In this document: in pieces, positions 1-55,562 of the stretch
How positions within the stretch are numbered: the first letter of the stretch is position 1
Layout: every line of letters starts with the position of its first letter
Assembly: GCA_019038645.1 (NCBI GenBank)
Contig: JAHOYT010000027.1
Coordinates: 1 to 55,562 of the forward strand
Length of the DNA stretch: 55,562 nucleotides
Direction of reading: 5' to 3'
From: Bacteroidales bacterium
GTDB lineage: Bacteria > Bacteroidota > Bacteroidia > Bacteroidales > UBA12077
Made by a program: the position numbers and the translations under genes
The notes under the pieces: generated by a model
What the model was told of the DNA's origin: nothing
Database searches by the model: none
What the model saw: the letters and a program-made list of their open reading frames with translations, nothing else

Positions 1-322
1 ATATATAATTATAAATATTTAATTTAAACCTGAGAGGTATTATAATACAAGATGAGAATACGGGAAATAGAAAAATAGAATTTCAGCTTTTGCTTTGTAT
101 AATATCCGGCTCATTTTTTATACTCTGGTTCAGGATTGTTGATTAAACACATACTTTATTCTCTGCACATTGATAACTACAAATGTCCCTTGGATTAAAA
201 TAATGTTTATTAATTAAAAAGGTCTACTTTTGTAAGCCTGTTTTTAGAGCATAATTCTAATGAAATGATTGTAAGGAACAAAAATAGATAAAGAAAGTAA
301 ATGCAAATTTTAACTGAAAGAA
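1..322. other. Leading intergenic region
   Basis: No convincing coding sequence is visible on either strand in this AT-rich stretch. The only signal I can point to is TACTTTTG at 225-232, which fits the Bacteroidota -7 element TAnnTTTG; no well-spaced -33 TTTG partner is seen. If used, transcription of the acyl-CoA synthetase gene would begin near 239, giving a leader of roughly 80 nt. The 3' end of whatever lies upstream of the window is not recognisable. Confidence 0.4.
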
Positions 323-2776
323 ATGATTAATACAATATATAAGGAAAATACAGCATTAATTACTAAGGAAAAGAGTTATACATACAGTGATTTATTTAAT
401 AAAATAAGTCTGTTCGCTGAGGGTTTTTCAAAAAAGGGATATTCGAAGATAGCTATACATGCAGAGAATAAGGAAGAATGGATTTTTGCATTTTATGCAG
501 GATGGTATAATAAATGTGTAGTTGTACCCATCGATTTTTTAGCATCTGTTGATGATGTTACATACATTTTAAATGACTGTAAACCTGATCTGATTTTTTA
601 CAGCGACGAAACAAAGGATAAATTAGATAAGGTAGCAGAGAAACTTAATTACAAACCTGAAACCGGTAATTTAGATAATCTGGAATTAGCAAATCCAACT
701 GAAGAGTTTAACTGGGATGTTCCTGTTGATAAAGAAGAAACTGCGGTAATTATTTATACTTCAGGAACAACAGGAAGTCCAAAAGGAGTGATGTTGTCCT
801 ATAAGAATTTAATGGCAAACGTTGATGCAGTTTCCGAAAAAGTTAAAATTTACACAAAAGACCGACAGGCTTTATTATTACTTCCGTTGCATCATATTTT
901 TCCTTTGGCCGGTTCAATGGTTGCACCTTTAAGTGTTGGCGGAACAATTGTAATGTCTCCCTCGATGCAGTCTTCCGATTTGCTGGAAACACTTAAAAAT
1001 AATAAAATCAGGATTATGATTGGTGTTCCCAGACTGTACGATTTATTATACAAGGGCTTAAAGGCAAAAATTTACGCGTCACTTGCCGGAAAAGTTGTAT
1101 TTAACATTGTTAAAGCTTTACATTCAAAAAAAATCGCTAAAAAAGTATTAAAGAAAGTCCACGAAGGTTTTGGAGGACATCTTGAATTTCTGGTTTCCGG
1201 AGGAGCTGCATTAAATAAAGAAACAGGAGCTTTTTTCCATGCTTTAGGATTTGAAGTACTTGAAGGATATGGAATGACAGAGGCTTCACCTATGATTACG
1301 TTTACAAGACCGGGAAAAGTTAAAATCGGATCTCCAGGCCACATTTTACCGGGACTTGAAGTTGAAATACGTGATGATGAAATTTGTGCAAAAGGTGAAA
1401 ATGTCATGAAGGGTTATTATAATCGCCCTGAGGAAACAGCAGATGTTTTAAAGGATGGATGGTTGTATACTGGTGATTTGGGCCGATTTGATAAAGAAGG
1501 GTTTTTGCATATTACAGGAAGAAAAAAGGAAATTATAGTATTGCAAAATGGAAAAAATATTAATCCCGTTGAACTGGAAGTAAAACTTGAAAAAATTCCT
1601 GTAATTAATGAAGCCGGAGTGTTCTCACATAATGATTTATTGCATGTGGTTATTTTACCCGACTATGAAACTCTTGCAAAAGATGAAATAAAAAATCCGG
1701 AATTATATTTTAAAGAAACTGTGATGCCTGATTTTAATAAAGAAATGACTTCTTATAAAAGAATAATGAAGTATTCTTTAATTAAACAGGAAATTCCCAG
1801 AACCCGCCTTGGGAAAATACAACGATTTAAGTTAGCGGAGTTGTATGAAAAACCTGAAAAGCAAAAAAATACTTCTGAACATCCTGTATCAGAGGAATAT
1901 AAGGTTGTTAAAACATTTATTGAAAGCCAGGTTGATATGACAATTTCACCTGAAGATCATCTTGAGTATGATATTTCACTTGATTCACTTGGGAAAATAA
2001 CACTAATTGATTTTATTGAAAGAACTTTTGGTGTTAAAATAGAAGAAGATAAACTAATAAATTTCCCTTCAATTAGTTCAATGGTCGATCATATTAAGGA
2101 ACATAAAATTTTTCATAATCTTGAAATGCCCGATTGGTCTGAAATTTTAAAAGAAAAAATTCATTTAAATCTCCCAAAATCCTGGCCAACACAAACTTTT
2201 CTGATAAAATCATTTAGAAATATTTTTAAAGTTTATTTTAAATTTAATAGCGATGGAGTAACTAATGTTCCGGAAGGTGCAGCAATTATAACGCCTAATC
2301 ATTCAAGCTTTATCGATGGTTTATTTGTAACGGCGTTTTTAAAAAAACGAACCTTAAAAGAAACTTATTTTTATGCAAAAAGGAAGCATATAAAAAACCG
2401 ATTCCTAAACTTCTTTGCAAATAAAAATAATGTAATAATTATGGATATTAATTCCGATTTAAAGGAATCTATTCAGAAAATGGCTGAAGTATTAAAAAGA
2501 GGAAAGAAAGTAATAATTTTCCCGGAGGGCACAAGAACTAAAACAGGAAAACTTGGTGATTTCAAAAAGACATTTGCTATTCTAAGTAAAGAGTTAAATG
2601 TTCCGGTTGTTCCTGTAGCTATATCAGGAGCATATAAGGCTTTACCTGCCGGATCAAGATTCCCGAGACCATTTACAAGAGTTCAGGTTAATTATCTTCA
2701 GCCGGTTTATCCTGAAAATTTTACATTTGATACATTAGCAGAGAAAGTAAAACATGTAATATCCGAAAAATTGTAA
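323..2776 (+). CDS. Acyl-CoA synthetase / acyl carrier / 1-acylglycerol-3-phosphate acyltransferase fusion
   Basis: This 817-residue protein carries three activities of membrane lipid assembly in one chain. Residues about 1-520 are an AMP-dependent fatty acid ligase with the P-loop-like motif YTSGTTGSPKG near residue 144, the GYGMTE motif, and the C-terminal TGDLGRFD and GRKKE signatures. Residues about 525-600 resemble an acyl carrier domain with the phosphopantetheine site in DSLGK near Ser554. Residues about 630-817 are a PlsC-type acyltransferase with NHSSFIDG near 659 and FPEGTRTKTG near 732. The likely role is to activate free fatty acids and transfer them to lysophospholipid or glycerol phosphate, as Aas does in proteobacteria, where the domain order differs. 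The gene stands alone and converges with the next gene, 7 bases away. Domain calls are firm; the physiological substrate is inferred. Confidence 0.88.
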   Translation: MINTIYKENTALITKEKSYTYSDLFNKISLFAEGFSKKGYSKIAIHAENKEEWIFAFYAGWYNKCVVVPIDFLASVDDVTYILNDCKPDLIFYSDETKDKLDKVAEKLNYKPETGNLDNLELANPTEEFNWDVPVDKEETAVIIYTSGTTGSPKGVMLSYKNLMANVDAVSEKVKIYTKDRQALLLLPLHHIFPLAGSMVAPLSVGGTIVMSPSMQSSDLLETLKNNKIRIMIGVPRLYDLLYKGLKAKIYASLAGKVVFNIVKALHSKKIAKKVLKKVHEGFGGHLEFLVSGGAALNKETGAFFHALGFEVLEGYGMTEASPMITFTRPGKVKIGSPGHILPGLEVEIRDDEICAKGENVMKGYYNRPEETADVLKDGWLYTGDLGRFDKEGFLHITGRKKEIIVLQNGKNINPVELEVKLEKIPVINEAGVFSHNDLLHVVILPDYETLAKDEIKNPELYFKETVMPDFNKEMTSYKRIMKYSLIKQEIPRTRLGKIQRFKLAELYEKPEKQKNTSEHPVSEEYKVVKTFIESQVDMTISPEDHLEYDISLDSLGKITLIDFIERTFGVKIEEDKLINFPSISSMVDHIKEHKIFHNLEMPDWSEILKEKIHLNLPKSWPTQTFLIKSFRNIFKVYFKFNSDGVTNVPEGAAIITPNHSSFIDGLFVTAFLKKRTLKETYFYAKRKHIKNRFLNFFANKNNVIIMDINSDLKESIQKMAEVLKRGKKVIIFPEGTRTKTGKLGDFKKTFAILSKELNVPVVPVAISGAYKALPAGSRFPRPFTRVQVNYLQPVYPENFTFDTLAEKVKHVISEKL

Positions 2777-2783
2777 AATCCTG

Positions 2784-3878
2784 TTATATTCTGGCAAGAT
2801 TTGGCTTTATTTTGAGAAATTCGATATAACCGTTTGTAGTGCAAACAACAACTGTATTATTACTTAATACTATTGGTGTTGCAAAAATTCTTCCTTTTGT
2901 TTTATATTTTCCCAATAATACTCCAAGAGGAGAAAAAAAGTATAAATATTTATCGTAAGATCCAACCATTATAGTACCATCTGATAAACATACGGGAGAT
3001 GAAACAACTTTTTTATCTGTTTTAAATTTTTTAAACAATGTTCCGTCGGGTTTTAAAAAGTAAATAAACCGGTCAAACGATCCGAAGACTATTTTGGAGT
3101 CGTTTAGTTTTAATGGAGTGGAGTGAATTCTTCCCTTTGTTTTAAAAGAAGATATAGTATTGCCTTCTGTATTAAATATATATAAATTTTTATCGTATGA
3201 TCCGACAGCAAAATGGGTCTTGTTTAGTGAAACAGGTGCAGAATGCATTATCCATCCTTTGGTTTTTATTTTAGACAATAAACGGGCATTTTTATCAAAT
3301 ACATATAAATGTTTGTCATTCGAACCTATTACAAGCTTATCATTATCAATAATGTTGGGAGTACCATGTACCCATTTTCTTACCGGATATATATGACTTG
3401 TACTGTCTTCCTTATTAAAAAATACAATTCCTTTTCTGTTAGATCCGAAAACCAGCAAACGGTTAGGTAATTCAATAATAGAAGTAAACAGAGAACCACT
3501 ACCGGGTTTAATTTTATTCTGAAACTTGCATTCAGTGTCGAAAAAGTACATAAAACCGTCGTAAGATCCAACTACTACAGAACTGTCTGAAAGAACAGAA
3601 GGAGATGCATGAACCCAGCCCTTTGTTTCATATTTATTTTTCAGGTTTCCTTTTTTGTCAAAAAAATAGATGTTCTTATCATGTGAGCCTACAATAACAT
3701 CATCATTATAATTAGCAACCGGCGAAGAGAATATTGCTTTTCCCGTTTTAAAGAAATTTATTACTTCAATAAATTCAGTTGATAATGGTTCTCCGGCAGA
3801 TATTTGTCCTGCATTAAAGCAAAAGAGAATAATAAAGAAAGTAATATCTTTAAAATAAGATAAAAACCTTTTGTTCAT
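2784..3878 (-). CDS. Secreted beta-propeller (PQQ/WD-like repeat) protein
   Basis: The 364-residue product starts with a hydrophobic segment (about residues 8-27) that fits a signal peptide. The rest is about eight tandem repeats of roughly 39 residues, each with a core like VVGSYDKxLYFF followed by a strand, a KTKGRI/KTKGWI turn and xHSxPxxL. This spacing is typical of PQQ-like or outer-membrane BamB-like beta-propellers. No catalytic residues are apparent, so a binding or scaffold role outside the cytoplasm is the most that can be said. It is transcribed convergently with the acyltransferase fusion and appears monocistronic. Confidence is high for the fold class and low for function. Confidence 0.75.
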   Translation of the reverse strand: MNKRFLSYFKDITFFIILFCFNAGQISAGEPLSTEFIEVINFFKTGKAIFSSPVANYNDDVIVGSHDKNIYFFDKKGNLKNKYETKGWVHASPSVLSDSSVVVGSYDGFMYFFDTECKFQNKIKPGSGSLFTSIIELPNRLLVFGSNRKGIVFFNKEDSTSHIYPVRKWVHGTPNIIDNDKLVIGSNDKHLYVFDKNARLLSKIKTKGWIMHSAPVSLNKTHFAVGSYDKNLYIFNTEGNTISSFKTKGRIHSTPLKLNDSKIVFGSFDRFIYFLKPDGTLFKKFKTDKKVVSSPVCLSDGTIMVGSYDKYLYFFSPLGVLLGKYKTKGRIFATPIVLSNNTVVVCTTNGYIEFLKIKPNLARI

Positions 3879-4074
3879 TTAGTTAAGTATATTATTGATC
3901 CCTGTTAATCAAATTTTTGGTGTAATAAACTTAACTAAATTATTTTAAAACTAATAACTATATCTTTAATATGATTAAATTAAAAAGTACAAAATTGTAC
4001 GCAACCACCGGATATGATTTACCATCAATGCATCAGAGATATTTTTTTAAAAGTACTTATATGACGATTAAGAT

Positions 4075-4323
4075 ATGAAAATAAGAATTCTAATAATTTA
4101 CTTTTTTATTTTATTTACCACTGTTCAGTGCAGTAAAGATTTTCCTCAAATTCCTGTTGGATATGAATTAGTATATTTAAGAGATTATTTTGGTTTAGAT
4201 GGCTGTAGCTGGATATTTGAAAACGAAAACGGAGAGAAATATGAGGCCATAAACAGTGAAGATTTTTCTTTATATAATAATGGGAAAAGATATTTCTTAA
4301 AGTACGAACCTATATATGAATAA
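4075..4323 (+). CDS. Small putative lipoprotein
   Basis: An 82-residue protein with a hydrophobic N-terminus and a lipobox-like TTVQC ending at Cys19, which suggests lipid anchoring after signal peptidase II cleavage. The mature part is about 63 residues, rich in aromatic and acidic residues, with one further Cys in the segment DGCSWIF. I do not recognise a family. It sits about 90 bases ahead of the DUF6515 gene on the same strand, so the two could be co-transcribed, but the gap contains no decisive signal. Confidence 0.55.
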   Translation: MKIRILIIYFFILFTTVQCSKDFPQIPVGYELVYLRDYFGLDGCSWIFENENGEKYEAINSEDFSLYNNGKRYFLKYEPIYE

Positions 4324-4414
4324 TTATTTTTTGAGTTTTTAATGACTTAATTCAGTTTAATTGTTTTTGGCATAATACTTGGATTCTTCTTAAGGAATTT
4401 AAATATATTGTATT

Positions 4415-4981
4415 ATGAAAAATAAAAGATTAATACTGGTTCTGTTAATTCTTTCTTTCTGCACAAGTGGAATTACTGTAAATGCACAACGTCATAAACA
4501 TAACAAAGTAAATAAACATCAAAAAGCCAACAGACATAAACCTAATTACAGGTATGCAAAAATGCCTCAATGGGGTTATGAATATAAAGTAGCACCAAAA
4601 AATGCATTTATTTATAGACATTCCGGAATAAGGTATCATTACTACCGTGGAGTTTATTATAAACCTGCAGGATCAAAATATATGGTTGTGAGAGCTCCGG
4701 TTGGTATTCGTGTTCGTACTTTACCAAAGGGAAATATTCATTTTGTTGTTGGTGGCAGAAGATTCTTTTACTATTATGGAACTTATTATGTAAAATCGGT
4801 TGATGACAACGAATATATTACTGTGAATCCCCCATTAGGAGCAAGAATTGATGCCTTACCTGACGGGTACAGGAAAGTAATATATAACGAAAAAACTTTT
4901 TACATGTTTGAAGGTACTTATTATAAAGCCGTGGTAGATGATAAAGGAGAAGTTTGGTACCAGGTTATAAAAGAAAAATAA
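4415..4981 (+). CDS. DUF6515-like secreted repeat protein
   Basis: 188 residues with an N-terminal signal peptide ending near NAQ (residue 25), then a His/Lys-rich stretch, and then three units of roughly 45 residues. The units share the pattern Phe/Tyr-Tyr-Tyr ... GxYYxx followed by a PxGxRxxxLPxG loop, as in FFYYYGTYYV then PPLGARIDALPDGY. That pattern is what I know from the Bacteroidota DUF6515 family, whose role is unknown and which is predicted to act in the periplasm or at the surface. The start codon is the first ATG after a short AT-rich leader. Confidence 0.7.
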   Translation: MKNKRLILVLLILSFCTSGITVNAQRHKHNKVNKHQKANRHKPNYRYAKMPQWGYEYKVAPKNAFIYRHSGIRYHYYRGVYYKPAGSKYMVVRAPVGIRVRTLPKGNIHFVVGGRRFFYYYGTYYVKSVDDNEYITVNPPLGARIDALPDGYRKVIYNEKTFYMFEGTYYKAVVDDKGEVWYQVIKEK

Positions 4982-5004
4982 TTTTTCAGGGACTGATAAT
5001 TGAT

Positions 5005-5157
5005 AGAAGCTGTCTCAAAAGTAACAAAACTGTCATTCCCTTGAACCTGTCTGCCGACAGGCAGGAAAGGGAATCTCATACTTAACAATTATTCAATTAC
5101 TTATGAGATCTCCAATCAAGTTGGAGATGACAAAAAAGGGCTTTTGAGATAGCCTCT
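5005..5157. repeat. MITE-like element with terminal inverted repeats
   Basis: The ends form an imperfect inverted repeat: AGAAGCTGTCTCAAAAG at 5005-5021 against the complement of CTTTTGAGATAGCCTCT at 5141-5157. Inside are a TGTCATTCCC (5031-5040)/GGGAATCT pair and a 20-base near-palindrome at 5046-5065 with core CTGCCGACAG. A second inner pair, GAGATCTCCAA and TTGGAGAT, lies at about 5104-5128. The whole unit has no coding capacity and lies between two genes, as expected for a miniature transposable element or structured intergenic repeat. The T-run after its right arm could also terminate the upstream transcript. Confidence 0.6.
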
Positions 5158-5189
5158 TTTTTTATTATTTTTAAAAGAAATTTATAAAT

Positions 5190-5675
5190 ATGGAATTACT
5201 GAATTTTAAACCAATTGGTTTTATTAAAACACCTTTTAAAAGCAAGGAAGGAATGCCTATTCAATCTACTGGTGCACAAGGTGTAAAAGGAACTATTGAA
5301 ATTGAAGCTGAGTATATAGAAGGTTTAAAAGATTTAGATGGTTTTTCGCATATAATCTTAATTTATCATTTTCATTTATCGAAAACATATGAACTAAGTA
5401 TTAAACCTTTTATGGATGATAATCTTCGGGGTATTTTTTCAACACGTGCACCCAAAAGACCAAATCCTGTTGGATTTACTGTTGTTAAGTTAATTGAAAT
5501 AAAAGATAATTTAGTGCATATTGAAAATATTGATGTTATAGACGGAACTCCTTTAATTGATATTAAACCTTTTATTCCTGATATTGATAGTCCCGATGTT
5601 CAAAAATTAGGATGGTTACAAGGGAAATCTGATAAAATGGGAGTAAAGAAATCCGATAATCGTTTTATAGAATAA
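5190..5675 (+). CDS. trmO: TrmO/TsaA-like tRNA methyltransferase
   Basis: The 161-residue protein matches the TrmO (YaeB/TsaA, UPF0066) family along its whole length. Visible signatures are the N-terminal IGFIKTPF, the DLDGFSHIILIYHF segment, STRAPKRPNPVGFT (the most conserved block, involved in S-adenosylmethionine binding), and IDVIDGTPLIDIKPF. In characterised members the enzyme methylates N6-threonylcarbamoyladenosine at position 37 of certain tRNAs. The length is that of the single-domain form, without the C-terminal extension of the E. coli enzyme. The HAD phosphatase gene follows after 9 bases, so the two probably share a transcript. Confidence 0.88.
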   Translation: MELLNFKPIGFIKTPFKSKEGMPIQSTGAQGVKGTIEIEAEYIEGLKDLDGFSHIILIYHFHLSKTYELSIKPFMDDNLRGIFSTRAPKRPNPVGFTVVKLIEIKDNLVHIENIDVIDGTPLIDIKPFIPDIDSPDVQKLGWLQGKSDKMGVKKSDNRFIE

Positions 5676-5684
5676 ATCAAGAGT

Positions 5685-6320
5685 ATGAAAGAAAAATTAA
5701 TTATATGGGACTGGAATGGTACATTGTTAAGCGATGTTGATGCTTGTGTTAATTCAGTAAACGAAATGCTTGAACTGAGGCAAATGAAATTGTTAAGCAG
5801 AACTTCTTATAAAAACGTTTTTACTTTTCCTGTTCAGGATTATTATAATAATATAGGCTTCGATTTTAAACAAGAGTCATTTGAAAAGCTGGCTGTTGAA
5901 TATATTGATCTTTACAAAAGAAATTCTGTTGATTCTCCGTTGCAGGCTGGAGCAAAAGAAGCCTTACAATATTATAAAAAATGTAATTATAAGCAGATTA
6001 TAGTTTCGGCTTCGGAGCAAATGTCATTAGAAAATCAGGTAAAACAACGTGGAATATATGAGTATTTTGATTCAATATTAGGATTGAACAATATACATGC
6101 AAAAAGTAAAACAGAAAATGCTATTAATTATTTAAAAACATCTGAACAATTTGATCAGATTGTATTAATTGGCGACACATTTCATGACTACGAGGTTGCA
6201 AATGTATTAGGTTGTAAATGCATTTTAGTTAATAACGGACACCAAAATTTGAATAGATTTAACTTAAACAGTAATGTTGTAATTATTGAATCTCTTATTG
6301 AGGTTTTGAATCAGGAATAA
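5685..6320 (+). CDS. HAD-family hydrolase (phosphoglycolate phosphatase-like)
   Basis: 211 residues with the four HAD motifs in order. Motif I is WDWNGTLL near residue 8, with Asp nucleophile and an Asn in place of the second Asp. Motif II is the VSAS segment, motif III a Lys in HAKSKT, and motif IV is LIGDTFHD. The cap is a helical insert typical of the Gph/PgpB-like subfamily, so a small-molecule phosphatase is likely; the substrate cannot be read from sequence. DWNGT in place of DxDGT is a known natural variant. It probably forms an operon with trmO. Confidence 0.78.
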   Translation: MKEKLIIWDWNGTLLSDVDACVNSVNEMLELRQMKLLSRTSYKNVFTFPVQDYYNNIGFDFKQESFEKLAVEYIDLYKRNSVDSPLQAGAKEALQYYKKCNYKQIIVSASEQMSLENQVKQRGIYEYFDSILGLNNIHAKSKTENAINYLKTSEQFDQIVLIGDTFHDYEVANVLGCKCILVNNGHQNLNRFNLNSNVVIIESLIEVLNQE

Positions 6321-6455
6321 GGTTTTTAAGAGCAGTTAAAAATAGTAAATCAAGAAACTTACATGAAAGGACGGTTAATATAATGTATTAGGAGGGTGGA
6401 TTGTGTTGAAATTATCTTAGTATTAATTTTTAACTAACACTAACCAATATTTGTT

Positions 6456-7397
6456 ATGAAAAATTTTAAAATCCAAATTAGAATTATTTTACAAATAATT
6501 CTTTTCATAATTTTAGTTCAAAATACGGCTTACTCTCAATTTCAGAAAGTAAATAGTAATAACCTTGATATTTATTATCGAATTTATGGTCAGGGCACTC
6601 CAATTTTAATTATTGGCGGTGGTCCGGGCGATGTTTCAGGTCGTTATATAAGTTTATGTGAATTGCTCTCAACAAAATATCAGTGTATTCTTGTCGATCA
6701 AAGGGGAACAGGAAAATCAGCACCAGAGGTATTCGATTCCACGACTATATCGGTATCATTAACACTCGAAGATTTTGAGGCAATTCGCAATGAGCTTGGA
6801 ATAGAGCAATGGTCTGTTCTGGGCTTTTCTTATGGAGGATATCTGGCATCTTTATATGCAAATTTTTATCCATCTTCGGTTTCGTCACTTGTTCTTTTAA
6901 ACTCAATGGGTCTAAACACAAATGTATTTCATTATTTTTTAGATAATATAAATTCCAAACTACAGGCTTCAGATCTTGCAATAGTTGAGTTTTGGAGCGA
7001 TTCGGCAAGGTATTCGCAAGATCCAAAACATGCTATTGTCGAAATAATCAGAGCTAGAATGGCAGGGTATTTTTACGATCGCAAGAAATCATTGATTGTA
7101 AGTCAAACTATGAAAGATTCCGATTTCGATTTTAATGTTGGACGTTGGATTTGGAAAGATGTGATGGCCAGGAATCTGGACCTGGCGGAAATGGAATCAA
7201 ATTTTGAAAAACATGTTATTGTTATACAAGGAAGACAAGACCCTCTGGGGGAATCAGTTGCTCAATCGTTGTCGGATTATTATAAAAATTCCGAATTAGT
7301 ATTTATCGAGAAATGTGGACATTATTCATGGATTGAACAGCCCGATGAGATATTAATTGCAATCAGTAATTTTTTTGCATCTAATTTTAAAAATTAA
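6456..7397 (+). CDS. Secreted alpha/beta hydrolase, S33 prolyl aminopeptidase-like
   Basis: 313 residues with a signal peptide ending around TAYSQ. The alpha/beta-hydrolase core has GGGPGD in the oxyanion position (proline iminopeptidases have HGGPG), DQRGTGKS, the nucleophile elbow GFSYGG, a probable acid in GRQDPLG and the catalytic His in CGHYSWIEQP. These support an active serine hydrolase, possibly a peptidase of family S33, acting in the periplasm. It has its own upstream gap of 135 bases and no partner gene nearby. Substrate is unknown. Confidence 0.78.
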   Translation: MKNFKIQIRIILQIILFIILVQNTAYSQFQKVNSNNLDIYYRIYGQGTPILIIGGGPGDVSGRYISLCELLSTKYQCILVDQRGTGKSAPEVFDSTTISVSLTLEDFEAIRNELGIEQWSVLGFSYGGYLASLYANFYPSSVSSLVLLNSMGLNTNVFHYFLDNINSKLQASDLAIVEFWSDSARYSQDPKHAIVEIIRARMAGYFYDRKKSLIVSQTMKDSDFDFNVGRWIWKDVMARNLDLAEMESNFEKHVIVIQGRQDPLGESVAQSLSDYYKNSELVFIEKCGHYSWIEQPDEILIAISNFFASNFKN

Positions 7398-7644
7398 GAT
7401 AATTAGAAAAGCATTTAATATTATTTTCGTTACCCGGTTGATATTTTCACGTAAGCAAAGGATCAAATTATCGATATTTAAGCTCTTCAATAAATTTTAG
7501 TGCTCAAATATGAATTGTAACTAAATTCTAAAACAAAGATATGAATGTCATAAACTGACTACGCTTTTTTATTTATCATAGAATTTCATAACTTTCAAAT
7601 TCGAAAAAATTAAAAGAGTGATTACTACATAATAACTCAATTCT

Positions 7645-8214
7645 ATGAAAATTAAGCTATTAATATTTCTTTCCCTTCTGGGAACCCGGACTATTGGGCA
7701 GGAATTCCCGCAAACAATTACAAAAGATTCTTTATTTGAAAATATTTCCGCTGAATATGCAATATTAGATTCTGCTTACGGCAATCTAAATCGCGATGAA
7801 TACCCGGATTTGTTAATCGTTTTTAAGAAAAATAATGAATCAGAAATTTCTGATGTTATTGATAATGTGGTAGACAGACCCTTGCTGATTTATTTAGGAA
7901 AGCCTGATGGGAAATTCAGTTTTGTGGCACGTAACGATAAAGCAGTATTGTGTTACGATTGTGGCGGAATATGGGGCGATCCTTATGAAGGACTGGCCAT
8001 TAAGAATGGCTATTTTACTATTGAGCATTATGGTGGAAGTGCATGGCGGTGGTCGCGTTACATAACTTTTAAGTATTCAGAAAAAGATTCTAAATGGTAT
8101 TTGCATAAAGATGGTGGCGATTCATATCATAACAGCGACCCTGAAAATGTCGAAACGAATATTAAAACAGTTGATGATTTTGGAATTATTGAATTTGAAG
8201 TTTTTGAATATTAA
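7645..8214 (+). CDS. Secreted protein with VCBS-like segment
   Basis: A 189-residue protein with a signal peptide (cleavage near TIGQ). After it comes YGNLNRDEYPDLLIVFKK, a calcium-loop-like segment of the type seen in FG-GAP/VCBS repeats. The C-terminal half has a characteristic block, CGGIWGDPYEGLAIKN followed by EHYGGSAWRWSRYITFKY, that I recognise from uncharacterised bacterial secreted proteins. No enzyme motif is visible. It precedes the flavoprotein gene by 10 bases, so it may be the first gene of a four-gene run on the plus strand up to 9476. Confidence 0.6.
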   Translation: MKIKLLIFLSLLGTRTIGQEFPQTITKDSLFENISAEYAILDSAYGNLNRDEYPDLLIVFKKNNESEISDVIDNVVDRPLLIYLGKPDGKFSFVARNDKAVLCYDCGGIWGDPYEGLAIKNGYFTIEHYGGSAWRWSRYITFKYSEKDSKWYLHKDGGDSYHNSDPENVETNIKTVDDFGIIEFEVFEY

Positions 8215-8224
8215 TATAGCATAA

Positions 8225-8692
8225 ATGAGAAGAAACGATCGGGAAATTACCAACCAAACGGAAATTGAAACTATCATTCAAAAAGCAGATGTGTGCCGTA
8301 TTGCGCTAATAGATGATGGTTTGCCTTATATTGTGGCTTTAAATTTTGGATACAAAGCAGGCAATCCGGCTGTTCTGTATTTTCATTGCGCGAATGAAGG
8401 TCGAAAACTCAACATAATTGAGAAAAATAATTCAGTGTGTTTTCAAATGGATGTGGATCATGAGTTAGTATCTGCAAAAAAAGCCTGTGGATATACCATG
8501 AAATTTAAGAGTATAGTTGGATATGGAAAAATCCATAAAGTAGTAAGTAAAGAAGAAAAAATTGAAGGATTAAATTATATTATGAAGCAATATTCTGAAA
8601 ACGATAATTTCGATTACGCTGATAAAATGCTTGATATAACTACAATTCTGAAATTGAAGATTGAAAAACTTACAGGTAAAAAGAAGGAATAA
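8225..8692 (+). CDS. Pyridoxamine 5'-phosphate oxidase family (NimA-like) flavoprotein
   Basis: 155 residues of the split-barrel flavin-binding fold. The N-terminal MRRNDREI, the AxVCRIALIDDGLPYIVALNFGY strand pair, FHCANEGRKLNIIEKN and SVCFQMDVDHE are typical of the Nim-like subgroup of PNPOx proteins. Related proteins reduce nitro compounds or bind heme or FMN; which applies here is not clear. The ACGYTMKFKSIVGYGKIHKV strand is also conserved in that group. It lies between the VCBS-like gene and the cupin gene with gaps of 10-12 bases. Confidence 0.75.
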   Translation: MRRNDREITNQTEIETIIQKADVCRIALIDDGLPYIVALNFGYKAGNPAVLYFHCANEGRKLNIIEKNNSVCFQMDVDHELVSAKKACGYTMKFKSIVGYGKIHKVVSKEEKIEGLNYIMKQYSENDNFDYADKMLDITTILKLKIEKLTGKKKE

Positions 8693-8704
8693 TAACAAAT
8701 TATT

Positions 8705-9070
8705 ATGAAGAAAGTAAATATTTCTGAGAAGCTAAACCAGATAAAAGATTACTGGAACCCCAGAGTCGTTGCTGAATTAAATGGTCAGCAAATACGCCTG
8801 GTAAAAATAATAGGTGATTTTACATTTCATAAACATGACAATGAAGACGAAATGTTTTGGGTAATTAAAGGAAAACTTAAATTGGATTTTGAAGATAAGA
8901 CTGAAGAAGTAAATGAAGGTGAATTTTTTGTTGTTCCAAAGGGAATTGTTCATCGTCCGGTGGCAGAACAAGAAGTTCATCTATTGATGTTTACTGCCGC
9001 TGAAAATATCAATACCGGTGATATTAAAAACGAAATGACTTTAGATACTGAGAATTTGGAAAAGATTTAA
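8705..9070 (+). CDS. Single-domain cupin protein
   Basis: 121 residues forming one cupin barrel. Motif 1 is FHKHDNEDEMFWVIKGKL (two His and a Glu available for metal), and motif 2 is GEFFVVPKGIVHRPVA with the third His. Such small cupins are metal-dependent enzymes or sugar/ligand-binding proteins, and the sequence does not say which. It is transcribed with the flavoprotein upstream (12 bases) and a small secreted protein downstream (16 bases). Confidence 0.78.
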   Translation: MKKVNISEKLNQIKDYWNPRVVAELNGQQIRLVKIIGDFTFHKHDNEDEMFWVIKGKLKLDFEDKTEEVNEGEFFVVPKGIVHRPVAEQEVHLLMFTAAENINTGDIKNEMTLDTENLEKI

Positions 9071-9086
9071 AAAATAATTTAGAAAT

Positions 9087-9476
9087 ATGCTCACTTTTAT
9101 TAAAACAACTTTTACAGTTTTATTAATATTTTCAACTTATTGTTCAAGTTTTGCTCAAACTCAGGATTCAACTCTTATGAAAAAAGTTCAATTTTCAAAT
9201 ATTGATTCTGAAGAAAATAGGATTGAAGTACTTGATATTATCGACAGGAGTTTAATACAGAATGGAAATTTTGGAGTTTATGGTGATTTATCTGATGGTG
9301 TAGCTGAGATTCTTAAGGAAAATTATATGTCGGTTACTAATGGTAAAAAAATATTGAATATTTCTGTAGCTCCCGATAGTCAGGCAGGACATGATTTTTC
9401 TTTTTCAATAAATAAACAAAGTCTGGAGATCTCTGATCTTATTGTTGGTGAAGTAATTCCTCCACCTGATATGTGA
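9087..9476 (+). CDS. Small secreted protein, unknown family
   Basis: 129 residues with an N-terminal hydrophobic segment (about 5-22) and probable cleavage after SFAQ. The mature protein is about 105 residues with no cysteine or recognised motif. It is the last gene of the 7645-9476 run and is followed by a weak inverted repeat (GATAGGA at 9496-9502 with TCCTATC at 9514-9520) that may help end the transcript before the convergent lipoprotein operon. Confidence 0.5.
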   Translation: MLTFIKTTFTVLLIFSTYCSSFAQTQDSTLMKKVQFSNIDSEENRIEVLDIIDRSLIQNGNFGVYGDLSDGVAEILKENYMSVTNGKKILNISVAPDSQAGHDFSFSINKQSLEISDLIVGEVIPPPDM

Positions 9477-9530
9477 AGGAATTAAATTTATCTTCGATAG
9501 GAAATTAATTAACTCCTATCATTGAGGATA

Positions 9531-10880
9531 TTATTTGATATTATCAAACCCCTGTTTAAAATAATTACGATCAAGTGCTTTTTTAAATTCATTAAAAGCT
9601 TGCGATTTTGCTTCATTTAGGTTTTTTCCTACACCTTTGATATCGACTGTTTGTTTTACCCACACAGTTTTTCCTTCTCTGTTTTTAACATTTATTTCAC
9701 CGGAAATATATGCAGAAACAAGGCCTCCTGCACTTTCTCCTTTTTTGAATCCATAGAAAAATTCAAAAACAAAATCTGAAGCTTTTGTGCCTTTCATTTC
9801 AAAACCATACTGACTGGCATTTTTGTTAAAAAGATTTTTGATCTGATCACATTCAATTCCTGAACATGAACTTTTTTCAATTTTTATGGCAACAGAAGGA
9901 GCTTCAATAATTACCTGTATCGATGCAGGTTTAAGCCTGCGCTTTATAATCAGACCGCGAATAAATAAATCATCAACAGCTTTTTGAGCTAATTCTTTCA
10001 GATTAATTATTGCTGTAATTTGTTCTTTCCCGTTTCTCGAATACAGAACTTCAGGTTCAAGTTGCACTAAACCATTAATATCAGAATTTTGCCTGTCTTT
10101 TTTCAGGTATCCACCTGTGTATGCAAATTCGACAGGAATCCCCTGAACCGGTTTGTTGTTATACAATACCAGGAATTCAAGATTGTTTTTAAAACTTTCA
10201 CCACGTTTTACCTTTATTTCTCCAACTCCTGATTCTATGGTTAGTGAATTAAGAATTTTACTGGCCGATGAATACAATTCATTTCCAATATCAACATTAT
10301 TTTCATTCAATGTTGCCGGCGTTTCCTCGCTCAGATAGCGTTTAATTGCCTGTAATCCTTGTAAATAAAAAGAAAGAGCTTCCTTAGGTTTGTTTGCATT
10401 CTGTTCATTTAAACCTGATTGGTATTTAGCAAGAGCTGTAGCAATGGCTTCACGCTTTTTCTTTTCCTTCATTTCATGATAAGTACTTTTGGCTATTTTA
10501 TAATATACCCAATATGAACTTTCATTTTCATAGAACTCAACAGGATCAAAACCTTCGAGGTAGTCGTCAGTGCTAATCTGAATTTTTTGATCAAAAGATT
10601 CTGAAAAGCCATATTCCGTTTCAATGCTATGTAAAACCGATGTAGAACTAACATTAGATGATACACTTTCAGCAAGATCTGTTAAAGCTTCTTGTCTTGA
10701 TTTCGCAATATATTGTGCCGATGTTCCTACTTTCTTCACTGATGCAACACCAATGTAATACCCTGAAATTATAGGTTTCTGTTTAACCCAGTCCGGTTGT
10801 GCTTCAAATTCTGCAGCTTGCTTCTTTGCAGCACAGGAAGCCAGAAATACTGATAATACTATTATTAAATACCGCTTCAT
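9531..10880 (-). CDS. LPP20-like lipoprotein
   Basis: 449 residues beginning with a lipoprotein signal (lipobox FLASC, Cys16). The region about 25-140 (PDWVKQKP..., then YYIGVASVKK and AxxxARQEALxDLAESVSSNVSS) resembles the LPP20/FlgT-N type domain of envelope lipoproteins. The C-terminal half has beta-rich segments, one with a Cys pair (CSGIEC). The start codon overlaps the stop of the upstream gene by one base (TAATG on the minus strand), so the two are translationally coupled. A joint outer-membrane or periplasmic role is likely, but the function is unknown. Confidence 0.65.
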   Translation of the reverse strand: MKRYLIIVLSVFLASCAAKKQAAEFEAQPDWVKQKPIISGYYIGVASVKKVGTSAQYIAKSRQEALTDLAESVSSNVSSTSVLHSIETEYGFSESFDQKIQISTDDYLEGFDPVEFYENESSYWVYYKIAKSTYHEMKEKKKREAIATALAKYQSGLNEQNANKPKEALSFYLQGLQAIKRYLSEETPATLNENNVDIGNELYSSASKILNSLTIESGVGEIKVKRGESFKNNLEFLVLYNNKPVQGIPVEFAYTGGYLKKDRQNSDINGLVQLEPEVLYSRNGKEQITAIINLKELAQKAVDDLFIRGLIIKRRLKPASIQVIIEAPSVAIKIEKSSCSGIECDQIKNLFNKNASQYGFEMKGTKASDFVFEFFYGFKKGESAGGLVSAYISGEINVKNREGKTVWVKQTVDIKGVGKNLNEAKSQAFNEFKKALDRNYFKQGFDNIK

Positions 10881-12238
10881 TATTTCTCAGGATTATATTT
10901 GTCAATTTTATTGGTTATTTGCTTAACAGATTTTCCAATTAGTTCATTTAAAAGTGTAGCGGATGATTTAATATTTTTATCTGCTTTTAATAAATTCTTT
11001 AACTTTCTGATGTCCGATTTATTATCCTTCTGCACATCTTCTGATGATTTTTTATTTTTAGATTTCCAGTAACCCGGAATCAATTTCTTTTTATCTCCGC
11101 CAAATGTTGCATAATGTATTCTGTCACTATTTGATAGGTTAAGCATGTCGGATACCATTACAGAATTATCATCAGTTGAAACAAGTTTGTAGCTGATATC
11201 AAGCTCAGCTCTGTTTTGTTGTTTGTATTCCATATAGCTTGTTTTATGGTATTTTATGGTTACAACTTCTTCACCTTCTTTGTTTTTGCTCTTTTTAACT
11301 TCTTTAAGATATCCTCTTTTTTCTGTTTTTACCAGATTGCCATTTCTGGTTTTTACATCAGTTACTGTACCTGTTAATATTGCTTTAATACCTGCAAGAT
11401 TTGCGGCCTGCATATTCATTTGCCCGTTTTCGTATATATTAACATCAAGAGATGACGGGTCAATAATTCTAAGAAACGGATTATCTAAGCGACTCAATTG
11501 ACCTTTAAGGTTTGAAGTAACCGATCCGGCAGTTTCTCTGTAATTATAGCCGGAATACGAAAGATCAGAAACAAGAATTGTAATGGTTCCTTTTTCCTGA
11601 GCCTCGTCTTTAAGTGCTACGGACTGCTTATATGTTCCGGCACCACTAATAATTGACTGGTACGTGTAATAAGATTTTCGATATAAACCTGTTTCCAGAT
11701 ACTGAGCAGCATCGCGGTACATGGGTTCGTATTTTGCTGTAATATAAAGTTCTTTGGTATCTTTATAATTAGCATCAATTCCTTTAATTTCTTCAAACAC
11801 TGTCAGTGCTGCAGTAAAATCCTCCCGATTCAGTTTATCAACACCATCGGCATATTTTTTATTCAGGTAATCACCTTTGGCCTCTTCATAATACTCCTTA
11901 TGATATTCCGGGAAATCCAAATCAACATTAACAGCTTTTATTTTATTATTGTACTTTTCAGCATCAAGGTAATTGTATACTGCCTTTTTATAATCCGATT
12001 GTTTATATGCTGATGTAAAATCTGCAAGTTTTCTATCAAGGGTCATCTGACCAGTTTTTCTTAATCCTAATTTACCATCAACGTTTGAATCTTTCTTTTT
12101 AACGGCCTGATAGTAGTATTCTGCAGCATCTTCGTAAAGTCCTGCTTCTTCAAATTTAGCAGCCTTTTTAACATAACGTTTTGATGCACAGCTTGTAATA
12201 AGTAAAATAACACCTAAAATGAGTAGTATTTTTTTCAT
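10880..12238 (-). CDS. TPR-containing lipoprotein with CsgG-like C-terminal region
   Basis: 452 residues with a lipobox ending at Cys17 (LLITSC). Residues about 20-210 read as helical tetratricopeptide-like repeats (EEAGLYEDAAEYYYQAVKKK, then further AxxY units). From about 215, TILVSDLSYSGY starts an alternating strand/helix region with AGIKAILTGTVTDV, reminiscent of CsgG/TolB-N-like domains in which a protein is assembled at the outer membrane. It is first in a two-gene operon with the LPP20-like protein. The CsgG comparison is an impression from secondary pattern, not a firm assignment. Confidence 0.6.
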   Translation of the reverse strand: MKKILLILGVILLITSCASKRYVKKAAKFEEAGLYEDAAEYYYQAVKKKDSNVDGKLGLRKTGQMTLDRKLADFTSAYKQSDYKKAVYNYLDAEKYNNKIKAVNVDLDFPEYHKEYYEEAKGDYLNKKYADGVDKLNREDFTAALTVFEEIKGIDANYKDTKELYITAKYEPMYRDAAQYLETGLYRKSYYTYQSIISGAGTYKQSVALKDEAQEKGTITILVSDLSYSGYNYRETAGSVTSNLKGQLSRLDNPFLRIIDPSSLDVNIYENGQMNMQAANLAGIKAILTGTVTDVKTRNGNLVKTEKRGYLKEVKKSKNKEGEEVVTIKYHKTSYMEYKQQNRAELDISYKLVSTDDNSVMVSDMLNLSNSDRIHYATFGGDKKKLIPGYWKSKNKKSSEDVQKDNKSDIRKLKNLLKADKNIKSSATLLNELIGKSVKQITNKIDKYNPEK

Positions 12239-12344
12239 GATTTTCGTGATTTTGAAATGGATGTGAAAAATAAGAATATAATTGCTGATTTAAAAACATA
12301 ATTGACATCTATTTTGTTAATTTGTATTGAATCAACTAAATTAA

Positions 12345-12923
12345 ATGGAAACCGATACTTCTAAGATTTGGGTAGAATTTAGCCATAAAATTAGAGCATT
12401 TATTCTCAAAAGGGTTAATGACGTAGCAATTGCTGATGATATATTACAAGAAGTATTTATAAAAATTCATACAAAAATAGCTTTATTAAAGGATGAAACG
12501 AAGCTTCATTCGTGGATTTACCAGATTACACGTAATACGATAAATGATTATTTTAGAAAGCTAAATCCATCGAGCACAGTAGTTGAAAATGAAATTGCTG
12601 AAAATATTGTAGATGATAACGAATCTATGAATAATATAGTTAAAGGGTTACATGATTTTATGGATAAATTACCAGAAAAGTATTGTGATGTCTTATGTAA
12701 AACTGAATTTGATGGATTAAGTCAGTTGGATTATGCGAAACAGAATAGTTTGTCAATTTCAGGCGCAAAATCACGAGTGCAACGTGGTAGGAAAATGATA
12801 AAAGATATGTTAATGAAATGTTGTCATTTTCAGTTCGATAAATATGGAACCATTATTGATTACCATCCGGTAAGTTGTTGTTGCTGTCAACAATATTTTG
12901 AAGATCATCCCGAAGAAAAATAA
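12345..12923 (+). CDS. sigZ: SigZ-like ECF RNA polymerase sigma factor
   Basis: 192 residues with sigma-70 region 2 (DDILQEVFIKIHTKI and LHSWIYQITRNTINDYFRK) and region 4 (LPEKYCDVLCKTEFDGLSQLDYAKQNSLSISGAKSRVQRGRKMIKD). The C-terminus is unusual for an ECF factor: Cys159-Cys160, then four consecutive cysteines at 178-181. This tail matches my memory of SigZ-type factors and could bind metal. The gene is divergent from the lipoprotein operon and is followed after 224 bases by a metal permease that also carries clustered cysteines, which suggests a metal-responsive unit. No anti-sigma gene is present. Confidence 0.75.
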   Translation: METDTSKIWVEFSHKIRAFILKRVNDVAIADDILQEVFIKIHTKIALLKDETKLHSWIYQITRNTINDYFRKLNPSSTVVENEIAENIVDDNESMNNIVKGLHDFMDKLPEKYCDVLCKTEFDGLSQLDYAKQNSLSISGAKSRVQRGRKMIKDMLMKCCHFQFDKYGTIIDYHPVSCCCCQQYFEDHPEEK

Positions 12924-13147
12924 AATTCTGAATTAAGAATAAGTTAAATATTAGCAATTTGTCTTTTATTTTATCTTTCTACTTCAATTATTCATTACGC
13001 GTTGTATAAGTACGTGTAAATCTTTTTTTATCTTAAAACTCACATCTATTTTTCTACTTCTCAAATCTAATTTGCGTCCTTTTTTAAACTCTCGCGTCTA
13101 CAAGGCGAGAATTGTTACATGATGTTTAATATTTAAAACTAAAACTT

Positions 13148-14233
13148 ATGAATCATTTAATTGAAATTACGACGTTTATTTATAATTCCTTTTTGCACAT
13201 CTGGCCATATTTAATAATTACAATTCCTATAGCGGTTCTGGTAAAAGTATCAGGTGCTGCTAAGTATATTAATAGAGTAATGAAAATGCAGCCAGTTCTT
13301 GCTATTGTGCTAGCGACTTTGGTGGGAGCATTTAGTCCGTTTTGTTCATGTGGAGTAATTCCGGTAATAACTACGCTTTTAATTGCAGGTGTTCCTTTAG
13401 CTCCGGTAATGTCATTCTGGATTGCTTCACCATCAATGGATCCGGAAATTATATTTTTAAGTGCAGCAACAATTGGATGGGAGCTTACCTGGTGGCGATT
13501 GGCTGCAACATTAATAATAAGTTTATTGGCTGGATTTATAACTCTCATCGTTGTAAAAAATGGTTGGATAGGTAATCAAATTCTAAAGAGCCCAAAAGTA
13601 AAATCAGTAAAAATTTATAAAGCGCTTATTATCGAGTTTATTTCATTTATAAAAGAAAGATTTGTTAGAAAAGAGCTTAAATTGGAATTAAAGGCAATTG
13701 ATAGTGTAGGGAATTTAGTGTCGGGTTGTTGTTCTGTGAAAACCGATGATTTAGAAAAAGAAAATCCAAATGACAGCTGTGGTTGCACCACAGAGTGTAA
13801 AGAAGATGAGTCAATTATAAATGAAAAGTTGGTTAAAATGATATTTAGAGAAACCTATGAAGCAACTTTAATGGTAGGTAAATTTATGTTCTTAGCCTTT
13901 TTCCTTAACGCATTAATTACGCTTTATGTTCCAGCAGATTTCATTACAGGCATATTGGGAGGAGATAAACCATTAACAGTACTGTTAGCTTCAGTTATTG
14001 GTGTTCCGGTTTACACCAGTAATATAACAGCATTACCATTAATTGGAGGATTACTATCACAGGGAATGAGCCCAGCTGCAGCATTAGCTTTTTTAATTGC
14101 AGGACCAACAACAACGTTGCCAGCTATGGCTGCTGTTTGGGGTATTACGAACAGAAAAGTATTTTTGCTATATTTATCCTTTTCGTTAGTAGGGGCACTT
14201 ATATTTGGATATATTGGATTCTTAATTTTATAA
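13148..14233 (+). CDS. SO_0444-type Cu/Zn efflux permease (ArsP/DUF318 superfamily)
   Basis: 361 residues with about eight to ten membrane helices in two blocks of similar sequence. The first block contains FSPFCSCGVIPV (Cys66 and Cys68 flanking a Ser), the signature of this permease superfamily. The second block has IGVPVYTSNITALPLIGGL. Between the blocks a hydrophilic loop carries CC and CGCTTEC clusters, a good candidate metal-binding site. Known members export arsenicals, copper or zinc. The upstream SigZ-like gene makes metal-controlled expression plausible. Which metal is transported cannot be told. Confidence 0.8.
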   Translation: MNHLIEITTFIYNSFLHIWPYLIITIPIAVLVKVSGAAKYINRVMKMQPVLAIVLATLVGAFSPFCSCGVIPVITTLLIAGVPLAPVMSFWIASPSMDPEIIFLSAATIGWELTWWRLAATLIISLLAGFITLIVVKNGWIGNQILKSPKVKSVKIYKALIIEFISFIKERFVRKELKLELKAIDSVGNLVSGCCSVKTDDLEKENPNDSCGCTTECKEDESIINEKLVKMIFRETYEATLMVGKFMFLAFFLNALITLYVPADFITGILGGDKPLTVLLASVIGVPVYTSNITALPLIGGLLSQGMSPAAALAFLIAGPTTTLPAMAAVWGITNRKVFLLYLSFSLVGALIFGYIGFLIL

Positions 14234-14296
14234 TCTGACATAATTGTTTGACTGACAAACAAAAACTATTTTCATATTAATGTTATTATAAAAATA

Positions 14297-14328
14297 GTTG
14301 TATAACTAAAAATATAGTTATATGTTTG
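14297..14328 (+). promoter_or_regulatory. Promoter with BlaI-type operator dyad
   Basis: TTG at 14298-14300 and TATGTTTG at 14321-14328 are 20 bases apart and fit the Bacteroidota -33/-7 promoter. Lying between and over them is a perfect inverted repeat, TATAACTA-N6-TAGTTATA (14301-14308 and 14315-14322). Such a dyad is the usual target of BlaI/MecI repressors, which regulate their own operon. The -7 element is only 4 bases before the ATG at 14333, so the transcript may be almost leaderless; no ribosome binding site is visible. Confidence 0.6.
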
Positions 14329-14332
14329 TGGC

Positions 14333-14716
14333 ATGAAAGAATTAACCAAAGCTGAAGAACAAGTAATGCAATATCTCTGGGAGATAAAAAAAGGCTTCCT
14401 GAAAGATATTGTTGATCAGTTCCCTGATCCAAAACCTGCCTATACTACTATTTCCACTGTTGTTCGTGTTTTAGTAAATAAAGGTTTTATTGGATTTAAA
14501 ACTTACGGAAAATCAAATGAGTATCGTCCTGGAATAAGTAAAAAAGAATATACAAAAGTATTTTTTAAAGGGATAACAAAAAGCTTCTTTAATAATTCGG
14601 CAAGTAAGTTAGTATCATTTTTTACATCTGAAAATGATTTAAGTTTAACTGAGTTAGAACAATTAAAAAAGCAGGTTGTAGATCAAATTGAGTTAAAGAA
14701 AAAAGCAGCAAAATAA
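14333..14716 (+). CDS. BlaI/MecI/CopY-family transcriptional repressor
   Basis: 127 residues. The N-terminal winged helix is typical: LTKAEEQVMQYLW, then KPAYTTISTVVRVLVNKGFI (recognition helix) and YRPGISKKEY. The C-terminal third (FFNNSASKLVSFFTSENDLSLTELEQLKKQV) is the dimerisation region that is cut by a partner protease in the Bla and Mec systems. The gene overlaps the M56 protease gene by one base (TAATG), and a perfect 8-bp inverted repeat lies in its promoter, so autoregulation and derepression by the M56 partner are expected. Confidence 0.88.
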   Translation: MKELTKAEEQVMQYLWEIKKGFLKDIVDQFPDPKPAYTTISTVVRVLVNKGFIGFKTYGKSNEYRPGISKKEYTKVFFKGITKSFFNNSASKLVSFFTSENDLSLTELEQLKKQVVDQIELKKKAAK

Positions 14717-16047
14717 TGAATTCATTTTATTTATATATCATTGAATCGTCCGTTACGGTAACACTCTTTTATTTATTTTATGAATTGTTTCTTAAAAGAG
14801 ATACATGGTTTCGGTTCAATAGGTATTTTTTATTATTTGGGCTAATATTTTCTGTAGTACTACCGTTTCTTGATTTTTCAGCATCAAGTATTTTGGTTAA
14901 TTCTCAAAATCAATTTGAATTCAGCGAATACCTGAATATTGGTTCAACAGTAAGTTCGTTTGAAGCGCAAACTGTTGCAGCCATATCACGGCCCGATTAC
15001 ATAATCCTGTTTTACTTACTTATTGGAAGTATATTTTTTGTAAGATTTATTAATCAATTATTAAAAATTTTTAAAACAATAAATGCCAATGAAATAATAA
15101 ATTACAACAATAAAAAATTAGTATTATTGAATAACAACAGTTCTCCATTTTCATTTTTTAATTACATTTTTATTAATAAAGATGATTATGGGTCGATCGG
15201 ATCGAATGAATTATTGTTGCATGAGATTACACATGCAAAGCAGAAACATTCGATAGATGTTATTCTTCTTGAATTATTACTTGTTCTTCAGTGGTTTAAT
15301 CCTTTCATTTATCGGTACAGATTAGCATTTAAAGAAGTTCATGAATATTTGGCTGATAGTGGCGTTTTAATTGCCAATAACGATAAAATTGGTTATCAAA
15401 AACTAATCCTCGACCAAATTGAAAAAAGCTTTAATGTTAGTCTTGCCAGCCAGTTTAATTATTCATTAACTAAAAACAGAATAAAAATGATGACAAGAAT
15501 AAATTCAGGAAAATTTTCAAAATTCAAATTATTATTGACTTTGCCATTGGTAGCAATATTGTTAATGGCATTTTCAATAGATATTTCAGAAGAAACTAAA
15601 ATTGATAATAGTGAATCAATAACTCAAGTGCTTAAAAATTCTGTACCATCCATATTCCCTGTAAAAAAGGTAGATGGAGTTAAGATTTCATGGGGTTTCG
15701 GAATGCAAATATCTCCAATTTCGAAAAAGGAAGTGATGCATAATGCGGTTGATATAAAAGCTCCGGAAGGAACTCCTGTTTATGCAACAGCCAATGGGAT
15801 GATACGAAAATTGCGGAGTAATTATAAAGAAGATAAGGGGTACGGGATATACATTATTATTGATCACGAAGATGGATATTCCACGCTATATTCTCATCTT
15901 TCAGGTTGTAATGTAAAAGAAGGACAAGAAGTGAAACAAGGAGATGTGATTGGATTTGTTGGAAACACCGGACAGTCTACGGCACCACATTTACATTATG
16001 AAGTAAAGAAAGATGGTGAGAATGTAGATCCTGCGAAATATTTTTAG
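14716..16047 (+). CDS. BlaR1-like M56 membrane protease fused to an M23 (LytM) peptidase domain
   Basis: 443 residues. The N-terminal half is a BlaR1/MecR1-type M56 peptidase with membrane helices near 10-30, 33-55 and 90-115. The zinc motif HEITH is at 169-173 and the third ligand lies in EVHEYLAD. A further helix near 270-290 leads outside the cell. Instead of a penicillin-binding sensor, residues about 320-443 form an M23 peptidase: His342 and Asp346 in HNAVDIKAPEGTPV, then HLSGCNV, and His425-Leu-His427 before YEV. All expected metal ligands are present, so the domain may cut or bind peptidoglycan. With the BlaI partner it should signal a cell wall state to the repressor. Confidence 0.85.
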   Translation: MNSFYLYIIESSVTVTLFYLFYELFLKRDTWFRFNRYFLLFGLIFSVVLPFLDFSASSILVNSQNQFEFSEYLNIGSTVSSFEAQTVAAISRPDYIILFYLLIGSIFFVRFINQLLKIFKTINANEIINYNNKKLVLLNNNSSPFSFFNYIFINKDDYGSIGSNELLLHEITHAKQKHSIDVILLELLLVLQWFNPFIYRYRLAFKEVHEYLADSGVLIANNDKIGYQKLILDQIEKSFNVSLASQFNYSLTKNRIKMMTRINSGKFSKFKLLLTLPLVAILLMAFSIDISEETKIDNSESITQVLKNSVPSIFPVKKVDGVKISWGFGMQISPISKKEVMHNAVDIKAPEGTPVYATANGMIRKLRSNYKEDKGYGIYIIIDHEDGYSTLYSHLSGCNVKEGQEVKQGDVIGFVGNTGQSTAPHLHYEVKKDGENVDPAKYF

Positions 16048-16067
16048 ATCACTTTATAATTTACCAT

Positions 16068-16102
16068 AAACCACCTAACCGCTCTAAGCGGCTAGGTGGT
16101 TT
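16068..16102 (+). terminator. Terminator hairpin after the BlaI/M56 operon
   Basis: A stem of AAACCACCTA with TAGGTGGTTT, then one mismatch, then CCGCT with AGCGG, around the loop CTA. It sits 20 bases after the stop codon. Confidence 0.7.
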
Positions 16103-16108
16103 GCAACC

Positions 16109-16141
16109 TGTCATTCCGGGCTTTGTTCCGGAATTTTTTTT
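16109..16141 (+). terminator. Second hairpin with T-run, TGTCATTCC repeat family
   Basis: TGTCATTCCGG begins here; ATTCCGG (16113-16119) pairs with CCGGAAT (16128-16134) and is followed by eight T residues, so it can act as an intrinsic terminator. Its sequence matches the TGTCATTCCGG repeats found near 40.4-40.9 kb. Confidence 0.65.
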
Positions 16142-16229
16142 TGATTTTAAAAACTATTTAAAATCAACTGTAACGAATCAAATTCTTATTCGTCTTTTAG
16201 AAAAGATTATTAAATTAAAGAAAAAAGTT

Positions 16230-16694
16230 ATGAAAAGAATAGTTGCAGTTTTAATGGTATTGGTTCTTGCTACTTCAAGCTTGTTTGCTCAGGAAACCTT
16301 AAGCGAGGTGGTTAAAGATTATCAAAGAAATAATAGTGAGTTTACATTAGTTATTCCATCTTTTTTAATTAAGGTAGGATTGGCCTTTGGCGATATTGAG
16401 GAAGAAGAAAGAGAAATTCTTGAATTAATTGATGATATGAAAATTGTAATTTGCGAAAACAGGTTTCATAATAACGATTTCTTAGCGCTGGAAGAAGGAA
16501 TAAAAAACGGGAATTTTGCTGAAGTAATGACTATACAAGAGAGAAACGAGAAAATAAGAATGATCATGAATCAGAAATCAAAAAGAAAATCGGAATTATT
16601 GATGTTGGTGGAAAGCGATGATGAAAGTATTTTAATGCTTTTTGATTTTCGTGGAGAACCTGACTTTAGTAAGTTTTTAAGTCTGGTTGATTAA
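16230..16694 (+). CDS. DUF4252-like secreted protein
   Basis: An open frame extends back to 16101, but it would run through the terminator hairpin at 16109-16141. The ATG at 16230, preceded by a purine-rich stretch, starts a clean signal peptide (KRIVAVLMVLVLATSSLFAQ), so I take 154 residues. The mature part, with SEFTLVIPSFLIKVGLAF, DDMKIVICEN and a C-terminal MLMLVESDDESILMLFDFRG strand, fits the Bacteroidota DUF4252 family. Its role is unknown. A strong terminator follows. Confidence 0.7.
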   Translation: MKRIVAVLMVLVLATSSLFAQETLSEVVKDYQRNNSEFTLVIPSFLIKVGLAFGDIEEEEREILELIDDMKIVICENRFHNNDFLALEEGIKNGNFAEVMTIQERNEKIRMIMNQKSKRKSELLMLVESDDESILMLFDFRGEPDFSKFLSLVD

Positions 16695-16714
16695 AGAAAA
16701 TATTTTCTTAATGC

Positions 16715-16745
16715 TCCCTGTCAATTTCAAGACAGGGATTTTTTT
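16715..16745 (+). terminator. Intrinsic terminator
   Basis: TCCCTGTC (16715-16722) pairs perfectly with GACAGGGA (16731-16738), followed by a run of T. It lies 20 bases after the DUF4252 stop codon. Confidence 0.85.
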
Positions 16746-16911
16746 GTTTTTACCTTTAGAAATTATTTGAAAGAATATTTCATAATGTTAACAATTAAGA
16801 GTAAATGCAATTCGGTTTGTATTAATAATTAACAAGTTAGTTCGTCAAAAATAATTGACATTACTTCTTATTATGATTAAATTGTTTTGCATTTTGAATC
16901 GATCTTCTTAA

Positions 16912-19875
16912 ATGAGTAATCTTCCGGAAATATTGAAACAGCTAAAGGCTGAAATTAATTTATTAATTCAGGAAAAGGAATATTCAAAAATCCCGGATAA
17001 AATAGAACAACTATACAGGCAAATTACTCATAAAAACGATTCCGTTAAAGAGCATTATTCAGGACACCTTAAAAATATATTTGAAAAGGATTTAATTGAA
17101 AAAGAAAATTACCTTGATTTAATTTTAAACTCTGTAAATTCCGGTATTTTGTTAATCGATCCGGAAACACATAATATAATTGACATAAATAAATATGCTC
17201 TTAACATTCTTAATTATCAGAAAGAGGAAGTAATTGGTAAAGAATGCCATGAGTTTATTTGTCCTTCCGTGAAAGGAAATTGCCCGATTACTGATTTAAA
17301 TAAAAAAGTTGAAGAATCTGTTCGTGAATTAATTTCAAGGGAAGGTGAACGGAGGTATATTTTAAAAAATGTTAAGGAAATAATAATCGACGGCAAACCT
17401 TATTTATTGGAAACGTTTACTGATTTTCATAAACAAAAGCAGATAGAACATGAACTAAAAACTTTAAATGAAGAGTTGGAGAAAAGAATTGTTGAAAGAA
17501 CGGAAAAATTAGAATTAAGTGAAGAAAAATATAAAAATATATTTAACAATGTTTTAGATGCAATATATTTATATGAAGTTGATAAAAATAATTGGCCCGG
17601 TAAATTTATAGAGATAAACGCTATCGCAAGCAAAAGACTGGGTTATACCAGAGAAGAATTTCTTAAAATGAGTCCTTTGGATATTAACATTAGAGATAAG
17701 GACAAAATTGTAGGAGAAAGAATGGATGAGCTACTTTTAAATAAATATATGAATTTCGAATCAGTTCATAAATCAAAAGATGGAAGAGAAATAAATGTTG
17801 AGATAAACTCGCATTTGATTGAGATTGATGGAAAAAAGCGAATACTTTCTGTAGCCAGAGATATTTCAGAAAGGAAAAAGGCTGAAGAAGCTTTAAAGAA
17901 AAGCGAAGAAAAGTTCAGAAAATTAGCAGATTTATCACCTTCAGGTATATCAATCCAAAGAAAAAATAAATATTTTTATGTTAATTCTGCATGGTCGGAA
18001 ATTACAGGTTATGATGTTGAAAAGAAAGATGAGGTTGGTCCGTTCGATATTATTCATCCGGATATGAAAGATCTCGTAAGGAAACGCTCAAATGATAAAT
18101 TAAGAAAGGAAGGAGCAAAGTTAAGGTATGATCTTAAAATTATAACAAAAGAGAAGAAGATAAAATGGCTTGATATATCAATTACTACAATATATTTTGA
18201 AAATCAGAATGCTACATTTGCAATTTGTAATGATATTACTGAAGTACGTAAAATTCAGGAAGCTTTAAAATTAAGCGAAGCAAAATTCAGAAGTCTTACC
18301 GAATTATCACCGGCAGCCATATGTATTCAGACAACGGACAAATTTTTATGGGCAAATCCGGCATGGTCTGAAATATCAGGATATCCTATTGATGAAGTTT
18401 TAAAAATGGGTCCTTTGGATGTTATTCATCCCGATATGCAGGATATAGCAAGAAAAAGATCAGATGCAAGATTAGATAATGAAGATGTGGTATCAAGATA
18501 TAATTTAAAAATCTTAACAAAAGATAAGCAAGCAAAATGGGTTGATATGGCCATAACAGTAATAGAATTTGAAGGACAAACCGCTTCATTAGCTGTAAGT
18601 ACAGATATAACAAAAATAGTTGAGTTTCAGCAGGCTTTAAAAGAAAGCGAAGCAAAATACCGAAGTCTTATCGAAAACCTTAAACAAGAATATTTTTTTT
18701 ACAGACATAATGTTGACAGAATTTTTGAATATGTAAGTCCTTCAATAAAAAATATTTTAGGTTTTGAACAGAAAGATTTTCTTGCTCATTATGCTAAGTA
18801 TTTAACAGATAACCCCATTAATAAAACAGCTACTGAAAAAACAGAACTGGCAATAAAAGGGATTCAACAGAAACCTTATGAACTTGAAATTTTTGATTCG
18901 AATAAAAATATTCACATATTGGAGGTTTCAGAAACACCAATAATGAATGATGAAGGAAATGTTATTGCAATAGAAGGCATTGCACGTGATATAACAAAAC
19001 AGAAGAATGCTGAAAAAACAATAAAAGATCAATTAAAGAAAATTCAAATTAATAACGAAGAAATAAAATCAATTAATGAAGAAATACATGCTGTAAATGA
19101 TGATCTTGAGAGAAGAATTGAAGATATAAATGAACTAAATGAAAATCTGAAAATAAGTGAGGAGAAATCAAGAATTTTAAATGCACAAAAGGATAAATTC
19201 TTTTCAATAATTGCCCACGATTTAAGAAGCCCAATAGGAAATTTTGTGCAAATTTCAGAATTGCTTAATCAAAAATACAAAGAACTGTCAGAAGATCAGG
19301 CTAATATGTTTTTAAGTAATTTAAACACATTAGCAAACAGTACATTTAAGCTATTAGATAATTTGTTAATGTGGTCGCGAAGTCAGTTAGGACGTTTAGA
19401 AACTAAAAATGAAAATGTTAATGTTTACAAAATTGTTGAGGATATACGTGATCTTTGCGATGAAAATTTAAAAACAAAAGGATTAGAGTTTGTAAATGAT
19501 ATTTCGAAGGAATTAAATATTTATACTGATTTAAACATTATTCAAACTGTATTTAGAAACTTAATTTATAATGCTATAAAATTTACTTCAAAAGGTGGTA
19601 AGATTACTATAAAATCAAAAAACGAGATTGTTTCCAAAAATAAAATAAATGTAATTCTAATCGTAAAAGATTCAGGAATTGGAATACCAAAAGATAAAAT
19701 TGAAAAAATATTTGACATTGATTATGATTACACTACTCCGGGAACTGAAAATGAAAAAGGAACCGGTTTGGGATTAATTTTATGTAAGGAACTAATTGAA
19801 AAGATTGGTGGGGAAATTTGGGTTGAGAGCGAAGAGGGGAAAGGAAGTACGTTTTACTTTACACTGAAGCGTTAG
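16912..19875 (+). CDS. Multi-PAS sensor histidine kinase
   Basis: 987 residues without membrane helices, so a cytoplasmic sensor. Five PAS-like domains lie at about 63-180, 205-320, 330-450, 455-575 and 580-700. The third and fourth are clear tandem duplicates (both have AWSEI(T/S)GY, then GP(F/L)DxIHPDM). The first has a CHEFICPSVKGNCPI cysteine cluster. A coiled coil at about 700-760 leads to HisKA with the phospho-acceptor His769 in IIAHDLRSP. The ATPase domain at about 875-985 has NLIYNAIKFT, DSGIGIPKD and GTGLGLILC. No receiver domain is attached and no response regulator is adjacent, so it is an orphan kinase here. The ATG at 16912 lacks a strong ribosome site. Confidence 0.88.
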   Translation: MSNLPEILKQLKAEINLLIQEKEYSKIPDKIEQLYRQITHKNDSVKEHYSGHLKNIFEKDLIEKENYLDLILNSVNSGILLIDPETHNIIDINKYALNILNYQKEEVIGKECHEFICPSVKGNCPITDLNKKVEESVRELISREGERRYILKNVKEIIIDGKPYLLETFTDFHKQKQIEHELKTLNEELEKRIVERTEKLELSEEKYKNIFNNVLDAIYLYEVDKNNWPGKFIEINAIASKRLGYTREEFLKMSPLDINIRDKDKIVGERMDELLLNKYMNFESVHKSKDGREINVEINSHLIEIDGKKRILSVARDISERKKAEEALKKSEEKFRKLADLSPSGISIQRKNKYFYVNSAWSEITGYDVEKKDEVGPFDIIHPDMKDLVRKRSNDKLRKEGAKLRYDLKIITKEKKIKWLDISITTIYFENQNATFAICNDITEVRKIQEALKLSEAKFRSLTELSPAAICIQTTDKFLWANPAWSEISGYPIDEVLKMGPLDVIHPDMQDIARKRSDARLDNEDVVSRYNLKILTKDKQAKWVDMAITVIEFEGQTASLAVSTDITKIVEFQQALKESEAKYRSLIENLKQEYFFYRHNVDRIFEYVSPSIKNILGFEQKDFLAHYAKYLTDNPINKTATEKTELAIKGIQQKPYELEIFDSNKNIHILEVSETPIMNDEGNVIAIEGIARDITKQKNAEKTIKDQLKKIQINNEEIKSINEEIHAVNDDLERRIEDINELNENLKISEEKSRILNAQKDKFFSIIAHDLRSPIGNFVQISELLNQKYKELSEDQANMFLSNLNTLANSTFKLLDNLLMWSRSQLGRLETKNENVNVYKIVEDIRDLCDENLKTKGLEFVNDISKELNIYTDLNIIQTVFRNLIYNAIKFTSKGGKITIKSKNEIVSKNKINVILIVKDSGIGIPKDKIEKIFDIDYDYTTPGTENEKGTGLGLILCKELIEKIGGEIWVESEEGKGSTFYFTLKR

Positions 19876-19896
19876 TTAATTAAATTTATAAATAGT

Positions 19897-21249
19897 TTAA
19901 AATATCAAAGTAAAAACAGTCTGATTATTAGGTTCAGATTTCACATTTATAGTACCACCATGTAATTGCATAATTTGACGAGAGAGGCTCAATCCAATAC
20001 CTGAGCCTTTTTCTTTTGTAGTAAAGAATGGAATAAAGATATTTTCTAATACTTCCTGAGAAATTCCCGATCCATTGTCTAAAACTTTTATCTGAACAAG
20101 ATCATTTTTTAGCTCTGCTTTTAAATCTACTTTGGGATTCTCGCAGTTTAAGAATGCTTCTGAAGCGTTCTTTATCAGATTAATCAAAACCTGTTCAATA
20201 AGTTTTTCATCGGCGTATAAAATCAAATTGTTCGGATTACAATTAAAACTAAACTGAATTGATTTTTGTTCAAGATCTTGCTTTAGTAAAGTATTAATAT
20301 GATCGAATAAATGACATATTTTAAATTCGGAAAGATTTGCTTTTGGAATCTGAGTTAGACTTTTGTATGTTTCAACAAAATTCGATAATCCTGCACTTCG
20401 TTTCCGAATTGTTTTAAGTCCTAAAACAGAATTTTCAATGGTTGTATTATCAATTTCGTCGATTGTTTTTATTTTATTATCTTCTTCAAACATTTCTATT
20501 AATGAACCGGACAGGAGTTTTATCGGACTCACAGAATTCATTATTTCATGAGTTAAAACCCTGATTAATTTTTGCCATGCATCAACTTCACTCTGATCTA
20601 TTTCAGTTTTAATATTTTGTAACGAAATTAGTTTAATATTCCGGTTCCTGATTTTAAAGTTTGCTGCTTTTATCGATAATTGAATTACGTCATTTTCAGT
20701 AATAAGTTTTAATAATTTAGTTGCTCCCGGCTTAATATTTTTCAATATTTTCGATAAACCAGGTTTAGTTTTTTCGGTATCTACGATATTGTTTAGGTTA
20801 CTTAAATTTAAAAGATCTAAGGCTGCATTATTACATATTTCAACCTTCCCGCTATCATCAAATGCTAATATACCAGTACCAATATGTCTGACGGTGTTAT
20901 GAAAATACTGATGTTCGCTTTCTTTTTCAGATCTGACTACTGATATTTCATTAATAATGTTACTTAATTCCTGGTATAAATTTTTAAAATATGGATCAAT
21001 ATTTTTCTCTTTGTCGAAACTTATTGATACATCATCGTAACGCAATGCTGTAATAAATTTTAACAAATCCCGATTGATCTTCTGCAGATACCAGATTAAA
21101 TATATTATCTGTAAAACCCATAATATTATTAGTGAAGTGCTTGTAATAAGCATATATTCCTGTTGCAATGTCCAAAAGAATGCCAGCGTAGTAGCAGCAA
21201 TAAGTAATACCTGAACTATTATGAATATACGGAAGCGACTAAATACCAT
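19897..21249 (-). CDS. NtrB-type membrane sensor histidine kinase
   Basis: 450 residues. Two membrane helices at about 8-26 and 33-55 are followed by a HAMP-like linker, a PAS-like domain (GTGILAFDDSGKVEICNNAAL) and a HisKA region with the acceptor His in VLTHEIMNSVSPI. The ATPase domain has NLIKNASEAF, VLDNGSGIS and GSGIGLSLSRQIM. Motif style (HEIMNSVSPI) is that of kinases partnered with sigma-54 activators. Its start lies 11 bases inside the end of the response regulator gene, so the two are co-transcribed, regulator first. The input signal is unknown. Confidence 0.88.
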   Translation of the reverse strand: MVFSRFRIFIIVQVLLIAATTLAFFWTLQQEYMLITSTSLIILWVLQIIYLIWYLQKINRDLLKFITALRYDDVSISFDKEKNIDPYFKNLYQELSNIINEISVVRSEKESEHQYFHNTVRHIGTGILAFDDSGKVEICNNAALDLLNLSNLNNIVDTEKTKPGLSKILKNIKPGATKLLKLITENDVIQLSIKAANFKIRNRNIKLISLQNIKTEIDQSEVDAWQKLIRVLTHEIMNSVSPIKLLSGSLIEMFEEDNKIKTIDEIDNTTIENSVLGLKTIRKRSAGLSNFVETYKSLTQIPKANLSEFKICHLFDHINTLLKQDLEQKSIQFSFNCNPNNLILYADEKLIEQVLINLIKNASEAFLNCENPKVDLKAELKNDLVQIKVLDNGSGISQEVLENIFIPFFTTKEKGSGIGLSLSRQIMQLHGGTINVKSEPNNQTVFTLIF

Positions 21250-22612
21250 ATTTTTCCATTTTTTTATAAAGAGTTGATCTATTTATTCCAAGCTCTTTGG
21301 AAGCCATGCTAATATTCCCTTTGTACTTTTGAATTGCTTTTTCAATTAATACCTTTTCATTCTCATCAATATTTAAGGTGTCAGGCAGAAAATGCTTGTT
21401 TGTATTCTCACCCTCGGGCCAGCACTGAGACGAAAGAATAACATTGCCATCACATAAAATTACAGCTTTTTCTATTGTATGCTGAAGTTCACGGATATTT
21501 CCTGGCCATGAATGTTGCATTAATTTGCTTATAGTATTCTGGTTAAATTTTAAATCAGGTTTATTGTATTTGTTAGCAAATTTATTCAAAAAGAAATTGG
21601 CAAGTAAGGTAATATCATTACCACGTTCTTTTAGGGCCGGAAGGTCAATTTTTATGGTATTTATTCTGTACAATAAATCTTCCCTAAAGCCACCTTCAAT
21701 AATCATATCATTAAGATTCTTATTGGTAGCACATATTAACCGTATATCAACAGGGACAGGATTGTTTGACCCAACCCGGAAAATTTCTTTATTCTGAATA
21801 GCAGCTAATAATTTAGCTTGCAACGAAATTGGTAAGTTCCCGATTTCGTCAAGAAATAAAGTTCCGCCGGATGCTATTTCGAATCGACCCACCCGGTCTT
21901 CTTTAGCATCAGTAAATGATCCTTTAACATGACCAAAAAGTTCACTTTCAAATAAGGTTTCCTGTAAAGCTCCAATATCTACGCTTACAAAAACTTCATT
22001 GGCTCTATTTGACTTACGGTGAATTTCCCGTGCAATTACTTCTTTTCCTGTTCCGTTTTCTCCCAGAATTAAAACATTTGCATCGGTTACAGCAACTTTT
22101 TTAACCATTTTTAAAATTGCCTGCATTGATGTTGATTCTCCAATAACATTGTTAAATTTACTATCAATCTTTTCACTAAGATGCTTTTGTTTTTGTTCCA
22201 GCGTTTTAATTTTTAATTTTGATAAGCGAATATTATAAGCTGAAAGAATAGTTGAAAGAATTTTCTTCTCGTCCCACGATTTTTGAATAAAATCAGCAGC
22301 ACCTTCTTTCATTGCATTTACTGCCAGCTCAACATCGCTATAGGCCGTAATTAAAACCACGGAAGCATTCGGGTCTTTTTCTAAAATTTGTTTCATCCAA
22401 TAAATACCTTCGTTTCCTGTATTCACACCGGCAGAGAAATTCATGTCGAGCAATACAATATCATAGGTCTCTTTTCGAATAGACTCATGAATTAAATTTG
22501 GGTTCTTTATGGTATCTATTAATGTAAAATGTTTCGATAAAAAGAACCTGAAAGCAATTAAGAGTTCTTCATTATCATCAACAATTAATATCTTTCCCTG
22601 CGTTTTTGACAT
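21239..22612 (-). CDS. Sigma-54-dependent NtrC-type response regulator
   Basis: 457 residues from the ATG at 22612; the frame is open to 22648, but the domain begins at KTQGKILIVDDNEE. The receiver domain has the phospho-acceptor Asp56 in VLLDMNF. The AAA+ domain has the Walker A GENGTGKE, GTLFLDEIG (Walker B) and the sigma-54 contact loop as GSFTDA rather than the textbook GAFTGA. A Fis-type helix-turn-helix ends the protein (KGNISMASKELGINRSTLYKKMEKYGI). It is divergent from the permease array at 22803, the most likely target, and is coupled to the kinase gene by overlap. Confidence 0.9.
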   Translation of the reverse strand: MSKTQGKILIVDDNEELLIAFRFFLSKHFTLIDTIKNPNLIHESIRKETYDIVLLDMNFSAGVNTGNEGIYWMKQILEKDPNASVVLITAYSDVELAVNAMKEGAADFIQKSWDEKKILSTILSAYNIRLSKLKIKTLEQKQKHLSEKIDSKFNNVIGESTSMQAILKMVKKVAVTDANVLILGENGTGKEVIAREIHRKSNRANEVFVSVDIGALQETLFESELFGHVKGSFTDAKEDRVGRFEIASGGTLFLDEIGNLPISLQAKLLAAIQNKEIFRVGSNNPVPVDIRLICATNKNLNDMIIEGGFREDLLYRINTIKIDLPALKERGNDITLLANFFLNKFANKYNKPDLKFNQNTISKLMQHSWPGNIRELQHTIEKAVILCDGNVILSSQCWPEGENTNKHFLPDTLNIDENEKVLIEKAIQKYKGNISMASKELGINRSTLYKKMEKYGI

Positions 22613-22743
22613 AAATTCAGTTTTAACTATCTTGTGTAAAGCTAACACTAAATGTCGCTAATTCCGACAGTTGTGTTGTAAAAAGCTACAATTGATTTTG
22701 AATTACTTTATGTAAATATCAGAAATAAAGGCTATTACAGGAA

Positions 22744-22760
22744 TTGGTCTGATAATTGAA
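22744..22760 (+). promoter_or_regulatory. Possible sigma-54 promoter of the permease array
   Basis: TTGGTCTGATAATTGAA keeps the -24 TGG and a TTG at the -12 position with ten bases between the GG and GA dinucleotides. The -12 GC of the consensus is GA here, so the match is imperfect. It lies 43 bases ahead of the first permease start and opposite the NtrC-type regulator gene, which is what makes it worth noting. Confidence 0.3.
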
Positions 22761-22802
22761 TAATTGCTTTTAGTTTCTTAAATCAGTTAAAAAAGTAGAG
22801 TG

Positions 22803-25130
22803 ATGTTTAATTATTATATAAAATTAGTTTTTAGAAATTTATTGAAGAATAAGACCTTTTCTTTTATAAATATATTAGGATTAACAATTGGTTTAACGGC
22901 TAGTATGCTTATATATTTATGGGTTGCGGATGAACTGAGTTACGATAAGTTTCATAAAGATTACGATAATATCTACAGAATTTATTTTACTGAAACAAGT
23001 GAATCTCCATTAACAATAAGTAATCTTCCACCAGCATTAATTCCTGCTGTTCTTAATGAAATACCGGAAGTTGAAAAAGGATTCAGATATGATTCTTATA
23101 ACTCAACAATTAAATATTTTGATAAAATTTTTAAGGAAAAATTATTTTTTGTTGATCAGGGAATGTTTGATTTTATGGATTTTCCATTTGTAAAGGGATC
23201 ATCAGAAGCTGCTTTTGAGAATATAAATTCAATTGTATTAACTCAGAAATCAGCTTCTAAGTATTTTGGGACAGAAAATCCAATCGGAAAAGTTTTAACT
23301 ATTGATGGCGCTGATGATCATACTGTAACAGGAATAATACAGGATATACCTTCAAACTCAAGTATCCAACCTGATTTTATAATTCCAATAAATAGCCTTA
23401 ACCAGACAGGACATGAATTAGATAATTGGACCGAATGGGCCTGGCAAAGTTTTGTGAAGTTATCAGAAACGACAAATAAGAGTTCAGTTGAGAAAAAGAT
23501 AAATGAAATCTTAAAGAATAATATTGATAACGATAATAAAACTTTGTACTTGCAACCTGTTAAGAACATGCATTTGTATTTTTTAAACGGAGAACCTGCA
23601 CTTTTAAAAAGTATTTATATCTTCTCATTTATTGCCATAATTATTATCCTGATCGCATGTTTCAACTACATGAATTTATCTACTGCTAAATTAATATCAC
23701 GGGCAAAAAATACAGCTATTCAGAAAGTATTGGGTGCAGATAGAAAAAGAATCATTAAACAGTTGTTACTGGAATCTATGTTATTTTCCTTTCTATCATT
23801 AATCTTTGCTTTTATTTTAGTTGAGTTTTTTAGAACACCGTTTGGTAATTTAATCGAGAGAGACTTAACTATAAAATATACCGATCCTGTTTTTATCTTA
23901 ATAATAATTTCTGTAGCGATAGTAGCAGGATTATTTGCAGGTATTTATCCTGCAATAAAATTATCATCATTTAAGCCAATATTAGTACTTAGAGGATTTA
24001 GTAGTTTAAAATCAAATAAAAGTAATTTAAGGAAAGTATTGGTAATTGTGCAATTTGCAGTATCAGTAATATTAATTTCAAGTACTATAATAATTTCAAG
24101 GCAGATGAATTATACTCTGAATAAGGATCTTGGAATAGACCATGATAATATTGTTTATTTTCATGTAAATGATAAACTTCTGAACTCATACAATGTTTTC
24201 AAAGCAGATTTATTAGAATCTACTGACATAAAATCAATAACAAGAACATTCCAAATGCCATCATTCAATAAAATGTCAGTAGATGCAACCTGGGAAGGTT
24301 TACCAGAAGAATCAAATGTACGAATGAATATAAGCATTGGTGACTACGATTATCTTAAGGTTTTTGGTTTGAATTTAGTTGATGGTAGAGATTTTTCAGA
24401 GAACTTGTCAAGCGATTCAGTAAATACTATTATTAATGAGGAAGCTGTAAGGCAATTGCAGATGATTAATCCTGTTGGAACAAGCGCTACAATGTGGTAT
24501 GAAAGTGAAATTATAGGTGTGTTAAAAAACTATCATTTTATGCCATTGAATACTAAAATAGAGCCTATTGCAATTGTTATGGATAAAGGGTTTTATAAAA
24601 TTTGTGCTGTAAGGATTAATGGGAAGAATGTATCAAAGGCAATTCAATATATTGAAACTACTTTTAAGAAGTATGTTGATGATTTTCCGTTCGATTATCA
24701 TTTCATGAATGATGATTATGAAAGGATGTATAAATCTGAAATTCAATTAAAGGAATTGTATAAGTTCTTTTCATTTCTGGCTATTTTTATTGCTTGCTTA
24801 GGATTGTTTGGATTATCATCATTCATTGCTGAAAATAAAACAAAGGAAATTGCAATTCGAAAAGCTAATGGAGCTACAGTTAAAAGCATCGTTTTTCTAC
24901 TAAATAAAGAGTTTTTAAAATGGGTTTTTATTGCAATATTTATTGCTATACCTGTTGCTTATTTATGGATGGATAAGTGGTTGCAAAGCTTTATTTTTCA
25001 TATAGATATTGGGTTTTTTGAGTTTATTATTGCTGGAATTATTGCATTATTGATAGCATTCTCAACAATTGCTTTCCACGCTATACGAGCTGCAAATGCC
25101 AATCCGGTTGAAAGTTTACGTTACGAATAA
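22803..25130 (+). CDS. FtsX/MacB-type ABC transporter permease, array gene 1
   Basis: About 775 residues from the ATG at 22803 (a GTG at 22800 precedes it directly). The layout is that of the two-module permeases of Bacteroidota: a helix near 20-42, a periplasmic MacB-like domain, three helices at about 280-400, a second helix-plus-periplasmic-domain module, and a terminal FtsX block of three helices with NKTKEIAIRKANGA. It ends in NPVESLRYE. The protein has no ATPase domain. Related proteins act with a separate ATPase, often in export of peptides or in stress response; the substrate is unknown. Confidence 0.85.
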   Translation: MFNYYIKLVFRNLLKNKTFSFINILGLTIGLTASMLIYLWVADELSYDKFHKDYDNIYRIYFTETSESPLTISNLPPALIPAVLNEIPEVEKGFRYDSYNSTIKYFDKIFKEKLFFVDQGMFDFMDFPFVKGSSEAAFENINSIVLTQKSASKYFGTENPIGKVLTIDGADDHTVTGIIQDIPSNSSIQPDFIIPINSLNQTGHELDNWTEWAWQSFVKLSETTNKSSVEKKINEILKNNIDNDNKTLYLQPVKNMHLYFLNGEPALLKSIYIFSFIAIIIILIACFNYMNLSTAKLISRAKNTAIQKVLGADRKRIIKQLLLESMLFSFLSLIFAFILVEFFRTPFGNLIERDLTIKYTDPVFILIIISVAIVAGLFAGIYPAIKLSSFKPILVLRGFSSLKSNKSNLRKVLVIVQFAVSVILISSTIIISRQMNYTLNKDLGIDHDNIVYFHVNDKLLNSYNVFKADLLESTDIKSITRTFQMPSFNKMSVDATWEGLPEESNVRMNISIGDYDYLKVFGLNLVDGRDFSENLSSDSVNTIINEEAVRQLQMINPVGTSATMWYESEIIGVLKNYHFMPLNTKIEPIAIVMDKGFYKICAVRINGKNVSKAIQYIETTFKKYVDDFPFDYHFMNDDYERMYKSEIQLKELYKFFSFLAIFIACLGLFGLSSFIAENKTKEIAIRKANGATVKSIVFLLNKEFLKWVFIAIFIAIPVAYLWMDKWLQSFIFHIDIGFFEFIIAGIIALLIAFSTIAFHAIRAANANPVESLRYE

Positions 25131-25136
25131 AAAATT

Positions 25137-27479
25137 ATGATTATGATACGACATTTCTTTAGATTATTAATACAAAGAAATTTTAAGAGAAACGGCTTTC
25201 ATACACTGATTAACGTATTAGGACTTTCAATTGGTTTAACTTCTTTTATATTGTTTGTTCTATTCATTCAGAAAGTTAGAAATTATGATACTTTCCATGA
25301 CAACTATCAAAATTTATATAGAGTTATAAAAGAAACAAATGATAGTCGTGGCAATTTTGCTGGAACTCCAGCACAGTTAGGTGCTTATTTATCAGATAGA
25401 GTTCCTGAAATTGAGAATTATACAAGGATTGAAGAGGTTAAGAATATAACTGTAACAAAAGATCAGGAAAAATTCTTTGAATCGGATTTACTATATGTTG
25501 ATAATGAATTTTTTGAGATGTTTTCTTTTCCTATTGTACGAGGAAATGTTCAAAAACCAATTGAGAATATAAACTCGTTGGTAATAACAGAGAGTCTGGC
25601 ACAAAAGTATTTTGGTGATATGGATCCAATTGGACAAACTCTGAGGTTGGGACGAAAAGAAAAGGAATACCAAATAACAGCTGTTGTTCAAAACTGTCCT
25701 GAAAATTCGAGCATTAAATACGATTTAATAATATCCTTTGAGGTATTTGATAAAGATGCCTATTGGGGGCAGTTTAATTATTCTACTTATTTACTTATTA
25801 ATAATAACGAGAAAATTGCAGAAGAAAAGATAAAAACCTGTGCTGTTGATATTGGTGACAGAGTAATGGAGCTTAGCAATTTGAAATTACAAGCATTTAA
25901 GGATTTACGATTTGAAAAGATAAGAGGAAACTCTTTTAAAACAATTGACCGAAAGTACATTTATATATTCTTTTCTGCTACAATATTTATATTACTATTG
26001 GCTATAATTAATTACACAAACTTATCTTCGGCAGTATCACTTAAACGATCAAAAGAAGTAGCATTAAAAAAGATTTCAGGAAGTCAAAGAAAAAATATTA
26101 TTATCGAATTTCTTACTGAATCAATTTTGTTCTCAATAATAGCATTAATTGTTGCTTTAATATCAGTAGAACTTTTAAGCCCCGGTTTTGGAAATTTAAT
26201 TAATGAAGAAATTAATTTATCATATACTTTAATACCATACTTTCTTTTAATATCAATATTTGTAGGATTAGTTGCGGGAATATATCCATCAATTTATGGA
26301 TCACAATATAATATAATGTTATTGCTTAAAGAATCATTTTATAAGGGTAAAAAAGCTAAGAAATTCAGAAATTTATTAGTTGTGATACAATTTAGTATAA
26401 CTGGATTTTTATTTATTTCTGCTATAAGTTTTTCAAACCAGTTAGACTTTATGTTTAATAGAGAATTAGGTTTAAATACAGATAATGTGTATGAAATAGA
26501 GGTTCATTGGAGTGGAATAAAACTTAAGGAATTAAAAAACGAGTTAAAATCATTTACAGGTATAGAAAATGTATGCACAAGCACTTTTACAGCAGGTGAA
26601 GAAGGTTGGAACCAAACAGCAACATGGGAAGGAGTTGATGAGACAAACCAGATAAACATGTTTGTTCTTTTATCGGATAAGGATTTTATAAGTACGCTCG
26701 GAATTAAATTCATAGAGAAATTGGATGATTATGAAAATATTTCATTGGATAATGGTGATTTCTTTATTATAAATAAATCAGCAAAAGATCATATTGGTTG
26801 GGATAATTCAATCAATAGATTTTTTACTGTTTTTTCAGATACTACAGGAAAAGTTGTTGGGGTTGTTGATGATTTTAATTTTCGATCATTACATTACAAA
26901 TCAAGTCCAAGTACTATTAGAGTAAGAGAAAAACCAGTAGCTGATAAAATGCATGTTAAAATTAAATCAGGATATGAGGTCGAAGTAATTAATTTAATTG
27001 AACAAAAATGGAAAGAATTTGCTCCGATTAATGCTCCATTAATTATAACCAGTCTGACAAAGGAATTTGAAAATCTTTATAGTACCGAGAAAAAAACAAA
27101 AAAGATCGTAATCTTATTTACAATTATTGCTACAGTTATTTCAGTTTTAGGCTTAATTGGTCTCGCAACTTATATTACATTGCAGAGAACAAAAGAAATT
27201 GGTATTCGTAAAGTTTTAGGTTCAAATACAACTAAAATAATAGTAATGTTGGTTGGCGATTTTATAAAGTGGGTATTAATATCCTTTGTTATTGCAGCTC
27301 CAATTGCATATTTATATATTAATAAATGGTTGCAAAACTATGCTTATCAGTCAAATATAACTGTGTGGGTTTTTGTTTTAGCAGGTTTTCTTACAATAGC
27401 TGTAGCATTTATTAGTGTTTTTATTTTAGCATTTAGAGCAGCAAAGAGAAATCCGGTTGATAGTTTACGTTACGAATAA
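25137..27479 (+). CDS. FtsX/MacB-type ABC transporter permease, array gene 2
   Basis: 780 residues, same two-module layout as its neighbours, with RTKEIGIRKVLGSNTTKI in the last FtsX block and a NPVDSLRYE end. It starts 6 bases after the preceding stop, so it is in the same operon. Periplasmic parts differ clearly from gene 1 (for example NDSRGNFAGTPAQL at about 65), meaning these are old paralogues rather than a recent duplication. Confidence 0.85.
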   Translation: MIMIRHFFRLLIQRNFKRNGFHTLINVLGLSIGLTSFILFVLFIQKVRNYDTFHDNYQNLYRVIKETNDSRGNFAGTPAQLGAYLSDRVPEIENYTRIEEVKNITVTKDQEKFFESDLLYVDNEFFEMFSFPIVRGNVQKPIENINSLVITESLAQKYFGDMDPIGQTLRLGRKEKEYQITAVVQNCPENSSIKYDLIISFEVFDKDAYWGQFNYSTYLLINNNEKIAEEKIKTCAVDIGDRVMELSNLKLQAFKDLRFEKIRGNSFKTIDRKYIYIFFSATIFILLLAIINYTNLSSAVSLKRSKEVALKKISGSQRKNIIIEFLTESILFSIIALIVALISVELLSPGFGNLINEEINLSYTLIPYFLLISIFVGLVAGIYPSIYGSQYNIMLLLKESFYKGKKAKKFRNLLVVIQFSITGFLFISAISFSNQLDFMFNRELGLNTDNVYEIEVHWSGIKLKELKNELKSFTGIENVCTSTFTAGEEGWNQTATWEGVDETNQINMFVLLSDKDFISTLGIKFIEKLDDYENISLDNGDFFIINKSAKDHIGWDNSINRFFTVFSDTTGKVVGVVDDFNFRSLHYKSSPSTIRVREKPVADKMHVKIKSGYEVEVINLIEQKWKEFAPINAPLIITSLTKEFENLYSTEKKTKKIVILFTIIATVISVLGLIGLATYITLQRTKEIGIRKVLGSNTTKIIVMLVGDFIKWVLISFVIAAPIAYLYINKWLQNYAYQSNITVWVFVLAGFLTIAVAFISVFILAFRAAKRNPVDSLRYE

Positions 27480-27490
27480 AAAATAAAACT

Positions 27491-29830
27491 ATGTTCAAAT
27501 ATCTATTAAAATCAGCGTTTAGAAATATCCTTAATAACAGAATATACTCATTTCTTAATTTTTCAGGATTATCAATTGGAATAGCTTCCTTTCTCTTGCT
27601 TTTTCTTTGGATAAAAGATGAGGTAAATTACAATAAGTTTAATGCAAATTATAATGAAATTTATCGTTTGTATTCTGAGTATCAGGAAAAAGACAATGTT
27701 TGGCAAACGCAGTTAACGCCCGATATGGCTGCACCTTTACTTGTCGGGCAATATCCGGGTATTAAAAATGCGGTTCGATTAAAAAACCAGGCATCAACAA
27801 TTAAGGTTGGAGAAGATTTGTTTAATGAAGAAAATTTGTTTTACACAGATCCTTCATTTTTTGAGATTTTTACTTCTGAAGTCGTTTACGGAGATCCGCA
27901 TATTGCCTTAAGTGATCCGAATTCAGTTGTACTTACATCTCATATTGCTAAAAAATATTTTGGCAATAAGAATCCAATTAATAAAACTATTCTTGTTGAT
28001 GGTATACATGAGTTCAATGTGGCAGCAGTTGTCAGGAATTTTCCAAATAATACGGATGTAAATTTTGATTTGTTACTTCCTTATAAATTTTTAGAAGATA
28101 ATAATTTAATGTGGAGATATTGGTCGTTTGGAAGAATTGAGACTTATATATTAGCCGGGAAAGGAAAACTAAAGAAACAATTAGATTTTGAAATTAAAGA
28201 TTTTATGTCTGATAAAGGACCAGATTTAGGTTTTGTTTTTAAGGTTCAGCCTTTAAGACAGTTACATTTATACTCGCTGGACGGAGAAAAAGCAGGAATG
28301 AAAACAGTGCAAATTTTCGCATTAATAGCATTATGTATTTTAGTTATTGCTTGTTTTAATTTTATAAATCTTACAACAGCTCAATATACAAAAAGGTCAA
28401 AAGAAATTTCTTTAAAACAAATATTAGGTAGTAGCAAGTTAGGCCTTGTTAAAAATATATTTTTTGAAACAGGATTATTCGTTTTAATTTCAGGTGTATT
28501 TGCTTTAATATTCATTGAGTTATTCCGAATGCCTTTCAATAAAATTTCAGGAAAGGAGCTTACAATTAATTATTTAGATTTGTCCTTTATTGGATATCTA
28601 TTTTTAATATTTTTCATTACAAGTATAATATCGGCTTTATATCCAGCCTATTTTATTACAAAGTTTAAGTCTTTAAATCTTTTAACCGGTGAGCTAACAA
28701 AAGGCTTGCGTGGAAAAAGAATTCGAAAGCTTATTGTTATATTTCAATTTACCATATCTATTATTCTTGTAATATCATCTATCACAATATTTAGGCAATT
28801 TGATTATCTGAAAAATAAAGATCTTGGTTATAATACAAGTAATATAGTCTATCTTCCATTAAAAGGAGTTGCCAGAAATAATTACGGACTTATAAAACAG
28901 CAAATTAAGAATAGTCCATTTATTGAAAATGTTTCAGTTGTTTCTGAACTACCCAATTTTGTTGGTATTGGTACAAGTAATTATAATTACGAAGGAAAAG
29001 ATCCGGCTGACGATAAAGGTTTTACAATTTTATCGGTAGACCATGATTTTTTAGAAACCATTGATTTAGAATTGTCGCAAGGAAAAGATTTTTCATTGGA
29101 TTTTAATTCAGATTCTTCAAATTATATTCTTAACGAAAAGGCAATTCAATATATGGGTTTAGAAAACCCGGTGGGAAGTAAATTTAGCATGTTTGATATT
29201 GAAGGAGAAATAATTGGTGTTGTGAAAGATTTTCATTTTAAGCCATTAAATGAGCCTGTTGAACCAATATTTTTAGCAATTGTACCGAATTACTACTCAT
29301 ACTTTATGATAAAATTAAATGATAAAAGTATTCCAAACGGAATTAATCATATCGAAAAAGTGTGGAATGAATTCTTACATGATTATGCTTTCGAATATGA
29401 TTTTTGGGATGATCATAAAACAAGTATTTACAGATCTGAAAAAAGAATGATTAACATCTTTTTGTATTTTACTTTACTGGCAATATTAATTGCTGCGATT
29501 GGATTAGTTGGTCTTTCAATGTTTACTACCGAAATTAAAACAAAGGAAATAGGAGTCAAGAAAGTAAACGGAGCAAATACATTAAGTATTATTAAAATGT
29601 TTATTAAGGATTATTCAATATGGATTTTAGTTTCAATTATAATTGCTTGCCCAATTGCATATTATGTAATGGATAAGTGGTTACAAGATTATGCTTATAG
29701 AATCGATTTATCTATATGGATTTTTATAATAAGTGTTGTATTTGTATATGTAATTGGAATACTATCAATAATTGTTCAGTCGTATAAAGCTGCTAAGGCA
29801 AAACCTGTTGAGAGTTTACGTTACGAATAG
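27491..29830 (+). CDS. FtsX/MacB-type ABC transporter permease, array gene 3
   Basis: 779 residues with the same membrane plan, GLSIGIASFLLLFLWIKDE in the first helix region and IKTKEIGVKKVNGANTLSI in the terminal FtsX block. The C-terminus is KPVESLRYE. It begins 11 bases after gene 2 and should share its transcript. A 151-base gap separates it from gene 4, so a break or additional promoter is possible there. Confidence 0.85.
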   Translation: MFKYLLKSAFRNILNNRIYSFLNFSGLSIGIASFLLLFLWIKDEVNYNKFNANYNEIYRLYSEYQEKDNVWQTQLTPDMAAPLLVGQYPGIKNAVRLKNQASTIKVGEDLFNEENLFYTDPSFFEIFTSEVVYGDPHIALSDPNSVVLTSHIAKKYFGNKNPINKTILVDGIHEFNVAAVVRNFPNNTDVNFDLLLPYKFLEDNNLMWRYWSFGRIETYILAGKGKLKKQLDFEIKDFMSDKGPDLGFVFKVQPLRQLHLYSLDGEKAGMKTVQIFALIALCILVIACFNFINLTTAQYTKRSKEISLKQILGSSKLGLVKNIFFETGLFVLISGVFALIFIELFRMPFNKISGKELTINYLDLSFIGYLFLIFFITSIISALYPAYFITKFKSLNLLTGELTKGLRGKRIRKLIVIFQFTISIILVISSITIFRQFDYLKNKDLGYNTSNIVYLPLKGVARNNYGLIKQQIKNSPFIENVSVVSELPNFVGIGTSNYNYEGKDPADDKGFTILSVDHDFLETIDLELSQGKDFSLDFNSDSSNYILNEKAIQYMGLENPVGSKFSMFDIEGEIIGVVKDFHFKPLNEPVEPIFLAIVPNYYSYFMIKLNDKSIPNGINHIEKVWNEFLHDYAFEYDFWDDHKTSIYRSEKRMINIFLYFTLLAILIAAIGLVGLSMFTTEIKTKEIGVKKVNGANTLSIIKMFIKDYSIWILVSIIIACPIAYYVMDKWLQDYAYRIDLSIWIFIISVVFVYVIGILSIIVQSYKAAKAKPVESLRYE

Positions 29831-29981
29831 ATTGGGTGTTCATTTTTTAGTTTAAATGTTGGATTTTGCAACAGTTGATTTTTAATTGTAAATTGTAAGA
29901 TGTTGATTGTTAGTATTTAAAAATTTTGGTATATGGTTTGGCATAAATAATTGTCAACAAAAATTAACAAACTTTACAATT

Positions 29982-32402
29982 ATGATTAAGAACTTTTTCA
30001 AAATAGCATTACGAAATTTATGGCGTAATAAATTAAATACATTCGTAAATATTCTTGGTTTATCAGTTGGTATAGCCAGTTGTATTCTGATTTCATTGCA
30101 TGTAATGGACGAATATTCATACGATAAGTTTTTTGAGAATTCTGATAACATATATCGAGTAGCTTTAAATCGTATTTATCCTGAAAATACTATAAGCTAT
30201 GCTATTATTCCTCATTCTTATGGTCCAACTATTAAAGAAGATTTTCCGGAAGTAGAAGCCCAAATGAGAATTTCTCGTTTCAATAACGAATTAGTATTTC
30301 GTTATGAAGAAAATGTTTTTAAGGAAAATAATTTTTGTTTTGCCGATTCTACTTTTTTCGATTTCTTTTCAATAAAGCTATTAATTGGCGATCCGAAAAC
30401 AGTTCTAGCTGATCCAACATCAATTGTGATGACAGAAAGTACTGCAAAAAGATACTTTGGAAGCGATGATCCTTTGGGCAAGATGATTACAACGCCCTTT
30501 GGAGAAATTAAAGTTTCCGGAGTATGTGAGGATGTTCCGGAGAATTCACATATGGATTTTGATTTCTTAGGTTCTTTATTTGTAAATCAGTTTATAAGAG
30601 CAGTAAATTATGTTTCTTTTTCCACACATACTTATATTAAATTAGCAGCAGGAACAAACCCTACAACTGTTCAGGCAAAATTGCCGGATTTAGTTAAAAG
30701 ATATGCAGCTGGTCAGATTGAATCGCAAATGGGCGTAACTTTTGAGGAATATACAAAAGCTGGCAATGGATACGATTATTTTTTACAACCATTAACAAGT
30801 ATTCATTTGCATTCCAATCTCGAAGCTGAAATGAATCCGAATGGGGATTACAGATATGTTATTATATTTATTTCAATAGCAATATTTATTTTAGTGCTTG
30901 CATGTATAAATTTTATAAACCTGTCAACAGCACAAGCTGCAGAACGCGCAAAAGAAGTTGGTATCAGAAAGGTAGTAGGTAGCAATAAAAAATTTCTTGT
31001 AAGGCAGTTTTTGTTTGAATCAATCTTTGTTAGTTTTTTTAGTTTGTGGATAGGCTTAATTTTGATTGAATTATCTCTTCCAATTTTTAATAATCTTGCT
31101 CAAAAGTCACTTTATATAGATTATTTTGGGAATCCTTATGTTCTGCCGTCATTATTCTGTGTAAGCATATTTGTAGGGATAATTGCAGGTATATATCCAT
31201 CTTTCTTTTTATCTTCATATAAACCTGTTGAGGTGCTAAAAGGAAAATTTGGGTCTTCAAAACGAGGTCGGATTTTACGATATTCTTTAGTGATTTTTCA
31301 GTTTACTATCTCCATTGGATTAATAGCATTTACTTTATTAGTGAATAGCCAAATTCGGTATATAATGAATAAAAATCTTGGATTTGATAAAGAAAAAGTT
31401 GTGGTAGTAGATAGAATTTTTTCATTACGGGAAAATATGCAAATATTTATTGACGAGGTTAAAAAAATGCCTGAGGTTAAAAATGTATCCTTATCCGGTT
31501 CTGAGATTCAGGGAGGTTTTTATTTTGGAGTAATGCTCCAAAAAGATGCAAATTCAGAAATCTTGACAACAAGAGGGATGATTGTTGACGATTTCTTTGT
31601 TAAAACAATGGGATTAGAAATAGCAGACGGAAGAGATTTTTCAGATCAGTTTGATGATTCCTTAAAAGTACTGGTTAATGAGGCTTTTGTTAAAGAGTTT
31701 GATTTTAAGGAACCTGTAGGAGCACGATTCAGGTTCAGATTTAATAATGAGGATCCTTTCGATGAATATACAATAGTTGGAGTGGTTAAAAATTATCACT
31801 ATAATTCTCTTCATCAACCGATACAGTCATTTATTATGTTTAATAATGAAGAAAGAGGAGGAGCGGCTGGTCAATTAAATGTAAAATTAACAAAGGGGAA
31901 TATTACATCTACTATACAAGAAATTGAAAACAAATGGAATGAATTTAGTAATGAGTCTCTGTTCTCGTATTACTTTCTGGATGAGCATTTAGGTCAGATG
32001 TACACCATGGAAAAAACATCGATGCGAATTTTTAGCATATTTTCTTTACTGGCAATTATTATTGCATGCATTGGATTATTAGGTCTGGCATCATACATGG
32101 CTATACAACGTACAAAAGAAGTGGGTATAAGAAAAGCTATGGGAGCATCTGTTTCAAATATTATATTGTTACTATCATATGATTTTACTAAATGGGTTGT
32201 ATTTGCGAATATAATTGCTTGGCCATTAGCTTATTTATTAATGAATAATTGGCTTAAAAACTTTGCATACAGAACAAATATTGGAATATGGATTTTTATT
32301 GTTTCAGGTGGTTTATCAATATTGATAGCATTAGTTACAATAATTTTTATGGCATATAAAGCAGCATCCAGAAACCCGGTTAATAGTTTACGTTACGAAT
32401 AA
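29982..32402 (+). CDS. FtsX/MacB-type ABC transporter permease, array gene 4
   Basis: 806 residues from the ATG at 29982. The frame is open further back to 29907, but all paralogues begin at the MIKNFFKIALRN-like segment just before the first helix. The terminal FtsX block has QRTKEVGIRKAMGASVSNI and the protein ends in NPVNSLRYE. It is the longest of the four because of a larger second periplasmic domain. No ATPase gene follows; the next gene is on the other strand. Confidence 0.85.
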   Translation: MIKNFFKIALRNLWRNKLNTFVNILGLSVGIASCILISLHVMDEYSYDKFFENSDNIYRVALNRIYPENTISYAIIPHSYGPTIKEDFPEVEAQMRISRFNNELVFRYEENVFKENNFCFADSTFFDFFSIKLLIGDPKTVLADPTSIVMTESTAKRYFGSDDPLGKMITTPFGEIKVSGVCEDVPENSHMDFDFLGSLFVNQFIRAVNYVSFSTHTYIKLAAGTNPTTVQAKLPDLVKRYAAGQIESQMGVTFEEYTKAGNGYDYFLQPLTSIHLHSNLEAEMNPNGDYRYVIIFISIAIFILVLACINFINLSTAQAAERAKEVGIRKVVGSNKKFLVRQFLFESIFVSFFSLWIGLILIELSLPIFNNLAQKSLYIDYFGNPYVLPSLFCVSIFVGIIAGIYPSFFLSSYKPVEVLKGKFGSSKRGRILRYSLVIFQFTISIGLIAFTLLVNSQIRYIMNKNLGFDKEKVVVVDRIFSLRENMQIFIDEVKKMPEVKNVSLSGSEIQGGFYFGVMLQKDANSEILTTRGMIVDDFFVKTMGLEIADGRDFSDQFDDSLKVLVNEAFVKEFDFKEPVGARFRFRFNNEDPFDEYTIVGVVKNYHYNSLHQPIQSFIMFNNEERGGAAGQLNVKLTKGNITSTIQEIENKWNEFSNESLFSYYFLDEHLGQMYTMEKTSMRIFSIFSLLAIIIACIGLLGLASYMAIQRTKEVGIRKAMGASVSNIILLLSYDFTKWVVFANIIAWPLAYLLMNNWLKNFAYRTNIGIWIFIVSGGLSILIALVTIIFMAYKAASRNPVNSLRYE

Positions 32403-32486
32403 CTAATAATTTGAAAATTAATCACTTAAATAAAGAGGACTGGAATTTTACAATCATTTTTATTATTGCACTGTTTTTTTAGTTTC

Positions 32487-34211
32487 TTATTGATATTCAT
32501 TTGATTTTTTATTGCAATAAATTACCATTTGACGACAGTATTCTGCTTTATGTTCATATTCAATTCTTTTTGCTTCATCAGGACTAACTTCGCCAGCACC
32601 ATACGGAATTAATTGACTATAGCCGGTAACCTGTTTGTCGTTTGCAGCATTTGAAACATCCATTATTGCAAGGCTCAATCCAATAACAGCAAACAATAGT
32701 CCACTACGTCCCTTTTCATAAATTTCTGCTTTTTTTAAGAGCTTTGGTTCGGCTTTTTCAAAATTAATAGCTGCACGGTTAAACTGTTGTTTGGCTAACT
32801 CTTTATTGTTGGCTTTTTCATTTATTTCAGCTGAAAACATAAATGATTTTCCAGAAGCAAAAATAGCATCAGGGGTACCGGTACCCTTAAACTCTTTTGG
32901 TAATATACCTTTACTTAAAAAATATTTTCCAAGCTCATCATTGTTTCTTTCGAAAGCGATTCGCATATGAAAAGGTTTTATTATTGCTCCATTTTCAATT
33001 AAAAGCTTTACAACTTCATTATTTCCGGCATATACTGCTGTGTTAATAACAGCACCATGTTCTCCTCTTATTTTATTTACTTTTTCTCCATGATCTATGA
33101 ATAACTGCACCATTTCCACATTTCCGTATTTACCAGCGAATAAAAACGCATCGTGCTTTGTATCTAAAGTTTTAATTCTTGTATTGGCATTTTGTTCAAG
33201 AAAATATTTTACCATGACAGTGTTTCCGGCAATAACTGCCAACATAAGACAGGTATATTGATCTTTGGTCCACATATTAATGCTATAACCTTTTTCAATC
33301 ATAAGTTGTATTAGTTCAAGGTCCCCATAACGCGCTGCAAGTGTTATTGCGGACCATCCATTTATATCCCGTTTTTTTAGATCCACTCCTTTATTTATCA
33401 AAAATTTAGCCGACTCAAGGTTGCCATATCTAATCGCTAACATCACTGTACTCCATTTACCATGGGTTTTCAGATGAATATCAGCGCCATTTTCAATAAG
33501 CTTCATAATGATCTCATCGTTTCCATATTGGCAGGCATACATAAAGGAACTGCACTTTTGTTCATTTATCATATGAATATCAACTCCATTGTCAAGAAAA
33601 TAATTAGCTGACTTCAGATTCCCCCCAAAAAGTGATGCCATAAGTGAAGTCCAATCATCAGAACTGGTTTCATTAATATCCACTCCTTTATCGATAAATA
33701 ATTCTATAAGGGAATCGTTTCCGTATGCACAAGCAAATAGAAATGGTGTCCAGTTCTTCTTTGTTTTAGTATAGATATTTGCCCCTTGTTCAATTAAATA
33801 TGTAGCAACCTCTGAATTTCCTGCTCTACAAGCAGCCGTTAACGCAGTCCACCCCTTGTTATCTGCTTCTAACTCAGCTCCTGCCTTCAATAGTTTCCAA
33901 ACTACCATTGGATTGCTTACAGTGCTGGCATGCATCAAAGTAGTCAAATCTGATTTATCTCTTTCGTTTACGTTTGCTTTAGCCTCAATAAGAGCATCAA
34001 TTATTTCTTCATTGTTCATAGCAATGGCATGCATTAAGGGAGTAAAGCCATCTTTGTCTTTTTCATTAATATAATTATTATCGGAAATGTAGGATAGTGC
34101 TGTTGGAGTATTGTCATTTTGGATTGCAAAATGTAAAGGAAATTTTTCATTTTGAGCATAAATGTTAAATGCAACAAAAATTAGAATAATTGTGAAATAC
34201 AACTTACGCAT
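32487..34211 (-). CDS. Secreted ankyrin-repeat protein
   Basis: 574 residues with a signal peptide (cleavage near IYAQ). Residues about 25-440 consist of roughly twelve ankyrin repeats of 33 residues with the usual GxTxLMxAxxxGNxExxxxLIxxGAxIxxx pattern. A C-terminal part has a hydrophobic helix (GLLFAVIGLSLAIMDVSNA) and a coiled, Lys-rich segment before it. The protein should be exported and bind partner proteins; no enzyme is attached. It stands alone between the permease array and the zinc-ribbon gene. Confidence 0.82.
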   Translation of the reverse strand: MRKLYFTIILIFVAFNIYAQNEKFPLHFAIQNDNTPTALSYISDNNYINEKDKDGFTPLMHAIAMNNEEIIDALIEAKANVNERDKSDLTTLMHASTVSNPMVVWKLLKAGAELEADNKGWTALTAACRAGNSEVATYLIEQGANIYTKTKKNWTPFLFACAYGNDSLIELFIDKGVDINETSSDDWTSLMASLFGGNLKSANYFLDNGVDIHMINEQKCSSFMYACQYGNDEIIMKLIENGADIHLKTHGKWSTVMLAIRYGNLESAKFLINKGVDLKKRDINGWSAITLAARYGDLELIQLMIEKGYSINMWTKDQYTCLMLAVIAGNTVMVKYFLEQNANTRIKTLDTKHDAFLFAGKYGNVEMVQLFIDHGEKVNKIRGEHGAVINTAVYAGNNEVVKLLIENGAIIKPFHMRIAFERNNDELGKYFLSKGILPKEFKGTGTPDAIFASGKSFMFSAEINEKANNKELAKQQFNRAAINFEKAEPKLLKKAEIYEKGRSGLLFAVIGLSLAIMDVSNAANDKQVTGYSQLIPYGAGEVSPDEAKRIEYEHKAEYCRQMVIYCNKKSNEYQ

Positions 34212-34464
34212 TTTAAAAAGTATTTAATAATGAATTGGTTCAGGGATTATTATAACACCAAAGCAAAATGATGTTTCAAAAGAGTAATGAAATGGTTTCA
34301 ATAATTTAAACAGAAGTTTTTCCATTTCGGTACAATAAAAGAGTAGACAATGGTTAGTATCAATTATCAAATTTTACAAAAAATATATGTAATTTACAAG
34401 TTTATTGGTGTGTGATTTTCCACTGACATTCACTTAAATTTGATTAGAAATTAAAAACCTACAA

Positions 34465-34677
34465 ATGAAATTTATGATCTGCCCGCAATGTGGTGTTGCA
34501 ATATTTTATGTTAAGAATAAGGAAGGAGAAAGACTGAATGTAAAAGTTTCAAGAGCATTGGAAATTATTCCAAACGATCAATCAAAAAATCTTAAAGGTT
34601 ACAATTTAGATGAACTGTTTTGTTTAGGTTGTTCATGGCATGGTAAAATAGGTGAACTTAAGAAATATTTTATATAA
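34465..34677 (+). CDS. Small zinc-ribbon protein
   Basis: 70 residues with two CxxC pairs, Cys6/Cys9 (CPQC) and Cys53/Cys56 (CLGC followed by SWHG), spaced as in a zinc ribbon. The part between is a basic beta-like segment. A possible -7 element TAAATTTG lies at 34435-34442. I do not recognise the family; a nucleic acid or protein binding role would be usual for such proteins. Confidence 0.6.
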   Translation: MKFMICPQCGVAIFYVKNKEGERLNVKVSRALEIIPNDQSKNLKGYNLDELFCLGCSWHGKIGELKKYFI

Positions 34678-34743
34678 AGATTGAATGGGAATTAAAACGA
34701 AAGATTCTATCCTAAAAGTTTTTGGATGTTCATATTTCCACAA

Positions 34744-34765
34744 GCCTGACTGCCGTCAGGCAGGC
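34744..34765. repeat. Near-palindromic intergenic repeat
   Basis: A 22-base near-palindrome with core CTGCCGTCAG and arms GCCTG/CAGGC. It resembles the palindrome inside the element at 5046-5065, so both belong to one dispersed family. It lies just outside the insertion sequence. Confidence 0.5.
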
Positions 34766-34834
34766 TCAATATGACAATCAACAATCAATCAATTTGACCC
34801 GTCCTAAATAATGGCTACACAAATTGTAGCAATT

Positions 34835-35200
34835 ATGTATAAAAATGACAAAGTAACAAGACGTTACAGTGAGAGTTTTAAACTCAAAATTTTATCGGAA
34901 CTTAGTACGGGTAAATATACCAAAAGAGAATTAGGTCGTATTTATGGAATCCATAATAGTTCTATCAATGAGTGGGTTCTTAAATACGATAGAAAAGACT
35001 TAATGAATACTAGAGTTATCGTGAAAACAAAAGATGAAATTAGTAGATTAAAAGCCTTAGAAAAAGAGGTAGAACAGCTAAAGAACTTACTGGTAAGGAA
35101 AGATATGGAGAAACTGGTAAGCGACTCTTATCTTGAAGTAGCTGCAAAGAATTTAGGTTATAAAAGTGTTGAAGAGCTAAAAAAAAACTTAAACATTTAG
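34835..35200 (+). CDS. IS3-family transposase OrfA
   Basis: 121 residues from the ATG at 34835; an in-frame ATG at 34811 lies inside the terminal inverted repeat. The N-terminal helix-turn-helix (SFKLKILSELSTGKYTKRELGRIYGIHNSSINEWVLKY) binds the element ends. A leucine-rich coiled coil follows (ISRLKALEKEVEQLKNLLVRKD), used for multimerisation. The frame crosses the A9 slippage site just before its stop at 35198-35200. Confidence 0.85.
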   Translation: MYKNDKVTRRYSESFKLKILSELSTGKYTKRELGRIYGIHNSSINEWVLKYDRKDLMNTRVIVKTKDEISRLKALEKEVEQLKNLLVRKDMEKLVSDSYLEVAAKNLGYKSVEELKKNLNI

Positions 35201-35205
35201 CTCTT

Positions 35206-36063
35206 ATGAAAGCAGTAGATATAACAAGAAAAATAGGTGGATCTAACATTGAAACTACCTGTAATTGCTTTGATGTGCACAGAGATGCATACTATAAGTA
35301 CCTAAAGCGATATAAGAAGCGTAAAGCTGTTGAAGTGAAAGTAATAGATCTCGTAAAAGTAGAACGTATAATACAACCACGAGTGGGAACAAGAAAACTG
35401 TACAAGGCTTTAAAATCAACATTTAAAGCAACAGGAATAAAGCTTGGTAGAGATTGTTTGTTTGACATTCTTCGTTCTCATGATATGCTTGTAAAACGAA
35501 AGAAAGCAACATGCAAAACTACAGATTCTTATCATCGTTTTCATAAGTATAACAACCTTGTGAAAGATATGAATGTTACAGCGCCCAATCAGGTTTGGGT
35601 CTCTGACATTACATATATTAGAACTGTTAATGGTTTTTGCTATTTAGCGCTGATTACAGACATGTTCTCTCGAAAAATAGTAGGATATGACATCAGCGAT
35701 TCTCTGGAGCTGACGGGCTGTCTTCGAGCCTTAAAACGAGCTCTGAGGACAGCCCGTCCAGCGGTCGGCTTAGTACATCACTCTGACAGAGGTATTCAGT
35801 ATTGTAGTAATCAATATGTAAGTGAATTAAAGAAACATAAAATCAAAATTAGCATGACTGAAGAAAATCATTGTTATGAAAATGCAATAGCTGAAAGAGT
35901 TAACGGCATTTTAAAAGATGAATTTTATCTTGACCAATGCTTCTTTAATACACGGAACGCTTGCAAAGCAGCAAAAAATGCAATAGATATTTACAATAAT
36001 AAAAGATTACACTTATCTTTAGCATATAAAACACCAAATATGGTATTTAATAAAGCAGCGTAA
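35206..36063 (+). CDS. IS3-family transposase OrfB (DDE integrase core)
   Basis: 285 residues in the -1 frame relative to OrfA; the frame is open back to 35173, so a slip on the A9 run would give an OrfAB fusion transposase. The rve/DDE core shows the catalytic residues in VSDITYI, HHSDRGIQY and ENAIAERVNG, with KDEFYLD and YNNKRLHLSL after them. All catalytic residues are present and the reading frame is unbroken. Confidence 0.9.
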   Translation: MKAVDITRKIGGSNIETTCNCFDVHRDAYYKYLKRYKKRKAVEVKVIDLVKVERIIQPRVGTRKLYKALKSTFKATGIKLGRDCLFDILRSHDMLVKRKKATCKTTDSYHRFHKYNNLVKDMNVTAPNQVWVSDITYIRTVNGFCYLALITDMFSRKIVGYDISDSLELTGCLRALKRALRTARPAVGLVHHSDRGIQYCSNQYVSELKKHKIKISMTEENHCYENAIAERVNGILKDEFYLDQCFFNTRNACKAAKNAIDIYNNKRLHLSLAYKTPNMVFNKAA

Positions 36064-36106
36064 ATTTAATTTTTAACTGTAGCCATATTTTAGGACTAGA
36101 CAATTT

Positions 36107-36133
36107 GTCACACTGAGTTTAGCGAAGTGTAGA
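36107..36133. repeat. Short dispersed repeat next to the IS
   Basis: TGTCACACTGAGTTTAGCGA and the following AGTGTAGAT contain a short inverted pair (ACACT/AGTGT). The pattern is common in intergenic regions of Bacteroidota in my experience. It has no coding capacity. Confidence 0.35.
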
Positions 36134-36163
36134 TAAAAAAAGAGGCTTTTAAACGGCCTCTTT
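36134..36163 (-). terminator. Terminator of the vWA protein gene
   Basis: AAAGAGGC (36139-36146) pairs with GCCTCTTT (36156-36163). On the minus strand the stem is followed by a run of T. It lies 22 bases beyond the stop of the gene at 36185. Confidence 0.75.
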
Positions 36164-36184
36164 ATTCTGGAAATGATATTCAAC

Positions 36185-37333
36185 TTACTTTTCAAATTTA
36201 AAATTCTTTGATTTAGCCTGAGTTTTTATTGCATTCAGCATTGCATCATCCAAAGCGTTTTCCTGACTATTTTCTGCTTTTTGTTTTCGCACATAATCTT
36301 CCCGCTTTTTATTCAGCTCAATTATTTCTTTCTGAATTATTTGGCGTTCTTTTTTCTTTGTATCAACGTATATTGTTTTCTCTTCATCATTCATTCCTTT
36401 CATTACTGCCGGAAGATCCGCTTCTTTAACTTCAGCAATTTCAAAATCTTCCTGTTCAGCTGCATCAACTAAATCCCACGATTCATTTTTATACACATGA
36501 GAAGCTTTTGAAACAGAACGTTTAACAGCATTTACTTTGTCAATACTTCCTGCATTTGCATCCTGCGCTGCTTGATTTTGTTTTTTTTGTCTTCCTAAAC
36601 TTCCGTAAGAAACATAAGTATCGTTCAGCTTTGTATTCAATTTTGCAATACGATCATCATAAGGCGAAGTAACATAAACTGTTTTACAATCCTGGTTAAT
36701 ACTCATATATTCACCACCAGTAATGTCAGCTCCTTTTTTCCAGCTTGTTTGTACGCCTTCGCGAAAATCGCCACAAAAGATAGTGTTCACAATAACTCCT
36801 TTATTTTTAGCACGATAACAAGCATCATGAAAATTAACTCCACCTTGTGTAAAAGGTTCGTTACCGGCAATAAATATAAGTTTCAAATCTTCATTTGAAT
36901 TATTCCATTCTAATTGATCAAGGGAAGTATTAATTACCTGACCGCAAAATTCGCTGCCACCATTGGTTCTTAATTCAAATAGTTTTTGTGATATAAGGTC
37001 CAGATCTTTTGTTAAATAGCTTACTTGTCTAATATAACCTTCACGTGCACTCAGCCAGTCGTTGCCATATTCATAAAGGGCAATTTGTAGTTCAGGTCTT
37101 TCTCCATCGCAACTTGCTCCTGATAGTTCGTTAACTATGGTCCAAAGCTGAGATTTTGCTTGTTCAATTAAACCATCCATACTATTACTTGTGTCTAATA
37201 ATAATGCAATTTTAATCGATTTCTTTTCATCATTATTATCTGCAGAGAGATTTAGTCCTGTAAAAACTAAAAAGATAAACATTCCCGTTAAAATGAGATT
37301 TTTGTTTCTAAAAATTTGATTTTGTGTTTTCAT
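36185..37333 (-). CDS. Secreted von Willebrand factor A-domain protein
   Basis: 382 residues with a signal peptide near residues 10-32. The vWA domain starts at KSIKIALLLDTSNSMDG, a complete MIDAS metal site (DxSxS), and runs to about 230, with FIAGNEPFTQGG as a later MIDAS loop. The C-terminal 130 residues are charged and helical (KKKERQIIQKEIIELNKKREDYVRKQK). Such proteins bind partners through a metal ion outside the cytoplasm; nothing here suggests an enzyme. It is divergent from the TPR kinase gene. Confidence 0.8.
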   Translation of the reverse strand: MKTQNQIFRNKNLILTGMFIFLVFTGLNLSADNNDEKKSIKIALLLDTSNSMDGLIEQAKSQLWTIVNELSGASCDGERPELQIALYEYGNDWLSAREGYIRQVSYLTKDLDLISQKLFELRTNGGSEFCGQVINTSLDQLEWNNSNEDLKLIFIAGNEPFTQGGVNFHDACYRAKNKGVIVNTIFCGDFREGVQTSWKKGADITGGEYMSINQDCKTVYVTSPYDDRIAKLNTKLNDTYVSYGSLGRQKKQNQAAQDANAGSIDKVNAVKRSVSKASHVYKNESWDLVDAAEQEDFEIAEVKEADLPAVMKGMNDEEKTIYVDTKKKERQIIQKEIIELNKKREDYVRKQKAENSQENALDDAMLNAIKTQAKSKNFKFEK

Positions 37334-37689
37334 AACTATATGTTTTTATTGGTTTTATTAGTATGTATATTAATTAAGTGTCAGTTTTTCAAATAAGTAT
37401 GTTTGCTAATTTTAGCTTCTGTTTTTAATTACCATAGAACCCTCATGGTATATTCATGCTATTTTTGAGTTGTATTGCATGAGGGTTTCTGAAGTAAAAG
37501 TAGAGACAAAAAAATGGCGAAAAAAGCTACAATTAGGGAACAGGTCGTTTGGTTTAGTTAAATGGTTTTTTGATTTAGTTAAATGGAATTGAGTGGCTGT
37601 AAATGCTTATATTAAAGGCTTTTTGGAAGATAGTAAATTTTTTTTGTCGAAATTTGTTTGTATTTTTACTTCATATTGATAATAAAATC
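37334..37689. other. Divergent control region with two repeat structures
   Basis: This gene-free stretch separates the vWA gene from the TPR kinase gene. It holds an inverted repeat, AACCCTCATG (37438-37447) with CATGAGGGTT (37478-37487), around a 30-base spacer. It also holds two 15-base direct repeats exactly 21 bases apart, listed separately. No open frame is supported before 37690. Confidence 0.55.
37551..37586 (+). promoter_or_regulatory. Direct-repeat operator, probable LytTR-type binding site
   Basis: GRTTTAGTTAAATGG occurs at 37551-37565 and again at 37572-37586, a spacing of exactly 21 bases (two helical turns). LytTR regulators bind paired direct repeats of about ten bases spaced by about two turns. 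The site lies about 105 bases before the kinase gene whose partner is a LytTR regulator, so autoregulation is the simplest reading. The match to the LytTR core (GTT) is only partial. Confidence 0.5.
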
Positions 37690-39621
37690 ATGAACATAAG
37701 AATTACTATAATATTATTTTTTATTTTGGCTTGTACTCATTCTGTAATGAGTCAGTCTAAAACAAGTCGATATCAGCAATCAAATGTTGAAACTTTGCTC
37801 GATTCAGCAAATCTGGTTAAAGAATCCGATGCATTTAGAGCATATAGTTTTATAGAAAGTGCACTTGAATTAATAATTCAGGATAATGATAAGGAAAATG
37901 AAATCAGAGCATATGATATATTAGGAGACATTAATCTTTATTCTCAACAATATGATCTGTCAGTTGAGAACTATTTAAAAGCTATAAGTCTGGCTGAAAG
38001 TTTAGGTTTGCTACAATTATCATATAATTCAAACAAAAATATTGGTCTGGCTTTCAAATTAAATGGAGATTACGATAAAGCAATTTATTATTTCAATTCA
38101 TTTTTAGGAAAGGTACCCAAAAGTACAAGCAATGATGATATTTTGTTTGCCCGATTACAAATTGCCGAAACCTATGAATTAAAAGGAGAGCATTCTTTAG
38201 CGGAACAAACTTATCTGAACGTTTTGAAGACAGAACAGGACAGAAATAACACTGAAGGAATTATCTCTGTGCAGGATAAATTAGCTGGTATAAGTTTAGA
38301 GCAAAATAATGCACCTGCCGCAATTCAATATTACGAGGAATCAGAGAAGATAGCTAAGGAGTCTTCTGATAGGCGCTCATTATCAAACACTTTGCGAAGT
38401 AAAAGTAAGGCTTATAAAAAACAGAACAAACCGGAAGAAGAATTGATGGCCAGACAACAATCACTTGATATTAATGAAGAACTGGATGATGTTGAGGCTC
38501 AGAGTGAGGACCTGTTAGAAATTGGGAAAATTTATATTAATCAGGAGCAAGAGGAAAAGGCTATTCCGGTTTTACAAAAGAGTGTTAGTTTGTCGGATCA
38601 AACACAGAATATTGATCAAAAAAAGGATGCGCTTTACTCATTATCGAAAGCATATGAACGTTCTGATGTAAATAAAGCACTGGAAACTTATAAAGAGTAT
38701 TTAAAATTAAATGATAGCATAAATAATATAAAAGAAGAAGAATTGCTCTCAAAGCTGGAAATGGCTACATCATTAAATCGACAGCAACAAAGAATAGATT
38801 TGCTCGAAAAAGATAAAGAGTTAAATGACAAAACCATTGAACTTCTGGTGCAGGAACAGGAATTGAAAAACCAGACCCTGCGTACACTAAGGATTACGAT
38901 TATTTCATTAATTATTATTCTTCTGATTTTAAGTATTTCAACTGTTTTTATATTAAGAAGCGGACGCCAAAAGCGTTTAGCTAATCAGTTGTTAGCATTA
39001 AAATCTTTGCGTAGCCAGATGAATCCGCATTTTATTTTTAATGCACTGAATTCAGTAAATAATTATATTGCGAAGAAGGATGAATTGTCTGCAAATCGTT
39101 ACTTATCTGATTTTGCTTTTCTTATGCGATCGGTAATGGAAAATTCAAAACATGATTTTATTCCTTTAACGGATGAAATAAAGATTATTGAGTTATATAT
39201 TAAGCTTGAACACGAGCGATTTAAAGAAAAGTTCGACTATAATTTTATGGTTGATGAGGACATTAATACCGAATCTTTTTTAATTCCGCCTATGTTAATT
39301 CAGCCATATATTGAAAATGCTGTATGGCACGGATTAAGATATAAAGAAGAGAAAGGAAAACTGGATGTTGAGCTTAAACAGTTTGATAAGCATCTGGAAA
39401 TAACAATAAAAGATGATGGAATAGGACGGAAAAAATCTCAGGAATTGAAAACTAAAAATCAGCAGCAGAATAACTCAACAGGATTAAAAAATATTGAAAA
39501 CAGACTTCGTATAATAAATGAAGTTCATCATTTGGGAATAAAAGTTGAAGTAACTGATTTAGTGCCCGAAACTCAAACCGGAACATATATAAAAATTACA
39601 GTTCCAATGCAGGAGAATTAA
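37690..39621 (+). CDS. TPR-containing LytS-type sensor histidine kinase
   Basis: 643 residues from the ATG at 37690; the frame opens upstream at 37603, but the signal peptide (NIRITIILFFILACTHSVMSQ) begins here. Residues about 30-380 are tetratricopeptide repeats outside the membrane, followed by a coiled coil and one membrane helix near 395-418. The kinase core is of the His_kinase/LytS type: LRSQMNPHFIFNALNSVNNYI with the acceptor His, then PYIENAVWHGLR and DDGIGRKKS, and a C-terminal ATPase. It is paired with the LytTR regulator 9 bases downstream. Confidence 0.85.
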   Translation: MNIRITIILFFILACTHSVMSQSKTSRYQQSNVETLLDSANLVKESDAFRAYSFIESALELIIQDNDKENEIRAYDILGDINLYSQQYDLSVENYLKAISLAESLGLLQLSYNSNKNIGLAFKLNGDYDKAIYYFNSFLGKVPKSTSNDDILFARLQIAETYELKGEHSLAEQTYLNVLKTEQDRNNTEGIISVQDKLAGISLEQNNAPAAIQYYEESEKIAKESSDRRSLSNTLRSKSKAYKKQNKPEEELMARQQSLDINEELDDVEAQSEDLLEIGKIYINQEQEEKAIPVLQKSVSLSDQTQNIDQKKDALYSLSKAYERSDVNKALETYKEYLKLNDSINNIKEEELLSKLEMATSLNRQQQRIDLLEKDKELNDKTIELLVQEQELKNQTLRTLRITIISLIIILLILSISTVFILRSGRQKRLANQLLALKSLRSQMNPHFIFNALNSVNNYIAKKDELSANRYLSDFAFLMRSVMENSKHDFIPLTDEIKIIELYIKLEHERFKEKFDYNFMVDEDINTESFLIPPMLIQPYIENAVWHGLRYKEEKGKLDVELKQFDKHLEITIKDDGIGRKKSQELKTKNQQQNNSTGLKNIENRLRIINEVHHLGIKVEVTDLVPETQTGTYIKITVPMQEN

Positions 39622-39630
39622 GATTAAACC

Positions 39631-40383
39631 ATGGAAGAAAAACTAAAAGCAGTAATTGTTGAAGATGAATTAGCCAGTCGTGAGACTTTAACAGCATATC
39701 TGGAAAAGTATTGCCCTGATGTTGAATTATTAGCTGAAGCTGATTCTGTAAAATCCGGACTGGAAATTATTAAAAAGCATAAACCCGACGTGGTTTTTCT
39801 CGATATTGAAATGCCTTATGGTAATGCTTTCGATTTATTGGAGCAAATTCCGGAAGTAGATTTCGAAGTAGTATTTGTTACGGCGTACAGCAATTATGCT
39901 ATTAAAGCATTGAATTTAAGTGCATCATATTATATTTTAAAGCCAATTTCAATTGATGAACTTATTTCGGCTGTTGACAAGATAAAGGCAAACAGAAACA
40001 AAGAAGAAATTTCTATTCATTCTAAAATATTGCTCGATAATATTCAGGAAGTTAATAAACCAAATCATAAAATAGTTTTGCCATTACTTAACGGATTTGA
40101 AATAGTTCATGTCCGTGATATTATACGCTGTCAGGCCAATGATAATTTTACTGAATTCCATTTACAGGATGGATCAAAAAAACTCATATCACGAACCCTG
40201 AAATTTTACGAAGAGCTTTTAAAGGATTTCGGGTTTATCCGTATTCACAAATCTCATTTAATAAATTTCCAGTACGTTACTAAATACCTGAAAGGAAAAG
40301 GAGGTATGGTAGAAATGTCTGATGGTTCTGTGGTTGATGTTTCTGTTAACCGAAAAGCAGAGTTCTTAGAGAAGTTTAAATAA
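39631..40383 (+). CDS. LytTR-family response regulator
   Basis: 250 residues. The receiver domain has the acidic pocket VEDE and the phospho-acceptor Asp in VVFLDIEMPYGNAF; the conserved Lys is in YILKPIS. The C-terminal LytTR DNA-binding domain has HVRDIIRCQANDNFTEFHL, ISRTLKFYEELL and FIRIHKSHLINFQYVTKYLKG. It is the output of the kinase encoded just upstream and should bind the paired repeats in their common promoter region. Confidence 0.88.
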   Translation: MEEKLKAVIVEDELASRETLTAYLEKYCPDVELLAEADSVKSGLEIIKKHKPDVVFLDIEMPYGNAFDLLEQIPEVDFEVVFVTAYSNYAIKALNLSASYYILKPISIDELISAVDKIKANRNKEEISIHSKILLDNIQEVNKPNHKIVLPLLNGFEIVHVRDIIRCQANDNFTEFHLQDGSKKLISRTLKFYEELLKDFGFIRIHKSHLINFQYVTKYLKGKGGMVEMSDGSVVDVSVNRKAEFLEKFK

Positions 40384-40393
40384 AACACTTATT

Positions 40394-40421
40394 TGTCATT
40401 CCGGCCGAAGTGCCGGAATCT
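40394..40421. repeat. TGTCATTCCGG palindromic repeat, copy A
   Basis: TGTCATTCCGGCC then GAAGTGCCGGAATCT; ATTCCGGC pairs with GCCGGAAT around CGAAGT. It lies 11 bases past the LytTR stop and may also end that transcript. Confidence 0.6.
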
Positions 40422-40481
40422 CTTTAGTTTATAATAAAATGTACTTAAATCACTCATTGTTTTGTTTATTCTACAACTAAT

Positions 40482-40522
40482 TGTCATTCCGGCCATCCCG
40501 ATAAATATCGGGATTGGAATCT
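40482..40522. repeat. TGTCATTCC palindromic repeat, copy B
   Basis: The same TGTCATTCCGGCC start and GGAATCT end as copy A, but with a different centre, ATCCCGATA-AA-TATCGGGAT, a perfect 9-bp stem. The stop codon of the GIY-YIG gene falls within the GGAATCTA end of this copy. Confidence 0.6.
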
Positions 40523-40802
40523 ACAAATAATCAAATAAATCTTCCCAATCAGGGTTCTTCTCATTAATAAGATTCTCTTTATATACTCTTTTCCATTTTT
40601 TCATATTTTTTTCTTTTTCTATAGCAAATCTTATATCAGAAATTTTTTCAAACCATACTAATTTAGTACAATTGTATTTTTTCGAAAAACCTTCATTTCT
40701 TCCTTCTTTGTGTTCTATTATTCTTCTTCTTAGGTTATTTGTAACTCCTAAATAAAGAACTGTATTCGTGTGATTTGTTATTATGTATAAATAATATTCC
40801 AT
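40521..40802 (-). CDS. Small GIY-YIG nuclease-domain protein
   Basis: 93 residues of the COG2827/UPF0213 type. The GIY-YIG region reads YYLYIITN then VLYLGVTNNLRRRIIEHK, with the catalytic Arg in LRRRI and the conserved FSKKYNCTKLVWFE and EKEKNMKKWKR segments; a Glu in the IEKEKN helix can provide the metal ligand. The in vivo role of this family is unclear. Its 3' end touches repeat copy B, and copies C and D lie upstream, so the gene and the repeats look like one unit. Confidence 0.8.
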   Translation of the reverse strand: MEYYLYIITNHTNTVLYLGVTNNLRRRIIEHKEGRNEGFSKKYNCTKLVWFEKISDIRFAIEKEKNMKKWKRVYKENLINEKNPDWEDLFDYL

Positions 40803-40856
40803 AAAAAGATTATAGCATCTAAAATGTTAAATTGATATTAGTAATTATAAGTATTG

Positions 40857-40937
40857 TGTCATTCCGGCCGAAGTGCCGGAATCTATATAATTATATCAAA
40901 AAAGATTCCGGTATCCCTTACGGGAACCGGAATGACA
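40857..40937. repeat. TGTCATTCCGG palindromic repeats, copies C and D in inverted orientation
   Basis: Copy C (40857-40884) is nearly identical to copy A. Copy D (40903-40937) is inverted and ends in CCGGAATGACA. Together they form an 81-base inverted pair around an AT-rich centre. On the minus strand copy D is followed by a T-run, so it can terminate the M64 peptidase gene, whose stop is at 40963. Confidence 0.65.
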
Positions 40938-40962
40938 TCTTTAAATAAATAAATAAAATATT

Positions 40963-42438
40963 TTATTTCGAATACTGATCAATAACTATACTTATACTAT
41001 TCTGACAAACTTTGCAATGCACTGTATGGCGGGTAAACATAATACAATCCAGTTGCGATCTATATAAACCATATTGATTGTATTTTGCACCTTCAAAAGC
41101 ACCTATCTTATCTTTATATTCATCCTTAGTAAAGAACTCATGTCGTTTATGGTACACGCGCATGAAAAAGTCTTCCATAACCGATTCTTCTACTTTTGCT
41201 GCTCTCAATTCACCTCTTTCTTTCTGCATTGCATAATCATATTCATCAAATTCTTCTTTGTTCCATGGAGTAGGAATTGGAGTTTCTTCTTCAACCAAAT
41301 GTTTCCATTTTAAGTTCTCTTTATCTAAAAGAGCAGTAACATTTGTTTCGTATGGTTCAACATCAATAGTAGGAGCTTCGTAAGCAGTTGCAGAAGAATA
41401 ATATTCATCAGCTAAATCTGCTAAATGGTGTCCCATTTCGTGAATCATTATATATTCCGCAAATTTATTATCAACTGCATTTGTTGTATAAAGTTTATAA
41501 ATTCCACCACCACCATAGGTTTGTTCGTTTATTAATATAGAAGTAAACTCATATGGTGCTGCAGAAGCAACATTACGAATAGTTTTATTATCATATGCTA
41601 ATACATAGCGTTCAGAGTCAAAACTGCTATAATGTGCTGAAAGTGCTGTACGCTTATGTATTTCAGGGTGTGGTCTTGAAATTCCTGATTCCTGTGATGG
41701 TGTTTTTACGGCCCAAACATTTATATCATTTTTTCTTGATTTGTATGGTTCTGCATTTAGTAAATAACCAGTTACACGTTTTGCATCTGCAATAAATTTA
41801 TCCATTTGTTCAGCTGTATAACCATCTCCAAGAAGTACTAAATCTAATTTTTCATTTGGATTACCACTTTTGTGTATTGCAACTACTTCTTCTGTGTGTT
41901 TTATATCTGTAGGATTTACCAGCCTCGATTCAGGATCAATGTTATATGTCCAAATTGGTTGAAAATTATTCTGACTATCTCGTTTGCTAATTCTTACTGT
42001 TATAGGTTTTACTGGCCATGGGAATCGAACTGATTCATGAAAAGTTCCCCATTCTTTTTGAGCTTCAGGAGTTGTTTGCCATTCGCCGAATATACTCGAA
42101 AAGCCTCTTGAATAAAGTAGAGCTTTTGTTTCCTGATCAATTACTTCAAAGAAAAAGTATCCAAGTTCTAATTCATCAATTAATATTTTTGTGCTACCGT
42201 ACCAATCACCATCAGATATAATCTTATCTGTAGCAAAATGTTCAGTTTCTGAATTTCCTGTGTGGAAGTAATCCAAACGCATGGTTTTGTTTTTAAAGAA
42301 ATCATCAAAGACAACATTTCCTTTATTAACAACATTAATTTCAGGAATTGCTTTCGATTCTTCTGTATTTTCTGTTTGCACTTGAGTGCATGCCATTATA
42401 ATAGTCAGACCTAATAATATTGGGATTAGTTTTTTCAT
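40963..42438 (-). CDS. M64-family metallopeptidase lipoprotein
   Basis: 491 residues with a lipobox at MAC (Cys17), so it is probably surface- or periplasm-anchored. An N-terminal domain (to about 165) is of the M64 N-terminal type (DWYGSTKILIDELELGYFFFEV). The peptidase domain follows with DLVLLGDGYTAEQM and the zinc motif HEMGHHLADLADEYY from His333. All ligands are present. M64 members include IgA peptidase-like enzymes of gut bacteria; here a general secreted peptidase is the safe call. The gene appears monocistronic. Confidence 0.85.
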   Translation of the reverse strand: MKKLIPILLGLTIIMACTQVQTENTEESKAIPEINVVNKGNVVFDDFFKNKTMRLDYFHTGNSETEHFATDKIISDGDWYGSTKILIDELELGYFFFEVIDQETKALLYSRGFSSIFGEWQTTPEAQKEWGTFHESVRFPWPVKPITVRISKRDSQNNFQPIWTYNIDPESRLVNPTDIKHTEEVVAIHKSGNPNEKLDLVLLGDGYTAEQMDKFIADAKRVTGYLLNAEPYKSRKNDINVWAVKTPSQESGISRPHPEIHKRTALSAHYSSFDSERYVLAYDNKTIRNVASAAPYEFTSILINEQTYGGGGIYKLYTTNAVDNKFAEYIMIHEMGHHLADLADEYYSSATAYEAPTIDVEPYETNVTALLDKENLKWKHLVEEETPIPTPWNKEEFDEYDYAMQKERGELRAAKVEESVMEDFFMRVYHKRHEFFTKDEYKDKIGAFEGAKYNQYGLYRSQLDCIMFTRHTVHCKVCQNSISIVIDQYSK

Positions 42439-42601
42439 GATACAATTTTTTGTTTTAAAGATAGGGATTATTTATAAATTTCTTATTTCAATTTCAGGCT
42501 TGAAACCAGAAACTATGAATTAATTATAAAACCTGACAACAAACGACGTAAGCTAAAAGGGTTTTTATTGAAATTATTATCAGTATAAAAACATTATAAA
42601 G

Positions 42602-42632
42602 TTGTACAATGTAAAACAATGTTGTATATTTG
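42602..42632 (+). promoter_or_regulatory. Promoter of the J-domain gene
   Basis: TTG at 42602-42604 and TATATTTG at 42625-42632 are separated by 20 bases, matching the Bacteroidota -33/-7 pattern. Transcription would start near 42639, about 11 bases ahead of the ATG at 42650. ACAATGT is present twice between the two elements. Confidence 0.6.
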
Positions 42633-42649
42633 AATTAAACTTTTTAGTT

Positions 42650-42994
42650 ATGACATATTTTACTGATGTTAAAGAGAAAAATGATTTAAAATCGATGTAT
42701 CGAAAATTGTCGTTATTATACCATCCTGACATAGGAGGTAAACTTGAAAAAATGAAGGCAATTAATGAAGAATACAATATGCTTAAACATACTTTTGGTA
42801 TTTTCCCTAAAGGACTAAGAAGTGTTAAGGTTGGTAATTTTGTGTTTGTAAACCAATCACTTTGTATAGTAACTAAAGTAGAAGAGAAATTGTTTAAGGC
42901 TAAATCTTTTGAGACAAATAGAGTTGCAATGTTTGCTAAAAATACCGGGTATGGATTGTTTAATTTTAAGATCAGGGCATATGCAAGCAAATAA
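42650..42994 (+). CDS. Small J-domain protein
   Basis: 114 residues from the ATG at 42650, placed by the promoter just upstream; the open frame back to 42602 would include the promoter. Residues 1-48 are a compact J domain with His25-Pro26-Asp27 in SLLYHPDIGG and MKAINEEYNML as helix III. The remaining 66 residues are a beta-rich domain of unknown kind. Comparable short J proteins are common on plasmids and conjugative elements of Bacteroidota and Firmicutes. It overlaps the next gene by 14 bases, so the two are translated together. Confidence 0.65.
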   Translation: MTYFTDVKEKNDLKSMYRKLSLLYHPDIGGKLEKMKAINEEYNMLKHTFGIFPKGLRSVKVGNFVFVNQSLCIVTKVEEKLFKAKSFETNRVAMFAKNTGYGLFNFKIRAYASK

Positions 42995-43181
42995 AAAAAA
43001 CGATATAGAATTAAAGGTACATACTGGTTTTAGGCTTACAAAAAATAATTATAAACTTCTGGAGGATCTGGAAAAAGATTTAGGTATTAATAAAACAAGT
43101 GTCGTAAATATGATTCTTTCTTTAATTAAGAAAGATAAATCTATTCTTATTAATCTTATACGATCAGCAATTACAAAATAA
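42981..43181 (+). CDS. Ribbon-helix-helix-like small protein
   Basis: 66 residues from the ATG at 42981, which overlaps the end of the J-domain gene. After a short polar start comes a strand, LKVHTGFRLT, then KNNYKLLEDLEKDLGI and NKTSVVNMILSLIKK, the strand-helix-helix arrangement of MetJ/Arc-type regulators. It may bind DNA and control its own operon, as small regulators of this kind usually do. No toxin or relaxase gene is adjacent. Confidence 0.5.
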   Translation: MQANKKNDIELKVHTGFRLTKNNYKLLEDLEKDLGINKTSVVNMILSLIKKDKSILINLIRSAITK

Positions 43182-43242
43182 ATTTTAAACTCTTATAAAC
43201 ACATTTTGGTTTAGCTAACATGTTATGATATTGTAGAGTTGC

Positions 43243-43274
43243 AAAAAAGTAGTCTTGAGCACTATGCTCAAGAC
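43243..43274 (-). terminator. Terminator of the DUF3857 operon
   Basis: GTCTTGAGC (43252-43260) pairs with GCTCAAGAC (43266-43274). On the minus strand a T-run follows the stem. It lies 11 bases beyond the stop of the gene at 43285. Confidence 0.8.
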
Positions 43275-43284
43275 ACATTAAAAG

Positions 43285-45201
43285 TTAATTCTTCGTAAGA
43301 ACAAATTTTGCATTATCAGCTTTTGAGATTTGTAAAAGGAAATTTCTTAGTTCATTATACTCTTCTGGTTCAAATTCACCTTTCTGCATTGTTAATGTTC
43401 GTTTATAGGATAAAGTATTATCATTATGATTCACCTCTGTTTTATATTCTCCAAATTTAGATGAAATAGTAGTTCCTTCCGGAATACTTTCAATAATATA
43501 GCCTTCCGGAATAATATAATTTATATTATCTGTTTCATGTCCGGATCTTCTAATTACAACATTCGTTTTTCGATCTTTAACTCTTTTGGGAAGTTTATTA
43601 ATATTATTCATTAAATTCAATGGTACTATTAAGCGGTTTCCCATTGCAGCACTATAGTTTTTAACCTGAATGCTAAGATTTTCCTTAATTTCAGGAATAA
43701 TTTTTCGATCAACCGCGTATTTAAAGCTTATTACTGAAAAATCCGGAATTTCAAGATTCTTATATAGATAGCGTTTAATATCTTCATTTGGTAAATCAAT
43801 TAATCCATAAACATCTTCTGTACTCAGACCAATGTATTCAGTCTGAACTTCTGCTAAACCTTCTCCATTTTCATCTAACGTAAAGTTGATGTTACGTTTT
43901 TGCAAGTTTTCATCTACGTTATAGGATTTAGTACGGACTAGCTCAGAAGCATCTTTATTAATAATTAGAACATCTCTGTTATCAGTAAAATCACCAATAT
44001 AACCGGCAGGTATTTTTTGGTTAGTACACTCAAGCCACATTGTATCTTTCTCAGTTGGAACACACAAAATTGCATGATTGAACTGATTCATTGTAAAATC
44101 AGAAATGATTGGCGATGCATATGAACCAGCTTTAACAATTGTATAATATGATTTTATTCCAACTACATCCAGCAATGATTTCATATAATTACTTAATGCC
44201 TTGCAATCTCCATAAGATAGTCTATCTACTATCTCAGCTTCAAATGGTTGCCATCCACCCATTCCTACACTAATATTAACATACCGTGTCTTATCTTGCA
44301 TGTATTTATATAGAATCTTGATTTTCTCTTCATCATTATTTACATCCATTACTAATTCTGATATTTTTTCTTTAGTTTGATCAGGAAGAATATTTTTATC
44401 TTTTCCAAGATCAAAAATCCAGTTGCCGAAATCCTTCCATGATTCCATATTTCCGTTATACCCGCCAATACTAAAATTAACTGGTGCTAAAAATAAAACA
44501 GGTGAAAAATTCCTTATTGAAGGACTAAATGGTTCGTAATCAATTGCTGGCAAATTTGAGATATGCCATTTATAAATGATTCTTCCTTCTTCTTTCTTTC
44601 TTTCTTCTATCGTTTTCTCTGGCTTCAAATCCAGATTTTGATAATGGAATCTTATAAAATTGTGCGATGGAATAGTAACTTTAAATTCATTTTCCTGAAT
44701 GGATACATTGTAATCGTTATAAATTTGCCAGGAAGGATAGGTCAGGAATCCTTTAAATTCCATTGTGTAAGAATATTCAAAAGTAAATGGAAAATCTTCT
44801 ATTTCCGGATCATAAAAAATCACCCTGTTATCTTCATATAACGAATATCCTGCAATTGAAGGGAAATCAATATAATCATCTGATTTTATCTTTTTTATTT
44901 CATCACCAAATTTATCATAATATGTGCCTTTTATGTTTTTAAGTTTTCTGAATTTATCATAACCCTCTATAAATAATGAATGACGTAAACCAGATTTATT
45001 CATTATTGTTATTGCAGTTGTAACTTCTAATTTACCATTATCTATAGATTTAATAGTAAAATGTTGTGAATTCTTTCTAATAACAGCTTTAGCATTTTGC
45101 AATAATTCCTTAGGGATTTCATCTATTGGGTATTTTTTTTCTGCTCCAAACACCACAGAAGAAAATAGCGTCAGAAACGAAAATATAATTATTTTTTTCA
45201 T
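43285..45201 (-). CDS. DUF3857 / transglutaminase-like protein, intact triad
   Basis: 638 residues with a signal peptide (to about VFGAEKK). Residues about 45-240 are DUF3857, and about 275-410 a transglutaminase-like domain: LSYGDCKALS with Cys333, FNHAIL with His376, and WLECTN with an acidic residue where the third triad member is expected. The C-terminal third is a beta-domain typical of this family. Such proteins are predicted to act in the periplasm on unknown substrates. It follows its paralogue with 2 bases between the genes, so they form an operon. Confidence 0.8.
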   Translation of the reverse strand: MKKIIIFSFLTLFSSVVFGAEKKYPIDEIPKELLQNAKAVIRKNSQHFTIKSIDNGKLEVTTAITIMNKSGLRHSLFIEGYDKFRKLKNIKGTYYDKFGDEIKKIKSDDYIDFPSIAGYSLYEDNRVIFYDPEIEDFPFTFEYSYTMEFKGFLTYPSWQIYNDYNVSIQENEFKVTIPSHNFIRFHYQNLDLKPEKTIEERKKEEGRIIYKWHISNLPAIDYEPFSPSIRNFSPVLFLAPVNFSIGGYNGNMESWKDFGNWIFDLGKDKNILPDQTKEKISELVMDVNNDEEKIKILYKYMQDKTRYVNISVGMGGWQPFEAEIVDRLSYGDCKALSNYMKSLLDVVGIKSYYTIVKAGSYASPIISDFTMNQFNHAILCVPTEKDTMWLECTNQKIPAGYIGDFTDNRDVLIINKDASELVRTKSYNVDENLQKRNINFTLDENGEGLAEVQTEYIGLSTEDVYGLIDLPNEDIKRYLYKNLEIPDFSVISFKYAVDRKIIPEIKENLSIQVKNYSAAMGNRLIVPLNLMNNINKLPKRVKDRKTNVVIRRSGHETDNINYIIPEGYIIESIPEGTTISSKFGEYKTEVNHNDNTLSYKRTLTMQKGEFEPEEYNELRNFLLQISKADNAKFVLTKN

Positions 45202-45203
45202 AG

Positions 45204-47078
45204 TTAGCTATTTGTTTTTTTAAGAATAATCATTTCAGAATGTTTGTTTATTATTAAATCATAAAACTGTTTTAGTTGCTTATATTCGCCTGGAAGAAAT
45301 ATTGGGTTATTAATATTGAACTTATAGGTTAGTTGAATATTTTGTCCGGAATGATTAATTGAATAAATAAAAACACCTGTGTTGTTAGGTAAAGCTGCTT
45401 TATATGGTTTTGGAAGCTGATCTACAATATAACCTTCAGGAATAGTAAGGCTTAATATATAAGATTTTTCAATCGGATGAATATAATCTACAGGATATAT
45501 TCGATCTTCAATTTTAAATGGATTATCATCCATTTTTTCAAACAGCATTGGGTTTAAATAAATATTATTTCCAATAATATCTACATTGTTTTGTAAAGAA
45601 ATATCATATTTTAGAACTACAGGTTTATATATATCCTCAATATTTTCAAATTCATAGTCATTAATAATTAATCCTGCAAACTCACTTTCTATATCTTTAA
45701 TAAAATCATCTTGTGTTGTGTAATCCTCCAATATTTTTCTAAAATCATATGCTGCATAATCAAATAATTTGTTAGAAATACTTCCATTTATATCTCCATT
45801 ATCTAACATTTCAAGTTTTGAATAAATAATTTCTTTTGATTTTACCGGCGTTCCAATCGTTATCCAATTTGTATTGTCTTTTACAATAGTCCTGCCATCG
45901 CCATTAATACATCTTTTTGGAAGTAATCCAAACGGTGCTAATTTATCTGTTGCGTCAAGAAAATAGTCTTTATCATTTAATTTAAGCCTGGCAATAACAT
46001 AATTAGGTTTATTTATAGAAGGGAAAATAGGGGACAATATACCATTATCGCGGGTACTTAAAATAACTGGTTCAACTTCTAAGCCTATTTTATCCAGAAG
46101 CGAAATTAGTGTAATATTAATTTCTGCGCTACTTCCATTTTTCTTTGTGTTATATGTATAGTTTAAAGGCGAATAAGCGCTTTTTCTACAAGCCTCATTC
46201 CATGTTATTGTATTTTTAACTAATTCAAATGCTCTTTTTGCTTTTTCCAAATCTGATAAATCTAATTCTTTAATCATTTTTGCTTCGTTGTTCAGAAAAA
46301 GGTTACTCTCTAATCTTCCTCCAAAATAACGATTATCTAATAAAGTTTCATTTACTTTTTCCCAGGAAGTGGAGTATTCATAAATTCCTATCCTAACAAT
46401 ATCAAATTCAAATTTGGTTATATAATTAGTATATGAATTCATATAAGCTTCTTCTCTAAAAGCAGGCATATTCTCTCCAACCCATCTTGATTTTTCTATA
46501 ATTGATAACGGCTCAAATCCAAAAAAGTATTTCTGAAATTTAACGTGATCATGTTGAACCCATCTTAACTCACTCCATTTTACAGGGATTACATCCTGAA
46601 ACCTCCACTCATATGGAATTCCAGGTTTAGTATATTGGAACTCAATTATTGACCCTACTTTTACATTAGGCATTGAAAACTTAGTTGCAATTCTTCGATC
46701 TTCAACATATACTTCATAAACGGATTCGTTCTTCATCTTTGTTACCTCAATTTCTCCATTTACCAGGTTATAAGTTCTTGCTTTAAGAATTATTTTAGCT
46801 GAAGAATTTATACGATTATTTGCCCATCTTGCACCTTCCTTTTTTAATATTTTAATTCTACAACGCCTTGTAAATTCGATTGATTCAGGAGTAAACACAC
46901 CGTAATCACATAATATAACTGCTTCGGCTGTTGTATCATTTTCATAAACTGTCATCTTAAGGTCTTCAATATCAATTTTCCCAAATTTCATTGGAGCTTT
47001 TTGACTATAACTAAATAGTGAAATTTGAATAAATAAAATAAATAGTAAAGTGCGTTTTAATAACTGAATTTTTCTCAT
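45204..47078 (-). CDS. DUF3857 / transglutaminase-like protein, degenerate active site
   Basis: 624 residues with an N-terminal signal helix (to about LFSYSQ). The same three-part layout as the downstream paralogue: DUF3857, transglutaminase-like, C-terminal beta domain. In the position of the catalytic Cys the sequence reads GSSAEIN, and where the His should be it reads NYVIARL, so the triad is lost although the Asp-like FLDATD is kept. It is likely a non-catalytic partner of the intact protein. A -7 element TATATTTG on the minus strand lies at 47129-47136, about 50 bases upstream. Confidence 0.78.
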   Translation of the reverse strand: MRKIQLLKRTLLFILFIQISLFSYSQKAPMKFGKIDIEDLKMTVYENDTTAEAVILCDYGVFTPESIEFTRRCRIKILKKEGARWANNRINSSAKIILKARTYNLVNGEIEVTKMKNESVYEVYVEDRRIATKFSMPNVKVGSIIEFQYTKPGIPYEWRFQDVIPVKWSELRWVQHDHVKFQKYFFGFEPLSIIEKSRWVGENMPAFREEAYMNSYTNYITKFEFDIVRIGIYEYSTSWEKVNETLLDNRYFGGRLESNLFLNNEAKMIKELDLSDLEKAKRAFELVKNTITWNEACRKSAYSPLNYTYNTKKNGSSAEINITLISLLDKIGLEVEPVILSTRDNGILSPIFPSINKPNYVIARLKLNDKDYFLDATDKLAPFGLLPKRCINGDGRTIVKDNTNWITIGTPVKSKEIIYSKLEMLDNGDINGSISNKLFDYAAYDFRKILEDYTTQDDFIKDIESEFAGLIINDYEFENIEDIYKPVVLKYDISLQNNVDIIGNNIYLNPMLFEKMDDNPFKIEDRIYPVDYIHPIEKSYILSLTIPEGYIVDQLPKPYKAALPNNTGVFIYSINHSGQNIQLTYKFNINNPIFLPGEYKQLKQFYDLIINKHSEMIILKKTNS

Positions 47079-47128
47079 AATAATTGTGTTAATTTTTAAT
47101 ATCCAGGGTAATTTATTTTTATGAATAC

Positions 47129-47136
47129 CAAATATA
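47129..47136 (-). promoter_or_regulatory. Candidate -7 element of the DUF3857 operon
   Basis: TATATTTG on the minus strand fits TAnnTTTG and would give a leader of about 45 nt. No -33 TTTG is seen at the right distance, so the call is tentative. Confidence 0.4.
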
Positions 47137-47303
47137 ATATTAAATTATTAATATTTAGACTGCTCGTGTAAGTTTAAAAACATAGCCAGTATTATCTTTA
47201 TTATTAATTGTTTGGTTGGACAATTAGCTTAATTTGTATATTCTATTTTTAATTTCATAAAAGTTTAAATAGCTTTGAATCATAATAATTTAATGATTCA
47301 TAA

Positions 47304-47498
47304 GTGATACTAAATAAATTTACCAGGAAGCATATTATTTTCGGGCATATTATTTTCTGGTTTATAATTCTGTTCATTAATTTTTCTTTCGATATTTTTT
47401 ATCCCTCGGAATATCCGGTAAGTTATTATTACTGGAAAGTTACAAATAATGCGTCCTTTTCAGATTATATAAGTTGCTTCTTATTTTTTTCAGTGTAA
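47304..47498 (+). pseudogene. N-terminal remnant of a membrane sensor (LytS-like) protein
   Basis: A 64-codon frame from a GTG encodes KHIIFGHIIFWFIILFINFS and a further hydrophobic stretch, then SYYYWKVTNN, as in the first membrane helices of LytS-type kinases from Bacteroidota. The frame ends at FFSV with no kinase domain after it on any frame of the following 290 bases. I read it as a truncated leftover; a real 64-residue membrane peptide cannot be excluded. Confidence 0.35.
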
Positions 47499-47518
47499 GT
47501 TCTAAAAATCATTATTCG

Positions 47519-47630
47519 CGGTTTGACAATTAAAGCAAGTTAGAAACTGTATCTCGGTTTGACAGTTTAAGTATTTCTAATTCTTAGCAACTTGAAAGCG
47601 TATTTTTTGAGAATGGTTTATCGGTTTGAT
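47519..47630. repeat. Three short direct repeats, CGGTTTGAYA
   Basis: CGGTTTGACA occurs at 47519-47528 and 47555-47564, and CGGTTTGAT at 47622-47630. The spacings (36 and 67 bases) are uneven and the copies are not flanked by a conserved unit, so this is not a CRISPR array. Confidence 0.4.
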
Positions 47631-47688
47631 AGAAACAAATTTATTTTCCCGCCCGCTTTTTACAGCTTTCAGCTGCATTTGTGTTTTA

Positions 47689-47731
47689 CTAAAGCACAAT
47701 TACTCCGCTGCGCTTTGTAATAGAGCTTTAG
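47689..47731. repeat. Nested hairpin beyond the 332-aa gene
   Basis: CTAAAGC / GCTTTAG outside, a 3-by-3 internal loop (ACA and AGA), and ATTAC / GTAAT inside, with a 13-base loop. The layout recalls the two larger elements at 48954 and 55464, though the sequence is different. It is 56 bases past the stop of the neighbouring minus-strand gene. Confidence 0.45.
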
Positions 47732-47786
47732 GCGAATAATCTTATATTAATTATATTTTTAAATATTTTATGTTGGCAGCAGTTGT

Positions 47787-48785
47787 TTATTCACTTCTAT
47801 ATTTAAAATAATATTTGAAATAAATCTTCTTGAATATGTTAAATTGATATTTAAATGACTTATAATCATCAATATCCTCTTCATTACCATTAGGTGCAAA
47901 ATTGTGAAATTTATCTAAAGCATTTAGTTCATGAAAAAGACTCATTGTATTCCAAAATAAAAAATCAATCATTGTGTATTTAGATACAATGCTATATCCC
48001 CCAAATAAATTAAATTCTGGATCATCCGAATTATTAAACGGCATAATAGCAAAACAAGACGTTTCTAATTCACCATGCGAAAATTCTGATAACCAATCAT
48101 AGTAATAACCACTCTTTTTTCGTTCTAAAATTTCTCTCAACTCCTTGTCAATTCCCATTTTTTCGAAAACCTCATTTAAATGAACTTTAACTTTGCTTGG
48201 CTTCATGTATTTTTCATAGAGTTTTCTTTTTTGATTGGAACCATATCCATTTTCAGGTATACGACAAAAATTAGTAGAAAAATCTTCGTTGCATAACAGT
48301 AGCAAACAAATATCAGTGTATTCAACTTTACTTCTTGCAAGAATATTTGCCTGAGTATCAAATCCGGATTCTAACAATTCACGAATACTCAATGTAAAGT
48401 TTATTTGATTGGCTTTATACATTAAGTATATAATCGATGGTTCTCTAAAAAACTCTTTATTTGTTTGTTTATGATTCCATAATATTTTTCTTTCCTTGCT
48501 AACAACTTCTTTATGAATTATTAAATAATGAGCTATTTGATTAAGTAAAAAGAAATCATAAAAAAATAAAAGAGACTTTAACTCCTTTTTAGATTTTTGT
48601 TTATCTTTTGCTAAGTTTATTGTTTTAATTATCGAATCAATTTCTTCTCGTAAGTACTTATAATTTGTTTTTGTTTCCGATAATATTATTTCCTCCTCGT
48701 TCTCTTTCGAAATCTCATTGCATACATTTCTAAAGTCCTTTAATAGTTCTTTAAAGTTGATATTTATGTCTATTGATTTTTCCAT
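47787..48785 (-). CDS. Uncharacterised 332-residue protein
   Basis: A helical, cytoplasmic-looking protein with no signal peptide or membrane helix. A central block, ESGFDTQANILARSKVEYTDICLLLLC, recalls uncharacterised proteins of the DUF5677 type (helix with a conserved Arg and Glu), but I cannot confirm that. HG in the FSHGELETSCF segment is another possible conserved site. It is bracketed by structured hairpin elements on both sides and by long non-coding stretches, as accessory cargo genes often are. No function is proposed. Confidence 0.55.
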   Translation of the reverse strand: MEKSIDININFKELLKDFRNVCNEISKENEEEIILSETKTNYKYLREEIDSIIKTINLAKDKQKSKKELKSLLFFYDFFLLNQIAHYLIIHKEVVSKERKILWNHKQTNKEFFREPSIIYLMYKANQINFTLSIRELLESGFDTQANILARSKVEYTDICLLLLCNEDFSTNFCRIPENGYGSNQKRKLYEKYMKPSKVKVHLNEVFEKMGIDKELREILERKKSGYYYDWLSEFSHGELETSCFAIMPFNNSDDPEFNLFGGYSIVSKYTMIDFLFWNTMSLFHELNALDKFHNFAPNGNEEDIDDYKSFKYQFNIFKKIYFKYYFKYRSE

Positions 48786-48953
48786 ATTTCAAATACTGCC
48801 TACAAGACCATATAGTCATTGTTGTTATTCATCCTACATGTAAATATAGCAACAATTGATCATATATCTGTTATATTATAAACTGCGCTTTTTAATTGTG
48901 TTATGTGAATATATTTTCTTTTTTATGGAATCATCAAATAAAATCTTACTCTT

Positions 48954-49013
48954 TTATAAACACTTTAGTAAGACAATCTTACCAAAAAGTTTATAATCCA
49001 ACCCTATTTTGCC
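48954..49013. repeat. Structured hairpin repeat, copy 1 (left of RiPP locus)
   Basis: Outer stem TTATAAAC / GTTTATAA, internal loop ACT and AAA, inner stem TTAGTAAG / CTTACCAA with one mismatch, and a 5-base loop. The stem ends at 48996 and is followed by CCAACCCTATTTTGCC (48998-49013). Copy 2 at 55464-55546 has the same architecture and the same trailing sequence. Confidence 0.7.
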
Positions 49014-49848
49014 TTTTCAAAACAAATTTGTTTTTGTTTTCATGGTTAAGTTTGTAAGTAACTTGACAAGTATTGTGGCAATTGTGCACAATTTGTAACA
49101 TCGTAAACCAAATTTCTTATTTATATTTACAATTGATATTATCGCTTTTGCGGGGCATCCAGCCAAAACGGCACACAACTATACGTTAAAACGTAATTTG
49201 GTACCGTTCTTTGAACTTTCGATATTTGTAAATAGCTTGTGACGGTAGCTTCGCTACCTTCAAGACAGCTAAAGAATAATTTCCTAACCTCCGGTTGTAA
49301 ATTACTTTATCCTCTATTTTCAAATCTCTTCGTTCGCACAACGGAACTACGTTTACGATCTCATTATAAATAAGCCGCTAAAAATTCTGAAAATCGAGCA
49401 ATTCTGCTCTTTTTAATAAGTATAATATTTAAGAGTCTTTTTTTGTATTCTGACAGCTTTTGCATTTTGGAAAGGTAATTTGCTTTCTGACAATGAAAGT
49501 GTGATTTATTCGTGCTGTTTAATACTGAATTTATCGAGATTGGTTCGGTAAGTATGATAAGAAACTGTTTTAGTTTTTTCCACTGCGCTTTTGTGCTTCG
49601 CACAAATTAGTATTTCAATTTAAACACATTTGCTTCGCTCCGTATAAAAGTTCAATTTTTGTCAACCCGTAATCGTCTTTATATCAAGAATTTATTAACA
49701 TCTGAAATTCATATGTTATAAAACATGTCTGTTAGGGGGTCACCTTTTCCAGTTTTTGGGATTAATAAGTAGAGAGAGGAACAAGAATTTTAAAAAATTA
49801 TTATAAATCAGAACATGCTTTTTGCATTAATTGAATTAACGTTATATT

Positions 49849-49856
49849 TATATTTG
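49849..49856 (+). promoter_or_regulatory. Candidate -7 element of the RiPP operon
   Basis: TATATTTG fits TAnnTTTG; transcription would begin near 49863, about 27 bases ahead of the permease ATG. A TTG at 49831-49833 is 15 bases before it, shorter than the usual 19-20, so the -33 part is doubtful. Confidence 0.45.
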
Positions 49857-49889
49857 AAATAAATTTATTAACCTAAAAAATTAATATTT

Positions 49890-52205
49890 ATGATAAAATT
49901 ATATTTCACTTTGCTTTATCGAAGAGTAACAGAAAAGTTTTCGCTGTTTTTTTTGAATTTCATTGGGTATGTAATATTATTATCAGTAATTAGTTTAACA
50001 ACTTTGTTTATTTATGGTGAATTAACCTATGATGATTTTAAAAAGAAAGATAGAATTTATAGAATGGTTAATTCAATTACTGCTGGGTCGAAACCTGCTT
50101 TTACTTTAAATTCTTCAATAACAATGCCTGAAGATCTAAAGGGAAAATATCCTGAAGTAGAATCTTTTGTTAATATGTCTCTTATTCGAGATATGAACAT
50201 AACAAGTGTCGAAAAGCAATTAGCCCAAAATGTTATATTTTTTGAAGGAGATTTCTTGAATACATTTACTCCTGATTTTATTTATGGAAATATTACTTAT
50301 TTTAATCGAGCTGGTAACACATGTTTTATTTCTAAATCTTTTTCAGAATATTTATTTGGAAAGAGTAATTCTTTAGGAGAAAGTCTGGTTCTTGCTAACA
50401 AGAGTGATACAATGCAAGTAAGTGTGGCAGGAGTAATTAATGATTTTCAAAATACAACTTTCATGCAAGGGGATATTTTTGTTAAGAGTGAAGTTGGATT
50501 TGATTTTTATGATACTTATTCGGACTTGACGTTTTTATTATTAAAAGAAAATGGCAAAATTGATAAATTAAATAATATACAAGCCGAGGAATATGAGTTC
50601 AATGGGATTAAATATAAGAAAAGCTTCTTTTTTCAACCCTTAAAGGAAGTGTATTTAAAATCAGGATTCTTAAATTTTAATTATTATCCTTCAGGGAACT
50701 TAAAATTATTAATTGTATTTATTGTTGCTTTATTGTTAATGCTTTTGTGTATTATATTTAATTATAACTTTATGTTTATAGTTTTAATAAGGGCAAGAGT
50801 AAAGGAGTTCAGTTTAAAAAGAATATTTGGTTTAGATAAAAAGAGTGTATTGTATGGGATTATATCTGATAGTGCTTTGTTTGTATTTATTGCTGCATGT
50901 TTTGCATATTTAATTAGTAAAAAGGCAATTTATTCTATAGAAAGCTTGAATATTGTCCTTAAAAATTATTCCCAGTGGTTTGATGGAGTTTTTGTGATTG
51001 TTTTCTCTGTTATCATCATCATCACAATTGTTATACCTTTATTGTATTATAAATCAATAATAAAAATAAAACGTTTAGATAGATTAGAATATAGTAATGA
51101 AGCAAAAAAGAATAAAGTGTTTGGAAATGTATTTCTTGGCGTGCAAGTTATTGTTGCATTTGTTTTATTCGCGTTTTCATTTACTGTAAAATCACAATTG
51201 CAATACGCTATTAATAGGGATTTGGGAATAAAGAATCGAGATTTAATCATTATAAGTAATGATTTGTCAGAACAAGATTATAATGTGTTTTCAGAAGAAT
51301 TAAAAAAGACGTCAATGATATCTGGTGTAACCAGAATTGGCAAATTACCTCCATCAAATTTCCCTCAAAGAATGATGCGAATTAAATGTATAGGAGATAA
51401 GGAGAAGGATGTTATAACGGCTATCTTGCTTGTAGATCAAAATACTTTAGAAACTCTTGGTATAACATATGTGCAGGGAGAAGGTTTTCAAAATTACAGT
51501 AATTATAAATCATGTTGTGTTGTAAGTGAATCGTTAGCAGACCAATTAGGTGTTGATAATATAATTGGTTATGAAGTGACACCTGGGATAAGAATTATTG
51601 GTGTTGTTGAAGATATTAGCATGGTTTCTGTCCGAAAGGATAATTTTCCTCTTGTGATACAGTGTGATCCAGAATTTTGTAAAGAAATAGTAGTTAACAC
51701 AATAACAGAGGATGTAGCAATTGTCGAAATTGTTTCTACAGTTTATGAGTCCATTCATGGAAAAAGTCCTCAATTGACATTTTATAAAGAGCATCTTAAA
51801 TCCTTATATATAGAGGAAGATTTCATGTTAAAGTATGTTGTAACTTTTTCAACTATTACATTGGGATTGGTCTTTTTGGGATTTTATTTCTATGCAAGAT
51901 CAATTGTTGATTTAAGATCAAGAGATATTGTTATAAGGAAAATTCATGGGGCATCAATTCAAAGTATTATAAAATTATTAATGAAGGAGTATTTACTGGT
52001 TTCAATTGGTTCAATTATAATTGCATGTTTGCTATTTTCATACATATCTAATATGTGGTTATCGGGGTTTACATTTCATATTGATAAAAGTTTAAAACAC
52101 TATGTATATCCGGCTATTTTAATGGTTTCAATCTTAATAATTGCTGTCCTAAATAGTGTTTTAAGATTGGCTCATAAAAATATTGTTGCAACAATAAACA
52201 ATTAG
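49890..52205 (+). CDS. Diverged FtsX/MacB-type permease of the RiPP locus
   Basis: 771 residues with the two-module plan of the array permeases: a first helix near 18-42, a periplasmic domain, helices near 270-390, a second module from about 415, and a terminal FtsX block with SRDIVIRKIHGASIQSI. It lacks the SLRYE end of the other four (it ends HKNIVATINN), and its periplasmic domains are clearly different. It lies 28 bases ahead of the precursor gene and so probably shares the transcript. It may export the product or protect the cell from it; no ATPase gene is in view. Confidence 0.8.
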   Translation: MIKLYFTLLYRRVTEKFSLFFLNFIGYVILLSVISLTTLFIYGELTYDDFKKKDRIYRMVNSITAGSKPAFTLNSSITMPEDLKGKYPEVESFVNMSLIRDMNITSVEKQLAQNVIFFEGDFLNTFTPDFIYGNITYFNRAGNTCFISKSFSEYLFGKSNSLGESLVLANKSDTMQVSVAGVINDFQNTTFMQGDIFVKSEVGFDFYDTYSDLTFLLLKENGKIDKLNNIQAEEYEFNGIKYKKSFFFQPLKEVYLKSGFLNFNYYPSGNLKLLIVFIVALLLMLLCIIFNYNFMFIVLIRARVKEFSLKRIFGLDKKSVLYGIISDSALFVFIAACFAYLISKKAIYSIESLNIVLKNYSQWFDGVFVIVFSVIIIITIVIPLLYYKSIIKIKRLDRLEYSNEAKKNKVFGNVFLGVQVIVAFVLFAFSFTVKSQLQYAINRDLGIKNRDLIIISNDLSEQDYNVFSEELKKTSMISGVTRIGKLPPSNFPQRMMRIKCIGDKEKDVITAILLVDQNTLETLGITYVQGEGFQNYSNYKSCCVVSESLADQLGVDNIIGYEVTPGIRIIGVVEDISMVSVRKDNFPLVIQCDPEFCKEIVVNTITEDVAIVEIVSTVYESIHGKSPQLTFYKEHLKSLYIEEDFMLKYVVTFSTITLGLVFLGFYFYARSIVDLRSRDIVIRKIHGASIQSIIKLLMKEYLLVSIGSIIIACLLFSYISNMWLSGFTFHIDKSLKHYVYPAILMVSILIIAVLNSVLRLAHKNIVATINN

Positions 52206-52233
52206 TTGAATTATTAATTTAATATTAAAAAAA

Positions 52234-52398
52234 ATGAAAAAGAAATTAAAATTAACAAATGAGAATGTGAGATTCTTAGACAATAGAACTCTACAAACGA
52301 TAAGAGGAGGGACGGAATGCACTCGGTACTGTGTTCTGGGAGACGACTACTATAATGGGGCGAATCCAACTAATGAGGTTACTGTTACCCCCTCTTAA
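52234..52398 (+). CDS. RiPP precursor peptide, GG-Bacteroidales type
   Basis: A 54-residue peptide. The leader (1-26) begins KKKLKLTNENVRFLD and ends TIRGG, with Gly25-Gly26 as the cleavage site; this is the form of the GG-Bacteroidales precursor family as I know it. The core (27-54) is 28 residues with Cys29 and Cys33, Tyr32, the segment GDDYYNGANP at 36-45 and several Thr residues near the end. The ATG at 52234 follows an A-rich stretch. It lies between the permease (28-base gap) and the radical SAM gene. The identification rests on leader form and gene context, which agree strongly. Confidence 0.8.
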   Translation: MKKKLKLTNENVRFLDNRTLQTIRGGTECTRYCVLGDDYYNGANPTNEVTVTPS

Positions 52399-52519
52399 TT
52401 AAAAAAGTGTTGCCAATACAATACTATTTTAAGAGTACTACACCGTTGGAGGTAGATACTTATAGTGTTGTAGTTGTAAAAGTATTTACAATCTGGCATA
52501 AGCTATGAATTGAGATATT

Positions 52520-52555
52520 TATTGGAGTGTGAGATGTTCACACTCCAATATTTTA
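52520..52555 (+). terminator. Hairpin between precursor and maturase genes
   Basis: A perfect 13-bp stem, TATTGGAGTGTGA with TCACACTCCAATA (52520-52532 and 52538-52550), around GATGT, followed by TTTT. The T-run is short, so it may be a partial terminator that keeps the precursor transcript abundant relative to the enzymes, or a stability element for its 3' end. It is 30 bases before the maturase start. Confidence 0.7.
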
Positions 52556-52580
52556 ATGCAGATTAAATAATTGATATTAA

Positions 52581-54056
52581 ATGAGTAAGCGTGGGTGGTA
52601 TACTTTCAAAAGTAAAAGTGGTCATTCCTATTTATATAGTAATACGAAAAAGAGCTTTATTTTTATTTCTGATAAGCTCGATGAGTTATTAGTACTATTA
52701 AAAAATGGGAGTGATTTTTCGGAGTTTTTAAATGAAAAAAGTAAAAACAAAGATTCTGATTATGAAGATTGGCTTCATTATTATAATTTGCTTATCCTGT
52801 TGAGAGAGAATAGATATTTTGATGATTACGACAGGAACCATTTTATTGATGATAGATTAACAATTCAAGATTATAATATAGATAACTGTAAATCATTATG
52901 TTTTGAAGTAACACAAAACTGTAATTTAAGTTGTACATATTGCGCTTATGGAGATTTATATGAGAACAAAAGAGTAAGTGATACAAAGGTGCTTCAATTT
53001 GAAACGGCTAAGTTAATGATTGATTATGCAAAAGAAAATTTTGGGAATAAGTTTGTTATAACAATTGGGTTTTATGGTGGAGAACCCTTATTAAATTTTC
53101 AGTTGATAAGAAGAATAGTAGATTATGCAAAAAATCAACTTGAGAAGATTGATTTTCAAATGACTACAAACGGTGTTCTATTAGATAGATATATGGACTA
53201 TATTGCTGAAAATAAATTTAAACTTGCAATCAGTCTCGATGGTGATGTTAATAATAATATTTATAGGGTAGATAATGAAGGGGGTGAGACTTTTGAGAGA
53301 GTTGCCAACAATATAGAACTTTTAAAAAACAAATGGACGGAGTATTTTAGAGGTTATGTGCGAATTTTATCTTTAATTAATTTTACAAGTAATATTAAAG
53401 AAATTTTAAAGTTCTTTAATGATAAATTTCAGATTGTTCCATACTTTTCCTTCTTATCTCCAATAGATGTTAACAAGTCAAAATTAGATGAATATTATAA
53501 AATGTCTAAAGATTACTATAAGTTCTTTGGAGAGCGCTCCATTCAAAAATCTTCAAGCAACAAATCGCAACAGACACATCCATCTGAAGTAGATCTTTTC
53601 GAGACTTTGAGAACTTATAGTGGGAATTTTTATGAAAATCATTCAGAAATATTTCTAAAAACTAAATGCTTAAGGCTTATAACAGGGACTTGCAAGCCAT
53701 TTGAAAAGCTTTTTATAACGACAAATGGAAAGATTCTTCCATGTGAACGTATAGATCAGAAATTCTTTTTTGGCGAGATAATAAATGGAAAAGTAATTAT
53801 GAAACCGCATCATGTAATTGAGCAGTTTAATAGTTACATTGATAAAGTTAGTTCATCGTGCAAGAGTTGTTATATAATTGAAAAATGTACCCTTTGTCTA
53901 TTTCATTGTGGCTTTAATGATGAAAAAGTAGTTTGTAGAAATATCAGAGATAAAGAGGAATTTATATCAATGTTATCAAATAATATTAGTTATCTAGAGG
54001 AATATCCAGAATTATATAATTTAATGTCAAAAAAAGATTATGATATTGTTAAATAA
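52581..54056 (+). CDS. Radical SAM/SPASM peptide maturase
   Basis: 491 residues. The N-terminal 105 residues resemble a peptide-recognition region that precedes the radical SAM core. The core has the iron-sulfur motif Cys114-x3-Cys118-x2-Cys121 (CNLSCTYC), then FYGGEPLLNF, MTTNGVLLD and LAISLDGD, all typical. The C-terminal SPASM region (from about 370) has many cysteines in TNGKILPCERID, CKSCYIIEKCTLC and CGF, enough for auxiliary clusters. Enzymes of this type modify the core of a neighbouring Gly-Gly precursor, for example by forming thioether or carbon-carbon links. The chemistry here is unknown. The gene overlaps its partner by 17 bases. Confidence 0.88.
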   Translation: MSKRGWYTFKSKSGHSYLYSNTKKSFIFISDKLDELLVLLKNGSDFSEFLNEKSKNKDSDYEDWLHYYNLLILLRENRYFDDYDRNHFIDDRLTIQDYNIDNCKSLCFEVTQNCNLSCTYCAYGDLYENKRVSDTKVLQFETAKLMIDYAKENFGNKFVITIGFYGGEPLLNFQLIRRIVDYAKNQLEKIDFQMTTNGVLLDRYMDYIAENKFKLAISLDGDVNNNIYRVDNEGGETFERVANNIELLKNKWTEYFRGYVRILSLINFTSNIKEILKFFNDKFQIVPYFSFLSPIDVNKSKLDEYYKMSKDYYKFFGERSIQKSSSNKSQQTHPSEVDLFETLRTYSGNFYENHSEIFLKTKCLRLITGTCKPFEKLFITTNGKILPCERIDQKFFFGEIINGKVIMKPHHVIEQFNSYIDKVSSSCKSCYIIEKCTLCLFHCGFNDEKVVCRNIRDKEEFISMLSNNISYLEEYPELYNLMSKKDYDIVK

Positions 54057-55272
54057 AACATTTTTTACAATTTACCCATTTACATATTACTGTTTAAAAG
54101 GAGATACGTTGTTTTTATATAATACTTTAAATGGAGAGAGGTTTATAAAAAGTAATTGTGATAAAAATATTTTAGATATTATAACTAAACTATATAATAC
54201 AAATAATATTGGAATGGTTGAGGTTAATCCTGAAAAATTTAATGAAAGTGCTTTGTGTTTTTTCAAAGAAATAAAAGAAAAGTTGTTTGGGGATATTATT
54301 CATTCTATTAATGGAGAATTTAATCCAGTACAAATACCTAAACGAATACATCTTTCTGGGAATCGTTTTTCAGAGGAGATTCTTTTCCCTGATAAGTCTA
54401 AGGGATTTACTCAAATTAAGGAGCTGCATTTTTTTATTATGTCAAAATACAAATTTGTTCCTGGAAATAATTCTTTATATAGACAGTTTCTAACAAATTG
54501 TAATTTTAAGGATTGTAACCAGGATTTAAAATTTGAAAAATTCAGGGACTTGGTGGAAGAGCTTATGAGCTATGAACTTTCAATAGTAACCTTGTATTGT
54601 GATGATATTTTTCTATATAGAGAATATGAGAAACTATTTGCTTTTCTAAATAATTTAAATATTAAGATAGAGTTGGTTTTTAGTTATGAATATTATGTGG
54701 AAAAATATTCTCAAATAAAAAAATCTATATTAAATCCTAATATAAGAATTATATTACATCATTATAATTTAAAGGAACTAGAAAAAGATTTTTGTACTGA
54801 AGTTGGTTTGAATTGTTTTTTTGTAGAAAGTGAACAACAATTTAATCTTGTGGAAGAAAATATTAGTGAAATAGGTATAGATAATTATCATATCGCAGGT
54901 ATTTATAATGGGAATAACGATTCCTTTTTTGAATCAGCTGTTTTTATTGAACTTGAAGATATTTTTGAAGAAAAAATAGATTTTCAATCTATTTTAGTAA
55001 ATTCAGAGATGAACAGAAATGATTTTGGGAAATTGATAATTCTTAGTAATGGTAATGTTTTTGCTAATATAAATAATGCTTTAATAGGTAATTATTATAC
55101 AGAAAGTTTAGATAAGATTCTTGAAGAAGAACTAAAAAATGGTTCGTCTTGGGGTAATGTAAGGCAACGTGTTGCCCCTTGTAGTGAATGTGTTTATAAT
55201 TGTTTGTGTCCCCCTATTTCAAATTATGAATATGTATTAGGAAAGTTTAATCTTTGCAAAATTTTTAAATAA
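54040..55272 (+). CDS. Pseudo-radical-SAM partner of the RiPP maturase
   Basis: 410 residues. The chain follows a TIM-barrel-like strand pattern (IHLSGNRF, ELHFFIM, LSIVTLYCDD, IKIELVFSYEYY, IRIILHHYNL) but has no CxxxCxxC motif, so it cannot make the radical cluster. The C-terminus keeps a SPASM-like segment, APCSECVYNCLCPPISNYEYVLGKFNLCKI, the hallmark I associate with pseudo-rSAM proteins of GG-Bacteroidales loci. Its start lies inside the maturase gene, so production is coupled. A role in substrate binding or as a subunit of the maturase is inferred. Confidence 0.82.
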   Translation: MILLNKTFFTIYPFTYYCLKGDTLFLYNTLNGERFIKSNCDKNILDIITKLYNTNNIGMVEVNPEKFNESALCFFKEIKEKLFGDIIHSINGEFNPVQIPKRIHLSGNRFSEEILFPDKSKGFTQIKELHFFIMSKYKFVPGNNSLYRQFLTNCNFKDCNQDLKFEKFRDLVEELMSYELSIVTLYCDDIFLYREYEKLFAFLNNLNIKIELVFSYEYYVEKYSQIKKSILNPNIRIILHHYNLKELEKDFCTEVGLNCFFVESEQQFNLVEENISEIGIDNYHIAGIYNGNNDSFFESAVFIELEDIFEEKIDFQSILVNSEMNRNDFGKLIILSNGNVFANINNALIGNYYTESLDKILEEELKNGSSWGNVRQRVAPCSECVYNCLCPPISNYEYVLGKFNLCKIFK

Positions 55273-55463
55273 GTTAATATATTTCTTAAATAAACACTGA
55301 GCACAAAGATGTAAAGGAATTAAAAAAAACATTGTTAAATTTGACCTTAAACCTGAAGATGTTGAATTTGTCAAAATGCTGAATATCAACGTTTAAAATT
55401 TGACGTTAGTTTGAATAAGTATTATAAAAAATGCATAAGTAACAAAAAAATAGAGAATCTCTT
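55273..55463. other. Intergenic region with possible coding remnant
   Basis: No intact gene. A short plus-strand stretch (about 55330-55398) reads VKFDLKPEDVEFVKMLNINV before a stop, and a neighbouring frame reads EHKDVKELKKT, as if one gene had been broken by a frameshift. Neither is recognised. Confidence 0.25.
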
Positions 55464-55546
55464 TTACAAACACATTGGTAAGCCTGCGCTAACACAACAC
55501 ACAGCCAAAGGCTTACCAAAAAGTTTGTAACCAACCCAATTTTGCC
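55464..55546. repeat. Structured hairpin repeat, copy 2 (right of RiPP locus)
   Basis: Outer stem TTACAAAC / GTTTGTAA (55464-55471 and 55523-55530), internal loop ACA and AAA, perfect 10-bp inner stem TTGGTAAGCC / GGCTTACCAA, and a 25-base loop. CCAACCCAATTTTGCC follows at 55531-55546. Relative to copy 1, the outer stem has a paired C-to-T and G-to-A change that keeps pairing intact. Confidence 0.7.
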
Positions 55547-55562
55547 GTATCCGGCAATAATA

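Follow-up and report, generated by a model that had tools for sequence, protein, structure and literature searches.

A divergent candidate GG-Bacteroidales RiPP locus with a degenerate radical SAM partner in a Bacteroidales bacterium

Near the end of a 55,562-nucleotide contig from a Bacteroidales bacterium (JAHOYT010000027.1, lineage UBA12077), to which we refer as the window, lie three genes that we place, from their sequences, in the catalogued GG-Bacteroidales system as a new and divergent member. The placement follows from two enzymes that exceed their family cut-offs and a precursor peptide that falls below its own but is ranked first in the window by a profile of related leaders. We read the locus as a RiPP cluster whose maturase would cross-link cysteines by thioethers alongside a non-catalytic partner, by analogy with TrnC/TrnD, and we assign this reading a probability of about 0.6. 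The kind of gene set is already catalogued, and we found no characterized product of a GG-Bacteroidales-type locus in openly licensed PMC papers. The expectation of a first-pass annotation that few if any such products had been characterized is therefore not contradicted by this literature, though publication elsewhere is possible. Three papers name these families (PMC4573289, PMC8939145, and PMC10352776), and in the available excerpts they treat them in silico. The features of the locus are as follows.

49890-52205, plus strand: MacB/FtsX-type permease (PF12704, PF02687)
52234-52398, plus strand: putative RiPP precursor of 54 aa, with leader MKKKLKLTNENVRFLDNRTLQTIRGG and core TECTRYCVLGDDYYNGANPTNEVTVTPS containing two Cys (ORF and leader-profile rank)
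52399-52580, plus strand: structured intergenic stretch with hairpins (fold energy against shuffles)
52581-54056, plus strand: radical SAM/SPASM peptide maturase of 491 aa (TIGR04148, 338.9 bits, cut-off 300)
54040-55272, plus strand: "pseudo-rSAM" partner of 410 aa (TIGR04150, 261.5 bits, cut-off 250)

The layout agrees in most respects with the first-pass annotation. All three ORFs claimed at 52234-55272 are present, the 54-residue peptide has a Gly-Gly leader that ends in IRGG, and the maturase and partner genes overlap by 17 bp in different frames. The precursor does precede the maturase, but not directly, as 182 bp with strong hairpins separate them. The locus had also been called complete, which is true of the three-gene core only, since the contig stops at 55562, 290 bp past the partner gene, and the sole C39 peptidase match in the genome is on another contig. 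The proposed GG-Bacteroidales type is supported, with both enzymes above NCBIfam curated cut-offs; the suggested profile check succeeded for the maturase and the pseudo-rSAM and fell short for the precursor against TIGR04149, although the leader profile of its relatives singled this peptide out.

The maturase has intact motifs: the radical SAM CX3CX2C at residues 114-121, a GGEP, and a SPASM region with seven Cys (371, 388, 427, 430, 436, 439, and 452) that are invariant in 19/19 aligned maturases. It scores 68.4 bits against PF04055, over the cut-off, and 16.5 against the Pfam SPASM model, under the cut-off of 21.5. TIGR04148 is its first NCBIfam match, followed by CcpM, lachnocin, PapB, and RumMC. 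The nearest solved relative is CteB (5wgg, 5why), both by sequence (5wgg, E 1.6e-34 in the PDB) and by fold (5wgg, E 4.8e-19). CteB consists of an RRE, a radical SAM domain, and SPASM; it acts on SCIFF precursors, which are a different family, and is not known to require a pseudo-rSAM partner. At all three levels of comparison (family, sequence, and fold), the top matches are thioether maturases.

The peptide itself scores 16.8 bits against TIGR04149 (E 0.0045), where the cut-off is 25, so we did not file it under that family; the precursors of two loci from the same genus, L040 (30.2) and L037 (29.3), pass. We also built a profile from 25 leaders of relatives, which excludes the window as well as L105, whose leaders end in AG, and L039, whose leader is cut. 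Of the window's stop-to-stop ORFs with 25 aa or more, 1005 in all, the precursor ranks first against this profile (E 0.0031, with the runner-up at 0.76), and 0/5000 shuffles of it score as high. Tyr, Asn, and Asp are abundant in its core, which holds one Cys pair, C29 and C33, in the sequence CTRYC.

The family is nearly confined to the order in the genomes sampled. The system exceeds the cut-offs in 21-23/393 sampled genomes of the order. Matches occurred in 2/395 genomes of a class-wide sample (the window's own and one of its order) and in 1/395 of a phylum-wide sample (the window's own); because these matches are the same genome and a same-order one, the two wider samples added no full-length partner. 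A contig search that used just the window maturase returned no relatives, and one with a four-row alignment found nine loci; the matches of this second search in Acidobacteriota, Aminicenantes, and Cytophagales are MAG contigs. In the tree, the four partners from Acidobacteriota/Aminicenantes cluster together with good support (99/98), which argues against chance misbinning, though misbinning is still possible.

The partner is more than the first-pass annotation had allowed. It does have the SPASM-like tail described, but we newly recognize it as a degenerate radical SAM protein of full length, with an N-terminal domain, a degenerate barrel, and a half-SPASM of the form CX2CX5CX15C (381, 384, 390, and 406) whose four Cys are invariant in 22/22 partners. 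Where other members can have four barrel Cys, the window's partner has none, and so lacks the radical SAM CX3CX2C. Searches point to kinship with radical SAM enzymes: the partner profile matches radical SAM folds (best E 5.7e-4), and the best Foldseek matches of the predicted model are SuiB (5v1t, 7.7e-8) and CteB (5why, 1.8e-7), with SkfB also matched. In hhalign, the CX3CX2C/GGD region of the partners pairs with the CX3CX2C/GGEP of the maturases at a pairwise E of 0.0011, with a probability of only 20%. After five of 40 sequences shorter than 390 aa were dropped, 19 of the 35 full-length partners kept CX3CX2C, all 19 of them with a fourth Cys (CX9C), while of the remaining 16, 14 lacked Cys at all four positions (in some cases because of gaps) and two had one. 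The partner tree requires six changes, at least two of them demanded by well-supported branches. Cys-less partners and repeated changes together indicate that the gene persists beside the maturase without a cluster site in its barrel. Maturase and partner also diverge in parallel (r 0.80, 0/9999 permutations as high; Mantel test on 30 loci, each contributing a single full-length maturase and a single full-length partner), which we read as shared history and not as contact, because co-inherited neighboring genes correlate anyway.

According to the available part of PMC10352776, what pseudo-rSAM proteins do in clusters of this type had yet to be settled in 2023. A redox role in much of the family is possible, though on balance doubtful: CX3CX2CX9C would hold a fully Cys-ligated electron relay, and in members like that of the window, another protein or the C-terminal cluster would have taken over this task. 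The single spacing of the fourth Cys in 19/19 partners with CX3CX2C and the invariance of the C-terminal four (22/22) fit this idea, but most partners without the triad are devoid of Cys at the four positions and yet stand beside maturases of the same family.

We recognized precursors by eye and pattern in 26 loci, giving 31 peptides with the window included. No precursor was recognized, or the locus was cut off, in L036, L041, L045, L046, L085, L091, L094, L095, L097, L098, L099, L102, and L106; a candidate in L045 was omitted, and L101, L103, and L104 repeat L036, L037, and L044 and were counted once. The motif C-x3-C-x5-GG-x5-N-x3-N is exact in 13/31 cores, 12 of which also have a middle Cys; it was spotted and counted in one set of related sequences, and the shuffle control rules out composition only. 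These 22 residues are mirror-symmetric about the GG, which suggests a nested hairpin. Known sactipeptides, with two exceptions, are hairpins with donor Cys on the N-terminal side and acceptors on the C-terminal side, as described in the available excerpt of PMC8326336. The window core departs from the 22-residue motif: CxxxC and N-x-A-N are kept in a shorter register, and the Asn spacing is 3, not 4.

These cores also bear on a second alternative, in which a cluster of the same kind would carry out a different radical reaction (a C-C cross-link, epimerization, cyclopropane formation, or a backbone change) and the Cys would form disulfides or bind metal. Radical SAM enzymes also produce C-C bonds, epimers, and other changes, and the fold matches of the maturase include anSME, TigE, and EpeE, which are not known for thioether formation; the reaction of TigE is also the subject of PMC9062424. 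The Tyr-, Asn-, and Asp-rich window core and the absence of C-x3-C from 5/31 cores would suit such a reaction as well. However, the best matches of the maturase point to thioether enzymes, and every one of the 31 recognized cores has at least one Cys, so we regard this alternative as unlikely.

Under the thioether reading, the ribosome would produce the 54-residue precursor, and its leader would bind a heteromer of maturase and partner. The maturase (52581-54056) would cleave SAM and join the CTRYC cysteines by thioethers to later core residues, yielding a small nested hairpin. Such bonds would make the product a sactipeptide if they reach the C-alpha of an acceptor, or a ranthipeptide if they reach C-beta or C-gamma. 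The partner (54040-55272), having no radical SAM chemistry of its own, would assist in holding either the leader or the maturase, and it may retain a single auxiliary Fe-S site. A C39-peptidase ABC transporter encoded on another contig would then cleave the product behind Gly-Gly and carry it out of the cell. In a large published screen run without Fe-S helper genes, RiPP classes defined by radical SAM enzymes yielded no modified peptide (PMC9576775).

The predicted folds of the N-terminal domains hint at an RRE: predicted strands and helices fit an RRE in the maturase and less so in the partner, in models of moderate confidence (mean pLDDT 72.7 and 70.8, weakest in loops and SPASM parts). The best Foldseek matches of both proteins are RRE-bearing enzymes. 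By sequence, hhalign found no match (E 0.27) between a 14-row sub-alignment of maturase N-terminal domains and a 15-row one of partner N-terminal domains, and neither had a RiPP enzyme among its PDB matches.

The spacer between precursor and maturase folds at -53.5 kcal/mol (z -6.03), with 0/200 shuffles equally stable. Its last hairpin (52520-52550) is a terminator-like stem of 14 pairs followed by TTTTAATGCA; the terminator count alone is not significant, as shuffled versions of the region would be expected to hold 1.4 against the one observed. Judging from this predicted structure, the spacer probably allows an excess of precursor over enzymes.

No C39 exporter was found on the trio's contig as far as its end. 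The genome's one match, at G000:C4:104921, lies in a block that is collinear with its counterpart in the genome G016, where the trio sits just before the exporter. In the window genome the exporter begins 82 bp after the second LytTR gene, a position that in G016 is occupied by the trio together with a third LytTR gene. This arrangement, the sub-threshold precursor, and the contig's lack of a C39 exporter could mark a remnant being lost, with a diverged core, an unlinked exporter, and a partner without barrel cluster, but the three intact ORFs, the retained catalytic and SPASM Cys, and the strongly structured spacer make this very improbable.

Upstream, the permease ends 28 bp before the precursor and is possibly an accessory gene for immunity or efflux; no ABC ATPase was found in the two scanned genes upstream. 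Searched among ORFs of the window and trio loci, its best matches are the permeases of L040 (206.8 bits) and L089 (201.0), with that of L036 at 169.4. Permeases of this kind are common in the window genome (33 further matches), and as the best own-genome paralogue (172.1) is beaten by L040 and L089 but not by L036, we dropped a firm tie to the cluster. We likewise dropped a mobile element lying between two direct repeats, at 48978 and 55512 (26 nt, 85%): the repeat's genome matches were itself and one partial copy, and two more weak matches at 3 mismatches equaled the reversed control count.

Compared with known systems, the window shares with GG-Bacteroidales (TIGR04148/TIGR04149/TIGR04150) both enzyme families and a GG-leader peptide alongside, and differs in its sub-threshold precursor and in the absence of the middle Cys of CxCxC. 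The window trio has no adjoining exporter gene, whereas one is present in the cluster of Bacteroides uniformis ATCC 8492 that PMC4573289, in the available part, describes in silico. The Bacteroidales clusters BGC3-5, in the excerpts of PMC10352776, likewise combine an rSAM, a pseudo-rSAM, and a GG-leader precursor, and BGC3 and BGC5 likewise have no linked C39 exporter; BGC3-5 have LanC-like genes, whereas none was seen among the scanned window genes. Thuricin CD also relies on paired rSAM-fold proteins, TrnC and TrnD, and one Trn maturase may lose its radical SAM Cys with the product still made (PMC12093266, in the part available). Both TrnC and TrnD, in contrast to the window partner, are real radical SAM enzymes.

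A bolder proposal, which we consider speculative and improbable, would treat the pseudo-rSAM family as a half-decayed enzyme. The nearly all-or-none CX3CX2CX9C, its fourth Cys filling the SAM-binding iron, would have become an electron relay, and the window's lineage would have gone on to a leader-binding scaffold; the pair would make new mirror-symmetric Cys-Asn thioether hairpins (C1-N22, C5-N18, with a GG turn), shortened in the window.

Beside one maturase family, partners occur with all four barrel Cys or with none, a natural series that makes the role of the pseudo-rSAM testable, and the recurrent symmetric core motif offers a concrete structure to seek by MS/MS. If our reading is right, it would show how a catalytic enzyme becomes a non-catalytic partner in peptide modification.

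The window is one entire contig (G000:C19, 55,562 bases); the draft genome to which it belongs has 102 contigs totalling 3.39 Mb. The three ORFs of the RiPP locus claimed by the first-pass annotation are present where it had placed them. The features discussed here are:

34811-36063: transposase pair, HTH_Tnp_1 and integrase core domain, as in IS3-type elements
49890-52205 (+): MacB/FtsX-type permease, ending 28 bp before the precursor gene
52234-52398 (+): precursor, 54 aa, with a GG leader
52581-54056 (+): radical SAM/SPASM maturase, 491 aa
54040-55272 (+): partner, a "pseudo-rSAM" of 410 aa

The proposed match to the GG-Bacteroidales families was borne out for the enzymes, with the maturase above the TIGR04148 cut-off and the partner above that of TIGR04150, but not for the precursor, which scored 16.8 bits against a TIGR04149 cut-off of 25. 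Because a 26-residue leader is a weak signal, we turned to a profile made from the leaders found at other trio loci (25 sequences, the window's own excluded). In a six-frame scan with this profile, the precursor ranked first among 1,005 window ORFs (E = 0.0031; runner-up, 0.76), and none of 5,000 shuffled precursors scored as high. The original observation is correct and not due to chance. The locus is genuine and belongs, as a divergent member, to an already catalogued RiPP system.

In the available sections of the sources, all three families are reported in silico from Bacteroides uniformis (PMC4573289), TIGR04149 serves as a precursor model (PMC8939145), and pseudo-rSAMs appear without an assigned function (PMC10352776). 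A search of the CC-licensed literature for the term GG-Bacteroidales returned no paper. The earlier statement that few if any products had been characterized is not contradicted by this literature, in which we found none from such a locus, including the available sections of PMC9576775 and PMC12806405.

Across 393 genomes of the order, TIGR04150 exceeded its cut-off in 23 (27 at E up to 1e-20) and TIGR04148 in 21 (25 at E up to 1e-40), with carriers spread across many families. Of 59 genomes in the sample of relatives, 9 had a TIGR04148 match over its cut-off, with a patchy distribution inside the window's genus. Class-wide and phylum-wide genome samples contained no further carrier beyond the order. 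When contigs were scanned with a four-row partner alignment, nine loci came up. Four belong to MAGs that carry the label Acidobacteria/Acidobacteriota or Aminicenantes, one is from Cytophagales, and one from Bacteroides sp.; the remaining three, on Bacteroidetes/Bacteroidales contigs, duplicate loci already in the set. Given the Acidobacteria/Acidobacteriota, Aminicenantes, and Cytophagales labels, the name GG-Bacteroidales is nearly right, though perhaps not wholly. One Aminicenantes locus (L105:2880-6344) holds four precursor copies, and its leader ends in Ala-Gly instead of Gly-Gly.

The maturase carries CX3CX2C, GGEP, and seven SPASM cysteines, the latter conserved in every one of the 19 sequences aligned. 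Below TIGR04148, its best NCBIfam families were CcpM, lachnocin maturase, PapB, and RumMC. CteB was both the nearest solved protein by sequence profile (E = 1.6e-34) and the nearest fold to the AlphaFold2 model (E = 4.8e-19), followed by anSME, ChlB, and TigE. These family, sequence, and fold matches favour, without proving, a Cys-thioether maturase. CX3CX2C could be placed in 32 of 36 maturases, the other four being cut off; in nine of the 32 it lies just 25-33 residues from the start, so these have no N-terminal domain, and the window maturase has 113 residues ahead of it. One ORF of 1664 aa (L093:1068-6062) has a maturase-family match near its start and a long extension past it, possibly a fusion.

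Pairwise distances of maturases and partners correlated across 30 loci (r = 0.80; 0 of 9999 permutations as high), which is evidence of a pair kept together and not of binding, because co-inherited neighbours would correlate too. Sequence tests detected no RRE, and a leader-binding role for the partner is therefore putative, its sole basis being the predicted fold.

The only C39-peptidase match in the window genome is a 733-residue exporter on contig C4, followed by an HlyD-type gene. This block is collinear with that of a same-genus relative (G016; exporters 89% identical over 733 residues), where precursor, maturase, partner, and exporter come, in this order, after three LytTR genes; the window genome has two LytTR genes, 82 bp, and then the exporter. 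The G016 contig is also recorded as Bacteroidetes bacterium MAG82 (L103). Another same-genus genome (G012) likewise has an exporter of this kind downstream of the trio, two more genes lying in between. As the sole C39 exporter sits in a block collinear with the trio-bearing one, the export partner is most likely supplied in trans; a second exporter may lie beyond the contig end, 290 bp past the partner gene. Both exporter blocks adjoin a second GG-leader peptide (L048:7224-7388 on C4; L103:2905-3075; 46% identical). Its core is rich in Asp, it has a WPP motif and lacks Cys, and an NCBIfam search with it gave no match.

The upstream permease scored 206.8 and 201.0 bits against two trio-locus permeases, 172.1 against its best own paralogue, and 169.4 against a third trio locus; the genome holds 33 further matches to it, and four tandem MacB/FtsX permeases occupy 22800-32402. 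In one trio locus, a thioredoxin/AhpC-type gene lies between partner and permease genes (L036:2338-2832). An imperfect 26-nt direct repeat (48978-49003 and 55512-55537) brackets the permease-trio block, its second copy overlapping an inverted repeat at the contig end. A short ORF at 47304-47498 looks by eye like the truncated start of a membrane-bound sensor kinase, perhaps a remnant. The precursor-maturase spacer is strongly structured (z = -6.03) and includes a terminator-like stem, as expected if far more precursor than enzyme is needed.

Among 31 precursors from 26 loci, CxCxC occurs in 21 and C-x3-C in 26. Thirteen cores have exactly C-x3-C-x5-GG-x5-N-x3-N, 12 of them with the middle Cys; that position is Tyr in one L105 copy and Arg in the window. 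In 2000 trials of composition shuffling, no set held more than one peptide of this kind; this is a description and not an independent test, because the related sequences that are counted also served to define the motif. The motif's spacing is mirror-symmetric around GG (positions 1-22 and 5-18), which by analogy suggests a nested hairpin, as described for most sactipeptides in the available text of PMC8326336. In the window core, TECTRYCVLGDDYYNGANPTNEVTVTPS, the outer two Cys and N-x-A-N are retained, but in a shorter register.

The partner had been described as keeping only a SPASM-like tail. The tail is there: across 22 aligned partners, all four Cys of a C-terminal CX2CX5CX15C are invariant, a pattern that we take to be half of a SPASM. 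The word "only" fails, since the same alignment includes a barrel and an N-terminal domain, with Y27 and N28 conserved in at least 90%. Among PDB structures, the family profile matches radical SAM folds (E = 5.7e-4), and the AlphaFold2 model (mean pLDDT 72.7) best matches SuiB, CteB, and SkfB. In hhalign, the partner CX3CX2C and GGD region pairs with the maturase CX3CX2C and GGEP (pairwise E = 0.0011, probability only 20%).

Among 35 full-length partners (of 40 sequences), 19 retain CX3CX2C, all with an extra Cys ten residues further. Fourteen of the remaining 16 have no Cys at the four positions, and two (L036 and L040) have one; in three without Cys (L039, L045, and L084), the stretch is gapped, partly or wholly explaining the absence. 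On the best tree this trait changes six times; by well-supported branches, the number is at least two. On our reading, the fourth Cys would take up the iron that SAM needs open. The window partner, on a long branch (1.57) without well-supported neighbours, has zero Cys at these positions. The label "pseudo" suits it but may be wrong for half of the family. The patterns worth following are those at family level, in partner and core.
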